This document shows positions 1-64,000 of a stretch of DNA of 64,000 bases, one piece after another. The stretch is from contig NZ_AP014924.1 of assembly GCF_001544015.1 (NCBI RefSeq), positions 3,286,001 to 3,350,000 on the forward strand, given 5' to 3'. The notes under the pieces are model-generated. The model was not told where the DNA came from, did no database searches, and saw nothing but the letters and a program-made list of their open reading frames with translations. Each line of letters opens with the position of its first letter. The first letter of the stretch is position 1. Both the position numbers and the translations under genes were made by a program. Origin of the DNA: Limnochorda pilosa. GTDB lineage: Bacteria; Bacillota; Limnochordia; Limnochordales; Limnochordaceae.

Positions 1-439
1 GGCTCAGGGAGAGGAGCTCCAGAGCGACGAAGAAGACCATCAGGTCACCGGCGGCGCCCAGGACCATCATGCCCATGGTCGCCCAGAGGAGGAGGGCCAG
101 GTAGCCCGAGACGTCCTCCTCGCGACGGCCGAAGCTGAGGCACGCCGCGAGGAGCGCGGCGGCCAGCACCACCAGGTTCAGGGCCAGGCCCATCCGGTCC
201 CCCCACATGGCGCCCAGAAAGGCGCTCACCGGTCCGATCAGGTCGCTTCGGGCCGCCGCCCCACCGTAGAGCCCCACGCCGTACCACCCGGCGAGCCCGA
301 TGCTGCCCAGGGTCGCCAGGAAGGCCCACGGGCGGGCCCTCCGCGCGGGCAGGATCAGGTCCAGCAGCAGGACCGCGAGCGCCCCCGCCGCCAGGGAGAC
401 CATGGGCGCGGCCAGCTTCAGATCGATGTCCACAGGCAT
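1..439 (-). CDS. nuoN: NADH:quinone oxidoreductase subunit N, N-terminal part (cut by window edge)
   Basis: About 146 N-terminal residues of an antiporter-like, proton-translocating membrane subunit of complex I. The frame starts at ATG 439 behind a GGGAGG ribosome site and is open to the left edge. Several hydrophobic segments are visible. The segment around FFVALELLSLS carries the LELLSLS signature of NuoN; NuoM normally reads FxxFExxLxPM there, so I call N rather than M. It starts 31 bases after nuoL ends, so no nuoM lies between them, unlike the usual L-M-N order. The C-terminal two thirds lie outside the window. Confidence 0.85.
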   Translation of the reverse strand, partial: MPVDIDLKLAAPMVSLAAGALAVLLLDLILPARRARPWAFLATLGSIGLAGWYGVGLYGGAAARSDLIGPVSAFLGAMWGDRMGLALNLVVLAAALLAACLSFGRREEDVSGYLALLLWATMGMMVLGAAGDLMVFFVALELLSLS

Positions 440-470
440 CGCAAGCCCTCCCAACGAGCCTCTCAAGCCG

Positions 471-2369
471 CTACAGGATCCACAGGTAGTAGACCAGGAG
501 CAGGGCCGCCCCGCTCACCAGCGTGAGGGCGTACCGGCGCACCTGCCCGCCGTGCAACAGGCGCACCCGCTCCCCCGCTCGGCCTGTGGCCCAGGCCAGA
601 CCGTTCACCGCCCCGTCCACGCCCCGGGCGTCCGCCAGGCCCACGGCCTGGGCGAGCGCGATCCCGGGCTCCACCACCAGAACGCGAAAGAGCCGGTCCA
701 GCTCGAAGCCGTTCTCGAGCAGGCGGGCCCTTCCCGCCGTCGCGGCAGGGAACGCCGCGCGGGCCCGCCCGTACCGCCGAACCGCCAGGAGCATGCCGGC
801 CAGGGCCAGCACGAGGCTGAGGCCCATGGTCAGCCAATCCGCCTCGGGTTCCAGGGCACGCCCGTGGAAGACCGGCTCCAGGAAGTGGGCCGGCACCGCG
901 GTGAGGGTGGGGATGCCAAGCCAGCCCACCACCAGCGCCGCCACCGCCAGGATCGCCACCGGGATCAACATGGCCCGCGGCCCCTCGCCGTGGGAGCCCC
1001 CGTGCGCGCCGGCCGTTCCGTGCGCCCCGCGGGCCGTCCGGGGCGTTCCGGGTCCCGCAAAGACCAGCGCGAAGAGCCGGAAGCTGTAGTAGGCGGTCAG
1101 GGCCGCCGCGGCCAACCCCATGCCCCAGAGCACCGGCTCGCCCGCCTGGAGGGTGGCGGCCAGGATCTCGTCCTTGCTGAAGAAGCCGGCGAAGGGCGGA
1201 AGCCCCGACAGGGCCGCCACGCCGAAGAGGAAGCTCCAGTAGGTGAGGGGCATCGAGCGCCCGAGCCCGCCCATCCTGCGCAGGTCCTGCTCGCCGTCCA
1301 GGTGGTGGATCACCACGCCGGCCGCGAGGAAGAGCAGGGCCTTGAAGAAGGCATGGGTGAAGAAGTGGAAGAGGCTGGCGGTGAAGGCGCCCACGCCCGC
1401 CGCCAGCATCATGTACCCGAGCTGGCTCATGGTGGAGTAGGCGAGCACCTTCTTGATGTCCCACTGGCCCACCGCCACCCCCGCACCGAAGAGGGCGGTG
1501 AGGGCGCCCACCCAGGCCACCACCTGCAGGGCCGTGCCCGAGCCCAGGAAGAGCGGCCACATGCGCGCCACCAGGAAGACACCGGCGGTCACCATGGTGG
1601 CCGCGTGGATGAGGGCGCTCACCGGCGTGGGCCCCTGCATCGCGTCGGGCAGCCAGGTGTGCAGCGGAAGCTGCGCCGACTTGGCCGCCGCGGCCACGAA
1701 GAGCAAGAGGCTGATCCCCGTGAGGGTGGCCTGGGGAACGCCCCCCAGGTGGGCGAAGAGCTCCTGGTACTGGAGCTGCCCCACGGCGGCCACCGTCCAG
1801 TAGAGCGCCAGGAGCATGGCCACCTCCCCCGCCTGGTTGATCAGGAAGGCCTTGGTGGCCGCCCGGGCCGCCGCCTCCCGCCGGTGCCAGAAGCCGATCA
1901 GGAGGTAGGAGGAGAGCCCCACGTTGGCCCAGCCGATCAGGAGGCTGACGAGACCGCTGCTGAGCACCAGCAGGCTCATGGCGAAGACGAAGTAGTTCAG
2001 CTCGGCGAAGTAGCGCCCGAAGGAGTCGTCATCGGCCATGTACCCCACCGAGTAGACGTGGATGAGGAGCCCGACCCCCGTCACCACCAGGGCGAACCAG
2101 AGGGAGAGAGGGTCGCCGAGGAGGCCCAACTCCACCGATGCCTGCCCCAGGCTGGCCCACCGCCACAGGCGGAAGCCGAGCGCCTCCTCCCCGCCCAGGC
2201 TCCGGAGCTGCAGGAGGGCGGCCCCAGCGGCCGCAAAGGCCAGGGCCACGCTGGCGCAGCCGATCCAGGCCACGGCGCGGCGGCTCAGGCGGTTCCGCCC
2301 CAGAGCGTTCACCACCGCCCCCAGCAGGGGCAAGCCCACGATCCACGGAAGAAACGGCGACGATACCAT
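471..2369 (-). CDS. nuoL: NADH:quinone oxidoreductase subunit L
   Basis: Large antiporter-like proton-pumping subunit of complex I, 632 residues, the usual length for NuoL (about 600-650). It is hydrophobic throughout. The family signature SAQLPLHTWLPDAMQGPTPV with the following SALIHAATMVTAGV is present in the middle; it contains the proton-channel lysine and histidines. ATG 2369 is preferred over an in-frame GTG at 2375 because GGGGAGG lies at normal spacing only for the ATG. It sits 22 bases after nuoK in one operon and is followed directly by nuoN. Confidence 0.97.
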   Translation of the reverse strand: MVSSPFLPWIVGLPLLGAVVNALGRNRLSRRAVAWIGCASVALAFAAAGAALLQLRSLGGEEALGFRLWRWASLGQASVELGLLGDPLSLWFALVVTGVGLLIHVYSVGYMADDDSFGRYFAELNYFVFAMSLLVLSSGLVSLLIGWANVGLSSYLLIGFWHRREAAARAATKAFLINQAGEVAMLLALYWTVAAVGQLQYQELFAHLGGVPQATLTGISLLLFVAAAAKSAQLPLHTWLPDAMQGPTPVSALIHAATMVTAGVFLVARMWPLFLGSGTALQVVAWVGALTALFGAGVAVGQWDIKKVLAYSTMSQLGYMMLAAGVGAFTASLFHFFTHAFFKALLFLAAGVVIHHLDGEQDLRRMGGLGRSMPLTYWSFLFGVAALSGLPPFAGFFSKDEILAATLQAGEPVLWGMGLAAAALTAYYSFRLFALVFAGPGTPRTARGAHGTAGAHGGSHGEGPRAMLIPVAILAVAALVVGWLGIPTLTAVPAHFLEPVFHGRALEPEADWLTMGLSLVLALAGMLLAVRRYGRARAAFPAATAGRARLLENGFELDRLFRVLVVEPGIALAQAVGLADARGVDGAVNGLAWATGRAGERVRLLHGGQVRRYALTLVSGAALLLVYYLWIL

Positions 2370-2391
2370 TACCACGGCCTCCCCAGCACCA

Positions 2392-2691
2392 TCAGTCCCT
2401 CAAGAGGTCTGCCTCGTCCACGTCCTGGCTTCCCTTCGCGCGGAAGAGGAGCACCAGGATCGCAAGCCCGATGGCCACTTCGGCCGCGGCCACGGTGATG
2501 ACCACGAAGGCGAAGACCTGGCCCGACATGGCCTGTGTCTGGCGTGCGAACGCGATGAAGGCCAGGTTGGCCGCGTTCCACATGAGCTCCACGCACATGA
2601 GCATCACCAGGGGGTTCCGGCGAAGCATGAGGCCCACCGCCCCCAGGGCGAAGATCACCAGGCTCACGAAGAGGTACGCCTGCAAAGGCAT
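2392..2691 (-). CDS. nuoK: NADH:quinone oxidoreductase subunit K
   Basis: Small membrane subunit of complex I, 99 residues with three transmembrane helices, the normal size. The segment NPLVMLMCVELMWNAANLAF contains the conserved membrane glutamate of TM2, and VAAAEVAIGLAILVLLFR contains the second conserved glutamate. ATG 2691 lies right at the end of nuoJ (stop 2693-2695). An upstream in-frame start at 2721 would only add an MSRKPGGGPE-type tail translated from nuoJ, so I reject it. Confidence 0.96.
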   Translation of the reverse strand: MPLQAYLFVSLVIFALGAVGLMLRRNPLVMLMCVELMWNAANLAFIAFARQTQAMSGQVFAFVVITVAAAEVAIGLAILVLLFRAKGSQDVDEADLLRD

Positions 2692-2692
2692 C

Positions 2693-3238
2693 TCAGGGCC
2701 TCCCCCCGGCTTCCGGCTCATGCCCGGCGGGCCCGCGCGCCGGCCGCCGCCGGCCCACCAGGATCACGACCCCGACCACGGCGATCATCAACACCATCGA
2801 GAGGAGCTCGAAGGCGAGCAGGTGCGTGGTCAGCAGCTCTTGGCCGAAGCGGGCCACCTGGCCGAAGTCACCGGTCCACCCGGTCACCCGGCCGGCAGCG
2901 GCCAACCCCACCCCCGCCAGCACCGCCAGGAGCAGCCCGGCGGCCGTCCCCCCGAGCCACCTCTGTCCCCGCAGCCGGGCAGGCCTGAGCTCGGGCGGTT
3001 TCGCCTCCGCGGTGAGGAGGGCCACGACGAACAGGAAGAGGACCATCACGGCCCCGGCGTAGACGATGAGCTGCACCACCGCCAGGAACTCGGCCTGGAG
3101 GGTGAGGTAGAGGACCGCGAGCCCCGCGAAGTCCAGGATCATGGCGATCACACCGTGCACGGGCTTGCGCGCCATCACCACGCCCACGGCCCCGGCCAGG
3201 GCCATGAGGGTCCCCACCGCGAAGAAGAGAATGGTCAC
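2693..3238 (-). CDS. nuoJ: NADH:quinone oxidoreductase subunit J
   Basis: Membrane subunit of complex I, 181 residues, with five predicted helices and the ND6-like segment VVQLIVYAGAVMVLFLFVV. The start is GTG 3238, which overlaps the nuoI stop (GTGA) and follows AGGAGGTGG at good spacing. The reading frame stays open upstream only because it runs through nuoI out of frame. It is translationally coupled with nuoI and nuoK. The C-terminal tail is Arg/Pro/Gly-rich, as is common in high-GC homologues. Confidence 0.96.
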   Translation of the reverse strand: MTILFFAVGTLMALAGAVGVVMARKPVHGVIAMILDFAGLAVLYLTLQAEFLAVVQLIVYAGAVMVLFLFVVALLTAEAKPPELRPARLRGQRWLGGTAAGLLLAVLAGVGLAAAGRVTGWTGDFGQVARFGQELLTTHLLAFELLSMVLMIAVVGVVILVGRRRPARGPAGHEPEAGGRP

Positions 3239-3753
3239 GCGCCGGCCACCTCCTGTTCCGAGGCCTGGATGTCGGCCAGGGGCCGGTGGCCGCGGAAGTC
3301 GGGATAGACGTTGACGGGCACCGAGCCGCCGCTTCGGGCGGCGCGCACCAGGCGGTCCCGCCCGTAGACCAGGCTCTTGCGTGACGTCTCGGACAGTTCG
3401 AACTCCTGGGTGAGGTGAAGCGCCCCGGTGGGGCACGCCTCCTCGCAGAGACCGCAGAAGATGCAGCGGAGCAGGTCGATGCGGTACTCGTACGCGTACC
3501 GCTCGCCCGGCGAGTGGGGGTTGGCCGGGTCGTTCTCCGCCGCCTGCACGGTGATCGCGTTGGCGGGGCAGGCCACCTGGCAGAGCTCACAGCCCACGCA
3601 CATCTCGAGCCCGTTCGCGTACCGGCGCAGCTCGTGGAGCCCGCGGAAGCCCTGCGCGCGCGGCTTCTTCTGCTCCGGGTACGGGATGGTCACCTTCGGC
3701 GCGAAGAAGTTCTTGAGCGTGGTCTCGAATCCGACGGCCAGCTCCCTCAGCAT
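3235..3753 (-). CDS. nuoI: NADH:quinone oxidoreductase subunit I (2x[4Fe-4S])
   Basis: Peripheral-arm ferredoxin-like subunit that passes electrons through clusters N6a and N6b toward quinone. It has 172 residues. Two CxxCxxCxxxCP motifs are visible: CVGCELCQVACP (about residues 52-63) and CIFCGLCEEACP (about 98-109). The start ATG 3753 lies a few bases past the nuoH stop, and the stop overlaps the GTG of nuoJ. The acidic C-terminus after residue 120 is slightly extended. Operon context and both cluster motifs make the call secure. Confidence 0.97.
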   Translation of the reverse strand: MLRELAVGFETTLKNFFAPKVTIPYPEQKKPRAQGFRGLHELRRYANGLEMCVGCELCQVACPANAITVQAAENDPANPHSPGERYAYEYRIDLLRCIFCGLCEEACPTGALHLTQEFELSETSRKSLVYGRDRLVRAARSGGSVPVNVYPDFRGHRPLADIQASEQEVAGA

Positions 3754-3764
3754 GCCGATCCCCC

Positions 3765-4730
3765 CTAAGCCAGGGCCACCACCGCAGCGGTGCCCAGCAG
3801 GTTCAGGGCCGCCAGCGGCAGCAGCACCTTCCATCCGAAGTTCATCAGGCGATCGTAGCGGATGCGCGGAAGGGTGGCCCGCAGCCAGATGAAGACGAAG
3901 AGGATGACGGCCACCTTCAGCGCGAACCAGACCACCGGCGGCAGCAGGGGCCCCTGCCAGCCGCCCAGGTAGAGGTGGGTGAGCAGGCTGGCCATGACGA
4001 TCATGTTGATGTACTCGGCCATGTAGTACATCGCGAAGCGCAGCCCCGTGTACTCGGTGTGGTACCCACCCACCAGCTCCGTCTCGCCCTCGGGTAGGTC
4101 GAAGGGAGACCGGTTGGTCTCGGCCACGATGCAGATCAGGAAGATCAGGAAGCCCAAGGGCTGCAGCACCGCGAAGGGGATCCGCGCCTGCGCCGCCACG
4201 ATGTCGTCGAGCCGCACCGAGCCGGCCAGCAGGAGCACCCCCACCAGGCTCATGCCCATGGCCAGCTCGTAGCTGATGGCCTGAGCCGTGGAGCGCAGCG
4301 ACCCCAGGAGGGTGTACTTCCCTTGGGACGCCCAGCCTCCCAGGGTGATGCCGTAGACCCCCAGCGACGTGATGGCCAGCAGCAGCAGGATCCCCGCGTT
4401 GGGGTCGGCGATGCCCCAGCGGACCGGCCCGGACGAAGGAGCCACCGGGATCACCACGTAGGCCGCGAGCGCCACGAAGAGGCTGATCATGGGCGCGAGG
4501 CGGTAGACCAGCGGGTCCGCCGAGGCGGGGATGATGTCCTCCTTGAGGACCAGCTTCACCGCGTCCGCGAAGGGCTGGAAGAGCCCCCAGGGCCCGGTGC
4601 GGTTGGGGCCCACCCTGAGCTGGAAGAACCCCAGGAACTTCCGCTCGAAGAGCATCAGGTAGGCGAAGACCAGGAAGAGGAGCGCCACCAGCACCACCGA
4701 CTTGATCAGGACCAGCCACCAGGCCTCCAT
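3765..4730 (-). CDS. nuoH: NADH:quinone oxidoreductase subunit H
   Basis: Membrane subunit lining the quinone chamber of complex I, 321 residues with about eight helices. Diagnostic NuoH segments are present: ERKFLGFFQLRVGPNRTGPW near residue 30, the loop KLVLKEDIIP, and the acidic stretch AETNRSPFDLPEGETELVGG that contacts the quinone site. ATG 4730 directly follows the nuoG stop (4732-4734). Size and motifs match the family without truncation. Confidence 0.97.
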   Translation of the reverse strand: MEAWWLVLIKSVVLVALLFLVFAYLMLFERKFLGFFQLRVGPNRTGPWGLFQPFADAVKLVLKEDIIPASADPLVYRLAPMISLFVALAAYVVIPVAPSSGPVRWGIADPNAGILLLLAITSLGVYGITLGGWASQGKYTLLGSLRSTAQAISYELAMGMSLVGVLLLAGSVRLDDIVAAQARIPFAVLQPLGFLIFLICIVAETNRSPFDLPEGETELVGGYHTEYTGLRFAMYYMAEYINMIVMASLLTHLYLGGWQGPLLPPVVWFALKVAVILFVFIWLRATLPRIRYDRLMNFGWKVLLPLAALNLLGTAAVVALA

Positions 4731-4731
4731 G

Positions 4732-7212
4732 TCAGCCCACCTCCTCCAGGAGCCGCCGGTGGATCCGCATGCCCGAGGCCGCCGTCAGGCGGTTCCAGGG
4801 CAGACCGGGGATCCCCCGCCCCACCGCTGCCGTCCCAGGGGCCACCCGGCGGCTCATGCGGGCCCGCAGGCGCACGGGGCCGTCGGAGGTCTCCACCTCG
4901 ACGGCGTCGCCGTCGACCACCGCCAGGCGGCGGGCGTCCTCCGGGTGAAGGAGGATCTCCACCCGCAGGGGCCGCCGCTCGGCGTACGCCCGATCGAAGC
5001 GGGCGGTTCCGCCGCCCCCGTGGAGGGCCGGCAGGACCACGACCCGGAGCCGACCGTCCTGGAGCTCCGCCCCGGGCCGGCTCTCCGCCGGGCGGGCCAC
5101 CGCGGCCAGCAGGCGCTCGGGCAAGGCACCAACGAAGCCGTCGCGGGCCGGGGCCAGCTCCTGGATCTCCCAGGCCAGCTCCTGGCCGGTGCGGAAGAGG
5201 GGCTCGGCCTGCACGCGGCGGCTCAGGCGCTGGAAGATCTCGCCGTCGGTGAGGGCGTCGGCCCCGGTTCCCGCCGGGGCGTCGGTGCTCCGTCGTCCCA
5301 CGGGTTGCACCCGCCCTTCCAGGTTGGTGAGGTGCCCCTCCCGGGCGGTGAAGGGCGCCGCGGGCAGCACCACGTCGGCCAGGCGGGCCGTTTCGGTGAG
5401 GAAGAGGTCCTGCGCCACCACGAAGGTGTCGCTGGCCAGGGCCCGATCCACCAGGCTACGATCCGGGTAGGTCTCGGCCAGGTTGGCGCCCACCAGGTAG
5501 AGCACGCCCATCTGCCCCGAGGCTGCCTGCTCCAGCATCCGTCCCGTGGGCAGCCCGCCCTCAGGCACCTCGCGCGCCCACCGGCTCGCCAGGGCGTGGC
5601 GGGCGGCGGGGTCGTCCACGCTCCGGTAGCCTGGAAGCAGGTCGGGACGAAGGCCCATGGCCTCCGCGCCCCGGCTGTTGACTTGGTCGCCGATCACCAG
5701 CAGGCGGGCTTCCCGCCCCAGCCCGCGCCAGGCGGCGAGGACGGCGGCCAGCGCGCGGCCGGCGGCGGCGTCCCTCCCGTCCCACACGACCGCCAGCATG
5801 CCGTCCCGGGCCCGCATCTCGGCGGCCACCGCGGCTTCCTCGCCAACGTCTCCCCCGGCGGCGCCCGCGGCCGCAAGAAGCCGCGCCAGCCGCTCCAGGG
5901 CCGGGGCCGTCTCTCCCGGGCGGACCCGCAGCGCCCGGTGCGGCACCGGGAGTTCGGGCTCTACCGGCCCCAGGGTCGTCAGCTGCGCGTTCCGGCGGGC
6001 CGCCGCCCGGCGGATGCGCAGGTCGACTACCGGGGCGCTCTGGCCCGGATGGGCGTCGACCACCAGGATGACCGCGGCCTCGTCCAGGTCGGTGACACGG
6101 CCGGGCGCCGCATCCAGGGAGGCGGCAGCCTCACCCGCCACCCGGTGGTCCACGTTGCCGCTGCCCAGCACCTGGCGCATGAGCTTCTGGAGGAGGAACG
6201 CCTCCTCGTTGGTGAGCCGGCCGCCGCCCACGGCGCCCACGGCCCGCGGGCCCTGGCTCTCCAGCGTCGCCTTGAGCTGGAGGGCGACCCTCTGAAGGGC
6301 CTCCTCCCAGGTGGCCGGCACCAGCTTCCCCCGGGGCGCCCCCTGGGGGCGGACCATGGGCTGCCTCAGACGGTCGGGCGATTGCACGAAGCCGTAGTTG
6401 AAGCGCCCGCGGTCGCAGAGCCAGCCGTCGTCCAGGGGCTCGAAGGGCCGGCTCGCCACCCGGTCGAGGCGGACGCCGCGCACGTTGGAACGGAAGTGGA
6501 GCTGTACGTGACAGCCCACCGGACAGCCATGGCATACGGCGTCCACGCGGGTCAGGTCCCAGGGCCGGGCCCGGAAGCGGTAGATCCGGGAGGTAAGGGC
6601 TCCCACGGGGCAGAGCTCGATGGTGTTGCCCGAGAAGACCGAGTCGTAGGAAACGCCTTCGGCGGTGGTGATCAGGGCGTCATGGGCCCGCTCGCCCACC
6701 ACCAGGGTCCGCTCCTGGGCCACCTGCGCGTCGAAGCGGGTGCAGCGCCGGCAAAGGATGCATCGCTCCTCGTCCAGGACGATGAAGGGCCCCAGATCGG
6801 CGGCCTTGGGCTTGTGGAGCTTGCCGTCCACCAGCCGGCTGGTGGAGGGCCCGTACGCGAAGGTCAGGTCCTGCAGGTCGCACTCGCCGCCCTTGTCGCA
6901 GACGGGGCAGTCGAGCGGATGGTTGATCAGCAGGAACTCGAGCACGCTCTTGCGCGCCTCGCTCACCTGGGGGGTGTCGGTGTGGACCACCATCCCTTCC
7001 CGCGCGGGCTCGGTACAGGCGGTGGTGAGCTTCCGGGCGCCTTCCACCTCCACCAGGCACATGCGGCAGACCCCGGCCGGGTCCAGCTTCTCGTGCGAGC
7101 AGAAGACGGGGATGTTGATGCCCACCGACTTGGCGGCGTCCACCAGGAGGGTCCCCTTGGGGACCCGGGCCGTGCGGCCGTCGATGGTGAGCGTGACCAG
7201 CTCGGCGCTCAC
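4732..7212 (-). CDS. nuoG: NADH:quinone oxidoreductase subunit G
   Basis: Largest peripheral-arm iron-sulfur subunit, 826 residues. The N-terminal [2Fe-2S] domain has CSHEKLDPAGVCRMC; next come the His/Cys3 site in NHPLDCPVCDKGGECDLQD and the two-cluster region with CILCRRC and ELCPVGAL. A further CHGCPVGC plus a distal Cys opens the molybdopterin-oxidoreductase-like domain and fits the extra N7 cluster found in some bacteria. The rest is that catalytically inert domain, with an Ala/Arg-rich middle. The GTG 7212 start overlaps the nuoF stop (GTGA). An open frame runs upstream to 7848 but lies antisense-frame within nuoF, so it is not part of the gene. Confidence 0.96.
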   Translation of the reverse strand: MSAELVTLTIDGRTARVPKGTLLVDAAKSVGINIPVFCSHEKLDPAGVCRMCLVEVEGARKLTTACTEPAREGMVVHTDTPQVSEARKSVLEFLLINHPLDCPVCDKGGECDLQDLTFAYGPSTSRLVDGKLHKPKAADLGPFIVLDEERCILCRRCTRFDAQVAQERTLVVGERAHDALITTAEGVSYDSVFSGNTIELCPVGALTSRIYRFRARPWDLTRVDAVCHGCPVGCHVQLHFRSNVRGVRLDRVASRPFEPLDDGWLCDRGRFNYGFVQSPDRLRQPMVRPQGAPRGKLVPATWEEALQRVALQLKATLESQGPRAVGAVGGGRLTNEEAFLLQKLMRQVLGSGNVDHRVAGEAAASLDAAPGRVTDLDEAAVILVVDAHPGQSAPVVDLRIRRAAARRNAQLTTLGPVEPELPVPHRALRVRPGETAPALERLARLLAAAGAAGGDVGEEAAVAAEMRARDGMLAVVWDGRDAAAGRALAAVLAAWRGLGREARLLVIGDQVNSRGAEAMGLRPDLLPGYRSVDDPAARHALASRWAREVPEGGLPTGRMLEQAASGQMGVLYLVGANLAETYPDRSLVDRALASDTFVVAQDLFLTETARLADVVLPAAPFTAREGHLTNLEGRVQPVGRRSTDAPAGTGADALTDGEIFQRLSRRVQAEPLFRTGQELAWEIQELAPARDGFVGALPERLLAAVARPAESRPGAELQDGRLRVVVLPALHGGGGTARFDRAYAERRPLRVEILLHPEDARRLAVVDGDAVEVETSDGPVRLRARMSRRVAPGTAAVGRGIPGLPWNRLTAASGMRIHRRLLEEVG

Positions 7213-8489
7213 GCGGAACGCACCTCCTTCACCTGGCAGGAGCCGCTCTCGATGTGGGCCAGGTACTCGTCCTCGAAGTACTTGAGCGTGGACTTCACGA
7301 AGCCTACCGAGGCGTCGGAGAAGGGGCAGATGGTCCGGCCCTCCATGTGGGGCGGTACGCTCTTGAGGAGATCGATGTCGGACGGCCTGCCGCCGCCGGA
7401 CTCGATCCGCCCCAGCACCCGGGCGAGCCAGCTCGTGCCCTCCCGGCAGGGCGTGCACTGGCCGCACGACTCGCCGGCGTAGAAACGGGCCAGCACGTAC
7501 GCGGCCTTGACGATGCAGGTGGAGTCGTCCAGCACGATCACCGCCGCGGACCCGAGCATGGAGCCGGCCTGGGCCACCGAGTCGAAGTCCATGGGAACCT
7601 TCAGGTGCTCGGCGGTCAGCGCGGGCGAGGACCCTCCCCCGGGCAGGACCGCCTTCAGGCGCCGCCCGGGCCGGAGACCGCCGGCGTGCTCGAAGACCAG
7701 CTCCTCCAGGGTGACGCCCAGCGGGAGCTCGTAGTTGCCGGGGCGGACCACCTGGCCGCTGACGGAGAAGATCTTGGGTCCGGGGCTTCCCTCGGTGCCC
7801 ATGCTGCGGAACCACTCGGGACCCCGGCGGACGATGTGGGGCACGCACGAGAGGGTCTCGACGTTGTTGACCACCGTCGGCATCCCGTAGAGGCCGGCCA
7901 CCGCCGGGAAGGGCGGTTTCAGGCGAGGCTCGCCGCGCCCGCCCTGCAACGAGGAGAGAAGCCCGGTCTCCTCGCCGCAGATGTAGGCGCCCGCCCCGCG
8001 GTGGACCACGATCTCCAGGTTGAAGCCGCTCCCCAGGATGTTCGGCCCCACATAGCCGGCCTGGCGCGCCTGGGCCAGGGCCCGCAGGAGCACCTGGTAG
8101 CCCTCCAGGAACTCGCCCCGGATGTAGATGAAGGCCCGCGCGGCCCCCACGGCGTAGGACGAGAGCACGATGCCCTCGATGAGCTGGTGCGGGTGCTTCT
8201 CGACGAGCATCCGGTCCTTGAAGGTGCCCGGCTCGCTCTCGTCGGCGTTGCAGACCAGGTACCGGGGCCGGCCGTCGTCAGGGAGGAAGCTCCACTTCTT
8301 CCCGGCGGGGAAGCCGGCGCCGCCCCGCCCTCTGAGCCCCGAGTCGGTTACCGCCTTCGCCACGCCCGCGGGATCGAGGTCGCGCATGGCCCTCTCCAGG
8401 GCCTGGTACCCGCCCTGCCGGCGGTAGACGTCGATCTCGCGCAGGTCCAGCTCCCCGACGCCCCGGGTGAGGACCGGGTCAAAGGCCAC
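7209..8489 (-). CDS. nuoF: NADH:quinone oxidoreductase subunit F (NADH/FMN site)
   Basis: NADH-oxidising flavoprotein subunit, 426 residues. The glycine-rich NADH/FMN motif RGRGGAGFPAGKKW lies near residues 53-66, the FMN-binding segment CNADESEPGTFKDR follows, and the [4Fe-4S] N3 motif SCGQCTPCREG is near the C-terminus. The start is GTG 8489, overlapping the end of nuoE by 11 bases. With nuoE and nuoG it forms the NADH dehydrogenase module, so this complex I should use NADH rather than ferredoxin or F420. Confidence 0.97.
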   Translation of the reverse strand: MAFDPVLTRGVGELDLREIDVYRRQGGYQALERAMRDLDPAGVAKAVTDSGLRGRGGAGFPAGKKWSFLPDDGRPRYLVCNADESEPGTFKDRMLVEKHPHQLIEGIVLSSYAVGAARAFIYIRGEFLEGYQVLLRALAQARQAGYVGPNILGSGFNLEIVVHRGAGAYICGEETGLLSSLQGGRGEPRLKPPFPAVAGLYGMPTVVNNVETLSCVPHIVRRGPEWFRSMGTEGSPGPKIFSVSGQVVRPGNYELPLGVTLEELVFEHAGGLRPGRRLKAVLPGGGSSPALTAEHLKVPMDFDSVAQAGSMLGSAAVIVLDDSTCIVKAAYVLARFYAGESCGQCTPCREGTSWLARVLGRIESGGGRPSDIDLLKSVPPHMEGRTICPFSDASVGFVKSTLKYFEDEYLAHIESGSCQVKEVRSA

Positions 8490-9024
8490 GCTGGTCGCCC
8501 CCTTCCTCCGAGTGGCCGTTCGTTGCCGCCGCCTTCAGCTCGTCCAGGAGCCGGTCGACCTTTTCGGCGGTCATGCGGCCGTAGTACGCCAGGTTTACCT
8601 GAAGTGCCGGTGCCCCGTCGCACGACGCCAGGCACTCGTGGGTCTCCTCCAGGGTGAAGAGGCCGTCGGGCGTGGTCTCGCCCGGCTTGATCCCCAGGCG
8701 TTGCTGCAGGTGCTGGGAGAGCCCCTCGGCCCCGGCCAGGACGCACGAGAGGTTCTGGCACAGGGTGATGGTGTACCGGCCCTTGGGCCGATGGTGGAGC
8801 AGGGCATAGAACGAGGCGATGCCGCTCACCTCGGAGGGGGTCATCTCGAGCAGCTCCCCCACCACCCGCATGTCCTCGGGCGCCAGGTACCCGCGGGCCT
8901 CCTGGGCCAGGTGCAGCAGCGGCAGCACCGCCGACCGCTTCTGGGGATACCGGGAGAGGATGGCGTCGACCTCGCTCTTTCGCTCGGCGACCCAGAGGGC
9001 GCCTGCCGGCTGTTCGTCCATCAT
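8479..9024 (-). CDS. nuoE: NADH:quinone oxidoreductase subunit E ([2Fe-2S])
   Basis: Thioredoxin-fold [2Fe-2S] subunit of the NADH module, 181 residues. The four cluster cysteines are in CQNLSCVLAG (about residues 93-98) and CLASCDGAP (about 131-135). The helical N-terminus has the usual RSAVLPLLHLAQEARGYL stretch. The ATG 9024 overlaps the nuoD stop (ATGA); a second ATG follows at once at 9021. It is translationally coupled to nuoD and nuoF. Confidence 0.96.
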   Translation of the reverse strand: MMDEQPAGALWVAERKSEVDAILSRYPQKRSAVLPLLHLAQEARGYLAPEDMRVVGELLEMTPSEVSGIASFYALLHHRPKGRYTITLCQNLSCVLAGAEGLSQHLQQRLGIKPGETTPDGLFTLEETHECLASCDGAPALQVNLAYYGRMTAEKVDRLLDELKAAATNGHSEEGGDQRGL

Positions 9025-10310
9025 CGGTCCACCTCACCGAAGACGGGGTCCGTGGTGGCCAGGATGGAGACCAGGTCCGCCACCAGGTGGCCTTCCGCCA
9101 TGGCCGGGATCGCCTGCACGTTGTAGAAGGAGGGGGGGCGCACCCGCACCCGCCAGGGCCGGTTGCCCCCGTCGGAGACCACGTAGAAGCCTATCTCGCC
9201 CCGGGGCGACTCCAGCGCCTGGTAGACGGCGCCCGGGGGCACGTCGAAGCCGTGGGCCACCAGCTTGAAGTGGTGGATGAGCGCCTCCATGCTCACCCGC
9301 ACCTCTTCCTTGGGCGGAAGCGCGATCTTCCGGTCTTCCACCATGACGGGGCCGGGCTCCAGCTCGTCCAGTGCCTGCTGGACGATGCCGAGGCTCTCTT
9401 CCATCTCCTGCATCCGGACTTGGTAGCGGTCGTAGGCGTCGCCCCGGCTGCCCAGAGGCACCTGGAAGGCATAGCGCTCGTAGCCGCAGTAGGGGAAAGC
9501 TCGGCGGACGTCGTAGTTCACGCCCGAGGCCCGCAGCATGGGGCCCGTGAGACCGAGCGCGATGGCCTGCTGCGCCGTCAGCACGCCGATCCCGCGGGTG
9601 CGGTCGAGCCAGATGGGGTTCCGGTCCAACAGGTCCCGCAGCTGCCGCATGCGGGGCGGGAAGCCCTTCAGGTACGCCCGGAGCATCTCCTCCCACGTGG
9701 GCGGGACGTCGCGCATCACCCCGCCGATGCGGATGTAGCTGGGGTTCATGCGGGCGCCGCTGGCCTCCTCGAAGAGGTCGAGGATGCCCTCCCGCATGTC
9801 GAAGCTGTAGAAGTAGACGCTCTGGGCCCCCAGGTCCAAGGCGTTGGTGCCAAGCCAGACCAGGTGGCTCGCGATGCGCTGCAGCTCCACCATGATCACC
9901 CGGAGCACCCTCGCCCGTTCCGGGGCCTCCAAACCCAGGAGCTTCTCCACCGCCAGGACGTAGCCCAGGTTGTTGGAGAGCGGGGAGAGGTAGTCCATCC
10001 GGTCGATGACGGTGATGGCCTGCTGCCAGAGGAGGTTCTCTGCGTTCTTCTCGATCCCCGTGTGAAGGAAACCCACCTCGGGGGTGGCCCGGACGACCGT
10101 CTCCCCCTCCAGCTCCACCACCACGCGCAGAACGCCGTGGGTGCTCGGGTGATGCGGGCCGATGCTGAGGGTCATGCGGTCCGCCGCGGCGTCTTCGTCC
10201 GGGAGGTCCACCTCGCGCCGCCCCACGTCGCCGGGACGGGACCGGGCGGCCTCGGAAGGAACCGGCACCGCGCCGTTCCGCTCGCGCTCTTTTGGCTCTC
10301 GCACGCTCAT
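9021..10310 (-). CDS. nuoD: NADH:quinone oxidoreductase subunit D
   Basis: 49-kDa-type subunit that forms the quinone pocket with NuoB, 429 residues. The conserved IGPHHPSTHGVLR segment lies after a charged N-terminal extension of about 47 residues, and EEASGARMNPSYIRIGGVM follows in the middle. ATG 10310 has GAGGTG seven bases upstream; an in-frame GTG at 10319 is the alternative start. The 46-base gap to nuoC is one of the few spaces in the operon. NuoC and NuoD are separate proteins here, not the CD fusion of enterobacteria. Confidence 0.96.
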   Translation of the reverse strand: MSVREPKERERNGAVPVPSEAARSRPGDVGRREVDLPDEDAAADRMTLSIGPHHPSTHGVLRVVVELEGETVVRATPEVGFLHTGIEKNAENLLWQQAITVIDRMDYLSPLSNNLGYVLAVEKLLGLEAPERARVLRVIMVELQRIASHLVWLGTNALDLGAQSVYFYSFDMREGILDLFEEASGARMNPSYIRIGGVMRDVPPTWEEMLRAYLKGFPPRMRQLRDLLDRNPIWLDRTRGIGVLTAQQAIALGLTGPMLRASGVNYDVRRAFPYCGYERYAFQVPLGSRGDAYDRYQVRMQEMEESLGIVQQALDELEPGPVMVEDRKIALPPKEEVRVSMEALIHHFKLVAHGFDVPPGAVYQALESPRGEIGFYVVSDGGNRPWRVRVRPPSFYNVQAIPAMAEGHLVADLVSILATTDPVFGEVDR

Positions 10311-10364
10311 GGTCGACACCTCGATTCCCCCAACGCGCTCACCGGCCCGGCTCCGGGCCCCAGC

Positions 10365-10973
10365 CTACCTCTCGTGCGGCCGCACCCTAGCCTGCAGAAA
10401 GTCGAACCGATGGCCCAGCGGCAGCTCCTCCTCCTCCAGGGCCCTGGGGCCCCGCAGAGGGTAATCCTTCCGGAGGGGGTGACCCTCCCAGTCGTCGGGC
10501 ATCAGGATCCGCCGCAGGTCCGGGTGCCCCTTGAAGCGGATGCCCATCAGGTCGTAGACCTCCCGCTCGGGCCAGTTGGCCGAGGGCCATATCCCCGAGA
10601 CGGTGGGTACCTCCGGCCGCTCGCCCGCCACCGGCACCCGGAGCTGCAGCCGGCGCGGCTGCTCGGGCGTGCCGTCGCCCTTCAGCGCAAGGAGATGGTA
10701 GACCACCTCGAACCGGGGTTCCCGGGGCAGGTAGTCGACGCCGGCCACGTCCAGGCACATGGTGAATCCGGCCGCCCTCGCCCGCTGGCAGAGGGGGATC
10801 AGGCTCGCCGGCATCACGCGCAGGCTCTCGATGCCGTGGCACGGCTCCAGCCGCTCCACGCCCCCGGGAGCCCCCTCCAGCAGCCCCGCAAGCCAGGGAG
10901 CCGGCTCTGCCAAGTCCCCCGTCCCCTCCGGGCGGGCGGCCTGGACGACGGTGCCTTCCATCGGGTCAGGCAT
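10365..10973 (-). CDS. nuoC: NADH:quinone oxidoreductase subunit C
   Basis: 30-kDa-type peripheral subunit, 202 residues. The C-terminal family signature [20 protein letters not shown] followed by [18 protein letters not shown] is complete. The N-terminal 30 residues are Pro/Gly/Glu-rich and poorly conserved, so the exact start is less certain. ATG 10973 overlaps nuoB by eight bases; an in-frame ATG at 10961 would avoid the overlap. Confidence 0.95.
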
Positions 10974-11445
10974 GCTTGGTGATCACCCCTGCCTGCGGAT
11001 CCCCGCCCGCGATCTCCTGCTGCAGCCTCAGCACCGCGTGGAGGACCGCGTCGGGCGTGGGCGGGCAGCCGGGCACGTAGACGTCCACCGGGAGGACCTG
11101 GTCGACCCCCTGGACGATGGCGTAGTTGTCGAAAATGCCCCCAGAGGAGGCGCAGGCGCCCATGGCCACCACCCACTTGGGCTCGGGCATCTGCGCGTGG
11201 ATCTGCTTGATGACCGGCACCATCTTGTTGGACAGGCGGCCCGACACGATCAGCAGGTCCGCCTGCCGGGGCGACGCCCGGAAAACCTCGGCCCCGAACC
11301 GGGACGCGTCGTACCGGGGAGCGACCAGGTTCATCATCTCGATGGCGCAGCAGGCGAGACCGAAGGTCAGCGGCCAGACCGAGGACTTCTGGGCCCAGCG
11401 CGCGAACTGGTCCACCCGGGTGACCAGGAACGGGTCGTTGGTCAT
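10966..11445 (-). CDS. nuoB: NADH:quinone oxidoreductase subunit B (N2 cluster)
   Basis: PSST-type subunit carrying the terminal [4Fe-4S] cluster N2, 159 residues. The tandem cysteines in [11 protein letters not shown], the third in [10 protein letters not shown] and the fourth in [11 protein letters not shown] are all present. ATG 11445 overlaps the nuoA stop (ATGA), which fixes the start; a longer frame from 11472 would only re-read nuoA sequence. It works with NuoD in quinone reduction. Confidence 0.97.
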
Positions 11446-11804
11446 CTCCACTGGAATCCCCCCTTCTTCCACACGTAGGCGTACCCGATGGCCAGCACCA
11501 GCACGAAGGCCACCACCTCCCAGAGGCCGAAGGCACCCAGCCTCCGGAGCGTGACCGCCCAGGGGTAGAAGGCCGCCGCCTCCACGTCGAAGATCACGAA
11601 GAGCATGGCGACCAGGTAGAACTGGACCGGGATCCGACCCGTGAGCGGGGGCGTGGGATAACCACTCTCATAGGTGAGGTACTTCGCGGGGTCGTTGTGA
11701 CGGGCACGCCGGGCTCGCGCCAGAAACTCGATGAGGCCCGTGATGAGGATGGGCACCGCCAGGGCGACGCCCAGGTAGATGAGGACAGGAAGATACGACT
11801 CCAC
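11442..11804 (-). CDS. nuoA: NADH:quinone oxidoreductase subunit A
   Basis: First gene of the nuo operon, a small membrane subunit of 120 residues with three helices. The conserved [13 protein letters not shown] segment and the terminal VWKKGGFQW stretch identify the family. The loop that often reads YECG reads Y-E-S-G here (Ser47), so the usual loop cysteine is absent. The start is GTG 11804, preceded by GGGGGGCGAGGAG. A Rex-like operator lies 21-38 bases upstream. Confidence 0.95.
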
Positions 11805-11824
11805 CGCTCCTCGCCCCCCGCACT

Positions 11825-11842
11825 ATGTGAACGACAGCACAA
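11825..11842. promoter_or_regulatory. Putative Rex operator upstream of nuoA
   Basis: The plus strand reads ATGTGAACGACAGCACAA. Against the Rex consensus TTGTGAA-N4-TTCACAA it matches 11 of 14 arm positions, including TGTGAA on one side and CACAA on the other. It is centred about 30 bases before the nuoA GTG, where a repressor would block transcription initiation or early elongation. A rex gene lies in the same window (62219-62860). I find no strong -10/-35 pair here; TTGGCC and CATAGT on the minus strand are the best available, at poor (19-base) spacing. Confidence 0.6.
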
Positions 11843-11856
11843 TCTTGGCCAAGCCA

Positions 11857-11903
11857 AAGCGGGCGTGCGCCCGCTGGACGACCCCTCCGGTTCCAACCGG
11901 AGG
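11857..11903 (-). terminator. Two adjacent hairpins between the 11999 gene and nuoA
   Basis: Reading the minus strand, a hairpin at 11903-11884 (arms CCTCCGGT / ACCGGAGG, 4-base loop) is followed by one at 11872-11857 (GCGGGC / GCCCGC) and then TTTGGCTT. The second is the more terminator-like because of its short T-containing tail. They would end transcription coming from the small membrane gene upstream, or lie in the nuo leader if the promoter is further away. The remaining bases up to 11998 show GGATCC twice, four bases apart (11914-11929), and no gene. Confidence 0.4.
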
Positions 11904-11998
11904 AAAGGCTCAGGGATCCTGTAGGATCCACTACAGCATACACCTGAACGCGCGCCGGCGGCAACCCCGGAACCGGCCACCCCTCCCTGCCGACGGTG

Positions 11999-12385
11999 TC
12001 AGACGTCGACTCCGCGCGCGGGTTCGGATGCGTCGGGGCCCTGGCTGCGGGCCTCCCGGCGGCCTCGCCCCGAGGGGACCCGGGCGGCAGCCCTGGCCCG
12101 AGGCCGGTCGGGTGCTTCCGCGGCCTCCTCGGACGCCGCCTCGCCGGCCGCAGGCTCGGCCTCTCCGGCCCAGGCCCCTACCACGTCTTCGGGCGGCTTC
12201 AGCACCGCGTCGGCCAGGGGGCTCTCGGTGGTCATCACCAGCGTGACGGCGAAGGTGGCGGCGGTGAGCATGAGGAACATCAGGAGTTTTACCAGGAGGC
12301 CGGCCGGCGCCACCAGGACACCCCACGCCAGGAGGACGAAGACAGCCGCGAGGCCGACGGCGACCCCGCCCAACGCCCGATCCAC
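11999..12385 (-). CDS. Small membrane protein, function unknown
   Basis: Predicted 128-residue protein that I do not recognise. Residues 5-25 and about 28-50 are strongly hydrophobic and would form two membrane helices. The rest is an Ala/Glu/Arg-rich hydrophilic tail of about 70 residues, probably cytoplasmic and disordered. The start is GTG 12385, with AGGAAGGGG about ten bases upstream. It lies alone between dcd and nuoA on the same strand. The tail is low complexity, so coding certainty rests mainly on the hydrophobic segments and the ribosome site. Confidence 0.6.
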   Translation of the reverse strand: MDRALGGVAVGLAAVFVLLAWGVLVAPAGLLVKLLMFLMLTAATFAVTLVMTTESPLADAVLKPPEDVVGAWAGEAEPAAGEAASEEAAEAPDRPRARAAARVPSGRGRREARSQGPDASEPARGVDV

Positions 12386-12512
12386 GAGCTTTCAACCCCT
12401 TCCTTGCAGACCCTTGCACACGTGTTAAGAAGCCTATTCCGCGACACCGTCCTGAATCCTCCCTCGACGCGGGGCTTTCGGGCCGCGCCGCCGGCCCGCG
12501 GCCTCCGGCCGA

Positions 12513-13079
12513 TCAGACCCGCGGGGGTACCACGCCCTGCTGGCCCTGGTACTTGCCGCTCCGGTCCGCATAGGTGGTGCGGCACGGCTCCCCCTGGAGG
12601 AAGATCATCTGGGCGATGCCCTCGCCCGCGTAGATGCGCGCCGGCAGCGGCGTGGTGTTGCTGATCTCCAGGGTCAGGTACCCGTGCCACCCCGGTTCGG
12701 CCGGGGTGACGTTGAGGATGATCCCGCACCGGGCGTAGGTGGACTTGCCTGTACAGATCCCGATGACGTTCCGGGGAATGCGCAGGTACTCCACCGAACG
12801 GGCCAGCGCGAAGGAGTTGGGCGGAATGACGCAAGCGGGGCCGCGCACGTCCACGAACGCGCGGGTGTCGAAGTCCTTGGGATCCACCACCGTCGCGTTG
12901 ACGTTGGTGAAGATCTTGAACTCGTCCGCCACCCGGAGGTCGTAGCCATAGCTGGAAAGGCCGTACGAGAGCACGGGCTTGCCGGTCTCGGGATCCAGGC
13001 GCACCTGCTCGGGCACGAAGGGCTCGATCATCCGCTCGTCCCGCGCGAGCCGCTCGATCTCCAGGTCGTTGAGTATCAT
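12513..13079 (-). CDS. dcd: dCTP deaminase
   Basis: Trimeric dUTPase-fold enzyme that deaminates dCTP (to dUTP, or to dUMP in the bifunctional forms), feeding dTMP synthesis. It has 188 residues, typical for the family. Visible signatures are [13 protein letters not shown] near residue 40, [12 protein letters not shown] with the substrate-contact Ser/Arg, and the catalytic-glutamate region [19 protein letters not shown] 13079 has GGGAGGG upstream. Whether it is mono- or bifunctional cannot be read from sequence alone. It is divergent from darA. Confidence 0.93.
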
Positions 13080-13190
13080 CCATGAGACCCTCCCTGACCC
13101 CGCACGACCCCGCCCCGCGGGTCGGGGCAGGAGGCGGGCTCTTTTCGGCCAATAGGTGTAGCGCACGCCTCACCGAAAGGGGGATGACCC

Positions 13191-13511
13191 ATGAAGCTCA
13201 TCCTGGCCGTGGTGGAGGACGAGAACGCCAGCCCCTTGATGGACTCGCTGGTGGAACAGGGGTTCCAGACCACCAAGCTCGCCTCGACGGGTGGCTTCCT
13301 CTTGCGCGGAAACACCACGCTCCTCATCGGCGTGGACGACGACCGGGTGGAACCCGTGCTCACCACCATCCAACGCATCTGCGCCCGTCAGAAGCGGCTC
13401 CTGCCCCAGCCTTCGCCGGAGCTGCCCAACTCGGTCAGCATGCCCATCGAGATCGAGTCAGGCGGGGCCACCGTCTTCGTGCTCCACGTGGATCGGTTCA
13501 TCAAGACCTGA
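13191..13511 (+). CDS. darA: PII-like cyclic-di-AMP receptor (DarA/PstA family)
   Basis: 106-residue PII-fold signal protein that binds cyclic di-AMP in Firmicutes; downstream partners are not established. The family motif TTKLASTGGFLLRGNTTLLI is intact, with the T-x-x-x-STGGF ligand loop near residues 28-36, and the protein ends in HVDRF. ATG 13191 is preceded by AAGGGGGATGACCC. It is the only plus-strand gene in this part and its last 54 bases overlap the 3' end of folK tail to tail. It supports a Firmicutes-type lineage. Confidence 0.93.
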   Translation: MKLILAVVEDENASPLMDSLVEQGFQTTKLASTGGFLLRGNTTLLIGVDDDRVEPVLTTIQRICARQKRLLPQPSPELPNSVSMPIEIESGGATVFVLHVDRFIKT

Positions 13512-14075
13512 CGGTCCCGCCCTTTCAGGAAGCATCGGGCCACCCACCCGCCGCACCTCGCCGTCGCGGGCATCCTCGGGCAGCCGGCTGAGCCACGCGC
13601 CGACGCTCCGGCCGTGCACGATCAGATCGGGCTCCAGCTCCGCCAGAGGCACGAGCACGAAGGCTCGTTCCACCAGACGAGGGTGGGGCAGGATGAGCCG
13701 GTCCGTCGACCGCTCCTGGCCGTCCATCCAGAGCAGGTCCACGTCGATGGTGCGCGGCCCCCAGCGCACCGCTCGCACCCTGCCGAGCGCCCGCTCGACG
13801 GCCAGCGCCCCGTCCAGCAGCTCCTCGGGGCTCAGGCCCGTGCGCACCTCGACGACGACGTTCAGGTACTGGGGCTGGGGCACCCCTCCCCAGGGTTCCG
13901 TCTCGTAGACGCTGCTGGTGCGCACCGCCTGGGTGGAAGGAAGGCCCGCCAGCTTCCGCAGCGCCTCTTCCAGCCACCGCTTCCGGTCTCCCAGGTTGGA
14001 GCCCAGGCCAAGGAAGGCGGTCACGCTGCCTTCGCCCGCCTCCCGCTTGGAGGGCGGCCAGCCGGGGCGGCTCAC
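13458..14075 (-). CDS. folK: 2-amino-4-hydroxy-6-hydroxymethyldihydropteridine pyrophosphokinase
   Basis: HPPK, which pyrophosphorylates the pterin before FolP joins it to p-aminobenzoate in folate synthesis. The product is 205 residues from GTG 14075, which overlaps the folP stop (GTGA). Key motifs are GLGSNLGDR, YETEPWG and the Mg/ATP loop RWGPRTIDVDLL. An internal GTG at 14024 would remove a 17-residue N-terminal extension and is a possible start. The 30-residue C-terminal extension overlaps darA on the other strand. Confidence 0.93.
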   Translation of the reverse strand: MSRPGWPPSKREAGEGSVTAFLGLGSNLGDRKRWLEEALRKLAGLPSTQAVRTSSVYETEPWGGVPQPQYLNVVVEVRTGLSPEELLDGALAVERALGRVRAVRWGPRTIDVDLLWMDGQERSTDRLILPHPRLVERAFVLVPLAELEPDLIVHGRSVGAWLSRLPEDARDGEVRRVGGPMLPERAGPSGLDEPIHVEHEDGGPA

Positions 14076-15028
14076 GGGGTCGCCTCCTCGCCCGAGGTCC
14101 ACGGATCGCCGGGCCGCACCAGGGCGTCCACCACCCGCCGGGCCCGGTCGACGGCGCGCACGTCGTGGACCCGGACCATGTCCGCCCCTTGGAGGACGGC
14201 CACCACCACCGCGGCCAGGGTCCCTTCCACCCGGTCCAGGGGCGGTGTTCCCAGGATCCGCCCCAGAAAGGACTTGCGCGAGGGACCGACCAACAGGGGG
14301 AGCCCGAAGGAGCCGAACCGCCCCAGCTCCCCCAGCAGCCGCAGGTTGTCCTCGAAGCGCTTGCCGAACCCCAGGCCGGGGTCGAGAATCATCTGCTCAC
14401 GACGGACGCCCGCCCGCTCCAGCGCCTGGATCCGTTCTTCGAAGAAGGCCCCCACCTCCCGCACCACGTCTTCGTACCACGGATCCTGCTGCATGGTGCG
14501 GGGCTCGCCCAGCATGTGCATCACCACCACCGGGAGCCCCGAGCGGGCCGCCAGCGGCGCCATGCCCGGGTCGAAGAGGGCGGCGGAGATATCGTTCAAG
14601 AACCGGGCCCCCGCGTCGACGGCGGCCTCGGCCACCCGGGCCTTGTAGGTGTCGATGGAGATGGGCACCCGCGCCTCGCGGGCGAGCCGCCGGATGACGG
14701 GGACGACCCGGCGGAGCTCCTCGGCTTCCGAGACCGGCGCCGCCCCAGGCCGGGTCGACTCGCCGCCCACGTCGATGAGGTCCGCCCCCTCCGCCGCCAT
14801 CTCCAGCCCCCTGGCCACCGCGGCCCCGGCGTCCAGGTACTGGCCGCCGTCGGAGAAGGAGTCGGGCGTCACGTTGAGGACGCCCATCACGTACGTGCGC
14901 CGTCCCAGGGGCAGGACGTGCTCGCCCAGGCGCAGGCGATCCACTCTCGGCCCGGGCGCGCCGGTCTCCGCCGCCCCCAGGGCGGGTGCCTCCCCGCCGG
15001 CCTCTCCGACCTCTCGCTGCGTCGCCAT
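14072..15028 (-). CDS. folP: Dihydropteroate synthase
   Basis: TIM-barrel enzyme condensing the pterin pyrophosphate with p-aminobenzoate, 318 residues. All the expected blocks are present: GVLNVTPDSFSDGG, DVGGESTRPGA, a short LNDISA, LDPGLGFGKRFEDN and GPSRKSFLG. The N-terminal 40 residues are an unconserved acidic extension. ATG 15028 follows GGGGGGAGACG. It is coupled to folK downstream and lies 11 bases after the M50 protease gene. Confidence 0.96.
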   Translation of the reverse strand: MATQREVGEAGGEAPALGAAETGAPGPRVDRLRLGEHVLPLGRRTYVMGVLNVTPDSFSDGGQYLDAGAAVARGLEMAAEGADLIDVGGESTRPGAAPVSEAEELRRVVPVIRRLAREARVPISIDTYKARVAEAAVDAGARFLNDISAALFDPGMAPLAARSGLPVVVMHMLGEPRTMQQDPWYEDVVREVGAFFEERIQALERAGVRREQMILDPGLGFGKRFEDNLRLLGELGRFGSFGLPLLVGPSRKSFLGRILGTPPLDRVEGTLAAVVVAVLQGADMVRVHDVRAVDRARRVVDALVRPGDPWTSGEEATP

Positions 15029-15039
15029 CGTCTCCCCCC

Positions 15040-19055
<4,016 letters not shown>

Positions 19056-19112
19056 TCAGCCTCGTCAGCCTCACCGCCGCCTGACGCCGGTCCCGCCGCC
19101 CGGCCGCCCGCC

Positions 19113-20405
19113 TTACAGCTTCCCCAGACTCTCCTCCAGATCGTAGATCAGGAGGCCGCTGGGCGCCTTCGGGTAGAAGTAGGTACTCTTTTGGGGCAGG
19201 CGCCCCACGGTCTCGGCCGCCCGCCGGACGGCCTCGCCGTCCAGGGCCGGCAGCAGGAAGGCCGCCCGGCCCTCTCCGGTCGCCACCCAGCGCCGGGCTT
19301 CCTCCCCGTCGTGGGTGAAGCGCAGGAACCGCTCGAACCCTTCGGCCTGGCTCCCCGCCAACCCCTTCAGGATGGGATCCAGCAGCTCCCGGTGGAGCAT
19401 GGTCACGGCCAGCTCCGGCGACCGGTCCGGCGGGGTCGCCAGCCGCCAGGCGGACCCGTCTGGCCCCACCAGGTGGACCACGCCGGGCTCCTCGGGCTCC
19501 GAGATGCGCGGGTGCGCCGCGCCGGTCGCTGCCCCTTCCGCAGCCCCCGCCGGGGCCAGCGGCTCCACCCGGAAGCGCTCGCGGGCCCGCGCCAGCAGAT
19601 CGTCCCAGCCTGGGACGCCGGGGCCGTTTTCCAGCACCCGGTGGGTCGGGAGGACGGTCACCGGGCTCAGGGCGGTGTTGACCAGCCAGAGGGCCGCCCA
19701 GGCCGCCCCTGGAAGAGTCCCCAGCGGGCCCCGGGCCAGGGCCACCGCCGTCTCGAAGCGGTGGTGGCCGTCGGCCAGCACCACCTGCAGGGGTCGCAGG
19801 TCGGCGGCCAGGCGCTCGGGCTCCAGCCCGCCGGCCACCCGCCACACCCGGTGCTCCACGCCCCGGTCGTCGGTGAACTGCTCCAGGGGAGCGTCGCCCA
19901 TCACCGCCTGGGCCAGCTCCCGCTCGCTCGGATCGGGCCGGTGGTAGAGGCCGAACACCTGGCTGAACTCGGCCCGCGCCGCCTGCCACAGGGCCAGGCG
20001 GTCCGCCTTGGGGCCCGGCAGGGTCGCCTCGTGGGGAAGGAACGTCTTCCCGGGCTCTTCCAGCCGGACGGCCCCCACCCATCCCCAGGTGAGGTGCTCG
20101 CCCCCACGCCAGGCATAACGCTGGGCGTAGAGGTAGAGCGCGGGCTCAGGGTCCGCGACCAGGATGCCGGTCTCCCGCCAGCGCCGGTAGAGGGCCGCGG
20201 CCCGGGTGTACCGGTTGGACGCGCCGCCGTCTCCGGGGAAGGTGCGCCCCAGCACCAGGCGAACGATGTTCCGGGGGCTCCGCTCGTAGAGTTGGTCCTG
20301 CAAGGTGGGGTCGATCACGTCGTACGGCGGCGCCAGCACGTCCTCCAGGCGGCCCGCCCGACCGGGGTCGTAGCGCACCGCCCGGAAGGGCCGGATCTCG
20401 GGCAA
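19113..20405 (-). CDS. DUF1015 family protein
   Basis: 430-residue cytoplasmic protein of the DUF1015 family, found widely in Firmicutes and Thermotogae, with no settled biochemical function. The family landmarks are the N-terminal RPFRAVRYD and APPYDVID, the central LADGHHRFETAVAL, and the C-terminal YFYPKAPSGLLIYDL. The start is TTG 20405 behind GAGGAGGCG. It is 72 bases upstream of guaB on the same strand and may be co-transcribed. Neighbouring genes do not reveal its role. Confidence 0.85.
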   Translation of the reverse strand: MPEIRPFRAVRYDPGRAGRLEDVLAPPYDVIDPTLQDQLYERSPRNIVRLVLGRTFPGDGGASNRYTRAAALYRRWRETGILVADPEPALYLYAQRYAWRGGEHLTWGWVGAVRLEEPGKTFLPHEATLPGPKADRLALWQAARAEFSQVFGLYHRPDPSERELAQAVMGDAPLEQFTDDRGVEHRVWRVAGGLEPERLAADLRPLQVVLADGHHRFETAVALARGPLGTLPGAAWAALWLVNTALSPVTVLPTHRVLENGPGVPGWDDLLARARERFRVEPLAPAGAAEGAATGAAHPRISEPEEPGVVHLVGPDGSAWRLATPPDRSPELAVTMLHRELLDPILKGLAGSQAEGFERFLRFTHDGEEARRWVATGEGRAAFLLPALDGEAVRRAAETVGRLPQKSTYFYPKAPSGLLIYDLEESLGKL

Positions 20406-20464
20406 GAAGCACGCCTCCTCGCGGCTCGACGCTCATGCCGGGGGAGCGGGCGGGCCCCCCGGGC

Positions 20465-20479
20465 GGGCCGGAAGCGCCC
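20465..20479. repeat. 15-base intergenic motif, copy 1
   Basis: GGGCCGGAAGCGCCC lies in the divergent gap between the DUF1015 gene and hbd. The same 15 bases recur in the rho leader at 37654-37668, and related forms sit in the repeats at 23786-23808 and 40544-40566. In such GC-rich DNA part of the similarity may be chance. The remainder of the 20406-20624 gap holds a C-rich stretch and the small ORF listed next, with no clear promoter. Confidence 0.35.
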
Positions 20480-20549
20480 GCTCCAGCGTTTCCCTCCAAG
20501 TTCGTGCCCCGAATCCTCTTCTCCTTCACCGGCCAGGAGGGGAGACCGC

Positions 20550-20597
20550 ATGGCCCCAAAGAATAAGAGCGTGAGGGAAGGCCCTCTGCATCGCTAA
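20550..20597 (+). CDS. Possible 15-residue small ORF upstream of hbd
   Basis: ATG 20550 follows a very good ribosome site (AGGAGGGGAGACCGC before ATG) and encodes MAPKNKSVREGPLHR, then TAA. The peptide is basic and hydrophilic. It ends 27 bases before the hbd start and could be a leader peptide or a translated small protein. No attenuator structure is evident after it. The call rests on the ribosome site alone. Confidence 0.35.
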   Translation: MAPKNKSVREGPLHR

Positions 20598-20624
20598 CAC
20601 CATCTGTTGCCGGGAGGGAGCGGG

Positions 20625-21554
20625 GTGGCAGCGCCGCGCGTGGGAGTGGTGGGAGCAGGAACGATGGGGACGAGCCTCGCGCAGCACCTGGCCCAGGAGG
20701 GCTTCGAAGTGGTGCTGGTGGACGTGTCCGAGGCGATCCTGCACCGCGCCCTGGAGGCTGTGGCCGCCTCCCTGGACCAGCGCCTGGAGAAATGGGCCAT
20801 CACCGAGGCGGAGAAGCGGGTGATTCTGAAGCGCATCACCCCCTCCCTCTCGCTTGAGGACGCGGCCCCGGCGGACCTGGTGATCGAGGCGGTCACCGAG
20901 GATCTCGAGCTGAAGAAAGGGATCTTCCGCCAGCTGGACGCCCTGGCGCCCCCTGACCGGCTCCTGGCCAGCAACACCTCCACCCTGAGCATCACCGAGG
21001 TGGCGGCCGCGACCGCTCACCCGGACCGGGTGCTGGGGGTGCACTTCGTCAACCCCGTCACCGAGATGCCCGTGGTGGAGATCATCCGGGGCCTCCACAC
21101 CTCCGAGGAGAGCGTGGCCAAGGCCCGGGCGTTCGTGGAGCGCATCGACAAGGTGGCGGTGGAGGTCTACGAGTCGCCCGGGTACGTCACCACCCGCCTG
21201 ATCATGCCCCTGCTGAACGAGGCCATGTACTGCGTCATGGAGGGCGTCGCTTCGCCGGAGGACATCGACACGGCCATGCGCCTGGGGTACCGCTTCCGCC
21301 ACGGACCCCTGGAGATGGCGGACCGCATGGGCCTCGACTCGCTTCTGATCGCCATGGAGCGGCTCTTCCGGGAGTACGGCGAGCTCAAGTTCCGGCCCTG
21401 CCCGCTCCTCAAGAAGTACGTGCGCGCGGGGAACCTGGGCGTGAAGACGGGCAGGGGCTTCTTCCACTACGACGAAGAAGGGCGTCGGCTTGACGCGCCC
21501 GGGGGACGCCCGGTGCACGAGCCGGGCGGCGCAGGCAAGGGGGTGGGCGCGTGA
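20625..21554 (+). CDS. 3-hydroxyacyl-CoA (3-hydroxybutyryl-CoA) dehydrogenase
   Basis: NAD(P)-dependent enzyme interconverting 3-hydroxyacyl-CoA and 3-oxoacyl-CoA, in beta-oxidation or butyrate-type metabolism; 309 residues. The Rossmann motif GVVGAGTMG starts near residue 6, SNTSTLSITE and HFVNPVTEMPVVEI hold the catalytic Ser/His region, and the C-terminal dimerisation domain ends in KTGRGFFHYD. GTG 20625 has GGGAGGGAG upstream; an earlier TTG at 20607 lacks such a site. The stop overlaps the ackA start (GTGA), so the two are coupled. Confidence 0.92.
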   Translation: MAAPRVGVVGAGTMGTSLAQHLAQEGFEVVLVDVSEAILHRALEAVAASLDQRLEKWAITEAEKRVILKRITPSLSLEDAAPADLVIEAVTEDLELKKGIFRQLDALAPPDRLLASNTSTLSITEVAAATAHPDRVLGVHFVNPVTEMPVVEIIRGLHTSEESVAKARAFVERIDKVAVEVYESPGYVTTRLIMPLLNEAMYCVMEGVASPEDIDTAMRLGYRFRHGPLEMADRMGLDSLLIAMERLFREYGELKFRPCPLLKKYVRAGNLGVKTGRGFFHYDEEGRRLDAPGGRPVHEPGGAGKGVGA

Positions 21555-22795
21555 AGGTCTTCGTGCTCAACTCGGGCAGCTCGTCGGTCAAGTACAAGCT
21601 GTACGAGATGCCCGATGAGGCCGTGCTGGCCTCGGGGCAGGTGGAGCGCATCGGTATGGACGACGCGGCGGTCACCCACCGCGTCCCCGGGCGGGAACCT
21701 TACCGGGTCCAGGAAGAGATCCTGGACCACACGACCGCGATCCAGCGGGTGTTGGGCCTCCTCACCGAGGCCCACGATGGGGCCGCGGTCCTGCAACGCA
21801 TCGACGAGATCGATGCCGTGGGGCACCGGGTGGTCCACGGCGGCGAGGCGTTTCACGGATCCGTCCGGGTGACGCCCGCGGTGAAGCGGTCGATCCGGGA
21901 GCTCTCCGAGCTCGCGCCGCTGCACAACCCCCACAACTTGGCAGGCATCGAGGCGGCCGAGGAGCTGCTCCCAGGCGTTCCCCAGGTGGCCGTCTTCGAC
22001 ACCGCCTTCCACGCCCGCATGCCCCGGCATGCCTTCCTCTACGCGCTTCCCCACGTTCTCTACCGCCGCTACGCGGTTCGTCGCTACGGATTCCACGGCT
22101 CGTCCCACCGGTACGTCGCCGAGCGGGTCCGCACCCTGCTGGGAGATGGAGGCACGGCCCGCATCATCACCTGCCACCTGGGCAACGGCGCCAGCATCGC
22201 GGCCGTGCAGGGAGACCACTCCATCGACACCTCCATGGGCTTCACGCCTCTCGAGGGCCTCATGATGGGCACCCGCTCGGGCGACGTGGACGCCGGGGCG
22301 CTCCTCTACGTCATGGCCCGGGAGAACCTCTCCCTGGCCGAGGCCGATGCCATGCTGAACAAGCACAGCGGCGTCCTGGGGATCTCGGGACTCGCGTCGG
22401 ACATGCGGGAGATCGAGGAGGCGGCCGACGCCGGCAACGAGACGGCCCGGCTCGCCCTGGAGATGTACGCCTACCGGATCCGCAAGTACATCGGCGCGTA
22501 CGCGGCGGCCCTGAATGGGGTCGACGCGATTGCCTTCACCGCCGGTATCGGCGAACACTCGTGGCGGGTGCGCGAGGACGTCGGCGCGTCGCTGGGCTAC
22601 CTGGGCGCCGAGCTGGACCCCGAAGCCAACCGGGCCGCCCGGGGCGAAGCGCTCATCTCGACCCCCCACAGCCGGGTGCGCCTCTACGTGGTGCCCACCG
22701 ACGAGGAGGTCGTCATCGCCCGCGACACGGTGGCCGTGGTGACGGCCGACCGCGAGCCGGTGGCCGCCCGTCGCCCCGGGGCTCGTCGCGGTTGA
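21551..22795 (+). CDS. ackA: Acetate kinase
   Basis: Transfers phosphate between acetyl phosphate and ADP, giving ATP and acetate, or the reverse. It has 414 residues, near the usual 400. The N-terminal LNSGSSSVKYKLYE, FDTAFHARMP, GFHGSSHRYV, the ATP-binding CHLGNGASIAAVQ and MGTRSGDVD are all intact. GTG 21551 overlaps the hbd stop. No phosphotransacetylase gene is adjacent. A butyrate kinase is less likely, since length and motifs fit AckA. Confidence 0.95.
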   Translation: MKVFVLNSGSSSVKYKLYEMPDEAVLASGQVERIGMDDAAVTHRVPGREPYRVQEEILDHTTAIQRVLGLLTEAHDGAAVLQRIDEIDAVGHRVVHGGEAFHGSVRVTPAVKRSIRELSELAPLHNPHNLAGIEAAEELLPGVPQVAVFDTAFHARMPRHAFLYALPHVLYRRYAVRRYGFHGSSHRYVAERVRTLLGDGGTARIITCHLGNGASIAAVQGDHSIDTSMGFTPLEGLMMGTRSGDVDAGALLYVMARENLSLAEADAMLNKHSGVLGISGLASDMREIEEAADAGNETARLALEMYAYRIRKYIGAYAAALNGVDAIAFTAGIGEHSWRVREDVGASLGYLGAELDPEANRAARGEALISTPHSRVRLYVVPTDEEVVIARDTVAVVTADREPVAARRPGARRG

Positions 22796-22820
22796 AAGGG
22801 CGTCCGCTCCTGCCCATAAT
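22792..22820 (+). promoter_or_regulatory. Sigma-A-type promoter for ccdA
   Basis: TTGAAA (22792-22797), a 17-base spacer and CATAAT (22815-22820) match the housekeeping consensus at 5/6 and 5/6. It lies across the end of ackA and 26 bases before the ccdA ATG, allowing separate expression of ccdA. Confidence 0.65.
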
Positions 22821-22845
22821 GGAGGCGCGAGATACGAGAGGGGGT

Positions 22846-23583
22846 ATGAGTGTGCCCGGAACCGAGGTGGGTGTGGCCATCGCCTTCCTGGCGGGGGCGG
22901 CTTCCATCGTCTCTCCTTGCGTCATCGCCCTCATCCCGGCGTACGTGAGCTATCTCTCGGGCCTGAGCCTCTCGGAACTCTCGGCGCACCCGGGGGAGGG
23001 CGGCGCGCCTCGCCGCCGGGTGATGGCCGGGGCGCTCCTCTTCGTGCTGGGCTTCACCGTGGTCTTCGTCGCCTTCGGGGCCACGGCTACGGCCCTGGGG
23101 CGATCGCTGCTCCTCTACCAGGACCTCCTGCGACGCCTGGCCGGAGTCCTCGTCGTTCTCTTCGGCATCTACCTCACCGGGCTCGTGCGCATCCCCTTCC
23201 TCGAGCAGGAGCGCCGGCTCGACCTGGGTCGCATGCCCCGGGGGCTGGCCGGCGCCTTCCCGGTGGGCATGGCCTTCGCTGCCGGGTGGACGCCGTGCGT
23301 CGGCCCCGCGCTGGCGTCGATCCTCTTCCTGGCGGGAACCCAGCAGACCCTCTGGCAGGGTGTGGGGCTCCTCCTGGTCTACTCGCTGGGCATGGCGTTG
23401 CCCTTCCTGGCCATGGCCCTCTTCATCGGCCGCTTCCAGAAGTGGCTCCCCCGGCTGGCCCGCCAGGGACGGTGGATCTCCCTGACCAGCGGCGCCCTGG
23501 TGGCCCTGGTGGGCGTGCTGCTCTACACCAACGCGTTCTTCCGCCTGGCAGGCCTCTTCAACTACTACCAGTGGGGCCTATGA
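22846..23583 (+). CDS. ccdA: CcdA-type thiol:disulfide transporter
   Basis: Membrane protein of 245 residues that moves reducing equivalents across the cytoplasmic membrane for cytochrome c maturation or other extracytoplasmic thiol reduction. Six hydrophobic segments are visible. The two redox cysteines sit in IVSPCVIALIPAY (helix 1) and GWTPCVGPAL (helix 4), as in CcdA/DsbD-beta. ATG 22846 follows AGAGGGGGT. No thioredoxin-like partner or cytochrome c maturation gene is adjacent, so the acceptor is unknown. Confidence 0.92.
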   Translation: MSVPGTEVGVAIAFLAGAASIVSPCVIALIPAYVSYLSGLSLSELSAHPGEGGAPRRRVMAGALLFVLGFTVVFVAFGATATALGRSLLLYQDLLRRLAGVLVVLFGIYLTGLVRIPFLEQERRLDLGRMPRGLAGAFPVGMAFAAGWTPCVGPALASILFLAGTQQTLWQGVGLLLVYSLGMALPFLAMALFIGRFQKWLPRLARQGRWISLTSGALVALVGVLLYTNAFFRLAGLFNYYQWGL

Positions 23584-23696
23584 CCCCTGAGCCCCCGCCT
23601 GACTCCGGGCTGCCGTCCGCCCCTACCCCGGGTGGACGGTACCGTCTCCGCTCCCCGGTACCGGTCCCCTTGCCCCTCCAGCCCGCGAGAGGCCAC

Positions 23697-23841
23697 CCGC
23701 GTTCGAGCCGCAGGGTCCTTCCCGGCAGCCGCACGGCCCCGGCGGAGCCAGGAGGGCGGAGCCGGGCCCGCGCGGAGCGAGTGGAGGCCTGGAGGGCCGG
23801 AGCGAGCGCGCGCCGGGAAGCACCCTGCGGCTCGAACGCGG
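23697..23841. repeat. 30-base near-perfect inverted repeat around an 85-base core
   Basis: The left arm 23697-23726 and right arm 23812-23841 are complementary at 29 of 30 positions; the single mismatch is a C facing a C near the inner third. The 85-base core is purine/GC-rich and contains the motif at 23786-23808. The element fills most of the 285-base gap between ccdA and the AI-2E gene and ends eight bases before a TATAAT box. The palindromes ACGGTACCGT (23637-23646) and CCGGTACCGG (23655-23664) lie just before it. It could be a mobile miniature element, a regulatory RNA fold or a terminator. Confidence 0.85.
23786..23808. repeat. 23-base repeat shared with 40544-40566, copy 1
   Basis: It begins GGCCTGGAGGGCCG and matches the sequence at 40544-40566 at 21 of 23 positions, in the same orientation. 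It lies in the core of the inverted-repeat element. Both copies are intergenic. Confidence 0.45.
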
Positions 23842-23845
23842 CCTG

Positions 23846-23854
23846 TGGTATAAT
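23846..23854 (+). promoter_or_regulatory. Extended -10 promoter directly before the AI-2E gene
   Basis: TGGTATAAT gives a perfect TATAAT (23849-23854) with the TGn extension. No good -35 lies 16-18 bases upstream; that position is inside the right arm of the inverted repeat. The GTG start is only 15 bases after the -10, so a transcript started here would have a leader of about eight bases. Confidence 0.6.
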
Positions 23855-23868
23855 CCCCGCGAAGGGAT

Positions 23869-25092
23869 GTGGCGGCGACGCTGGAGCGGCTCCTGCAGCC
23901 CAAGACGTGGCTCTTCCTGGCAGCGCTGGCGCTGGTCCTGATCTACCGGGTGCCGCTGGGGACCACCCTCCTCCCCTTCTTCATGGCCTTCCTCCTGGCC
24001 ATGCTCATGGACCCGGCGGTGAGCTGGGTCCAGCGACGCACCGGGATCCGGCGGACCGTGGTGGTGCTCGCGGTCCTGCTCCTGGTGATCGTGCTCACCC
24101 TCGGGCTCCTGTCGATCATCTTCGTCCGGGTGGTGGGCGACCTCATCAACCTGGCCGGGCTCCTGCCCGACTACCGCAAGGAACTGATCCAACTCACGGG
24201 GGACGCCATCACCGAGGTGAATCGTCTGGTGGAGGCCTTGCCCCCGGAGGTGGGCGCGTACGTCACCACCGGGGTGGAGGATTTCAGCCGCCAGGCCCTG
24301 GGCTTCGTCCAGAACCTGGTTCAGCGCCTGCTGGCCGGCCTCACGGGCCTTCCCAACCTCCTGGTGGTGGCGGTGATGGCGGTGATGGCCTCCTACTTCC
24401 TGTCGCGGGACAAGGAGAAGCTGGGCGAAAGCCTGACACGCCTCTTCCCGCCCGAGCGGCAGGAGGTCGTCCAGCGGGTGCAAGAGCGGGTCTTTCAGGA
24501 CCTGATGGGCTTTCTGCAGGGCCAGTTCCTCATTGCGCTCATGACCACGTCGCTCTCGATGCTGGTCCTCTTCCTCATGGGCGTCCCCTACTGGACGCTC
24601 CTGGGGCTCATCCTGGGGATCCTGGACTTCATCCCGGTGGTGGGCCCCAGCGTGGTCCTCTTCCCGTGGGCACTGGGGGCCATCCTCTTCGATCGGCCAG
24701 GGCAGGCTCTCTGGCTGCTCCTGCTCTACTTCGGCATCTTCTTCACCCGCCAGCTCGCGACGCCCCGGTTGCTGGGCACCTCCATCGGCATCCACCCGGT
24801 GGTGACCCTGATCTCCATCTACGGGGGCATCATCTTCTTCGGACCGGTGGGGATCCTGCTGGGACCGGTGCTGGCCATCGCCGGCAAGGCGGCCTGGCTG
24901 ACGCGCCTCACGGCCCGGGAGGAGATCGCGGGGATGGAGGCCCAGGGGGCTTTCTCCCCGCCCGACGCGCCGGGCTCGGCGGCGGGGCCGGCGAACGCTC
25001 CGGCCGGCGAGGCGGAGGAAGCCCGCCGGCAAGCGGTCGAGGAGGCCGAGACCTCCCACCGTTCTCCGGCATTCAGGCCCCCCAACCCCTGA
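23869..25092 (+). CDS. AI-2E family transporter (YtvI/PerM-like membrane protein)
   Basis: 407-residue polytopic protein of the AI-2E/PerM family, whose members export small molecules or ions; the substrate cannot be read from sequence. About seven to eight helices are arranged as in the family: two pairs at the N-terminus, a soluble loop at about residues 95-160, and a C-terminal bundle with LDFIPVVGPSVVLFP and the glycine-rich IYGGIIFFGPVGILLGP. The Ala/Glu-rich cytoplasmic tail after about residue 345 is unconserved. GTG 23869 has GAAGGG close by. An ATG at 23867 is out of frame. Confidence 0.87.
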   Translation: MAATLERLLQPKTWLFLAALALVLIYRVPLGTTLLPFFMAFLLAMLMDPAVSWVQRRTGIRRTVVVLAVLLLVIVLTLGLLSIIFVRVVGDLINLAGLLPDYRKELIQLTGDAITEVNRLVEALPPEVGAYVTTGVEDFSRQALGFVQNLVQRLLAGLTGLPNLLVVAVMAVMASYFLSRDKEKLGESLTRLFPPERQEVVQRVQERVFQDLMGFLQGQFLIALMTTSLSMLVLFLMGVPYWTLLGLILGILDFIPVVGPSVVLFPWALGAILFDRPGQALWLLLLYFGIFFTRQLATPRLLGTSIGIHPVVTLISIYGGIIFFGPVGILLGPVLAIAGKAAWLTRLTAREEIAGMEAQGAFSPPDAPGSAAGPANAPAGEAEEARRQAVEEAETSHRSPAFRPPNP

Positions 25093-25106
25093 TGGGCCAA
25101 CGCTGA

Positions 25107-25397
25107 TCAGTAGAGGTGGCCGCTCACCACGCCCATCTGCGACGGCCAGGCGAAGTCGGCCGCCCGGCTTCGAGGCCGCTCCAGGCGGAAGCCCCTCTGC
25201 CTCAGGACGCTGAGCCGGCGCCCCACCGATTGGCTCGTTCGGTTGAGGATGCGCCCGATCTGCCCCGTGGTGTACCCTTCCTCGTGGAGCTGCATGAGGA
25301 CCATGTCGCCCGCCGGCGTCCAGGGGCGCTCCCGGCGGGGTGCCTTGGTCCGGCCGGTCCTGGGATCGCGTTCTTCCACCTTCGAGCTCCGTGCCAT
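25107..25397 (-). CDS. Small helix-turn-helix DNA-binding protein
   Basis: 96-residue basic protein. Residues 26-70 (WTPAGDMVLMQLHEEGYTTG followed by QIGRILNRTSQSVGRRLSVL) form a trihelical HTH resembling SANT/Myb-like or GcrA-like domains. The N-terminus is Arg/Lys-rich. ATG 25397 has GGGAGG 11 bases upstream. It is convergent with the AI-2E gene and downstream of a two-component pair on the same strand. It could be a transcription regulator, but no target is evident; the exact family is not recognised. Confidence 0.7.
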   Translation of the reverse strand: MARSSKVEERDPRTGRTKAPRRERPWTPAGDMVLMQLHEEGYTTGQIGRILNRTSQSVGRRLSVLRQRGFRLERPRSRAADFAWPSQMGVVSGHLY

Positions 25398-25501
25398 GCG
25401 CGTCGGCCTCCCACGTGTTGGGATCGGACACGCTCAGGATACCAGGAACCTGTGTCCAATCTGGGGCGAACCGGTGAAACTTGTGTGACCGTTGAATGCC
25501 A
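25398..25501 (-). promoter_or_regulatory. Leader of the HTH gene with inverted GGACAC/GTGTCC repeat
   Basis: On the minus strand TGGTATCCT is a possible extended -10. A GGACAC...GTGTCC inverted repeat with a 20-base spacer lies across it, about 25-60 bases before the ATG. This is the kind of place an autoregulator would bind, but no second site supports it. Confidence 0.3.
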
Positions 25502-27286
25502 TCACGCGGAAACGGGGCCCGTTTCCTCCTGGCCCTGGGCCTGCGGGAGGCTGAAGAAGAAACGGCTCCCCTGCCCCGGCTGGCTCTCGGCCCATGCCCG
25601 TCCCCCGTGCAGCTCCACGAGCTGCCGGACGATCACCAGGCCGAGCCCGGTCCCCGAGCCGTCGGCGGTTCGGGCCTTGTCCACCTTGTAGAAGCGGTCC
25701 CAGACGTAGGGCAGCTCCTCGGCCGGGATCCCGGGTCCCGTATCCTCCACGGCCACCACCACGGCGTCACCCAGGGAGCGAGCCGCCACCCGGACCTGCC
25801 CCTCGCGCCCGGCGTAGCGGACGGCGTTCTCCAGGAGGTTGATCAGGATCTGGTCCAGGCGGTCACGGTCCGCCCAGACCGCGGGCAGGTCTTGGGGGAT
25901 GTCGGTCTCCACCCGCAGGGCGTTCTCCTCCATGCGGGGGTGCATGCTGACCAGCACGTCCTCCACCACCGGGGCCAGGGCCAGCGCCTGGCGATGAAGC
26001 TGCACCTGACCCCCTTCGATGCGGGAGAGGTCCAGCAGGCTGTTGACCAGCCGGATAAGCCGCATGGTCTCACCGTGCATGACCCCCAGGTAGCGCCCGA
26101 TCTCCCGGGGATCGGTCACCACCCCTTCCCGGATGGCCTGGAGGAAGCCGCGCAGGGAGGTGAGCGGGGTGCGGAGCTCATGGGAGACGTTGGCCACGAA
26201 GTCGCGCCGCATCTGCTCGACCCGGCGCTGCTCGGTGATGTCCTCCACCAGGCCCACGGCGCCCTCCACCCGACCGCCGCCGTCGATGGGTGCCACCCGC
26301 AGGCGCAGGGTCCGCCCACCCGTGGGTCGGATGCCTTCCACCGGCATGCCCTCCTGCAGGCAACGCTGGAAGGGCTGGAACCATTCGGCCGGCAGCACCT
26401 CCTCGGCCGGGCGGCCTTCGGCCTCCCCGCCCGCCAGCTCCAGGAGCTGCCGGGCCTGGGGGTTCACCAGCAGGATGTGCCCCCGCACGTCCACGGCCAG
26501 GACGCCCTCGCTCATGCTCTGGACGATGGACTCCCGCTGGCGCTTCTCCCGGGTGAGGGCATCGATGGTGAGCCCCAGCTCGCGGCTCAGGTGGTTGAAG
26601 GTCTTGGCCAGCTGGCCGATCTCGTCCTCCTCCTCGACCTCGATGCGGTGGTCGAAGCGGCCCTGGCGCATGGCCTGGGCGAAGGCCGTCATCTCGCGCA
26701 CGGGCCGGGTGATCCGCCTGGAGACGAAGAACGCGAGGAGGAGCGCCAGGCTGAGGGCCAGCAGCGAGGCGTAGAGCACCAGGGTGCGGATGCGCTGCAC
26801 TGTGGCCATCACCCCGCTGATGGGCGCGTGGAGCAGCACCGCCCCCGCCACGCGGCCGCCGGCCATCACCGGGGCCGCCACCGAGAAGGTGGGCTCACCC
26901 AGCTGGGGGATCAGGTCCACCCGGCTCACCACCAGACCGGCCCTGACCTTCTGCAGCTCGTCGGCGCTGAGCCGGAAGCCCTCCCAGCGGGTGTGGCTGA
27001 GGGAGGTGAGGAGGACCAGCCCCTGGTCGTTCACCACCCAGACCCGGGCGTCGGCCATGCGGTCCACGGTCTCCAGCAGGAAGTGGGCGGTCTCGGGGTC
27101 GCTCCGCACCAGGTACCCGTTGGAGATGAGCGCGGAGAGGGCCTCCGCCTGGCTCACCAGCTCCCGCCGGCGGTCCGAGAAGGAGTAGTCGACGGCCAGG
27201 TACCCCACCGCGGAGGCCAGGATCGACATGGTGACCACGATGAGGAGGACATCGTGGATCAGGAGCTTGCCGAAGACGGTGCGCAT
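25502..27286 (-). CDS. PhoR/WalK-like sensor histidine kinase
   Basis: Membrane sensor kinase, 594 residues. Helix 1 at about 10-32, an extracytoplasmic sensor domain of about 33-165, helix 2 at about 169-188, HAMP at about 189-240, PAS at about 250-350, HisKA with phosphoacceptor His369 in FVANVSHELRTPL, then HATPase with NLLENAVRYA (N box), EDTGPGIP and GTGLGL. ATG 27286 follows GGAGGATCC and lies 28 bases inside the regulator gene. The domain order matches PhoR/WalK. The stimulus is unknown; no phosphate-transport genes are nearby. Confidence 0.93.
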   Translation of the reverse strand: MRTVFGKLLIHDVLLIVVTMSILASAVGYLAVDYSFSDRRRELVSQAEALSALISNGYLVRSDPETAHFLLETVDRMADARVWVVNDQGLVLLTSLSHTRWEGFRLSADELQKVRAGLVVSRVDLIPQLGEPTFSVAAPVMAGGRVAGAVLLHAPISGVMATVQRIRTLVLYASLLALSLALLLAFFVSRRITRPVREMTAFAQAMRQGRFDHRIEVEEEDEIGQLAKTFNHLSRELGLTIDALTREKRQRESIVQSMSEGVLAVDVRGHILLVNPQARQLLELAGGEAEGRPAEEVLPAEWFQPFQRCLQEGMPVEGIRPTGGRTLRLRVAPIDGGGRVEGAVGLVEDITEQRRVEQMRRDFVANVSHELRTPLTSLRGFLQAIREGVVTDPREIGRYLGVMHGETMRLIRLVNSLLDLSRIEGGQVQLHRQALALAPVVEDVLVSMHPRMEENALRVETDIPQDLPAVWADRDRLDQILINLLENAVRYAGREGQVRVAARSLGDAVVVAVEDTGPGIPAEELPYVWDRFYKVDKARTADGSGTGLGLVIVRQLVELHGGRAWAESQPGQGSRFFFSLPQAQGQEETGPVSA

Positions 27287-27996
27287 GGATCCTCCGACCC
27301 CTCCGCGTCGCCGGCCTCCACGGGCTCGAACCGGTAGCCCACGCCCCACACGGTGTGGATGTAGTGCCTCCGCACCCCGGCAGGCTCGATCTTGCGCCGC
27401 AGCCGCTTGATGTGCACGTCGACGGTCCGTTCATCGCCGTAGAAGTCGTAGCCCCACACCCGCTCCAGGAGCTGGTCGCGGGTGAGGGTCCGCCCTGCGC
27501 CCCGGGCCAGCTCCCAAAGCAGATCGAACTCGCGGGGGGTGAGCGCGACAGGCTCGTCGTCGAGCAGGACCCGGTGCTGATCGCGGTCGATGAGGAGACC
27601 CGGGAAGGCCAGGTTCTCGGTTTCGGGTTCTTCGTCCCGGGCGCGGCGGAGGATCGCTTTCACCCGGGCGGCCACCTCCCTGGGGTTGAAGGGCTTGGTG
27701 ACGTAGTCGTCGGCTCCCATCTCGAGCCCCAGGATCTTCTCCACGTCGTCGTCCCGAGCGGTAAGCATGAGGATGGGCAGGGAGCTCCGGGCCCGCACCC
27801 GGCGACAGACCTCCCACCCGTCGATCTCGGGGAGCATCAGGTCCAGCACAAGCATCTGGTAGCGACCGCTGAGGGCCTCCTCTAGGCCGGAGCGGCCGTC
27901 GTGGCGGCACTCCACCTGGAACCCTTCCTTGCGCAGGTAGAGGCTGACGAGCTCGCAGACGTTCGGCTCGTCGTCCACCACCAGGACCCGTTCCAT
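27259..27996 (-). CDS. OmpR/PhoB-family response regulator
   Basis: 245-residue DNA-binding regulator. Receiver domain at residues 1-120 with phosphoacceptor Asp52 (VLDLMLPEIDG), acidic pair VVDDE, and Lys in YVTKPFNPRE. C-terminal winged helix at about 140-235 with the OmpR-type recognition segment DERTVDVHIKRLRRKIEP and the wing HTVWGVGYRFEP. ATG 27996 is used because the residues before it are unconserved. It overlaps the kinase gene, so the two are coupled and surely partners. Confidence 0.94.
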   Translation of the reverse strand: MERVLVVDDEPNVCELVSLYLRKEGFQVECRHDGRSGLEEALSGRYQMLVLDLMLPEIDGWEVCRRVRARSSLPILMLTARDDDVEKILGLEMGADDYVTKPFNPREVAARVKAILRRARDEEPETENLAFPGLLIDRDQHRVLLDDEPVALTPREFDLLWELARGAGRTLTRDQLLERVWGYDFYGDERTVDVHIKRLRRKIEPAGVRRHYIHTVWGVGYRFEPVEAGDAEGSEDPCAPSSASS

Positions 27997-28071
27997 GCAC
28001 CCACCCCCCGCGCCGCGCCGGCCCCCGCCCCGATCCAGCGCCGGCGGGCCGTTAGTCACCGGCTCGCGCCC

Positions 28072-28077
28072 ATTCTA
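28072..28077 (-). promoter_or_regulatory. Possible -10 box for the two-component operon
   Basis: The minus strand reads TAGAAT about 75 bases before the regulator ATG. No convincing -35 is visible at 16-18 bases. The gap 27997-28120 is otherwise GC-rich and featureless. Confidence 0.35.
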
Positions 28078-28120
28078 CCTCAAAGGCGTGTCGAAAGGAT
28101 GACGCGCCGCCCGCGCCCGG

Positions 28121-30028
28121 CTAGGACGGAACCCAGGTGTCCAGGCCCGTGCGCAGGGGATGGCGCCGCAAGCGTTCCACCCGCACGGCTCCGTTGCCGA
28201 AGCGGAGGTCCAGCTGGGTGACCAGTTCCTGCCCCATGATCGGCCCTTCCTTGAGCTCCAGGCGGGCGGATCCCGTGGGATTCGACTGGTTGCCGCCCAC
28301 CTCCGCCCGGCCGTCGAACCGGCCCGTCAGGAGGTACGAGGGGAGCTTGTACCCCAGGAGCGCCGCCACGGCTGGAAGCGACTCGTCCGTGACCTCCACC
28401 TCCAGATCCAGCCCCGGCCCTTCCCCGGCCACCGCCCCGTCCACGCCGGGGCCCATCCAGCCCGTCACCCGGTAGCGACCTCCCTCCACCCGGCGGGCCG
28501 TGAGCTGCTCGAGGTGCAGGCGGTTCCAGGATCCGCTGAAGGCCCCCTCCACCTGATCGAACCGCGCCGGGCCCATCACCAAGCGTGCGGACGATGCGCG
28601 GCCCGAGATGCTCGGATCCCGTGGGGCGCCCTCCAGGTGGACCTCCCCGTCTGCCTGGCCACCCAGGCCCAGCACCCGGGCGGCCTGAAGCGCCTGCAGG
28701 GGGAAGCCTTTGCTGCGGAGGTCGGCCTGGAGCGTGCCGCCCGGCGCATCGCCCGGGCGCCACCAGCCGGCTCCCTCCAGGCGCCCCTCGCCCAGCTCGA
28801 CCACGCCCTGGCTCACCTGGAGCCGCCCCTGGGTCCAGGCGAGTTCGGCCCGCAGGCGATCCACCTCGCCCCCGAGGAGGGTCGGGTGTGGGGCGGTCAC
28901 GCTCCCTGCCAGGGTCAGGTCCGCCCAGGAGCCGGACATCCTGCCTTCGAGCGCGGCCTCGCCCTTCAGGAAGCCGGCGACGAAGGGCAGGTACCGTTCC
29001 AAGGGCAGGCGCTCCCCCTGGAGGTCCACCGCGGGTCCTTCGGCCGAGATCCGGCCCGAGGCCGTCAGGACCGCTCGACCGTCGTCGAGCCGCAACGGCT
29101 CCAGGCGCAGCCCACCCTCCTCCCAGGTCATCCATCCAGAGAGGGTGTCGAACCGGTAGCGGGGCCAGCCGGCCGCTCGCGCGTCCACGGTCACCGGCGC
29201 CCCCCGGACCTCCATGCGGAGACGGGGCCACTCCCCATGCCCGGCGAGGGTCCCGTCCAGCCCCACCGGACCCGCCAGCTGGATCGCCTGGGGCCAGCCG
29301 TCCACCCGCTGCAGGAGCCGCGTGATCCAAGGGGCCGAGAGGTCGCCGGTGGCATGCACCTCGCCCGCCCACAGGCCGGCACGATCCAGGGGGACCTGGG
29401 CCTCGACGCCCAGGCGGGCGCCGGCCTCCTCCTCCACGGCGAGCCGCAGCTCCAGCGCATTCCGGCCGGGCGTGGCTGCCCGCACCGCCTCCGCCCTCCC
29501 CGAGAGCCTGGCGATCTCACCGGCGGCATCGGCCAGGGTCACCTCGGCCTCCTCCACCCGGAGGTGCACCCCCTGGGGGAGGCGGGCCAAGAGGACGCGG
29601 GCCTGCTCGGACGGGGTCTCGCCAGCCGGATCCGGGGCTTGACGGGCACCTGCCGTCTTCGGTGCCGGGGGTTCCCCCTCGGGCAGCAGGAGCCGTGCGT
29701 GAACGCCGCGCACGACCACGGCGTGCGTCGCGGCCACAGGATCGCGGTCCCGAATCCAGCGGAGGAGGTTGAAGCGGATGGAGACGGCCTCGGAGCGAAC
29801 GTCGGGGTTCCCGTCACCGTCCAGGTCCAGGCGGAGGGCCGACGCCTCGAGGCTTCCGGGACCCGTGAAGCGCACGCTTCCCAGCTCCGCGCCCACGCCC
29901 GGAAAGGCCCCGACCAGGGCCTCCTCCGCCCAGCGCGCCGGCAGGCCCGAGCTGTTGACGCCCAGGATCGCCACCGCCGTCAGCAGGATCAGGAGGCTCC
30001 CCGCGAAGAGGAGACGTTCAATCCACAT
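28121..30028 (-). CDS. AsmA/TamB-like single-pass protein
   Basis: Long protein of about 635 residues. An N-terminal membrane anchor (IERLLFAGSLLILLTAVAIL) is followed by an extracytoplasmic region of repeated beta-strand character, such as LAGSVTAPHPTLLGGEVDRL and RYRVTGWMGPGVDGAVAG, typical of AsmA/DUF748/TamB beta-groove proteins. In diderm bacteria such proteins move phospholipids or assemble the outer membrane. The start is uncertain: ATG 30028 has no good ribosome site, whereas GGAGGT lies 28 bases upstream. The assignment rests on overall architecture, not on a catalytic motif. Confidence 0.65.
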   Translation of the reverse strand: MWIERLLFAGSLLILLTAVAILGVNSSGLPARWAEEALVGAFPGVGAELGSVRFTGPGSLEASALRLDLDGDGNPDVRSEAVSIRFNLLRWIRDRDPVAATHAVVVRGVHARLLLPEGEPPAPKTAGARQAPDPAGETPSEQARVLLARLPQGVHLRVEEAEVTLADAAGEIARLSGRAEAVRAATPGRNALELRLAVEEEAGARLGVEAQVPLDRAGLWAGEVHATGDLSAPWITRLLQRVDGWPQAIQLAGPVGLDGTLAGHGEWPRLRMEVRGAPVTVDARAAGWPRYRFDTLSGWMTWEEGGLRLEPLRLDDGRAVLTASGRISAEGPAVDLQGERLPLERYLPFVAGFLKGEAALEGRMSGSWADLTLAGSVTAPHPTLLGGEVDRLRAELAWTQGRLQVSQGVVELGEGRLEGAGWWRPGDAPGGTLQADLRSKGFPLQALQAARVLGLGGQADGEVHLEGAPRDPSISGRASSARLVMGPARFDQVEGAFSGSWNRLHLEQLTARRVEGGRYRVTGWMGPGVDGAVAGEGPGLDLEVEVTDESLPAVAALLGYKLPSYLLTGRFDGRAEVGGNQSNPTGSARLELKEGPIMGQELVTQLDLRFGNGAVRVERLRRHPLRTGLDTWVPS

Positions 30029-30093
30029 CCACCGTCGGGCCAGCTCGGCAGCACCTCCGCCGGAGCGACACCCTGTCGCCCGTGCGTGGACCG

Positions 30094-30119
30094 GCCGGGG
30101 CCCGGCTGCGGGCCCCGGC
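30094..30119 (-). terminator. 11-base-pair hairpin after the adenosyltransferase gene
   Basis: Arms GCCGGGGCCCG (30094-30104) and CGGGCCCCGGC (30109-30119) pair perfectly around a 4-base loop. It lies downstream of the adenosyltransferase gene on the minus strand and before the AsmA-like gene. No T-run follows, so classical intrinsic termination is doubtful. Confidence 0.45.
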
Positions 30120-30179
30120 ATGTCCCGCTGAGGAGTGAGCTTCGCCTCCCGCCGAGTGCGGACCTCTTAGGAACTTGCG

Positions 30180-30785
30180 TCAGGCCTGGGAGCCCGTGGG
30201 TGCCGTGGGCTCCTGCCGCCGGGGATGCCACGGCTCGTCAGCGGAGCCCAGGCCGTGGTTCACGGCGCGCGCCAGGACGAAGAGGTAATCGGAGAGGCGG
30301 TTCAGGAGTGCGAGCACCGCTTCAGGAAGGGGTTCCTTCTGGTGGAGAGCCACCACCCGCCGCTCGGCCCGGCGCGCCACGGTACGGGCCACGTGCGCCT
30401 GCGCGCCTAGCACGCTGCCCCCGGGCAGGATGAAGTTCCTCAGGGGAGGCAGCCCCTTCTCCAGGGCGTCGATGGCGCGCTCGAGCTCGGCGTCCGCCCC
30501 GGGGGCCAGATCGGGCACCGGCGCCCGGCTCGAGGGAGGGGTGGCCAGGAGCGCTCCCACCTCCAGCAACCACCCTTGCACGCGCCCGAGCAGCGACGTC
30601 CAGAGCGCGCGCTCGGCCTCGGGAAGGGCGCGCGCCTGCCCGATGCCGGCCCGGAGGAGGCCCAGGTGCGCGTTCAGCTCGTCGACGCTGCCGTACGCCT
30701 CCACCCGGGCCGCGCTCTTGGGGACGCGCCTGCCGCCGAAGAGGGAAGTCTCGCCGGAATCCCCCGTGCGGGTGTAGATCCTCAT
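30180..30785 (-). CDS. ATP:cob(I)alamin adenosyltransferase, PduO type
   Basis: Makes coenzyme B12 (adenosylcobalamin) from cob(I)alamin and ATP; 201 residues, trimeric helical bundle. The N-terminal ATP loop YTRTGDSGETSLFGG, KSAARVEAYGSVDELNAHLG and the C-terminal LNRLSDYLFVLAR are the standard PduO blocks. ATG 30785 follows GGAGGGAAG. It lies 53 bases after the MFS gene on the same strand. No cobalamin riboswitch or B12-dependent mutase is adjacent. Confidence 0.93.
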   Translation of the reverse strand: MRIYTRTGDSGETSLFGGRRVPKSAARVEAYGSVDELNAHLGLLRAGIGQARALPEAERALWTSLLGRVQGWLLEVGALLATPPSSRAPVPDLAPGADAELERAIDALEKGLPPLRNFILPGGSVLGAQAHVARTVARRAERRVVALHQKEPLPEAVLALLNRLSDYLFVLARAVNHGLGSADEPWHPRRQEPTAPTGSQA

Positions 30786-30838
30786 GCCATCTTCCCTCCG
30801 CCGAAACGCGCTCGGTGCCTCGCGTTGGGAAGGGTTCG

Positions 30839-32128
30839 TCAGGACTCGGCCGGTCCCTTCCCAGGACCGAGCACCAGGCGTCCGGGCCGAAAGCCGAGGG
30901 CGACGGCCGCGGCCGTGGCGGCCGCAAGACCTGCCGCCGTGAGGTAGAGGGCCCAGGGCCCCCACCCGGCGCCAGCGGCCAGGCCGAAGGCCGGCGGGCC
31001 CGCGGCCACGCCGAAGAAGCGCATGGATCCGTAGAGGCAGGTGACGGCCCCCCGCCGGGCGGCGTCCACGGCCCCCGTCACGGCGGTGTTGACCGGCGTC
31101 AGCGACGAGCCCACCCCCACCCCCAGGACCATCAAATCCACCAGGCGCCAGGTGAGGCTCTGGAGGAGGGGCAGCGCGGCCAGGGCGAGGGCGGTGGTGC
31201 CCAGGCCGAGAACGATGGCGGGCTGGACGCGTCCCGGCCGGCCCTGCAGGAGACGACCGGTCACGTAGGAGAGGAGCGCCATGGCCGTCACCGGCACGGC
31301 CAGGGCAAGGCCCTTCCACAGGTCCTTCACCCGGTAAACCGCCTCGAGCTGATCCGAGAAGGCGGCCAGGGCGCCGAAGAGGAGGAAGAGGCTCACGGCG
31401 CCCGTAGCGTAGGCCCCGGCCAGGGAGGCGCCCTTCTCGCGGTAGACCTGCTTGAGCCCCTGGAAGTAGCGGCGCACCGGCTGGCCGCGGGGTGGTCCTT
31501 CGGGAACCAGCCACCAGACCGCCAAGGCCGCGGGAAGGGTCAGGGCGCCATAGAAGAAGAAGGGGGCGAACCAGGCCACCACCGCGAGTAGCGACCCCAG
31601 GAGGGGGCTCACGACCTTGCCGGCGCCGTTGGAGGTTTCGAGCAATCCCAGTGCCTTCGCCCTCCGGCCGCCGGGAAGCAGGTCGCCGGCGAGGGTCATG
31701 GCGAGCTGGTAGGTTCCTCCGGCCCCCACCCCCTGCAGCACCCGGGCGCCCAGGATGAGCGCGAAGGGCTCGTCCGCCAGCACCGCGGAGAGGCCGGCCA
31801 GGAGCCCCCCGGTACCGTACAGGACCAGTGCCGGCACCATCACCACCTTGCGCCCGTAGCGGTCCGAAAGGGCGCCGGCCACGGGGATCAGGAGCCCTGC
31901 CGGAACCGAGAAGGCCGTGACCAAGAGTCCTACCTGGAAGGAGGTGATCCCCAAGGTCCTCTCGATGAGCGGGAAGACCGGGATCAGCATGGAGTTGCCG
32001 AGAACCATGACGAAGGGAACGCTGCAGAGGGCGGCCAGGGCCCAGGGGTTGAGGCTCCGCGCTTGGCGTGCCGAAGGCCCTTGCCCTTCCTGGGCTTCCC
32101 GTGGGGGGGAGGCCTCGGTGGGGTGCAT
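30839..32128 (-). CDS. Major facilitator superfamily transporter
   Basis: 429-residue permease with about 12 helices. The MFS motif A loop GALSDRYGRKVVM between helices 2 and 3 is clear, and an ILGARVLQGVGAGG motif follows in helix 4, resembling drug/proton antiporters. The start is ATG 32128 with GGGGTGA upstream. An open frame extends to 32338, but it runs through tRNA-Asn and its upstream sequence, so that part is not protein. The substrate is unknown; a multidrug-type exporter is a reasonable guess. Confidence 0.88.
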   Translation of the reverse strand: MHPTEASPPREAQEGQGPSARQARSLNPWALAALCSVPFVMVLGNSMLIPVFPLIERTLGITSFQVGLLVTAFSVPAGLLIPVAGALSDRYGRKVVMVPALVLYGTGGLLAGLSAVLADEPFALILGARVLQGVGAGGTYQLAMTLAGDLLPGGRRAKALGLLETSNGAGKVVSPLLGSLLAVVAWFAPFFFYGALTLPAALAVWWLVPEGPPRGQPVRRYFQGLKQVYREKGASLAGAYATGAVSLFLLFGALAAFSDQLEAVYRVKDLWKGLALAVPVTAMALLSYVTGRLLQGRPGRVQPAIVLGLGTTALALAALPLLQSLTWRLVDLMVLGVGVGSSLTPVNTAVTGAVDAARRGAVTCLYGSMRFFGVAAGPPAFGLAAGAGWGPWALYLTAAGLAAATAAAVALGFRPGRLVLGPGKGPAES

Positions 32129-32193
32129 GGTGCTCACCCCGACAGTCTGCTCCGGGCCCGCCTGCGTCATTCCCCCGGGCCCGGGCGCGACGA

Positions 32194-32221
32194 GGGCCGT
32201 TCCCCGGTCGGGGAACGGCCC
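32194..32221 (-). terminator. 12-base-pair hairpin just after tRNA-Asn
   Basis: Arms GGGCCGTTCCCC (32194-32205) and GGGGAACGGCCC (32210-32221) form a perfect 12-bp stem with a 4-base loop. It starts three bases after the encoded CCA end. No T-run follows. It is well placed as the tRNA transcript terminator. Confidence 0.6.
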
Positions 32222-32223
32222 AT

Positions 32224-32298
32224 TGGCTCCTCGGGCAGGACTCGAACCTGCAACCACCCGGTTAACAGCCGGACGCTCTACCATTGAGCTACCGAGGA
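32224..32298 (-). tRNA. tRNA-Asn (anticodon GTT)
   Basis: A full cloverleaf on the minus strand: acceptor TCCTCGG pairs with CCGAGGA, discriminator G and CCA is encoded. The D arm is GCTC...GAGC, the anticodon stem CCGG/CCGG encloses loop CTGTTAA with anticodon GTT, and the T arm is GCAGG-TTCGAGT-CCTGC. Its own promoter (32310-32338) lies in the end of lysS and a hairpin follows it, so it is an independent unit. Confidence 0.97.
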
Positions 32299-32309
32299 CC
32301 GCGCTCCCT

Positions 32310-32338
32310 AGTCTAGCTTGGCTCCGCCGGCCTGTCAA
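32310..32338 (-). promoter_or_regulatory. Promoter of tRNA-Asn
   Basis: On the minus strand TTGACA (32338-32333), a 17-base spacer and TAGACT (32315-32310). The -35 is a perfect match. Expected transcription start is near 32303, about five bases before the mature tRNA. It overlaps the last codons of lysS. Confidence 0.8.
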
Positions 32339-33836
32339 GACGCCCTAGCGGGCGCAGGTGCGGGAAGAGGAGCACGTCCCGGATGGAGGTCTGCCCCGTC
32401 AGGAACATGACGAGGCGATCCACGCCGATCCCCAGCCCGCCCGCCGGGGGCATGCCGACCTCCAGCGCGTGGACGAAGTCCTCGTCGAAGAACTGGGCCT
32501 CCTCGTCCCCCCGGGCCCTGGCCTCCGCCTGGCGCCGGAAGCGGGCCGCCTGATCCAGCGCGTCGGTGAGCTCGGAGAACCCGTTCCCGATCTCCCAGCC
32601 GGCCACGTACGGCTCGAAGCGGTCCACCCACTCGGGCGTCCCGTCCTTCCGCCGCGCCAGGGGCGAGACCTCCACCGGGAAATCCACGATGAAGACGGGC
32701 CCCTGCAGGGTGTCCGCCACCCGGCGCTCAAAGAGCTCGGAGACCACGTGGCCCACGCTGGCGCCGGGGGGAACCTCCACCCCGACCTCCGCCGCCCGGC
32801 GGCGCGCCTCCTCGGGGGTCGCGTGCCGCAGGTCGACGCCGGTGCTCTGCCGAACCGCCTCGATCATGGGGAGCCTTGGCCACGGGGGGGTGAGGTCGTA
32901 GGTGCGGCCCCCAAAGGCGACCTGCCGGGAGCCACAGACCTCCTCTGCAAGGACGGCGACCATCTGCTCCGTGAGCTGCATCATGGCCTCGGCGTCCCCG
33001 TAGGCCAGATAGCACTCCATGCTGGTGTACTCGGGGTTGTGGGTGGTGGAGACACCCTCGTTCCGGAAGTTCTTGCCGATCTCGAAGACCTTCTCGAAGC
33101 CGCCCACCAGCAACCGCTTCAGGTAGAGCTCAGGCGCCACCCGAAGGTAGAGCTCGGCCTGCAAGGCGTTGTGAAAGGTGACGAAGGGTCGGGCGTTGGC
33201 CCCCCCGGGGATGGGGTGGAGGATCGGTGTTTCCACCTCCAGGTACCCCCGCTCCACCAGGAACCGGCGCATGCCGGTGAGGATCAGGCTCCGTTTCCGG
33301 AAGACCTCCTTCACCTCTGGGCTCACGACGAGGTCGACGTAGCGCTGGCGGTAGCGTACTTCCACGTCCCGGAGGCCATGCCACTTGTCAGGGAGCGGGG
33401 CCAGGGACTTGGTGAGGAGGACGAGCCGGTCCACCTCGAGGCTCACCTCTCCCCGGCGGGTCCGCACCAGATCGCCTTCCGCGCCCACGATGTCCCCCAC
33501 GTCCAGGTCGGCCCAGAGCCCGTACGCGGCCTCGCCCATCCGCTCCGCGCGAAGGTAAAGCTGGATGGTACCGCTCTCGTCCCGGAGGTCGGCGAAGCTC
33601 ACCTTACCGTGGGTGCGCCTCGCCATGAGCCGTCCGGCCAGGCGGCAGCGCGATCCCTGCAGCTCGTCGAAGCGCTGCAGGAGCTCCGATACCGCGTGGC
33701 TGCGCGGGTAGGCTCCGGCGTAGACCTCCACCCCCCGCGCCCGAAGGCTCTCGAGCTTGGCCGCCCGCTGCTCGTCCACCCCGAGGGCGGACGGCTTCCC
33801 ACGGTTCAGGGTCGCTTCATCAGCCGTACCCGGCAC
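32313..33836 (-). CDS. lysS: Lysyl-tRNA synthetase, class II
   Basis: Charges tRNA-Lys; 507 residues, normal length. The N-terminal OB-fold anticodon-binding domain spans about residues 60-150. Class II motif 2 is FEIGKNFRNEGVSTTHNPEY, and motif 3 is GLGIGVDRLVMFLTG followed by SIRDVLLFP. The start is GTG 33836, which lies inside its own GGGAGGTG element, so the true start may be a little downstream. It follows greA by 54 bases, a common greA-lysS pairing. No T-box leader is visible. Confidence 0.95.
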   Translation of the reverse strand: MPGTADEATLNRGKPSALGVDEQRAAKLESLRARGVEVYAGAYPRSHAVSELLQRFDELQGSRCRLAGRLMARRTHGKVSFADLRDESGTIQLYLRAERMGEAAYGLWADLDVGDIVGAEGDLVRTRRGEVSLEVDRLVLLTKSLAPLPDKWHGLRDVEVRYRQRYVDLVVSPEVKEVFRKRSLILTGMRRFLVERGYLEVETPILHPIPGGANARPFVTFHNALQAELYLRVAPELYLKRLLVGGFEKVFEIGKNFRNEGVSTTHNPEYTSMECYLAYGDAEAMMQLTEQMVAVLAEEVCGSRQVAFGGRTYDLTPPWPRLPMIEAVRQSTGVDLRHATPEEARRRAAEVGVEVPPGASVGHVVSELFERRVADTLQGPVFIVDFPVEVSPLARRKDGTPEWVDRFEPYVAGWEIGNGFSELTDALDQAARFRRQAEARARGDEEAQFFDEDFVHALEVGMPPAGGLGIGVDRLVMFLTGQTSIRDVLLFPHLRPLGRLDRPAEPS

Positions 33837-33890
33837 CTCCCGGAAACACCGCCGGGCCGGACCCGGTCGGGCCCGGCCTCGGTGGGAGCC

Positions 33891-34373
33891 TCAGTCGTGC
33901 ACCACGTCGATGATCTCGAGCTGGATGATCCCGTCCGGGACCTTCACCGCCACGACCTCGCCCCGGTGGTGGCCCAGCAGGGCCCGGCCCACAGGGGATT
34001 CGTTGGAAATCAGGTTCTCCGAGGGGTCGGCCTCGGCAGAGCCGACCACCCGGTACTCCACTTCCTCACCCAGGTCCACATCTTTCACCCGAACGCGACT
34101 GCCCAGGGCGACGGCTCCGTCCCGCGTCTTCTCCGCGCTGACCACCCGGGCGCGCCGCAGCGTCTTTTCCAGCGCCGCGATGCGGCCCTCGATGAAGGCT
34201 TGTTCGTTCTTGGCGTCGTCGTACTCGCTGTTCTCGGAGATATCCCCCAGCTCACGGGCTGCCTTGATGCGTTCGGCCACCTCCCGACGCTTCTGGGTCT
34301 TCAGCATCTCCAGCTCACTCTCGAGCTTCGCCAGACCCTCTTTGGTCAGGAGGACTTCCTGCTCGTCGCTCAT
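33891..34373 (-). CDS. greA: Transcript cleavage factor GreA
   Basis: Rescues backtracked RNA polymerase by stimulating transcript cleavage; 160 residues. The N-terminal coiled coil has the catalytic tip [18 protein letters not shown] with the acidic pair, and the C-terminal FKBP-like domain has [19 protein letters not shown] 34373 follows AAGGAAGG; the longer frame from 34466 has no ribosome site. It has its own strong promoter and a leader of about 155 bases with a stable hairpin. Confidence 0.96.
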
Positions 34374-34461
34374 GCACAACGGCCTTCCTTTCGCCGGAGA
34401 AATCTTTCGCACCCGGTGCGCGCCGCGGGCTGCCGGTGGACCGCGCCCGAGACAAAGGCAA

Positions 34462-34485
34462 GCCACCCCTGGGACTCGGGGTGGC
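34462..34485 (-). promoter_or_regulatory. Hairpin in the greA leader, possible attenuator
   Basis: On the minus strand GCCACCCC and GGGGTGGC (8 bp, 8-base loop) are followed by TTGCCTTTGTCT, a partly T-rich tail. It lies downstream of the greA promoter and about 90 bases before the ATG, so it is in the greA leader and could attenuate transcription. It could also terminate read-through from rpmE. Confidence 0.45.
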
Positions 34486-34534
34486 CCGGCGCAACGGGGA
34501 CCCGCCGGCTGTACACAGCCAGATTCCTGGGGCG

Positions 34535-34563
34535 ATTATACCCACGGGCGTAGTCCCCGTCAA
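34535..34563 (-). promoter_or_regulatory. Promoter of greA-lysS
   Basis: Minus strand TTGACG (34563-34558), exactly 17 bases, TATAAT (34540-34535): 5/6 and 6/6 to consensus. It lies 26 bases after the rpmE stop. One of the best promoters in the window. Confidence 0.82.
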
Positions 34564-34588
34564 CGGAAGCGGGCCGCCCCGTGTCCCG

Positions 34589-34810
34589 CTAGCCTTCCTG
34601 TCCGCTCTCGTTCCGTCCGTAGCGACGCTGGAAGCGCTCGACGCGGCCGCCCCTTGCGGCCCGCTGGCGGGTTCCGGTGTAGTAGGGGTGGCACTGGGAA
34701 CAGATCTCGACCCTCAGCGGCACCGCCGAGGTGGAACCCGTCTCGAACGAGTTCCCGCACGCGCACGTCACCGTGACGCGGTGGTATTCAGGGTGGATGC
34801 CCTGCTTCAC
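34589..34810 (-). CDS. rpmE: Ribosomal protein L31, zinc-binding type
   Basis: 73-residue large-subunit protein. The four zinc-ligand cysteines (CAC near residues 16-18 and CSQC at about 37-40, followed by HPYYTG) mark the C+ form; the alternative zinc-free paralogue would lack them. ATG 34810 follows GGAAGGGAG. It has its own promoter and lies between the M23 peptidase gene and greA. Confidence 0.95.
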
Positions 34811-34843
34811 GAGCCCTCACTCCCTTCCGAAGACGCCGGCCCG

Positions 34844-34872
34844 ATTCTACCACGGTGACCTGCGCTCCGCAA
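34844..34872 (-). promoter_or_regulatory. Promoter of rpmE
   Basis: Minus strand TTGCGG (34872-34867), 17-base spacer, TAGAAT (34849-34844) with TGG before it, making an extended -10. It lies between the M23 peptidase stop and the rpmE start. Confidence 0.65.
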
Positions 34873-34888
34873 CCTGTGGGCTGTGGCT

Positions 34889-35980
34889 TCAGCGCAAGTA
34901 GCGCAGGGGATCCACCGGCTTGCCCGCCGTACGGATCTCGAAGTGGACGTGCGGGCCGGTGGAGTTGCCCGTGGACCCGCTGCGGGCGATCACCGTTCCC
35001 CGTGTGACCCTCTGCCCCCGCTTCACCTGCAACCGCGAGTTGTGGGCGTACCGGGTTTCGACCCCCCGGCCGTGATCGATGACGACCAGGTAGCCGTAGC
35101 CGCCGTTCCACCCCGCGTACCGGACGACCCCGTCGGCGGCCGCCCGGACCGGGGTACCCACGTCCACCGCCAGGTCCACGCCCTCGTGCATCCGCCCCCA
35201 CCGCTGGCCGAAGCGGGAGGAGATCCTCCCCCGTACGGGCCAATCGAAGGCGCGGCGGAGGCGCCCGTTGGCGTCCACCAGGAGGAGCCGCTGGGCCACC
35301 AGGGCCTGAGCCCCGGGTACGAGCAGGACCGAGCCCAGCTTCAGCCGCGACGGATCCTGCAATCCGTTCGCCTCGACGATGGCCTGCAGGTCGGTGTTGT
35401 AGAGGCGGGCGATGTCCCAAAGGGTGTCGCCGGCCCCCACGGTGTGCAAGGCTCCCCGCAGGTTCGGAACCGCGACGGTCTGGCCGGGGCGGAGGCGGGT
35501 GGGATCGATGCCTTCGTTGGCCGCGGAGAGGGTATCCACGTCGATGCCGTACTGCCGCGCGATGGTCCACAGGCTCTCGCCGGCCTGGACCGTGTGCCGG
35601 TTGAGCTGGAAGGTGGTGGGACGGGCGGCCGTGACCTCCGGCGCCGGCTCGGTACCGCCCTCGGTTCGGGGTGGCTGGATCTCCTCGCTGGGAAGGCGCG
35701 AGGAGCCGGGCTCGGACGCGGGAAGGACGGTCGCACCTGGCAGCGACGCCCGCGCCGAGGCGGGCGCCACCTCCTCCTCGATGGAGGACCCGCCGGGGGT
35801 GCTGTCGTTCGGAAGCGGCTCCCCGCCCTCGTAGACCTCCTGGGCGAGGCGCCACTCGTCCGCGGGGACAGGCCCGCCCTCGGCCGGCACATCGCGCCGC
35901 CCACCGCCCACGCTGACCGCGACCAGGAGCGCGACCGCGACGAGCAGGGCGACGACGCTGTGCGGCGTCTTGGCCTCCAT
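34889..35980 (-). CDS. M23 peptidase with two LysM domains
   Basis: Cell-wall endopeptidase or endopeptidase-like activator, 363 residues, exported. Signal/anchor helix VVALLVAVALLVAVSVGG at about 8-26; an acidic Pro/Ser-rich linker; LysM 1 (HTVQAGESLWTIARQYGIDV) at about 128-172 and LysM 2 (HTVGAGDTLWDIARLYNTDL) at about 178-222, which bind peptidoglycan glycans; and a C-terminal LytM domain with zinc ligands in HEGVDLA and HVHFE. ATG 35980 follows GGGAGGAAC. The zinc motifs are intact, so it is probably active. It lies 178 bases downstream of rho. Confidence 0.93.
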   Translation of the reverse strand: MEAKTPHSVVALLVAVALLVAVSVGGGRRDVPAEGGPVPADEWRLAQEVYEGGEPLPNDSTPGGSSIEEEVAPASARASLPGATVLPASEPGSSRLPSEEIQPPRTEGGTEPAPEVTAARPTTFQLNRHTVQAGESLWTIARQYGIDVDTLSAANEGIDPTRLRPGQTVAVPNLRGALHTVGAGDTLWDIARLYNTDLQAIVEANGLQDPSRLKLGSVLLVPGAQALVAQRLLLVDANGRLRRAFDWPVRGRISSRFGQRWGRMHEGVDLAVDVGTPVRAAADGVVRYAGWNGGYGYLVVIDHGRGVETRYAHNSRLQVKRGQRVTRGTVIARSGSTGNSTGPHVHFEIRTAGKPVDPLRYLR

Positions 35981-36084
35981 CTGGTTCCTCCCCCCGGCGC
36001 CCCCCACCCCAGGCTGCCCCGGGGTCGCGCCGTACAGATCGCCGTCCGGCCCTGATTCTTTCGGGGTGCCCGCAGCATTTCCTC

Positions 36085-36115
36085 CCTTGCCGGGACACGA
36101 TTCCCTTCGGCAAGG
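36085..36115 (-). terminator. Hairpin between rho and the M23 peptidase gene
   Basis: Arms CCTTGCC (36085-36091) and GGCAAGG (36109-36115) with an inner GGGA/TCCC stem. It follows rho on the minus strand; no T-run follows. The rest of the 178-base gap shows no clear promoter. Confidence 0.4.
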
Positions 36116-36158
36116 ATCGGCGCTTCCGGGGACGGGGACCGCTCAAGCGCGCCCGAGT

Positions 36159-37430
36159 TCACGTCCGGACATTCTCAGCGAACTGGGAGTGGATGATCAT
36201 GTCGGTGAACTCCCGGTTGTTCTTGGTGTGCGTGAGCCGATCGATGATCAGGTCCGTCGTCTCCGCGGTCCCGAGGGAGCTGAGGACGCGGCGGAGGATC
36301 CAGGTCATCTCCAGCTCCTCGGGGGAGAGGAGCAGCTCTTCCTTCCGGGTGCCCGAGCGGTAGATGTCGATGGCCGGGAAAATGCGGCGCTCGGCCAGCT
36401 TCCGATCCAGATGGAGCTCCATGTTGCCGGTTCCCTTGAACTCCTCGTAGATGACCTCATCCATCCGGGAGCCCGTCTCGATGAGCGCCGTGGCGATGAT
36501 GGTGAGGCTGCCGCCCTCCTCGATGTTCCGGGCGGCGCCGAAGAAGCGCTTGGGCCGGTGCAGGGCGGCGGGGTCCACGCCGCCCGACAGGGTGCGGCCA
36601 CTGGGCGGTACCACCAGGTTGTGCGCCCGGGCGAAGCGGGTGATGCTGTCCAGCAGGATCACCACGTCCACCTTCTGCTCCACCAGGCGCCTGGCCCGCT
36701 CCAGTACCAGGTCGGCGACCCGCACGTGGTTCTCCGGCGGCTCGTCGAAGGTGGAGCTGACCACTTCGCCGTCCACCGAGCGCTGCATGTCGGTCACCTC
36801 TTCGGGGCGCTCGTCGATGAGAAGCACCATCAGGTGGACCTCCGGGTGGTTGACGGCGATGCTGTTGGCGATCTTCTTGAGGACCGTGGTCTTGCCGGCT
36901 TTGGGGGGCGAGACGATCATGCCCCGCTGCCCCTTGCCCAGAGGGGCGATGACGTCCATCAGGCGCGTGGCCACGTCGCCTGAGCCCTCGACCTCCAACC
37001 GGAGCCGCTCGTCGGGGTAGACAGGGGTGAGCTTGTCGAACTCGGGCCTGCGCCCCGCCTTCTCGGGATCGTCCATGTTGGCCGCCACCACCCGGAGAAG
37101 GGCGTGGTACCGCTCGCCTTCCTTGGGCTTGCGCACCTGGCCGGTCACCAGGTCGCCCGTGCGCAGCCCGAAGCGGCGGATCTGCGAAGGCGACACGTAC
37201 ACGTCCTCGGCGCCCGGCTCGTAGCCGTTCACCCGCAGGAAGCCGTACCCGTCGGGCAAGACCTCCAGGATACCATGGGTGAAGATGAGCCCTTCCTTTT
37301 CGGCTTGCTTCTTGAGGATGGCGAGGACCAGCTCGTTCTTGCGCAGCTTGGCCGCGCCGTTCATGCCCAGTTCCTTGGCCACTTCGTGCAGCTCCGCGGC
37401 CGTCTTGGTCTGAAGCTCCGAGATGTTCAC
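36159..37430 (-). CDS. rho: Transcription termination factor Rho
   Basis: Hexameric RNA-dependent ATPase that ends transcription at C-rich, unstructured RNA; 423 residues, compact as in Bacillus. N-terminal SAP-like helices (residues 1-45), the OB-type RNA-binding domain starting at [14 protein letters not shown], Walker [14 protein letters not shown], Walker [14 protein letters not shown], and the Q/R-loop region [23 protein letters not shown] 37430 follows GGAGGAGTATGGA. A leader of about 245 bases lies before it; Rho genes are often autoregulated there. Confidence 0.97.
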
Positions 37431-37642
37431 TCCATACTCCTCCTTGCTTCCGGCTCCGCAGGGCTGTGCGCGCGAGAAGGCCCGATGATGACGATCGACC
37501 AAGCTAGCGGCACGAGGGAGGCGTGCGTGAAGGGAGACCGGTGTCCATCCATAGGTTCCGCAGGTCTTGCGTGCGGTATGAACCGCGTTGGGCTCCTTAT
37601 TCGGGATCGGTGCAGACCTGGTACCGCCTGGCCTGTGGGGGT

Positions 37643-37660
37643 CCAGCCCCGTGGGGCCGG
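37643..37660 (-). terminator. Hairpin in the gap between the zinc-ribbon gene and rho
   Basis: CCGGCCC and GGGCTGG pair (one G-T) on the minus strand around a 4-base loop, 16 bases after the zinc-protein stop. No T-run. The rest of 37431-37642 has no gene and no promoter I can support. Confidence 0.35.
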
Positions 37661-37668
37661 AAGCGCCC
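37654..37668. repeat. 15-base intergenic motif, copy 2
   Basis: GGGCCGGAAGCGCCC, identical to 20465-20479. It partly overlaps the hairpin at 37643-37660. Confidence 0.35.
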
Positions 37669-37675
37669 CCTGCCC

Positions 37676-38104
37676 TCATCCGTTCCGGCAGGCGCCAGAC
37701 CGTGACCCGCCTGCCGCAGCTTCCTGGATCGCCGACTCGAGGCTGGTCACCAGCGCCTCGTCGCCCACCAGGCCCAGCTCCGTCTGGGAACCCGGGCAGG
37801 TGAGGCTGACAAGCTGGGCGCGCGCCAGGCTTCGGCTCTCGAAGGTCAGGCGGTGCATCACTCCGCACGTCTTGCACTGCGCGTCCAGAATCCATCCGGG
37901 ACGCCCTCGGCTCAAGCGCCCGATGGTACAACCGCACGTGCACGAAAAGCTCTCGGGAACCGGCGGGTCGGCGTCGAAGAGGGAGAAGCTGCGCCTGTAC
38001 GGGCGACCGCAACCGGGGCACCACAGGAGAACCAGGCGCTGCGTGTCAATCACCACATCTGCTTCCACCCCTACCCCGAGCCGGCTCAGTAGTTTCACAC
38101 ACAA
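37676..38104 (-). CDS. Zinc-ribbon-like protein, function unknown
   Basis: Up to 142 residues from TTG 38104 (GTG 38098 is an alternative). Cysteine pairs CPGCG (about residue 29), CTCGC (about 55) and CKTCG (about 77) suggest one or two zinc ribbons at the N-terminal half. The C-terminal half has [20 protein letters not shown] and an alpha-helical end. I do not recognise the family. It lies upstream of rho on the same strand; AAGGAA precedes the TTG. Possibly a nucleic-acid-binding accessory, but nothing here proves it. Confidence 0.6.
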
Positions 38105-38183
38105 TGCCGCAATTCCTTCTTGGTCGGGGTGATGATTCCTTCATTTGGGCCGAAGGGGAGGGGGTGCATACCGCGGCACGCCC

Positions 38184-38201
38184 CGGGGGTGTCCGCCCCC
38201 G
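38184..38201 (-). terminator. Small GC hairpin after the bifunctional-nuclease gene
   Basis: CGGGGG (38184-38189) and CCCCCG (38196-38201) with a 6-base loop, 15 bases past the gene end on the minus strand. No T-run follows. Confidence 0.35.
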
Positions 38202-38215
38202 AGGCGCCGGCGCAT

Positions 38216-38701
38216 TCAACCCTTGAGGTTCCGCTCGAAGTCGTCGGGCGTGAGCCCTTCCAGAAACTTCCTGAACGCCTCCATCTCGTCGTCGTCGATG
38301 GGCTTGTTCGCGATGAGCGCCTTGGCCGCCACTTCCTCGGAGATGTAGATCGGGCTGTCCGACCTAAGCGCCAGAGCGATGGCATCGCTCGGACGGGCGT
38401 CGACCTCCATCTCGCCGTCGCGGCTCTTGACGTAGATCTTGGCGAAGTAGGTCTCGTCCTTGAGATCGCTGATGACGACGCGGTCGACCTTGGTGTTCAA
38501 CGTGTCCAGCATGGTCTTCAGGAGGTCATGGGTGATCGGACGCGGCGGCTTCATGCCCTCCATCTGGATGCTGATCGCTTGGGCCTCGGCAGGACCGATG
38601 AGGATGGGAATGAACCCTTTCTCTTCAGCGTCCGTGATGACCACAACAGGCATCATGCTGTTCTGGTCGATCCCGACCACCTTCACTTTCATCTTGACCA
38701 T
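38216..38701 (-). CDS. Bifunctional nuclease (BFN/DUF151) family protein
   Basis: 161-residue protein of the BFN/DUF151 family; a plant member has been reported to have RNase and DNase activity, but bacterial roles are unsettled. Landmarks are VVVITDAEEKGFIPILIGPA, EAQAISIQMEG, RPITHDLLKTML and the stretch VDARPSDAIALALRSDSPIY. The acidic C-terminus (EPIDDDEMEAF-like) is typical. ATG 38701 has GGGGGTGA upstream. It lies 58 bases after pyrG on the same strand and has a possible promoter of its own. Confidence 0.88.
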   Translation of the reverse strand: MVKMKVKVVGIDQNSMMPVVVITDAEEKGFIPILIGPAEAQAISIQMEGMKPPRPITHDLLKTMLDTLNTKVDRVVISDLKDETYFAKIYVKSRDGEMEVDARPSDAIALALRSDSPIYISEEVAAKALIANKPIDDDEMEAFRKFLEGLTPDDFERNLKG

Positions 38702-38733
38702 CGGGCTCACCCCCGGATCTGCCGTCTACCGCT

Positions 38734-38742
38734 ATTCTAGCA
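38734..38742 (-). promoter_or_regulatory. Possible extended -10 promoter for the bifunctional nuclease
   Basis: Minus strand TGCTAGAAT, 33 bases before the ATG and just past the pyrG stop. The -35 region (TAGAAG at 17 bases) is weak. Confidence 0.45.
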
Positions 38743-38759
38743 CATCCCCCGCGTGACTT

Positions 38760-40418
38760 CTAGCGGAGCCCCAGCTCACCGGAGAGCCGACTGCCGGCCG
38801 CTTCCACCTCTCGTCCGGCCCGGTACGCCACCGCCCCGCCCACGAAGCCTCGGTAGAGCGGGTGCGGCCGGTTCGGCCGCGAGCGCCACTCTGGGTGAAA
38901 CTGGCAACCGACGAACCACGGATGGTCTGCCAGTTCCACGATCTCCACCAGGCGCCGGTCGGGCGAGAGCCCTGTAAGGCGGAGCCCGGCGGCGGTGAGG
39001 GCGGTTCGGTACCCGTTGTTCAGCTCGAAGCGGTGCCGGTGCCGCTCGTAGATCACGGACTCCTCATAGAGTTCCCGGCTGATGCTTCCCTCCTCCAGCA
39101 CGCAGGGGTAGACGCCCAATCTCATGGTTCCACCCATGTCTTCGACGTCTGCCTGCTCGGGCATGAGGTCCACCACGGGATGGGGGGTCGCCGGGTCGAA
39201 CTCGGAAGAGTTGGCGCGTTCGAGCCCGCAGGCGTTCCGGGCGAACTCGATGACGGCCACCTGCATCCCGAGGCAGACCCCGAAGTATGGGATCCGGTGC
39301 TCCCGGGCGTACCGGGCTGCCATCATCATGCCCTCCACGCCCCGGCCGCCGAAGCCCCCTGGGACCAGGATCCCGTCCACGCCGCCCAGCAAGGACTCGA
39401 CGGGCTGGGACTCCAGGTCTTCCGAGTGGACCCACCGGACGTTCACCCGGGTGTCGTGGACGATGCCGCCATGGGTGAGAGCCTCCACCACGCTCAGGTA
39501 GGCGTCGGGAAGGGCCACGTACTTGCCGACGATGGCGATCTCCACCTCGCGGCTCGGGTGCCGAACCCGCTCCACCATCTCCCGCCAGGCCGCCAGGTCG
39601 CGCTCGCCGGCCTGCAGGCCGAGCTTCTCGATGACGATGTCGTCCAGCCCGGCCTCCTCCAGGAGGAGCGGGACCTGGTAGATGGTCTCCGCATCCAGGT
39701 TGGGGATGACTGCTTCGGGCTCGATGTCGCAGAAGAGGGCGATCTTGTTCCGTACCTCGTCGGGCAGCGGGCGCTCGGAACGACAGACGATGACGTCCGG
39801 CTGGATGCCGATGCTGCGCAGCTCCTTCACGCTGTGCTGGGTGGGCTTGGTCTTCAGCTCCCGGGAGGCCTTGATGTAAGGAACCAGCGTGACGTGGACG
39901 TAGAGGCAGCTCTCCCGGCCCAGGTCGCTCTTCAGCTGCCGGATCGCCTCCAGGAAGGGCAGGCTCTCGATGTCGCCCACGGTGCCGCCCACTTCCACGA
40001 TGACCACGTCGACGTTGCGCTCCTTGGCCACCCGCAGGATGCGGTCCTTGATCTCGTTGGTCACGTGGGGGATGACCTGCACCGTCCGGCCCAGGAAGTC
40101 CCCGCGCCGCTCCTTGGTGATGATGGACCAGTAGATCTTGCCGGCGGTGAGGTTGGAGAGCTTGGTCAGGTCCTCGTCGATGAAGCGTTCGTAGTGACCC
40201 AGATCCAGGTCGGTCTCGGCCCCGTCGGCGGTGACGAAGACCTCGCCGTGCTGGAATGGGCTCATGGTGCCTGGATCGACGTTGATGTACGGATCCAGCT
40301 TCTGGACGGCCACCGAGAGGCCCCGGCTCTTCAGCAGCCTGCCCAAGGACGCGGCGGTGATCCCCTTGCCCAGGCTCGACACCACCCCGCCGGTGATGAA
40401 GATGAACTTGGACGACAT
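38760..40418 (-). CDS. pyrG: CTP synthase
   Basis: Makes CTP from UTP, ATP and glutamine; 552 residues. N-terminal amidoligase domain with [14 protein letters not shown] and [21 protein letters not shown]-terminal class I glutaminase with the catalytic Cys in YFGVCLGMQ, the oxyanion region PGGFGGRG and His-Glu in CQFHPE. ATG 40418 has GGGAGGAGGGC upstream; the longer frame to 40541 runs past the promoter and is not coding. It has a strong promoter and a structured leader. Confidence 0.97.
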
Positions 40419-40457
40419 CGGCGCCCTCCTCCCACGATCTGCGGGGCGCACCGGCCG

Positions 40458-40486
40458 GCGGGATCCGCCACCCCCAGGGGGTGCCC
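40458..40486 (-). promoter_or_regulatory. pyrG leader: GGGC start region and C-run hairpin
   Basis: Eight bases after the -10 the minus strand reads GGGCACCCCCTGGGGGTG. CACCCCC and GGGGGTG form a tight hairpin whose 5' arm is a C-run, and a second small hairpin (GGCGG/CCGCC) follows. Gram-positive pyrG genes start with GGGC and use CTP-dependent G addition to open a C-rich attenuator arm; this leader has the matching parts but lacks a T-run. Confidence 0.4.
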
Positions 40487-40493
40487 TTCGCCT

Positions 40494-40521
40494 ATTATAG
40501 CAGAGCGTCCGGGCGCGCCAA
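40494..40521 (-). promoter_or_regulatory. Promoter of pyrG
   Basis: Minus strand TTGGCG (40521-40516), 16-base spacer, TATAAT (40499-40494). The spacer begins CGCCCGG. It lies about 76 bases before the pyrG ATG. Confidence 0.75.
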
Positions 40522-40543
40522 GACACAGTTGCGCGGGGCACCG

Positions 40544-40566
40544 GGCCTGGAGGGCCGAAGCGGGCG
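40544..40566. repeat. 23-base repeat shared with 23786-23808, copy 2
   Basis: Intergenic, between argS and the pyrG promoter. It begins GGCCTGGAGGGCCG and matches the other copy at 21 of 23 positions in the same orientation. Confidence 0.45.
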
Positions 40567-40597
40567 TACGCCGCCAGGGACCCACGCGCTCCCCGCC

Positions 40598-42331
40598 CTA
40601 CATCCGGTCGGGCGCGCTGACGCCCATGAGGTCCAGCGCCCGCCGGAGGGTAAGCTGGGTGGCCCGGGCCAGGAGCAGGCGGGCGGCTTCTAGCTTGGGG
40701 GATTCGCCCAGGATCCGGTGGTGGGCGTAGAAGACGTGGAAGCGCCGGGCCAGCTCCTGCGCGTAGAAGGAGAGGCGATGCGGCTCCCGGCGGTCGGCGG
40801 CGAGGCGCACCTCGGAGGGGAAGGCGGCCACGTGGCGAAGGAGGTCGTCCTCCTCGTCGCTGGTGAGCGCCGATAGGTCCGTGCTTCGGGGGTCGGGCAG
40901 GTGCGCGGCCGGGTCCGCGCCCTCGCCGAAGGCCTGGCGGAAGACGCTCGCGATGCGGGCATGGGCGTACTGTACGTAGTAGACCGGGTTCTCGTCGGAC
41001 TGGCGGACGGCGAGCTCCAGGTCGAAGTCCAGGGGGGCGTCGAGGCTTCGGGTGAGGAAGGTGAACCGGGCGGCGTCCACGCCCACCTCATCCACCAGGT
41101 CGCGCAGGGTGATGAACTCCCCGGCGCGCTTGGACATCCGCACCGGCTGGCCGCCCCGGGTGAGGGTGACGAGCTGCAGCAGGAGCACCTCGAGCCGGTC
41201 GGGCGGGTACCCCAGCGCTTCCAGGGCCGCCTTGGTGCGGACGATGTGCCCGTGGTGGTCGGGGCCCCAGAGGTCGATGAGCCGCTCGAAACCTCGCTCC
41301 AGCTTCTCCCGGTGGTAGGCGATGTCGCCCAGGAGGTAGGTCGGCTGGCCGTCCCGTTTCACCACCACCCGGTCCTTCTCGTCCCCGAAACGGCTGGTGG
41401 CGAGCCAGACGGCTCCATCCTCTTCGTAGCTCATGCCGCGCTCCCGGTAGAGGCGGGCCACCTCGTCCACCTTCCCGGCGGCGTGCAGGTCCCGTTCCCG
41501 GAACCAGCGGTCGAAGCGAACCCCGTAGCGCTCCAGGTCCTCCCGCTGCTGGGCCACCATGCGATCGGGTCCTTCACGGCGGAGGAAGGCGTGCCGTCGC
41601 TCGGGCTCCCACTCCAGCAGATCCGGGTGCTCCCGCAGAATCGCCCCGGCGACCTCCCGCACGTACTCTCCCTGGTACGCACCCTCGGGCAGCTCGAGAG
41701 GCTCACCCTGGAGCTCGCGGCAGCGGGCCTCGATGGTGCGGGCGAAGAGGTCCACCTGGTGACCGGCATCGTTGACATAGTACTCGGTGGCCACCGGGTG
41801 GCCGGCTGCGGCCAGGCAGCGGGCCAGCACGTCGCCCACGGCCGCGGCCCGGGCGTTGACCACGTTCATGGGTCCGGTGGGGTTGGCGCTCACGAACTCC
41901 ACCAGGATCCTCTGGGAAGCCTCGGCCCGGCTCTCGCCGTAGCGGTCGGGCGCCTCCAGCACCCCGGGCACCACCTCGTGGAGCCAGCCGGGGTGGAGCC
42001 GGAAATTGATGAATCCAGGCCCCGCCACCTCCACCCGCTCCACACCCGCGGCTTCGGCATCCAGGTACGCCACCAGGATCTCCGCCAGGTCGCGGGGCCT
42101 CATACGGGCACTCCGGGCCAGCACCAGCGCGGCGTTGGTGGAGAAGTCCCCGTGGGCCTTCTCCCGGGGCACCTCCACGTCGAACGTCGCCTCGCCGGAG
42201 AGGTGCACCCGGCCGGCGGCGACCGCCCGTTCGAGGGCGTCCCGCACCGCTCGGTTCAGCTCCGCTTCCCATCGCGCCAGAAGATCCAATCTCGACTCCC
42301 CTTCTTCTTCACGGGCGCTGGCGTGACCCAT
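40598..42331 (-). CDS. argS: Arginyl-tRNA synthetase
   Basis: Class I synthetase charging tRNA-Arg, up to 577 residues. The N-terminal Add1 domain is followed by the catalytic core with [20 protein letters not shown], where the class I HIGH signature (HxGH) is replaced by N-V-V-N. The second signature is [11 protein letters not shown], and a C-terminal DALR anticodon-binding helix bundle starts near [13 protein letters not shown] 42331 has a poor ribosome site; TTG 42289 ([11 protein letters not shown]) has GGGGAG at good spacing and may be the real start. Last gene of the polyamine operon. Confidence 0.93.
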
Positions 42332-42365
42332 TGGACCCGGCCGGCCCCGCGCGGTTCCCCACCTA

Positions 42366-43259
42366 CTACCCCGGTGGCAACGCCAGGAGGGCTTCCCGCA
42401 CCACCTTCGCCGCCAGGAAGGCGCTTGCCTCCCCGGGGCCGTCGTAGGGCGGCGAGAGCTCCACCAGGTCGCACCCCACCACGTTCAGCCCGGCCAGGGA
42501 ACGTACCGCCGCCAGGAGATCCGCGCCCGACCACCCGCCCGGTTCCGGCGTCCCGAGGCCGGGGGCGAACCCCGGGTCGACCACGTCCAGGTCGACGGTG
42601 ACGTAGACGGGCCGGGTCCCAAGCTCGGCCTTGAGCGCCCGCAGGGCGGGGAGGGCTGCGGCGGGGTCCGACGGGAGCAAGCGGCTACGGGAGCGTGCCC
42701 ACGCCATCTCCTCCCGCTCGCCGGATCGGATGCCGACCTGGTGGATGCGCTCCGGCCCGAGCACCTCGCCCGCCCGACGCATCACCGTCGCGTGGGAGAG
42801 CTTCTGGCCCAGGTAGGTGTCGCGCTGGTCAGCGTGGGCGTCGAACTGAAGGACCGCCATCTCCGGATAGCGCTGCGCCGCGGCCTGCACCGCCCCCAGG
42901 GTGAGCAGGTGCTCGCCCCCCAGGAGGAACGGCCAGTGGCCGTCGTCGAGCAGCGCCCCCACCGCGTCCTCGATGAGGGCCAGCGCTTCCTCCACCCGTC
43001 CGAAGGGGAGGAGGAGGCTCCCCGCGTCGTGGAAGGCCAGGTCCTCCAGGTCGCGCTCCAGTGATGGGCTGTAGGTCTCGAGACCCTCGCTGACCGCCCG
43101 GATCCGCGCCGGACCGAAGCGCGCCCCAGGCCGGAAGCTGATGGTGACATCCATGGGAACGCCCAGCAACACGGGGCCGGCCTCGTCGTAGGAGGCCCGG
43201 GCCCTCAGGAAAGGCGAGTCGGGCACCCGCTCCACCTGGCTCCAGCGCTGCACGCTCAT
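42366..43259 (-). CDS. speB: Agmatinase-family ureohydrolase
   Basis: Mn-dependent ureohydrolase of 297 residues that removes urea from agmatine (giving putrescine) or from N1-aminopropylagmatine (giving spermidine). Metal-binding motifs: GGEHLLTLG, QFDAHADQRD and VDLDVVDPGFAPGLGTPEPGG. ATG 43259 overlaps the speE stop (ATGA). With pdaD and speE upstream its polyamine role is firm; which of the two substrates it prefers cannot be read from the sequence. Confidence 0.93.
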   Translation of the reverse strand: MSVQRWSQVERVPDSPFLRARASYDEAGPVLLGVPMDVTISFRPGARFGPARIRAVSEGLETYSPSLERDLEDLAFHDAGSLLLPFGRVEEALALIEDAVGALLDDGHWPFLLGGEHLLTLGAVQAAAQRYPEMAVLQFDAHADQRDTYLGQKLSHATVMRRAGEVLGPERIHQVGIRSGEREEMAWARSRSRLLPSDPAAALPALRALKAELGTRPVYVTVDLDVVDPGFAPGLGTPEPGGWSGADLLAAVRSLAGLNVVGCDLVELSPPYDGPGEASAFLAAKVVREALLALPPG

Positions 43260-44095
43260 GGGCGGATCAGCTCGGTCACGAACGCCGGAAGGGCGAAGGC
43301 CGCCCGGTGGAGCTCCGGCGTGTAGTAGCGGCACGAGCCCTCAGGTCCCCGCCCGGCGGGATCCAGAGGATCCGGGCCCAGGCTTCCCAGGGTAAAGGAC
43401 CACAGGCCGCTCGGATACGTGGGAACGCACGTGAGGTAGAGCCGCGCCAGCGGGAAGACTTGAGCCGCGGCCCGGAAGGCCTGCCGTAGCAGCTCCCGGT
43501 TGAGGTAGGGCGACTCGGTCTGGGCCGTAAGGATCCCGCCGGGGGCGAGCGCCCCCCGCACGTCACGGTAGAACTCCTCGCTGAAGAGGCCCACCGCCGC
43601 CCGCACCGGATCCGTGGAGTCCACCACGATCACGTCGAAGGGAGGCACGTCGCCCTGGCCCGCCTGCTGGACGTACGCCCGCCCGTCGGCGGCCACGACC
43701 TGAACCCTGGGATCATCCAGCCCCGACGAGAGGCTGGGGAGCCAGCGGCGCGACGCTTCGACCACCGCGGGATCGATCTCGACCAGCACCGCCTGCTCCA
43801 CCGAGGGGTGCTTCAGCACCTCCCGGATGGCTCCCCCGTCACCGCCCCCAATCACCGCGACCCGCCGCGGGCGGGGATGCGTGCTCAGCGGCACGTGAAC
43901 CATCATCTCGTGGTAGGCCGCCTCGTCCCTCTCGGTGGTCTGGATCATGCCGTCCAGGGCCAGCATCGTGCCCCAGGGCTCGGTTTCCAGCACCGACAGC
44001 TCCTGATAGCCCGTCTGGCGATGCTCCAGCACCTTGCTGGCCTTCACCGAGATCCGTAAGGACGCGGTCTGGTTTTCCGTGAACCAAAGCTCCAT
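43256..44095 (-). CDS. speE: Spermidine synthase-family aminopropyltransferase
   Basis: Transfers the aminopropyl group of decarboxylated S-adenosylmethionine to putrescine or agmatine; 279 residues. The motifs VIGGGDGGAIREVLKH, EIDPAVVEASRRWLP and VVDSTDPV mark the co-substrate pocket, and YHEMMVHVPL is the standard N-terminal block. The ATG 44095 start is fixed by homology (MELWFTE...), although the AGGAGG element lies 22 bases away. No SpeD (SAM decarboxylase) gene is in the window. Confidence 0.93.
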   Translation of the reverse strand: MELWFTENQTASLRISVKASKVLEHRQTGYQELSVLETEPWGTMLALDGMIQTTERDEAAYHEMMVHVPLSTHPRPRRVAVIGGGDGGAIREVLKHPSVEQAVLVEIDPAVVEASRRWLPSLSSGLDDPRVQVVAADGRAYVQQAGQGDVPPFDVIVVDSTDPVRAAVGLFSEEFYRDVRGALAPGGILTAQTESPYLNRELLRQAFRAAAQVFPLARLYLTCVPTYPSGLWSFTLGSLGPDPLDPAGRGPEGSCRYYTPELHRAAFALPAFVTELIRP

Positions 44096-44205
44096 CGGTC
44101 GCCGGCCGCTGCCGGCCCACCTCCTCACCTGCCTCCGGCGCCGTCGATGGGCGCCGGGGCCCATGCTCCCGCTGCGCCCGTGCTCCCCGTCACATCCCGG
44201 GCCGG

Positions 44206-44664
44206 TCAGTACCAGAGGGCGCAGCCGGCGAACGCGCACCCGACGCGCTCGACCCGGTGCTCGGCGGCAATGGCGCGGACGGCGACCAGCGGGATCCCCC
44301 GGTGGCGGAACGCCTCTTCCACCCGGCGCCGGACCTCCGCCTCGGCCTCATCCCGACTGCACCGGCCGCCGAACTCCATGATGACCCCGAACGAGTCACG
44401 GCTCAGCCCCACGGCCACGGCCGCGGCGACCTGCGTCCCCGGCTCCTCCGAGGTGAACGATCCATACGCGATGGGCAGGAGCGAGCCCGGGGGCACTTCC
44501 AGGCGTTCCACCTCCTCCGCTCCCGGCGGGAGGATGCTCGAGACCCTGATCAGATTGAGGTTGCCCACTCCGGCCGCGAGCAGGGCATGATCGAACGCGT
44601 TGAGGCTGGTCGGTCCCTCGGCCCCGGCGGCCACCAGGGTGAACCTCTTGGGCGTGGGAAGCAC
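44206..44664 (-). CDS. pdaD: Pyruvoyl-dependent arginine decarboxylase
   Basis: Converts arginine to agmatine without pyridoxal phosphate; 152 residues. The proenzyme self-cleaves at a Ser-Ser bond to make the pyruvoyl group; here LIRVSSILPPGA places it at Ser42-Ser43. The C-terminal half has the typical GVIMEFGGRCS and a glutamate-rich helix. GTG 44664 follows AGGAGGAGTTCAG, which decides the start. First gene of pdaD-speE-speB-argS, with its own promoter. This enzyme type is common in archaea and scattered bacteria. Confidence 0.92.
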   Translation of the reverse strand: MLPTPKRFTLVAAGAEGPTSLNAFDHALLAAGVGNLNLIRVSSILPPGAEEVERLEVPPGSLLPIAYGSFTSEEPGTQVAAAVAVGLSRDSFGVIMEFGGRCSRDEAEAEVRRRVEEAFRHRGIPLVAVRAIAAEHRVERVGCAFAGCALWY

Positions 44665-44752
44665 CTGAACTCCTCCTGTGAGGCTGCGGCCGCGGTCCAA
44701 AGGCAGCCCACCGCCCGCCACGGCTGCGCCCGCTGACGAACGTGCAGATGCT

Positions 44753-44781
44753 AGTATAGCAGGGCGCCCTGGAAAAACCAA
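44753..44781 (-). promoter_or_regulatory. Promoter of the polyamine operon
   Basis: Minus strand TTGGTT (44781-44776), 17-base spacer, TATACT (44758-44753) preceded by TGC, an extended -10. It lies about 90 bases before the pdaD GTG and is divergent from the MoxR/VWA cluster promoter. Confidence 0.65.
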
Positions 44782-44849
44782 CAGATTCCCTACACCCCTT
44801 CCCTGCGCCGCGCGGATGCAGAAAGCGGGAACTTCCGGCAGCCCTGCGG

Positions 44850-44855
44850 TATAAT
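44850..44855 (+). promoter_or_regulatory. -10 box of the MoxR/VWA cluster
   Basis: A perfect TATAAT lies 32 bases before the first ATG of the cluster. No recognisable -35 is present at 16-18 bases, so activity may need an activator. Confidence 0.5.
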
Positions 44856-44887
44856 GGCATCGAGACCCGCGGCAGGGGTTGAGGCCC

Positions 44888-46822
44888 ATGGCGACCCTGG
44901 CAAGACGGGGCGCCCGCGCCGGGCTCGCACTGGTCGTCCTTCTCTGGTTCACGGCCTGCGGCCCCCCGGGGCACGCAGATGCCGGGGCGACGGTGACCCA
45001 GGGCCCGCTCGAGCTGGAGGCCGACGTGGGCCTGGGCGGCGTGATCCGCCCTGGCCTTCCCTTTCCGTTGCAGCTCCACGTGGAGAACCGTGGGGCCGAT
45101 GTGGACGCGGACCTGCGCGTCCTCACCCGCCGCGTGCGGCTCGACCACCCGTGGGTCCAGGTGGACGAGCTCCGCCTCCCCATCCGGCTGCCTTCGGGCG
45201 GCCGCTTCACGTGGAACCTCACGCTCTCCTCGGAAGACGTGGTCCACCCCGTGCAGGTGGAGGTCTGGCCCAAGACGGGTCAGGGCGCCGAGCCCCTCCG
45301 GCTGGAGGTGCCGCTGCGGCCGCTCGCAACACGGGAACCCATCGTGGCCCTCGTCAGCAGACGAGGGCTGCACCTGCCGCCCGCAGAGCAGCCGGCGATC
45401 CTGCGGGACGCGCGGGTGGTGGAGCTTCGGCGTCCGGAGGTCCTTCCCCATCAGTGGGACGGGTGGTTGCCGGCCCAGTGGGTGGTGGTGGACGACATCC
45501 CCCTGGGGTCGCTGGCGGCGCCGCAGGCGGAGGCCCTCCGTCTCTGGGTGCTGGCCGGGGGGCGCCTCCTGGTGCTCCCGCGAGCCGCCTCGTCCCTGCC
45601 CGCGGGCTGGGCCGACCTCTTGCCCGTCACGCCCCTGGGTAGCTCGCTCTCGCTTGAGGGTACGACGACGGAGCTGGGCAGGGTGCCCTCCGGGGCCACC
45701 CTTTACTTGAGCCTGCCGCAGCCCGGATCGGAGGAACTCCACGCCCTGGCAGGGGTTCCCCTGGTCGCTCGCGTGCGAATGGGGCTTGGAACCACTGGGT
45801 GGATCGGTTTCGACCTTTCCGACCCGCTCCTGGATGCCCCCTTGCGGGTGGCGCTGCTCGAGGCGGCGCTTGACGGCCCGGTGCGGACGCCGCCCCCCGA
45901 CCCGGGCAGCGGCTCGCCCCTGACCTGGCGATCCCTCCGCTCGGTGCCGGTGCTCCCTCCTTCCCCTCTGCCCCTTGCGGCACTCCTGGGCGGCTACGCG
46001 CTCCTGGCCTACCTCACCGTCCGGCTCGCCCGGCGGCGGCAGGCCCTACTGGGTGTGGCGCTCTTGGCCGCGCTTGCTTCGGTGGTCGTGGCGGGCTCCG
46101 CACCCTCCGATCCCAAGGCGAGCGCCTTCGCGGCGGTCCAGGTCCTGGAGGCGTCGGGTGGCTGGGGACGCGGCTGGGGCGCCTGGCTGCTGGGGCGCGC
46201 CGACCCGGCTCCCACCCGCCTCGCCGTGAACCCCGCTTCGTGGCAGGTGGGGCCGCTGGACGAGGAACGCCGGGAGACACGGACCCTCCTCACCCTCGAG
46301 GCAGACCTGCGCGGCTACCAGTGGCAGGGACCAGGATACCTTCCAGCCACGGTGCGCTGGCCGCTGCCGCTCGATCTCCACCTGACGGCCGCAGGCGGCG
46401 GCACCTGGTGGGTGGAGAATCGCTCGCGGGCGCGGCTCGAGATGGTGCTCTTCTACGATGGCGAGAACCTGCTCCCCCTGAACGACCTTCCTCCCGGAGG
46501 CAGCCTCGCGGTGGACCCCCACGATCCTCTCCTGCGGCTGGCCCGCATCGGCATCCGGCAGAGCGGGCTCGCGGAGCTGCGGCGCTGGGCGGTTTCGAGG
46601 CTGGATCCCGGGGAACTCACGGCACCGCGCACGCCCCTGGTCACCCGGGCTCTCGAGGAGGGGTGGGAGCGGCTCGGGCGCCAGCCGGAGCCCCTACCTG
46701 TGGTGATGGCCCTGGTCGAGCCCTCGCCCCTGCCCGACGGCGCTCCCCCCATGGGGCCGGCGCCGGTGGTGAGCCTGGTGATCCTCCGCCCCTCGGCCGG
46801 GCCAAGGGGTGACGGGCCATGA
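44888..46822 (+). CDS. Predicted lipoprotein with two membrane helices, MoxR/VWA cluster
   Basis: 644-residue protein I do not assign to a named family. The N-terminus (arginines, then GLALVVLLWFTACG) looks like a lipoprotein signal with Cys in an FTAC box. An extracytoplasmic beta-rich region follows, then two helices at about 360-405 (PLPLAALLGGYALLAYLTVR and LLGVALLAALASVVVAG), then a second beta-rich region (about 430-630). This resembles the large accessory membrane proteins seen beside MoxR and DUF58 genes. ATG 44888 is preferred over TTG 44879. Its stop overlaps the next gene (ATGA). Confidence 0.75.
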   Translation: MATLARRGARAGLALVVLLWFTACGPPGHADAGATVTQGPLELEADVGLGGVIRPGLPFPLQLHVENRGADVDADLRVLTRRVRLDHPWVQVDELRLPIRLPSGGRFTWNLTLSSEDVVHPVQVEVWPKTGQGAEPLRLEVPLRPLATREPIVALVSRRGLHLPPAEQPAILRDARVVELRRPEVLPHQWDGWLPAQWVVVDDIPLGSLAAPQAEALRLWVLAGGRLLVLPRAASSLPAGWADLLPVTPLGSSLSLEGTTTELGRVPSGATLYLSLPQPGSEELHALAGVPLVARVRMGLGTTGWIGFDLSDPLLDAPLRVALLEAALDGPVRTPPPDPGSGSPLTWRSLRSVPVLPPSPLPLAALLGGYALLAYLTVRLARRRQALLGVALLAALASVVVAGSAPSDPKASAFAAVQVLEASGGWGRGWGAWLLGRADPAPTRLAVNPASWQVGPLDEERRETRTLLTLEADLRGYQWQGPGYLPATVRWPLPLDLHLTAAGGGTWWVENRSRARLEMVLFYDGENLLPLNDLPPGGSLAVDPHDPLLRLARIGIRQSGLAELRRWAVSRLDPGELTAPRTPLVTRALEEGWERLGRQPEPLPVVMALVEPSPLPDGAPPMGPAPVVSLVILRPSAGPRGDGP

Positions 46823-47565
46823 GGGAACTCCGTCTGACGTGGACGCCGCCGGGGACGGGGCCCCGCGACGGCGAGCCCGACACCACCGGTCGGGCCCTGT
46901 TCGGCCTGCACCTGGCGGGTTCGCTCATGGCCTTGCTGGCCGCCTGGCCGCCGGGTTGGCGGCTGGGCGAGCCGGTGCTGACCGACCCCTTCGGCACGTG
47001 GTGGGGAGCCGAGGCGGCCTTTCTGAGCCTCGCAGCCCTTCAGTTCGGAGCCGGTCGCTGGCGGAGCGAGCCCGAACGACGGCCCGTCGCGGAGGGCGCC
47101 CCGTCGAGCGAAAGCTGGGCGTGGCTCCTTCTCCTGGTGGCCAGCGTCGTCCCCGCGGGGGTGGCGGCGTACCGGGTGAACCCCTTGCCCTCGCCCCCGC
47201 CGGCGATCCTGGCGGCGGCGCTCGGGGCGGACCTCTTCTTCTTCGCCAGCCTGGGCCGGACGTTGCGCCGATGGCAGCTGGGGGAGCCGTCCACCGGCAT
47301 GGCCGCCTGGGGTCTCTTCCTCCTCGTCGGGGCGGGCGTCTGGCTTCCAGGAGCCCGCGCCTTCGAGATCATTCCCGGCCGGGCTCCCCTGCCCGCCCTG
47401 GGACCGGTGCCTTTCCCGCTCCTCTTCGACCAGCCGCCCATCTCCATCGGCCCCTGGCAGCTTCCTCTGGCCGCGGTCACCGCCGCTGGTTGGGCCGCCG
47501 CCGGCCTCGCGGTGCGAGCGGGGGGACGGCTGCTGGCACGCCGCGGGAGGGGGCTCGTGCCGTGA
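46819..47565 (+). CDS. Polytopic membrane protein of the MoxR/VWA cluster
   Basis: 248-residue protein with about six hydrophobic segments (for example HLAGSLMALLAAWPP, SWAWLLLLVASVVPAGVAAY, AAWGLFLLVGAGVWLPG and PLAAVTAAGWAAAGLAV). I do not recognise a family. It overlaps its neighbours on both sides (ATGA at 46819, GTGA at 47562), so it is translated as part of the cluster and probably forms a membrane complex with them. Confidence 0.7.
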   Translation: MRELRLTWTPPGTGPRDGEPDTTGRALFGLHLAGSLMALLAAWPPGWRLGEPVLTDPFGTWWGAEAAFLSLAALQFGAGRWRSEPERRPVAEGAPSSESWAWLLLLVASVVPAGVAAYRVNPLPSPPPAILAAALGADLFFFASLGRTLRRWQLGEPSTGMAAWGLFLLVGAGVWLPGARAFEIIPGRAPLPALGPVPFPLLFDQPPISIGPWQLPLAAVTAAGWAAAGLAVRAGGRLLARRGRGLVP

Positions 47566-48956
47566 CCACCTGGGAAGCGCGCCTGCGCGCCGTACGCGTG
47601 CGGCTCCTGCAGCGCGGTGCGGCCGAAGAAGGGCCCCGCCTGGCCCTGGTCACCACGGCCCTGTGGGCCGCAGGGACCTTGCTCGCCCGAACCGTGGGAG
47701 GCGTCGGACTCCCCTGGCCGTGGCCCTGGGGCCTGGGTGCCAGCCTCCTCGCGGCCGTCCTCCTCCTTCCGCTGCGACTGAGGCATCAGCTTGGCCTTGG
47801 GCGTGCCGCCGAGACGTCCGACCGCTTCCTGAACAGCCGCGACCTCCTGGCCACCGCGCTCTGGCTGCAGGGGCAGCGACCCCTGCCGGCCGCGGGCCCC
47901 CTCGTCCTCCAACGAGCTGCCGCCGCGGCCTCGAGCCTCGACCCCGCTCGCGCCGTGGGCGCGCCGGCCGCCCCCGTGCTGGTCCGGCGACTCGCCGTCC
48001 TCACGGGTTTCGCCCTCCTCGGGGTGTGGGCGAGCCTGGCCGCTCTGCCCACCCTCTGGCCGGGCGGCGTGCGGCCCCCGCAGGAGGTCCGGCTGCCCGT
48101 CTCGCACCCCCGCGCCATCGAGGATGAGCCCCTGGCCGAGCCGGATCCGCAGCCCGCCTTGCGGGAATCCCTGAAGGAACTGGAGGAGCAACTGGCCGAG
48201 GGCGAGGCCACGCCGCAGGCGGCTCGGGAGACGCTGGACCGGCTCCTGCGAGGGCTCGAGGCGGCCGACCCGGGGTCCGCGCCCCGCTCGCCGCTCTCGC
48301 CCACGGAGCAGTCCGAGCTCGAGTCGCTCCTCGAGCGGGTCATCGGGCGCTCGGGCGACCCCGCGTCCGGCGTCCCCGGCGAGCCCTCGGACGGGCGCGA
48401 CGGTTCGGGCGAGCCCGACGGGGGCACGCCCGGCGACCGCACCCAGCCCCAGACCGGTCCGGGCGACCCAAGCTTCGATCCCGGCCAGGAGCCGGGCTCG
48501 CCCGGGACCGGACCCGGTCAGGAAGGCCCGTCCAGTGAAAGCGAGGTGCCCGGAGGGACGGGCGACGGGCAGTCCCACCGGCCCCTTCCCGGGGAGATGG
48601 GCGGGCAGGAGCCCCCTGGCGACCGCGAGGGCCCTGACGGCGAGCAACCCGGCTCGGGCCCGCGTCCCGGCACGGAGCCGGGCGACCCCTTCCAGGGTCC
48701 CGGCAACCTCCCGCCACCGGCGGCCTCGTCGGGGGAGCAGGACGTCCTTCCGTCCACACCCGAACCGGGGCCCTACGGGCTGGGCGAGGGGGTCCTCGTG
48801 CCCCCCGCCGCCCCTCTGGAGTCGGCGGGTCTTCCCGAACGACCCAGGGGGCCGGCGCCCGGCGCCGATCCCGGCGAGGAGCCCGTGGCGCAGCCGCTCC
48901 TCCCCGCCCTCTACCGGGAATGGCTTCAGCGCTACTTCGCCCCGGCCTCGCCCTGA
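47562..48956 (+). CDS. Membrane protein with long Gly/Pro/Asp-rich tail
   Basis: 464-residue protein. Three hydrophobic segments near residues 28-70 and 148-170 are followed by an acidic helical stretch (RESLKELEEQLAEGEATPQ) and then about 180 residues dominated by G, P, D, E, S and Q (about 260-440), likely disordered and extracytoplasmic or cytoplasmic. The C-terminal LYREWLQRYFAP is a short conserved-looking end. The start is GTG 47562, overlapping the previous stop. No family assigned; it may be a scaffold for the VWA/MoxR complex. Confidence 0.7.
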   Translation: MTTWEARLRAVRVRLLQRGAAEEGPRLALVTTALWAAGTLLARTVGGVGLPWPWPWGLGASLLAAVLLLPLRLRHQLGLGRAAETSDRFLNSRDLLATALWLQGQRPLPAAGPLVLQRAAAAASSLDPARAVGAPAAPVLVRRLAVLTGFALLGVWASLAALPTLWPGGVRPPQEVRLPVSHPRAIEDEPLAEPDPQPALRESLKELEEQLAEGEATPQAARETLDRLLRGLEAADPGSAPRSPLSPTEQSELESLLERVIGRSGDPASGVPGEPSDGRDGSGEPDGGTPGDRTQPQTGPGDPSFDPGQEPGSPGTGPGQEGPSSESEVPGGTGDGQSHRPLPGEMGGQEPPGDREGPDGEQPGSGPRPGTEPGDPFQGPGNLPPPAASSGEQDVLPSTPEPGPYGLGEGVLVPPAAPLESAGLPERPRGPAPGADPGEEPVAQPLLPALYREWLQRYFAPASP

Positions 48957-49002
48957 CCATCTCTGGCGCCATGCGGGCTGGGAAACGAGGGAGGTTTCAT
49001 CG

Positions 49003-50064
49003 GTGCACGCGTCCGATTCCGTTGGACCTGCCGGCGACGCTCCGGCGGCAGGCGTTCACGCGAGCGACGCCCCACTCGGCGAGGAGGACCTGGTCCGCGC
49101 GGCCCGGATGGCCGAGGGCCTGCGCCAGGAGCTGGGCCGGGTCATCGTCGGGCACCAGGCGGCCGTCGAAGAGGTCCTGGTGGCCCTGGTGGCCGGCGGC
49201 CACGTCCTGCTGGAGGGAGCGCCCGGCCTCGGAAAGACCCTGCTGGTGCGGACCCTCTCCCGGCTCCTGGGGTTGAGCCACTCCCGCATCCAGTTCACCC
49301 CGGACCTGATGCCCGCCGACATCACCGGCACCCAGATCCTGGTCCAGGAGCACGAGGAGCGCACCTTCCGCTTCCGGCCCGGACCGCTCTTCGCCCATCT
49401 CGTGCTGGCCGACGAGATCAACCGGGCTACACCCAAGACCCAGTCGGCCCTGCTGGAGGCCATGCAGGAACGGCAAGTGACTGTGGGCGGCCAGGTCCAC
49501 CCCTTGCCGCACCCCTTCTTCGTCCTGGCCACCCAGAACCCGGTGGAGATGGAGGGGACCTATCCCCTGCCCGAGGCTCAGGTGGACCGGTTCTTCTTCA
49601 AGGTGCGCATCGATCCGCCCGACCCCGATGCGCTGCTGGAGATCGTACGGAGGACCACGGGGCCCTCGGTGGCCGAAGCCCGGCCCGTCCTGCAGGGTGA
49701 CGACCTGTCGTGGCTCCAGGAGCGCTGCCGCCACGTGGTGGTGGCGCCTTTCGTGGAGGATCTGGCGGTGCGCCTGGTCCACCTCACCCACCCTTCGGCT
49801 GCAGGCAGCCCGGAGGAAGTCCGTCGTTACGTGCGCTACGGCGCCTCCCCCCGCGCCGCCCAGGCGCTGGTGGTGGGGGCCAAGGCCCTGGCGTTCCTCT
49901 CCGGTTCGGCCCACGCGGGACGGGACCTGGTGCGCCGCCTGGTCCTTCCGGCCCTTCGTCACCGCCTGATCCTCACCTTTGAAGCCCAGGCCGAAGGGGT
50001 GGACCCCGACGTCCTGGTCACCCAGCTCGTGGAGCGGCTGGGTGCCGCCAGCCCGCGAGCGTAG
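49003..50064 (+). CDS. MoxR-family AAA+ ATPase
   Basis: 353-residue chaperone-type ATPase of the MoxR family, which works with DUF58 and VWA proteins to insert metals, mature protein complexes or respond to stress. Walker A GAPGLGKT at residues 72-79, Walker B LVLADEINR, the sensor region ATQNPVEMEGTYPLPEAQVD and a C-terminal lid with VRYGASPRAAQAL are intact. GTG 49003 follows GGGAGGTTTCATCG. The 20-odd N-terminal residues are unconserved. The gene is 46 bases after its upstream partner. Confidence 0.94.
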   Translation: MHASDSVGPAGDAPAAGVHASDAPLGEEDLVRAARMAEGLRQELGRVIVGHQAAVEEVLVALVAGGHVLLEGAPGLGKTLLVRTLSRLLGLSHSRIQFTPDLMPADITGTQILVQEHEERTFRFRPGPLFAHLVLADEINRATPKTQSALLEAMQERQVTVGGQVHPLPHPFFVLATQNPVEMEGTYPLPEAQVDRFFFKVRIDPPDPDALLEIVRRTTGPSVAEARPVLQGDDLSWLQERCRHVVVAPFVEDLAVRLVHLTHPSAAGSPEEVRRYVRYGASPRAAQALVVGAKALAFLSGSAHAGRDLVRRLVLPALRHRLILTFEAQAEGVDPDVLVTQLVERLGAASPRA

Positions 50065-50096
50065 CCGGGCGAACCGGACCAGGAAGGAGGGGCAGG

Positions 50097-50975
50097 ATGG
50101 CCGTCACCGAGCAGCTCATCCGGCAGGTAGAGCGTCTTCGCTTCCTTCCCTCGCGCGCCCTGGGCGCGCGCCACCCGGGCGAGCGACCGTCCCGCCACCG
50201 GGGCCACGGCCTGGAGTTCGTCGACTACCGGCCCTACGGCGAGGGCGACGAGCTTCGTTACGTGGACTGGAACCTGGCGGCCCGCCTGGACCGGATGTAC
50301 GTGAAGCTCTTCGCCGCCGAGGAAAGCCTGCGCATCGTCCTGCTGGTGGACACGAGCCCCTCCATGGCCCTGGGCCGGCCGGCCAAGCTCGCCCTGGCCC
50401 GTGACCTCGCCACCCTCCTGGGGTACCTGGCCCTCTTCGAGGGCGACCGCCTCTACCTGGGAACCCTGGGTGGCGTGCGCCCCGGTCTCCTGCCGGTGCT
50501 CTCAGGGAGGGCGGCGATCCCGTCCCTGCTCGCGGCGACCGGGCGCCTCCGCGTCGCCCCCCCGTCCGGGCTCCCCCTCCTCGAGGGCCTGGACGTGCTC
50601 CTCCCTTCCCTGCCGCGCCGTGCCCTGGTGGTGGTCCTGAGCGACCTCTTCGCCGACGCCCCTCCCGAGGAGGTGGCCGGCCGCTTCTTGCGAGGCGGTC
50701 ACGCGGTGGTCTTGCTGCAGGTGCTGGCACCCGATGAGGTGAACCCCGAGACCTCGGGCGCGCTTCGCCTCGAGGACGTGGAGGGCCAGGATCGCCTGGA
50801 GGTCTGGTCCGACCGGAGGCTCCTCGACGGGTACCGGGACGCCATGGCTGCGTGGCTGGTGGAGCTGCGCCGGGCCAGCCTCCGCCGTGGCATCCGCCAC
50901 CACGTGGTTTCAAGCGACCGCACCCTGGACGAGGTGCTCTTCCATACGCTGCTCCCTGCGGGGGTGGTGGGGTGA
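50097..50975 (+). CDS. DUF58 domain protein
   Basis: 292-residue cytoplasmic protein of the DUF58 family. The family signature HGLEFVDYRPYGEGDELRYV with VDWNLAARLDR is at about residues 37-66. A VWA-like domain with MIDAS residues D85-T-S87-P-S89 follows. These proteins act next to MoxR ATPases. ATG 50097 is 32 bases after the moxR-like gene, with AGGAAGGAGGGGC upstream. Its stop shares one base with the next start (TGATG), so it is coupled to the large VWA gene. Confidence 0.93.
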   Translation: MAVTEQLIRQVERLRFLPSRALGARHPGERPSRHRGHGLEFVDYRPYGEGDELRYVDWNLAARLDRMYVKLFAAEESLRIVLLVDTSPSMALGRPAKLALARDLATLLGYLALFEGDRLYLGTLGGVRPGLLPVLSGRAAIPSLLAATGRLRVAPPSGLPLLEGLDVLLPSLPRRALVVVLSDLFADAPPEEVAGRFLRGGHAVVLLQVLAPDEVNPETSGALRLEDVEGQDRLEVWSDRRLLDGYRDAMAAWLVELRRASLRRGIRHHVVSSDRTLDEVLFHTLLPAGVVG

Positions 50976-53900
50976 TGGGCCTGCTGGCACCCGGTTGGCT
51001 GGCACTGCAGCTCCTCGCGGTCCCCATCATCCTCCTCCACCGCCGGCGCGCCGCGCCGCGCCCGCACCTGGTGGGGAACCTGTTCATCTGGCGGAGGGTC
51101 CTGGTGGAGCGGCCTCCGCGCCACCAGCGCCTCTTCGCTTCCCTCTTGCTGGTCCTCCAGCTGGCCGCCCTGAGCGCGGCCGCGCTGGCCCTTGCGCAGC
51201 CGGTACTCCTGCGCCCGGGAGGCGAGCGGCAGCCGATCCACGTGGTCCTGGACGGGTCGGCCAGCATGATGGCGCCCGTCCCTGGCGGAGGCGACCGTTT
51301 CCAGGCGGCTCTTGAGGAGCTGGCGGCCCGGTCGGCCCGGTTCCCCGAGGCCGCGTACACCCTGCTGCTGGCGGGCGGCCCTCACCCCCGGGTGGTGGCG
51401 CGCGACCTGGACCGGGCGGCGCTCCTCCGCGAGGCCCGCCGGCTCTCGCCGTCCTTCGCGCCCGCGGCTTGGGAGCAAGCGGGGAGCCTGCTCGCGTCGC
51501 TCCCCGGCCCGCCAGCGCCGGTCTGGTTGGCGGGCGACGGCCAGGGAGGGGCGATCGAGATCGTGCGCTCGGCCTTGGAGCCGTCCGGCCGCGATGTGGG
51601 GGTCTCGCTCCTCTCCGCCGGCGAGCCGTTGCCGAACTTGGCCGTCACCGCCCTCTCGGCCCGCCCCACGGGCGCCTCGCTGGACCGCTACGCGGTCCTG
51701 GTCGAGGTCTCCAATGCGTCGGACCAGGCGACGCGGGTACAACTCTCCCTCGCCCTCACCTCCCTGGCCCCCGGCCCGCCGGCTGAACCGCGTCCCGTGC
51801 TCAGCCGGGAGCTGGAGGTCGACGCGCGCGCCTCCCGCCGCCTGCAGGAGGAGATCTCCCTTCCACCCGACGGGCTGTGGGTGGCCGAGGCCCGCATCGA
51901 CCCGCAGGATCCCTTCCCCCTGGACGATGCCGCCGCGCTGGTGGTGCTGCCGCCGCGCCCGACCCTGGTCTACCTGGTGTCGGCACGGGGTGAACCCTGG
52001 CAACGAGCCCTTCGGGCCCTTCCCGAGGTGGCGGTCACCTGGCGGCAGGTCCTCCCTTCGCAGCCCCCCGAGGGGTACGACCTGGTGATCTACGACGGGC
52101 TTCTGCCTGAGCGCCTCCCCTCCTCGGCCTCGGTGCTGGTCCCTCCGGCCGGGGCGAAGGCTGCCGAAGGCGCAGGGGCCCCACGCGCCGCCGGCGGAGG
52201 AGCCGCCCCCTCGGGGACCCTGGAGGGCATGGGACCCGCGACCCTCTTCTACGGCGAGCCGATCCCGCGCCCCACAAGCGCCTCCTGGTGGCAGGAGGAC
52301 GATCCGCTCTTCCAGTTTGTGGACTGGTCCGAGGTGACGCTGCACGGCGTCCACCCCCTCCAGGCCCGAGCGGGGACCACGGTGCTCATGGACTCGCCCG
52401 AGGGCCCGCTCATGCTCGGCCTCCAGGACCCGCCCTCGCTCCTGCTGGGTTTCGACCCGGGCCAGGGCCGCCTGGCCTCGCTTCCCACCTTTCCCGTCTG
52501 GGTGGCCAACCTGGTGCGGTGGGCCAACCCGCAGGCCTGGGACCGGGTCGCCCCCGCCCTGGGGCTGGGGGAGATCCTCCCCCTCCCGGCCTCCGGTCGT
52601 CTGGTGACCCCGGGCGGGGCCCAGGTGACCGCGGGACCCTGGCAAGTAACCCATCCAGGCGTCTACCGCTTGGTCCCCGGAGGGACGGAAGCGCCCAGCG
52701 AGCAGGCTTCGTGGGCGCGGGCCACCGCGCCCCTTCCCCGGGGGGAGGCGGACCTGACGGACGTGGCCCCCTCGACCTGGGTCGACCCTGAGCCCCCGGC
52801 GACCCCCGGGTCCGGCTCCTTGCGCCAGCAGACCCTGGCCGGAGGACTCACCGTCGTCTTCGGGCTCCTGCTGCTGGCCGAGCTCATCCTCTGGCTCCAG
52901 CGGGAGGCCACGGGCGGCTTCTCGCTCGGCGGATGGCTGCGACGGCATTGGCCCGCCCTCGTGAGCCGCGCGCTCGCGCTGGTCCTGGTGGCCGGGGCGG
53001 CTGCGGGCGCGGCCCACACGGTACCCTCGGATCTGAACGAGCTGTGGGTGCTCCTGGACCGTTCCGACAGCGTCGACCGCTCGTTGCGCGAGGAGGCCTG
53101 GCGCTGGGCCGGCCGCCTCAAGGCCGAGGCGGGCGAGCGGCGGCTGGGCGTGGTGCTCTTCGGCGTGCAGCCAGCCCTGGAACACCCCCCCGACGACCCG
53201 GCCCGCCTCCCCCCCACGCCCCGGGCCTCCGTGGACGCGAGCGGAACGGATCTGGAGGCCGCCCTGCGCCTCGCAGCCGCTCGCCTGCACCCACCGGCGC
53301 GCCTGGTGGTGGCCACCGACGGCCACGCCACCCGCGGCGACGCGGGGCTGCTGCTGGAACGCCTGCGGGAACTGGGCACGCCCGTGGACGTGGTGCCCCT
53401 GGCCCGCGAGGCCCCCGCTGAGGTGGCCATCGACCAGCTTCGGGTGCGGCCCCAGACCGACCCCGGCGCGCCGTACCTCGTGCGGGTCTCCCTCCGCGCC
53501 GGGCAGCCCACCCCCGCCCGGCTGGTCCTGCGTGCGGCGGGCGTGCCCGTGGCCGAGCGCCAGGTCCGGGTACCGGCGGGGTCGTCGGCCTTCGACCTGA
53601 CGGCCCGGGCACCCGATCTCCCCGGCGTGCTGCCCCTCGAGGTGACGGTGGAGGCCCCGGTGGATGATCGCCCGGAGAACAACCGGGCGGAAGCCGCCGT
53701 CCGAGTGGGGGAGCCCCCCCGCGTCGTGGTGGTGAGCGGGGGCGACCCGGTCACGGCCCCGCTGCTGCGCGCCCAGGGGCTGGAGCCGGCGGTGATGCGT
53801 CCGGAGGCGCTCCCGAGCGACCCTTCTTTCTGGGAGGCCCTGGGGGCGCTGGTGCTGGAGGACGTGCCCGCGACCGCCCTCACCCAGGTGCAGCGGCGCT

Positions 53901-55393
53901 CCGTAGAGCACCTGGTGCGGGACCTGGGCGGTGGGCTGCTGGTGGTGGGGGGGCCCCAGGCGTTCACGTCGGGAGGTTACCAGGGTACGGAGCTGGAGCG
54001 GCTGCTCCCCGTTTCGCTGCAGCTGCCCCAGGACCTCCTGGTCCCCCGGGTGGCCATGGTGCTGGTGATCGACCGCTCCGGCTCCATGGGCGAGCACCAG
54101 GGGCAACGGACCAAGCTGGATCTGGCCAAGCAGGCCAGCCTGAGCCTCTTCGACAACCTCTCCACCGACGACCTCCTGGGCATCCTCGCGTTCGACACCC
54201 AGGCCACGTGGGTGGTGCCGCTGAACCGGGTGGGCTCCGGAGGAGGCGTTCTCCAGCGCCTGGCCCGCATCAGTCCCAGCGGCGGCACCAACCTGGGGCC
54301 CGCGCTGGACGAGGCCATCACCGCCCTGGAGCCGGTTTCGGCGGTGGTGAAGCACGTCCTCATCCTGAGCGACGGCAAGTCCACCCCCGGGCCCTTCCTC
54401 CGCCGGGCCCGCGAGGCGGCCGCCGCCAGCATCAGCCTATCGACGGTGGCCATCGGTCGCGACGCCGACCGGGAGCTGCTGGCCTCCCTGGCCCAGGAAG
54501 GCGGCGGGCGGCACTACTACACCGACGACGTGGAGCGGCTGCCGGAGATCTTCCTGCGGGAGGTGCGGGCCGTGACCGCGCCCCAGGTGCTGGTGGGGCC
54601 TCACCCTGTGGCCGTACGGGAGCGTGAGCCCTTCCTCTCCGGCGCGCCGTCCCGCTTCGAACCCATCGAGCGGCTGAACGCGGCCAGCCCCCGGCCGGAG
54701 GCGACCCTCCAGCTGGCCACCGAGGCCGGGCGGCCCGTGCTGGCTTCGTGGTCCTACGGCCTGGGGAGGGTGGCCGCTTTCCTCTCGTACCCGGCCCCCG
54801 GCTGGGCGGGTGAGTGGGCGCACCTGCCGGCACTCTGGGCCCAGGTGGCCCGCTGGCTGCTGCCGTCGCCTACGGGCCTGCACGCGTCGTCCACCTTGGA
54901 GGTTGCGTCAGGTGCCGGCACCCTCACCGTGGACCTGCTGGACATGGAGGGGGGCTACGTCAACTTCGCTCCCCTGGAAGGCACCCTCCAGGCCCCCGAT
55001 GGTTCCACCCGCCCTCTGGAGTTGGAGCAGGTGGCGCCCGGTCGCTACCGGGCCGCCTTCCCCGCCTCCCAGCCCGGCGCCTACCTGGTCACGGTGCGAC
55101 GGACCGACCAGGGGCCGGCGGCGCCGGTCACGACCGCCTCTGCATGGGTCGCGGCGGCGCCGGAGCTGGAGCTCCACACCCGTCCGGCACCCCAGCTTTA
55201 CGAGCTGGCCCGGGAGACGGGCGGGCGGGTGCTGAACCTGGACGACGACCTGGATCAGGTTTGGGAGGCCCTTGCCGGCGCCCAGACCAGGCGATCCCTG
55301 CGCCTGCCCCTGGTCCTGGCCGGCCTTGCCCTCTTCCTGGCGGACCTGTCCCTGCGGCTCGCCCGCATCCGCCGCCGCCAGCCAGCCTCCTGA
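50975..55393 (+). CDS. 1472-residue multi-VWA membrane protein (fused BatA-like halves)
   Basis: Half 1 (about 1-640) begins with the BatA-type anchor LLAPGWLALQLLAVPIILLH and a second helix at about 55-75. It has a MIDAS D93-G-S95-A-S97 and a long beta-rich region. A new helix (LTVVFGLLLLAELILWLQ) and another near 665-680 start half 2, which holds two more MIDAS motifs, D695-R-S697-D-S699 and D1033-R-S1035-G-S1037, the latter followed by a complete VWA fold (AFDTQATWVVPL, ILSDGKSTPGPF). The protein ends with a helix and a basic tail. BatA/B proteins are usually 300-900 residues, so this is a fusion or duplication. Surface display of the VWA domains is inferred. Confidence 0.85.
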   Translation: MGLLAPGWLALQLLAVPIILLHRRRAAPRPHLVGNLFIWRRVLVERPPRHQRLFASLLLVLQLAALSAAALALAQPVLLRPGGERQPIHVVLDGSASMMAPVPGGGDRFQAALEELAARSARFPEAAYTLLLAGGPHPRVVARDLDRAALLREARRLSPSFAPAAWEQAGSLLASLPGPPAPVWLAGDGQGGAIEIVRSALEPSGRDVGVSLLSAGEPLPNLAVTALSARPTGASLDRYAVLVEVSNASDQATRVQLSLALTSLAPGPPAEPRPVLSRELEVDARASRRLQEEISLPPDGLWVAEARIDPQDPFPLDDAAALVVLPPRPTLVYLVSARGEPWQRALRALPEVAVTWRQVLPSQPPEGYDLVIYDGLLPERLPSSASVLVPPAGAKAAEGAGAPRAAGGGAAPSGTLEGMGPATLFYGEPIPRPTSASWWQEDDPLFQFVDWSEVTLHGVHPLQARAGTTVLMDSPEGPLMLGLQDPPSLLLGFDPGQGRLASLPTFPVWVANLVRWANPQAWDRVAPALGLGEILPLPASGRLVTPGGAQVTAGPWQVTHPGVYRLVPGGTEAPSEQASWARATAPLPRGEADLTDVAPSTWVDPEPPATPGSGSLRQQTLAGGLTVVFGLLLLAELILWLQREATGGFSLGGWLRRHWPALVSRALALVLVAGAAAGAAHTVPSDLNELWVLLDRSDSVDRSLREEAWRWAGRLKAEAGERRLGVVLFGVQPALEHPPDDPARLPPTPRASVDASGTDLEAALRLAAARLHPPARLVVATDGHATRGDAGLLLERLRELGTPVDVVPLAREAPAEVAIDQLRVRPQTDPGAPYLVRVSLRAGQPTPARLVLRAAGVPVAERQVRVPAGSSAFDLTARAPDLPGVLPLEVTVEAPVDDRPENNRAEAAVRVGEPPRVVVVSGGDPVTAPLLRAQGLEPAVMRPEALPSDPSFWEALGALVLEDVPATALTQVQRRSVEHLVRDLGGGLLVVGGPQAFTSGGYQGTELERLLPVSLQLPQDLLVPRVAMVLVIDRSGSMGEHQGQRTKLDLAKQASLSLFDNLSTDDLLGILAFDTQATWVVPLNRVGSGGGVLQRLARISPSGGTNLGPALDEAITALEPVSAVVKHVLILSDGKSTPGPFLRRAREAAAASISLSTVAIGRDADRELLASLAQEGGGRHYYTDDVERLPEIFLREVRAVTAPQVLVGPHPVAVREREPFLSGAPSRFEPIERLNAASPRPEATLQLATEAGRPVLASWSYGLGRVAAFLSYPAPGWAGEWAHLPALWAQVARWLLPSPTGLHASSTLEVASGAGTLTVDLLDMEGGYVNFAPLEGTLQAPDGSTRPLELEQVAPGRYRAAFPASQPGAYLVTVRRTDQGPAAPVTTASAWVAAAPELELHTRPAPQLYELARETGGRVLNLDDDLDQVWEALAGAQTRRSLRLPLVLAGLALFLADLSLRLARIRRRQPAS

Positions 55394-55426
55394 CGGCGAG
55401 CGCCCCGAAACCTGGGCCCGGAGGGT

Positions 55427-55825
55427 CTACCCGAAGAAGCGCTGGATCTCGGCTTGGGCGGTCTCGGGCGAGTCGGACGCGTGGACGATGGTGTAGGGCA
55501 GCTCGTTGGCGAAGTCGCCCCGGATCGTGCCGGGCTGCGCCTCCAGGGGGTTGGTGGCGCCTGCCAGGTTGCGCACGTGGCGGATGCAGTCCGGACCCTC
55601 GAGCACCCCCAGCACCGAGGGACCGGCGGTGATGGCCCGGAGCAGCCCGGGGAAGAAGGGCTTGTCGGCGTGGTGGGCGTAGTGCTCCCGCGCCGTCGCC
55701 TCGGTGATCTGCCTTAGCTCCAGGCGGGCGATGGTCAACCCCTTGGCCTCGAACCGGCGGAGGATCTCACCCACCAGGCCCCGTCGCACCGCCTCGGGCT
55801 TGATGATGATGAAGGTCTGCTCCAC
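55427..55825 (-). CDS. ndk: Nucleoside diphosphate kinase
   Basis: Balances NTP pools by phosphate transfer through a phosphohistidine; 132 residues. The motifs IIKPEAVRRGLVGEIL, the active-site region TIVHASDSPETAQAEI with the catalytic His, and GATNPLEAQPGTIRGDF are intact, although the site reads VHASDS rather than the more common IHGSDS. The start is GTG 55825 with GGAGGTGG upstream. Last gene of the rex-heme operon, convergent with the VWA gene (33 bases apart). Confidence 0.95.
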   Translation of the reverse strand: MEQTFIIIKPEAVRRGLVGEILRRFEAKGLTIARLELRQITEATAREHYAHHADKPFFPGLLRAITAGPSVLGVLEGPDCIRHVRNLAGATNPLEAQPGTIRGDFANELPYTIVHASDSPETAQAEIQRFFG

Positions 55826-55921
55826 GTGCGTCCACCTCCGTGTCGTGGGGACGGCCCGGCGTGCCGGGCGTCCATGGCCGGGGCCCCGCAGGTCACGCCT
55901 GCGCAGCCCCGGGCCCTGTCC

Positions 55922-56404
55922 TCAGTCGTAGTCCTCGAAGGCGTGGGTGAGCACCGACCGCAGCCGGGGCGGCGGGATCACCTCCGACTCGGCCAGGAGC
56001 ACCGGCTTGCCCTCCTGGTTGTGGGTCACGCTCTTGAGGGTGGCGCGGTTGGCCGCGGGGTCCAGGGAGACCACCTCGAGCTCGGTGGTGAGCACGTCGC
56101 CACAGTGGGCGGGCGAGGCGAACCTCAGGGTCTGGTGGGCAGTGATGGTCCCCGGGCCCGGAAGCCGGCCGGTGATGGCCGCGACCACCTGCGCCGCCAC
56201 CAGGATGCCGGGGACGACAGGCTCGCCCAGCTCGGTCCGGTGGGCGTACTCCCGATCCACGTAAACGGGGTTCAAGTCGTTGGTGAGCCCCATGTAAAGG
56301 TAGACGTCCCGCTCCTCCACCTTCTGGGTGAAGGTCGCCTTCTCCCCCACCTGCAGCTCGTCTACGTGCCTCCCCAGGGACTTCCTCCTGGCGATGTGCT
56401 GCAC
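55922..56404 (-). CDS. MaoC-like hot-dog-fold protein
   Basis: 160-residue MaoC dehydratase-like protein; such proteins act as (R)-specific enoyl-CoA hydratases or related thioester enzymes. The hydratase signature appears as MGLTNDLNPVYVDREYAHRT followed by PVVPGILVAAQV, with the Asp/His positions recognisable (D-x-N-P-x-H variant reads D-L-N-P-V-Y, so the His is replaced by Tyr). It is therefore uncertain that it is an active hydratase. GTG 56404 follows GGGGGTGGAGTC. It lies between hemL and ndk without an obvious functional link. Confidence 0.75.
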   Translation of the reverse strand: MQHIARRKSLGRHVDELQVGEKATFTQKVEERDVYLYMGLTNDLNPVYVDREYAHRTELGEPVVPGILVAAQVVAAITGRLPGPGTITAHQTLRFASPAHCGDVLTTELEVVSLDPAANRATLKSVTHNQEGKPVLLAESEVIPPPRLRSVLTHAFEDYD

Positions 56405-56446
56405 GACTCCACCCCCTACCCGTGATGGCGGGCCGCGCACCCCGCC

Positions 56447-57736
<1,290 letters not shown>

Positions 57737-57740
57737 GCCC

Positions 57741-58745
57741 TCACCCCCCCAACCCTTCCCGCCAGAGCCGCGCGAACTCGGTGGCGTAGTAGGTGAGGAT
57801 CAGGTCCGCCCCGGCCCGGCGGATGGCGGTGAGGCTTTCCAGGAAGGCCTGGCGCTCATCGATCCAGCCCTGCATGCCGGCCGCCCTGAGCATCGCGTAC
57901 TCGCCGCTCACCTGATAGGCGGCCACCGGCAGCCCCACCCGCTCGCGGACCTGCCGGATCACGTCCAGGTAGGGGAGCGCGGGCTTCACCATCACCAGGT
58001 CTGCACCCTCGGCCACATCCAGGTCCACCTCGAGCAGGGCCTCCCGGGCGTTGGCCGGATCCATCTGGTACCCCCGCCGGTCGCCGAAAGCAGGCGCCGA
58101 CTCCGCCGCCTCCCGGAAGGGGCCGTAGAAGGCCGAGGCGTACTTGGCCGAGTACGCCAGGATGCTCACGTCGTCGAAGCCGGCCTCGTCCAGGGCTCGA
58201 CGGATGGCCGCCACCCGGCCGTCCATCATGTCGCTGGGGGCCACCCAGTCGACCCCGGCCCGGGCGTGGGAGAGGGCCGTACGGGCCAACCGGTCGAGGG
58301 TGGGGTCGTTGGCCACCCGCTCGCCCTGCAGCAGGCCGCAGTGCCCGTGGCTCGTGTACTCGCAGAGGCAGACGTCGGTGACCACCACCAACTCGGGCAG
58401 CTCCGCCTTCAGCCGCCGCACGGCCTGCTGCACCACGCCCTCCTCCGCCCAGGCCTCGCTGCCCTCCTCGTCCTTGCCCTCGGGTAGGCCGAAGAGGATC
58501 ACCGCAGGCACGCCCAGCTCAAAGGCCTCCCGGGCGGGCTCCACCACCCGGTCCACCGACCAGCGGTCCACGCCCGGCATGGAGGCCACCGGTTCCCGCA
58601 CGCCCCTGCCCGGGCGCACGAAGAGCGGCAGGATCAGATCGTCCGGCCGTACCCACGTCTCCCGCACCATCCGCCGCACGGTGCCGGACCGCCTCAGCCG
58701 CCGCATCCGCCGCTGGGGGAAACCCACGCCAGGACCCCTCATCAT
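57741..58745 (-). CDS. hemB: Porphobilinogen synthase
   Basis: Joins two 5-aminolevulinate molecules to porphobilinogen; 334 residues. The zinc-cysteine triad is seen in [14 protein letters not shown], so it is the zinc-dependent type. The Schiff-base lysines fall in [15 protein letters not shown] and [13 protein letters not shown] 58745 (directly followed by a second ATG at 58742) overlaps the hemD stop, so the genes are coupled. Confidence 0.96.
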
Positions 58746-59563
58746 CCGTTCTCTCCACCCTTTCCCATCGAGGCCGCCCGGGCCATGGCATCCACCAGGC
58801 CCCGCACGCTGGAGACCGGCGCCTCGACGTCTACCGGCAGCCCCAGCTCGCGGCAGCGGCGGGCGGTCACGGGACCGATGCAGGCCACCCGCGCCCGGCC
58901 GGACCACTCCTTCCGCCACCCGCCCAGGCGTTCCACGAGCCCCGTGGCCGTGGACGGGCTGGTGAGCGTCACCCACCCGAGCTCGCCCCGATCCAGGGCC
59001 TCCCGCACCTTCTCCGGGGGCTCGCCGCCCTCCTCCCGGGGCGTGGCCACCCGGTAGGCTTCCACCTCGGTGACCCGGGCCCCCGCGGCGCGCAGCCGGG
59101 TCACCAGCTCCGGCGACCCCAGGGGCGACCGGGCCACCAGGATCGCCTCCCCCTCAATCCCCTGGCCCGCCAGCGCCTCGGCCAGGTAGGCCGTCTCGAA
59201 CCGTTCGGGGACCAGGTCGGGCTCGACGCCCCACGCGCGCAGCGCGCGGGCCGTTCCCGGACCGACCGCCGCCACGCGCAGGCGCGCCAGGTCCAGGGCC
59301 CCTTTTCCCAGGTCCGCCAGGCGCTGCTGCACCGCTCCCACCCCGTTGGGGCTGGTGAGGACGAGCCAGCGGAACGTGTCCAGGCGGCGCAGCGCGTCCT
59401 CGAGGGGGCGGGGGTCCTGCGCGGGCAGCACCTCGATGGTGGGGAAGAGCCGCACGGTGGCACCTTCTGTTTCCAGGAGCGCGACCAGCTCCGCCGCCTG
59501 GTCGTGGCTCCGGGTGACCAGCACCGTCTGCCCCCGCAGCCGTCCTCCCGCGTCCCGCCCCAT
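58742..59563 (-). CDS. hemD: Uroporphyrinogen-III synthase
   Basis: Cyclises hydroxymethylbilane to uroporphyrinogen III; 273 residues. HemD is poorly conserved, but the order [50 protein letters not shown], the second domain [18 protein letters not shown] and [17 protein letters not shown] is characteristic. ATG 59563 shares one base with the tatC stop. The adjacent hemB and hemL support the call. Confidence 0.92.
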
Positions 59564-60333
59564 CACGGCCAGACCCCTTCCTCGCCCCGTCCGACGCGTA
59601 ACCGCTCGGCCCGCCGGGCCACCCAGGCGCCGATCTCGTACAGGAACAGGAGCGGTATGGCCAGCAAGGCCTGGGAGACCGGATCCGGCGGCGTGAGCAG
59701 CGCGCCGACGATGAAGGCCATGAGCACCACGTACCGCCGCTGGCGCGCCCAGAAGCGTGCGGGAACCACCCCGATCCGGGTGAGCGTGTAGGTCACCAGG
59801 GGAAGCTGGAAGACCAGCCCGAAGGGCAGGGTGACCCCCATGAGGAAGGAGAGGAAGCGGGCGATGGTGATGGTCGCGTGGATCCGCTCCGTCTGGAACC
59901 CCAGGAAGAAGCTGAGCATGAGCGGCAGCATGACGAACCAGCTGAAGACGATCCCGGCCACGAAGAGCACCACCACCACCGGCGCCAGGCGGTAGACGAG
60001 CCGCCGCTCGGTGGGGAAGAGGCCGGGGAGCACGAAGAGCCACGCCTCCACCAGAATGACGGGCGCCGCAGCGACCAGGCCCAGGGTCATGGCGATCTTC
60101 ACCAGGCTGACGAACGCCTCGGCGGGGGTGACGAAGACCAGGCGGCCCACTCTCTCCCCCAGGTAGGAGACCACCGCCGGCGTCAGGAACCATGCCATCG
60201 CGCTGGCCGCGATCCAGACGATCCCGCTCACCAGGAGACGCCGGCGCAACTCGGCCAGGTGCCCCGAGAGGGGCATGGTGGGTAGGCTGCTCTCCGAGAG
60301 GCTCACCGGCACTCCACGACCCTTCGCGTCCAC
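59563..60333 (-). CDS. tatC: Sec-independent protein translocase TatC
   Basis: Receptor of the Tat system that exports folded, often cofactor-bearing proteins; 256 residues with six helices. The TatC N-terminus (GHLAELRRRLLVSG), the first loop with the conserved Glu and the LTPPDPVSQALLAIPLLFLYEIG segment are present. The start is GTG 60333 (or GTG 60312). It follows tatA by 30 bases; no separate tatB is seen, as is usual in Gram-positive-type systems. Confidence 0.95.
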   Translation of the reverse strand: MDAKGRGVPVSLSESSLPTMPLSGHLAELRRRLLVSGIVWIAASAMAWFLTPAVVSYLGERVGRLVFVTPAEAFVSLVKIAMTLGLVAAAPVILVEAWLFVLPGLFPTERRLVYRLAPVVVVLFVAGIVFSWFVMLPLMLSFFLGFQTERIHATITIARFLSFLMGVTLPFGLVFQLPLVTYTLTRIGVVPARFWARQRRYVVLMAFIVGALLTPPDPVSQALLAIPLLFLYEIGAWVARRAERLRVGRGEEGVWP

Positions 60334-60362
60334 CGGCCGGGCCCTTCAGGCCTCGACACGGC

Positions 60363-60662
60363 TCAGGCGGTGCGGTCCTTTTCCTGCCCGCCGTTCCCAC
60401 CGCTCGGGGGGGTCTCCGGGGCATCGGGCGGCACCGCCGCGGGCCGATCCCCCTTCGCCTCCTCGGCGGCAGCTGCCGGTGAGCGGTCGGACGGGCGGCG
60501 TGGGGGCTCATCGCTCACCGAACCCAGCTGGCTCGAGGCTCGCCGGAACTCGTTCAGGCCCTTGCCCAGCGCCTTCCCCACCTCGGGCAGCTTCCCCGGC
60601 CCGAAGACGATCAGCGCCAGGATCAGGATCACCACCAGCTCCATGGGACCCAGGTTGAACAT
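60363..60662 (-). CDS. tatA: Sec-independent protein translocase TatA
   Basis: Pore-forming Tat component, 99 residues. N-terminal helix MELVVILILALIVFGPGKLP with the FGPGKLP hinge, an amphipathic helix (LPEVGKALGKGLNEFRR) and an acidic, Pro-rich tail. ATG 60662 has GGAGAGGG upstream; GTG 60671 is too near that element. Directly upstream of tatC. Confidence 0.94.
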   Translation of the reverse strand: MFNLGPMELVVILILALIVFGPGKLPEVGKALGKGLNEFRRASSQLGSVSDEPPRRPSDRSPAAAAEEAKGDRPAAVPPDAPETPPSGGNGGQEKDRTA

Positions 60663-60677
60663 GCCCACCACCCTCTC

Positions 60678-61202
60678 CTAGGCCTTGGCTCCGCCCCGGA
60701 CCTCCGAGCCGGCGTCGCCGTGCAGCCCCTCGCGCGTCTCCCGCACCAACCCCACGGCATGCCCGAGCTGCGGCCACACCACGTCCAGCGACTCCACGGC
60801 GCCGCGCGGGCTACCCGGCAGGTTGAGGATGAGGCTGCGCCCCCGCACCCCGCAGACCCCCCGGCTCAGCATGCTCGCGGGCGAACGCTCCAGGTTCCGC
60901 ACCCGCATGGCCTCCGAGAGCCCGGGGGCCTCACGATCGAGGACGGCCCGGGTCGCCTCCGGGGTCCGGTCTCGGGGCGTGAGACCCGTGCCGCCGGTGG
61001 TGAGGATCAACGGCACGCCGGCCACGTCGGCCAGCCAGCGGAGCCGTTCGCTCACCTCCGAGGGCTCGTCGGGTACGACCCCTCGCCACACCACCGTACC
61101 ACCCCGGGCTTCGACGAACTGCTGCAACGCCTCGCCGCTGGTGTCGCCGGTCCCGCCGGCCCGGGCCTTGGAATCGCTGACGGTGAGGACCGCGACCTGC
61201 AT
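60678..61202 (-). CDS. moaB: Molybdopterin adenylyltransferase-like protein (MoaB/MogA)
   Basis: 174-residue MogA/MoaB-fold protein that adenylylates molybdopterin before metal insertion. The MPT-binding motif LTTGGTGLTPRDRTPEAT, SPASMLSRGVCGVRGRSLIL and LPGSPRGAVESLD are typical. Starts at ATG 61202, next to hepT. No other molybdopterin gene is adjacent. Together with tat it hints at exported molybdoenzymes, which is inference. Confidence 0.92.
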   Translation of the reverse strand: MQVAVLTVSDSKARAGGTGDTSGEALQQFVEARGGTVVWRGVVPDEPSEVSERLRWLADVAGVPLILTTGGTGLTPRDRTPEATRAVLDREAPGLSEAMRVRNLERSPASMLSRGVCGVRGRSLILNLPGSPRGAVESLDVVWPQLGHAVGLVRETREGLHGDAGSEVRGGAKA

Positions 61203-61206
61203 CGCG

Positions 61207-62241
61207 CTACACCCGCCGCTCCACGCTGAAGTCGGCCACCGAGGCGAGCACCTGGCGCAGGGGCGTCGCGGGAAGCTCGTCCAGCCAATCCTTCGCCTCG
61301 CCGGCGAAACGCAGGGCCGTCTGGTACGTGTACTCGGTGGCGCCGTTCTCCCGCACCAGACGCAGGATCGTCTGGATCTCGCCTGTCCCGGGGATACCCC
61401 CGTCCAGGAGGGGCCGCACCGCCCGGCGGTGGTGAGGGTGCTTGAGAAGGTACAGGATGGGAAGGGTGATGACGCCCTCGGCCAGATCCCGCCCCGCGGG
61501 CTTGCCGATGGTTTCGCCGTCGGCCACCACGTCCAACAGGTCGTCGATGACCTGGAAGGCCATGCCCACCGAACGGCCGAAGTGCCACAGCCGCTTGGCC
61601 TGGTCCGGCGAGGCGCCCCCCGCGAGCGCGCCAGCCTGGCAGCAGGCGGCGAAGAAGAGAGCTGTCTTGCGCTCGATGCGGTCGAAGTAGTCTCGTTCCT
61701 CCTGCTCCGGGTCGGCCGCCCGTGCGTTCTGGATGATCTCCCCCTCGCACATGCGGTAGACCATCTCGGACATGATCTGCACGATCTCCGGCCGGCTCTC
61801 GCGCGTGAGCATCACCAGCGCGCGGGCCAACAGCGCGTCGCCGGAGAGGACCGCGTTCACGTTGCCCCACAGCCGGCCGGCGGTGGGGCGACCGCGGCGC
61901 GTGTCGGCTTCGTCGATGACGTCGTCGTGCACGAGGGTGGCCATGTGGATCATCTCGGAGGCGGCGGCCACGGGGATGGCTGGCTCCAGGTCCTCGCCGA
62001 AAAGGCGGGCCGAGAGCAGGACCAGGAGCGGTCGCACCCGCTTGCCACCACCCTGCACCAGGTGCAGCGCGATCGCGCGCGCCTCGGGCGGTGCGTCGTC
62101 GAAGGCCGCGAGGAGCCGCGCCTCCGCTTTCTCCATGGGTTCGTACACCAAGCCCGCAATCTCGCGGTAGAGGGCCGATTCCGCTGCCTTCCGGCCCGTG
62201 CCGCCGGCTCCGGTGCCGCTAACCTTCGAGGTAGTAGGCAA
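61207..62241 (-). CDS. hepT: Polyprenyl (probably heptaprenyl) diphosphate synthase
   Basis: Builds the isoprenoid tail of respiratory quinone; up to 344 residues. Both Asp-rich Mg sites are visible: LVHDDVIDEADTRRG and AFQVIDDLLDVVAD. The chain-length residue region upstream of the first site (SEMIHMATLV) fits a long-chain synthase. The start is TTG 62241, overlapping rex by 23 bases. The name hepT is chosen from family and context; the exact product length is not readable here, and no HepS partner is adjacent. Confidence 0.9.
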   Translation of the reverse strand: MPTTSKVSGTGAGGTGRKAAESALYREIAGLVYEPMEKAEARLLAAFDDAPPEARAIALHLVQGGGKRVRPLLVLLSARLFGEDLEPAIPVAAASEMIHMATLVHDDVIDEADTRRGRPTAGRLWGNVNAVLSGDALLARALVMLTRESRPEIVQIMSEMVYRMCEGEIIQNARAADPEQEERDYFDRIERKTALFFAACCQAGALAGGASPDQAKRLWHFGRSVGMAFQVIDDLLDVVADGETIGKPAGRDLAEGVITLPILYLLKHPHHRRAVRPLLDGGIPGTGEIQTILRLVRENGATEYTYQTALRFAGEAKDWLDELPATPLRQVLASVADFSVERRV

Positions 62242-62860
62242 GACGCTCCAACTCCAGGCTCAGGTCTGTGTGCGCGAGGTAGACGTGCTCCGGCACGTTC
62301 ACGTGGACCGGCGCGAAGTTCAGGATGGCCCGTACACCCGCCCGTACGCACCGGTCCACGGTCTCCTGGGCGGCGGCAGCGGGCACGGCCACCACGGCCA
62401 TCCGGATGCCGTGGCGTTCCAGGACTTCCTCCAGCTGGTCCGCGGGCTGGATCACCAGGTCACCCACCTGCTCCCCGTACTTCTCGGGGTCCGCGTCGAA
62501 GAGCGCAGCCACCCGCAGCCGGAAGTGGGGATCGCGGCGGTAGCGGTCCATGTTGAACCGCGCGAGTGCGTGCCCCAACGCCCCCATGCCGATGATGCCC
62601 AGATCCACCACCCGGTCGAGGTTCAGGATGCGCAGGAGCTCGTCCCGCAGGTAGGCGACCTCGTAGCCCACGCCCTGCTTGCCGAACTCGCCGAACCACG
62701 CCAGGTCCTTCCGGACCAGGGCCGGGCTCACCCCGGCACGGTCGCCCAGTTCCTGCGAGGACATGAGCCGCTTCTCGCCGTCCCGGCTCGCCTCGTCCAA
62801 GACCCTGAGGTATAGGGGAAGGCGTCGGACCACGGCGTCCGATATCTTGTTCCAGCGCAC
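62219..62860 (-). CDS. rex: Redox-sensing transcriptional repressor Rex
   Basis: NADH/NAD+-responsive repressor of respiratory and fermentative genes; 213 residues. N-terminal winged helix with SSQELGDRAGVSPALVRKDL followed by AWFGEFGKQGVGY, and a Rossmann domain with GIIGMGALGHALA and the C-terminal domain-swapped helix. The start is GTG 62860, with GGGGAGAGG upstream. It leads a long run of hepT, moaB, tat, heme, maoC and ndk genes. A matching operator-like site lies before nuoA. Confidence 0.95.
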   Translation of the reverse strand: MRWNKISDAVVRRLPLYLRVLDEASRDGEKRLMSSQELGDRAGVSPALVRKDLAWFGEFGKQGVGYEVAYLRDELLRILNLDRVVDLGIIGMGALGHALARFNMDRYRRDPHFRLRVAALFDADPEKYGEQVGDLVIQPADQLEEVLERHGIRMAVVAVPAAAAQETVDRCVRAGVRAILNFAPVHVNVPEHVYLAHTDLSLELERLAYYLEG

Positions 62861-62927
62861 CCGATCCTCTCCCCTGACGGCCCGTCCGCAAAGCGGGGTC
62901 CGAAATCGCGCTCAAAAGCACAAGCCC

Positions 62928-62957
62928 ATTATAGGGTTGCCGGTCCAGGGGCGTCAA
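62928..62957 (-). promoter_or_regulatory. Promoter of the rex operon
   Basis: Minus strand TTGACG (62957-62952), 18-base spacer, TATAAT (62933-62928). Just after the -10, TTGTGCT resembles one Rex half-site (also present in the nuo site), but the second half is poor, so autoregulation is only a possibility. Confidence 0.72.
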
Positions 62958-62992
62958 TTCGGCGCCATCCCATCCTTTGGTCGTTAAGCTTT

Positions 62993-64000
62993 CTACTCGA
63001 GATGCACCTCCACCTGCAAGCGTTCGGTCCCTCGCAGCAACTCGACCCGCAGGCGGCCGCCGAAGCCAGCTCCCACCACCGCCTGGCGGAGGTCCTCCAT
63101 CCGCTTCACGGAGCGCCCGTCCGCCGCCACCACCACGTCCCCTGCTTGCATGCCTGCCCGTTCGGCGGGTGAACCCGGCGCCACCTGGGTGACGTACGCG
63201 CCCCGGTCGACGGCGAGCTTCTGGCCCGTCTCCTCCTCGATCAGCTTACGGACTTCGGGTGTCAGCGATCCCCCCAGCACCCCCAGGCGCAGGGTCTTGC
63301 CGTGCTCGATGATCTGGCCCGCCAGGTGGAGCGCCTGGTTGATGGGCACCGCGAAGCCGAGGCCCTCGGCCGTCACCCCTTCCAGCTGCCGAACGACGGC
63401 GGTGGTCATGCCCACAACCTTCCCGTCCAGGTCCACCAGGGGCCCCCCGGAGTTCCCCGGGTTGATGGCGGCATCGGTCTGGATCATGCTCTCCAGGAAC
63501 AGGTGCCGGGCAGGATCGATCTCCACGTCGCGCCCCAAGGCGCTGATGATCCCCGCGGTCACCGAGTAGTCGAACCCCACGGGGTTGCCGATGGCGATGA
63601 CACCCTCCCCCACCGTGAGCCGGTCCGAGTTGCCGATGGGAGCCCTTGGCAGGTCTTTCCCTTCCGCCTGGAGCACGGCAAGGTCGGCCCAAGGATCCTG
63701 CCCCAAGAGGTGCGCGCGATACGACCGCCCGTCGGGCAGTTGGACGGTGATCGACCGGGCCCCTTCCACCACGTGCTGGTTGGTAAGGATGTGCCCCCGG
63801 TCGTCGATGACGATGCCAGACCCCTGCCCCTGCAGCCGGAAGCCAGGCGCCTGGGTGAAAAGCCCCGCGGGCCCGCCGGCGACCTCCGTGGAGACCTTCA
63901 CCACCGATGGTCCCACCCGGCGGATCGCGGTCACGACCGAGGCGCCGTCGTTCCCGGCGCCGGTCGCCAGCCCGCGCGGCAGCCCCGCCCCCGGTCCGGG
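62993..64000 (-). CDS. HtrA/DegP-like serine protease, 5' end cut by window edge
   Basis: S1C protease domain plus one PDZ domain, at least 335 residues visible. The catalytic triad is seen in LTNQHVVEGA (His), DPWADLAVL (Asp) and PGNSGGPLVD (Ser); the PDZ domain begins near VTQVAPGSPAERAGMQAGDV. The frame remains open to the right edge with no clear start, so the N-terminal signal/anchor is outside the window. Such proteases handle misfolded envelope proteins. Downstream is the rex promoter region. Confidence 0.93.
   Translation of the reverse strand, partial: PGPGAGLPRGLATGAGNDGASVVTAIRRVGPSVVKVSTEVAGGPAGLFTQAPGFRLQGQGSGIVIDDRGHILTNQHVVEGARSITVQLPDGRSYRAHLLGQDPWADLAVLQAEGKDLPRAPIGNSDRLTVGEGVIAIGNPVGFDYSVTAGIISALGRDVEIDPARHLFLESMIQTDAAINPGNSGGPLVDLDGKVVGMTTAVVRQLEGVTAEGLGFAVPINQALHLAGQIIEHGKTLRLGVLGGSLTPEVRKLIEEETGQKLAVDRGAYVTQVAPGSPAERAGMQAGDVVVAADGRSVKRMEDLRQAVVGAGFGGRLRVELLRGTERLQVEVHLE

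Follow-up and report, generated by a model that had tools for sequence, protein, structure and literature searches.

What is a nearly perfect 30-base inverted repeat doing between two genes of Limnochorda pilosa: is it part of a promoter, a regulatory RNA, a terminator or a mobile element? In the window, the whole 64,000-nucleotide stretch of DNA analysed here, its arms (23697-23726 and 23812-23841) are complementary at 29 of 30 positions around an 85-base core, at exactly the coordinates given by an earlier sequence-only reading, and can be extended inwards to 39 nt at 87%. That reading considered such arms unlikely by chance. Indeed, at the 71% GC of the window, ~1e-7 pairs of 30 bp are expected that match at 29 or more positions across a spacer of at most 200, and a scan for pairs with at least 26 of 30 matches yielded 11 registers, all of them shifts of the focal locus. 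RNA folding, one of the checks it had proposed, predicts a stable structure for 23690-23850 (MFE -119.3 kcal/mol, z = -6.55); the hairpin is very stable on either strand.

The focal site and its empty counterpart

As had been stated, the repeat lies in an intergenic gap, between the end of a CcdA/DsbD-type gene (22561-23583, + strand; PF02683, 4.3e-12; true start probably near 22846) and the start of an AI-2E/PerM-type transporter gene (about 23869-25092, + strand; PF01594, 2.7e-54). The extended -10 of the latter, TGGTATAAT (23846-23854, + strand), in which TGG precedes TATAAT (23849-23854), had also been correctly located eight bases past the right arm and is outside the element. An equal box occurs at the element-free site of G001, the only genome of the same genus that was searched. 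There, the focal gene pair and the TGGTATAAT box are kept, the element is absent, and the distance from the upstream stop to TATAAT is ~54 nt versus 265 nt at the focal site, a difference of which ~65 nt are unaccounted for by the palindrome. To judge from this comparison, the -10 box at the focal site is ancestral and was not brought by the element. The absence of the element where genes and box are kept suggests, as the simplest reading, that the focal copy most likely inserted in the lineage of the window next to an existing promoter; the empty site of G001 could instead have arisen by deletion. The 7-mer CCCGCGA occurs as a direct repeat on either side of the focal copy, which is at chance level. 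The description of the repeat as ending at a promoter is true of the focal site and not a trait of the family, whose copies elsewhere are mostly 3' of genes.

Elsewhere in the window (16185-19040, - strand), a gene for IMP dehydrogenase (GuaB) is interrupted in its catalytic loop (GPGSI / CTTR) by an intein, inserted in frame and bearing a LAGLIDADG-type domain (PF00478, PF14890, PF14528).

A conserved three-way junction

Two points go beyond the earlier reading: the 85-base core consists of two hairpins, and the sequence recurs in the genome. The family fold is a three-way junction (Y) of a long outer stem, P1, and two hairpins, P2 and P3. At the focal locus P1 is formed by the two arms, the left one unlike other copies in sequence, with its pairing kept. 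P2 (23729-23775, + strand) has a GGA/GGA internal loop and the apical loop AGGAG (23750-23754), and P3 (23777-23807, + strand) has GA/GA and GGA/GGA internal loops and the apical loop TGGAG (23790-23794), as predicted from folding, from eight seed copies and from covariation. Within the entire element (23697-23841), a covariance model matches 23713-23825 on the + (purine) strand with 86.7 bits (E 1.7e-14), the sole significant match in the window.

Each folded alone, the eight seed copies adopt essentially one common shape. P2 reads as a stem, a GGA/GGA internal loop and GCC-AGGAG-GGC; P3 reads as GC-GA-GC-GGA-stem-GGA loop-stem-GGA-GC-GA-GC. In the eight-copy alignment 96% of cells are paired, and 48 cells are double-changed versus 13 in shuffles. 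An alignment of 82 copies, which leans towards the covariance model to which it was fitted, has 90% of cells paired, 922 double-changed cells versus 293 in shuffles and a covariation score of 0.705 versus 0.160; when partners are slid by 1-3 columns as a control, pairing falls to 30-45%. Conservation is highest in the apical GGA triplets (100% in P2 wherever a letter is present) and in the purine internal loops. The P1 columns have a mean identity of 59%, complementarity being kept though the sequence differs between copies. The fold is conserved and the stem sequences are not. Since arm sequence varies in this way, a dimeric protein that reads the arms specifically, another early suggestion, seems unlikely. 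The two sides of a P3 internal loop tend to agree, as GGA/GGA or GAA/GAA, mixed loops being less common (Fisher p = 0.011). At one orthologous gene end of Eremiobacterota (L092, L140, L142, L149), all four copies have a P3 with a perfect, AT-richer stem, lacking purine internal loops and retaining the loop GGA.

The mismatches also carry information on the strand. In the part of P1 outside the model, 980 Watson-Crick pairs are accompanied by isolated purine-strand mismatches, 19 of them G.T and two A.C; inside the model the ratio of G.T to A.C is 70 to 25, and since the copies are kin neither set of counts represents independent events. A cruciform of duplex DNA would treat both strands alike, so that the G.T excess points to the purine strand as the folding strand, either as RNA or as single-stranded DNA.

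Copies and host range

A BLAST search with the element, also suggested at the outset, revealed further copies in the same genome and in relatives. In its own 3.817-Mb genome, it returned the focal locus and ~8 dispersed places at 79-91% identity, and the covariance model brings the identifiable copies to at least ~10, of which three are degenerate; copy numbers here and below are lower bounds, the best candidates of each genome having been scored. Among Limnochordia relatives there is at least one copy in G001, and at least two in each of the order mates G013 and G011. Most high-GC order mates, which serve as a negative control, had no match among the best of thousands of first-look candidates, and in the phylum of the window 9 of 300 genomes had matches among the best candidates scored, its own genome included.

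A scan of GTDB with the P3 pattern found 14 loci, of which the covariance model confirms two each in the Bacillota MAG ZC3RG10 (the same as G013, judging from scores and lengths), in the Eremiobacterota MAG palsa_1479 and in a deltaproteobacterial MAG; one locus in a Spirochaetaceae MAG is a weak match. Whole-genome search of palsa_1479 gave at least 15 scored copies, and among this MAG and its relatives 21 of 41 genomes have matches (best candidates scored). The family is therefore present in at least three phyla: in Limnochordia and other Bacillota, in Eremiobacterota and in a deltaproteobacterium. Plasmid and phage collections held no similar DNA and viral contigs no exact P3 pattern, and a plasmid or phage origin was rejected on these grounds. 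No description of such a family was found in the open-licence full-text literature. This is a new repeat family, defined by structure more than by sequence.

Two local arrangements may be added. In the deltaproteobacterial MAG, L087 and L077 are tandem copies 309 bases apart whose long arms are much alike. In G095, L112 and L129 sit inside a larger conserved unit with more palindromes in the right flank (CGGCCGCGCAAGCGCGGCCG).

Evidence for mobility

The clearest evidence of movement comes from G371 (one contig, 3.10 Mb), which has at least 18 matches to a unit of ~195-225 bases. All 15 units examined are flanked by direct repeats of 8-10 bp, a few with one mismatch, and all 15 carry short ATGACTAT-type terminal repeats; for the first seven units tested, the longest flanking repeat has a mean of 9.0 versus 6.05 for shuffled pairs. 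Such target duplications of ~9 bp together with terminal repeats clearly mark the family as a transposable element of the MITE type in G371. One of the 15 units lies inside an insertion sequence of the ISAs1 family (NF033564, 3.6e-123) with a 9-bp duplication of its own, AAAATAAAA, and near-identical copies of the composite of ISAs1 and unit are present in this genome, which indicates that the unit first inserted into the IS and was afterwards multiplied along with it. ISAs1 was rejected as parent of the G371 copies, the unit being a hitch-hiker with its own duplication within the IS. In L160, L165 and L170 of G371 (positions 84-1710), the ISAs1-family IS bears the Y-shaped unit downstream of the transposase gene.

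The units of G252 are ~240 bases long, with duplicated terminator-like hairpins on their flanks. A degenerate IS1182-type copy in the same genome has a terminal repeat, CAGGYTGTTGACAAA, which the ends of the units resemble; the abundant IS1182 of G252 has different ends and was discarded as parent of the units. In L179-L185 the hairpins on both sides are similar, as if insertion had doubled a whole terminator.

No target duplication is detectable around the Limnochordia copies, the focal one included, or around those of Eremiobacterota. Mobility is seen in G371 only, and for the focal copy we infer it. According to the covariance model alone, the Limnochordia copies and the transposable unit of G371 would form one family.

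Genomic context and evolution in place

Several Eremiobacterota copies are found at orthologous gene ends, each in two to five genomes. At such orthologous sites the differences between arms are largely paired changes. Two Limnochordia copies (L058 and L059) are located in a common spacer that separates divergent genes for a ctpA-like protease and a histidine-kinase-like protein (named by eye); here the core is 87% identical and the flanks ~75%, and the arms are wholly different. Possible causes of the paired changes are selection for the folded strand and template-switch correction of quasi-palindromes, which is documented (PMC7202029, PMC8604942). The strand bias and the matching of P3 internal loops speak for a measure of selection acting on the fold. 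Insertion into pre-existing palindromes, which might also explain variable arms, is not favoured, because orthologous arms drift in place with compensation and because many Eremiobacterota copies share the end motifs ATCGTGCC and GCCACGAT outside P1.

Eremiobacterota copies lie between convergent genes in 34 cases, in (-,-) context in 18, in (+,+) context in 6 and between divergent genes in 3, and the right-hand gene faces the element in 54 of 63, its stop codon often 15-110 nt away; these counts come from a rough gene caller and are inflated by orthologous loci. The purine strand is there antisense to the adjacent gene end, and all 11 close opposite-strand pairs of copies are in (-,+) order. 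Limnochordia copies have mixed orientations, some being located between divergent genes.

Nature of the element

Taken together, these observations make it probable that the focal sequence is a copy of a small, non-autonomous, MITE- or REP-like mobile family built around a palindrome of ~110-200 bases. The miniature mobile element proposed among other options by the sequence-only reading is thereby strengthened by the ~10 dispersed copies, the empty orthologous site and the 9-bp target duplications of the family in another genome. Like MITEs, the copies are small, non-coding and dispersed in spacers, are present in multiple copies with empty orthologous sites and fold into stable hairpins, with terminal repeats and target duplications (15 of 15 examined) in G371. 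The ATGACTAT-type ends of G371 and the IS1182-like ends of G252 are candidate terminal inverted repeats for recognition by a transposase. They differ from MITEs in a three-way-junction core that is conserved across phyla and across units with unlike ends, in stems that change in pairs, and in that Limnochordia and Eremiobacterota copies show no duplication. Moreover, several copies at orthologous sites resemble vertical inheritance under constraint more than free movement, which is a point against a mobile element. No autonomous partner for the element of the focal genome was identified.

A plausible course of events would start from a repeat family with a common fold, as observed. Its members would be mobile, as seen from the ~9-bp duplications and terminal repeats of G371 and as suggested for Limnochordia by dispersed copies and the empty site. 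They may be mobilised in trans by IS transposases that recognise the ends of the element, of which the G252 units offer a hint. After insertion the arms would drift yet stay complementary, the pattern found at orthologous sites, presumably because the folded purine strand is under selection, because quasi-palindromes are corrected by template switching, or both. Copies would be retained for the most part in 3' spacers, at a distance from promoters, a pattern observed for Eremiobacterota (rough gene caller) and not for Limnochordia.

Integron attC sites provide another precedent: structure rather than sequence is conserved, the sites lie 3' of genes and the bottom strand folds. The family shares with them a conserved structure and a position 3' of genes and, apparently, the folding of the bottom strand. 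It differs in that no GTT core boxes or GTT/AAC end boxes of attC type are obvious by eye and in that its copies are single, scattered, between convergent genes and vertically conserved.

The strongest alternative, which we nevertheless consider unlikely, is a structured non-coding or cis-acting RNA, in which the purine strand would be transcribed, the Y fold would be the functional product and copies would arise by duplication. Strong covariation, conserved GGA loops, the retention of copies at orthologous gene ends and the bias of mismatches outside the model towards G.T (19 versus two A.C), as expected of a single folded strand, are all consistent with it; single-stranded DNA would, however, yield an equal strand bias. 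The target duplications of all 15 G371 units, the antisense orientation of the purine strand in Eremiobacterota, the want of an Rfam match and the lack of CsrA in four bearers argue against it. In Rfam the vicinity of the focal locus had a single weak and unrelated match and six further loci had none, and an RNA family of that collection was rejected as no curated covariance model matched; the regulatory RNA first suggested is still conceivable, with no Rfam family to which it could belong. Hairpins bound by CsrA/RsmA present GGA in a C-G-closed apical loop, and each element has two such loops, so that CsrA is the obvious candidate binder. CsrA is found in 17 of 21 bearing genomes and is below the cut-off or absent in G011, G013, G144 and G185 (89-96% complete). 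Because CsrA does not reach the family cut-off in these four bearers and is present in most non-bearing genomes, a role as CsrA sponge was rejected.

Distinctly less probable is a transcription terminator or mRNA 3'-end stabiliser of neighbouring genes, often acting in both directions. The location of most Eremiobacterota copies 3' of genes (34 convergent versus 3 divergent), the great stability of the hairpin on both strands and the terminator-like hairpins flanking the G252 units would fit this function. Among the flanks of 82 copies, by contrast, a T-run was noticed at L050 only and none at the focal copy, so that a canonical intrinsic terminator was rejected for want of a consistent U-tract; several Limnochordia copies lie between divergent genes, and the strand favoured by the mismatch bias is the antisense one with respect to the upstream gene. 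The two-way terminator of the sequence-only reading is, in general, unsupported.

That the element is a REP/BIME repeat mobilised by a RAYT (Y1) transposase is very improbable. REPs are concentrated 3' of genes and in convergent spacers and frequently form close inverted pairs (PMC3733652), and the family resembles them in being palindromic, dispersed and similarly placed, often with close inverted pairs. REPs are, however, defined as palindromes of 20-40 bp with a GTAG/GGAG or CGTC tag at one end (PMC3733652), whereas the family has 110-200 bases and a Y-shaped fold, and no GTAG/CGTC end tag was identified on its copies by eye. The RAYT domain PF01797 was not found in five bearing genomes (G000, G001, G011, G013, G062), on which ground the identity was rejected; in G061 its two matches cover only 31 model positions.

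A chance palindrome or an assembly error of single-copy arms can be dismissed in view of the ~1e-7 pairs expected and of a fold repeated in many unrelated assemblies.

Implications

One covariance model joins repeats that ordinary sequence search divides into unrelated families. It is tempting to go further than a mobile family and to propose, tentatively and with more doubt than conviction, that the Y core is a selfish module defined by its fold, active in single-stranded form (ssDNA or RNA) and spread across phyla inside unrelated miniature transposons and ISs, its stems being rewritten in pairs by correction or selection. The many natural replicates of paired stem change at orthologous sites could make template-switch correction and selection for structure separable, and mobility could be tested directly in a bearer that is in culture and has recent copies, for instance the species of G371. 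Recognition of the fold by a transposase or host factor, should it occur, would be an unusual principle for small mobile DNA. If the fold-defined module is real, it would represent a mobile element whose heritable identity resides in secondary structure and not in sequence.
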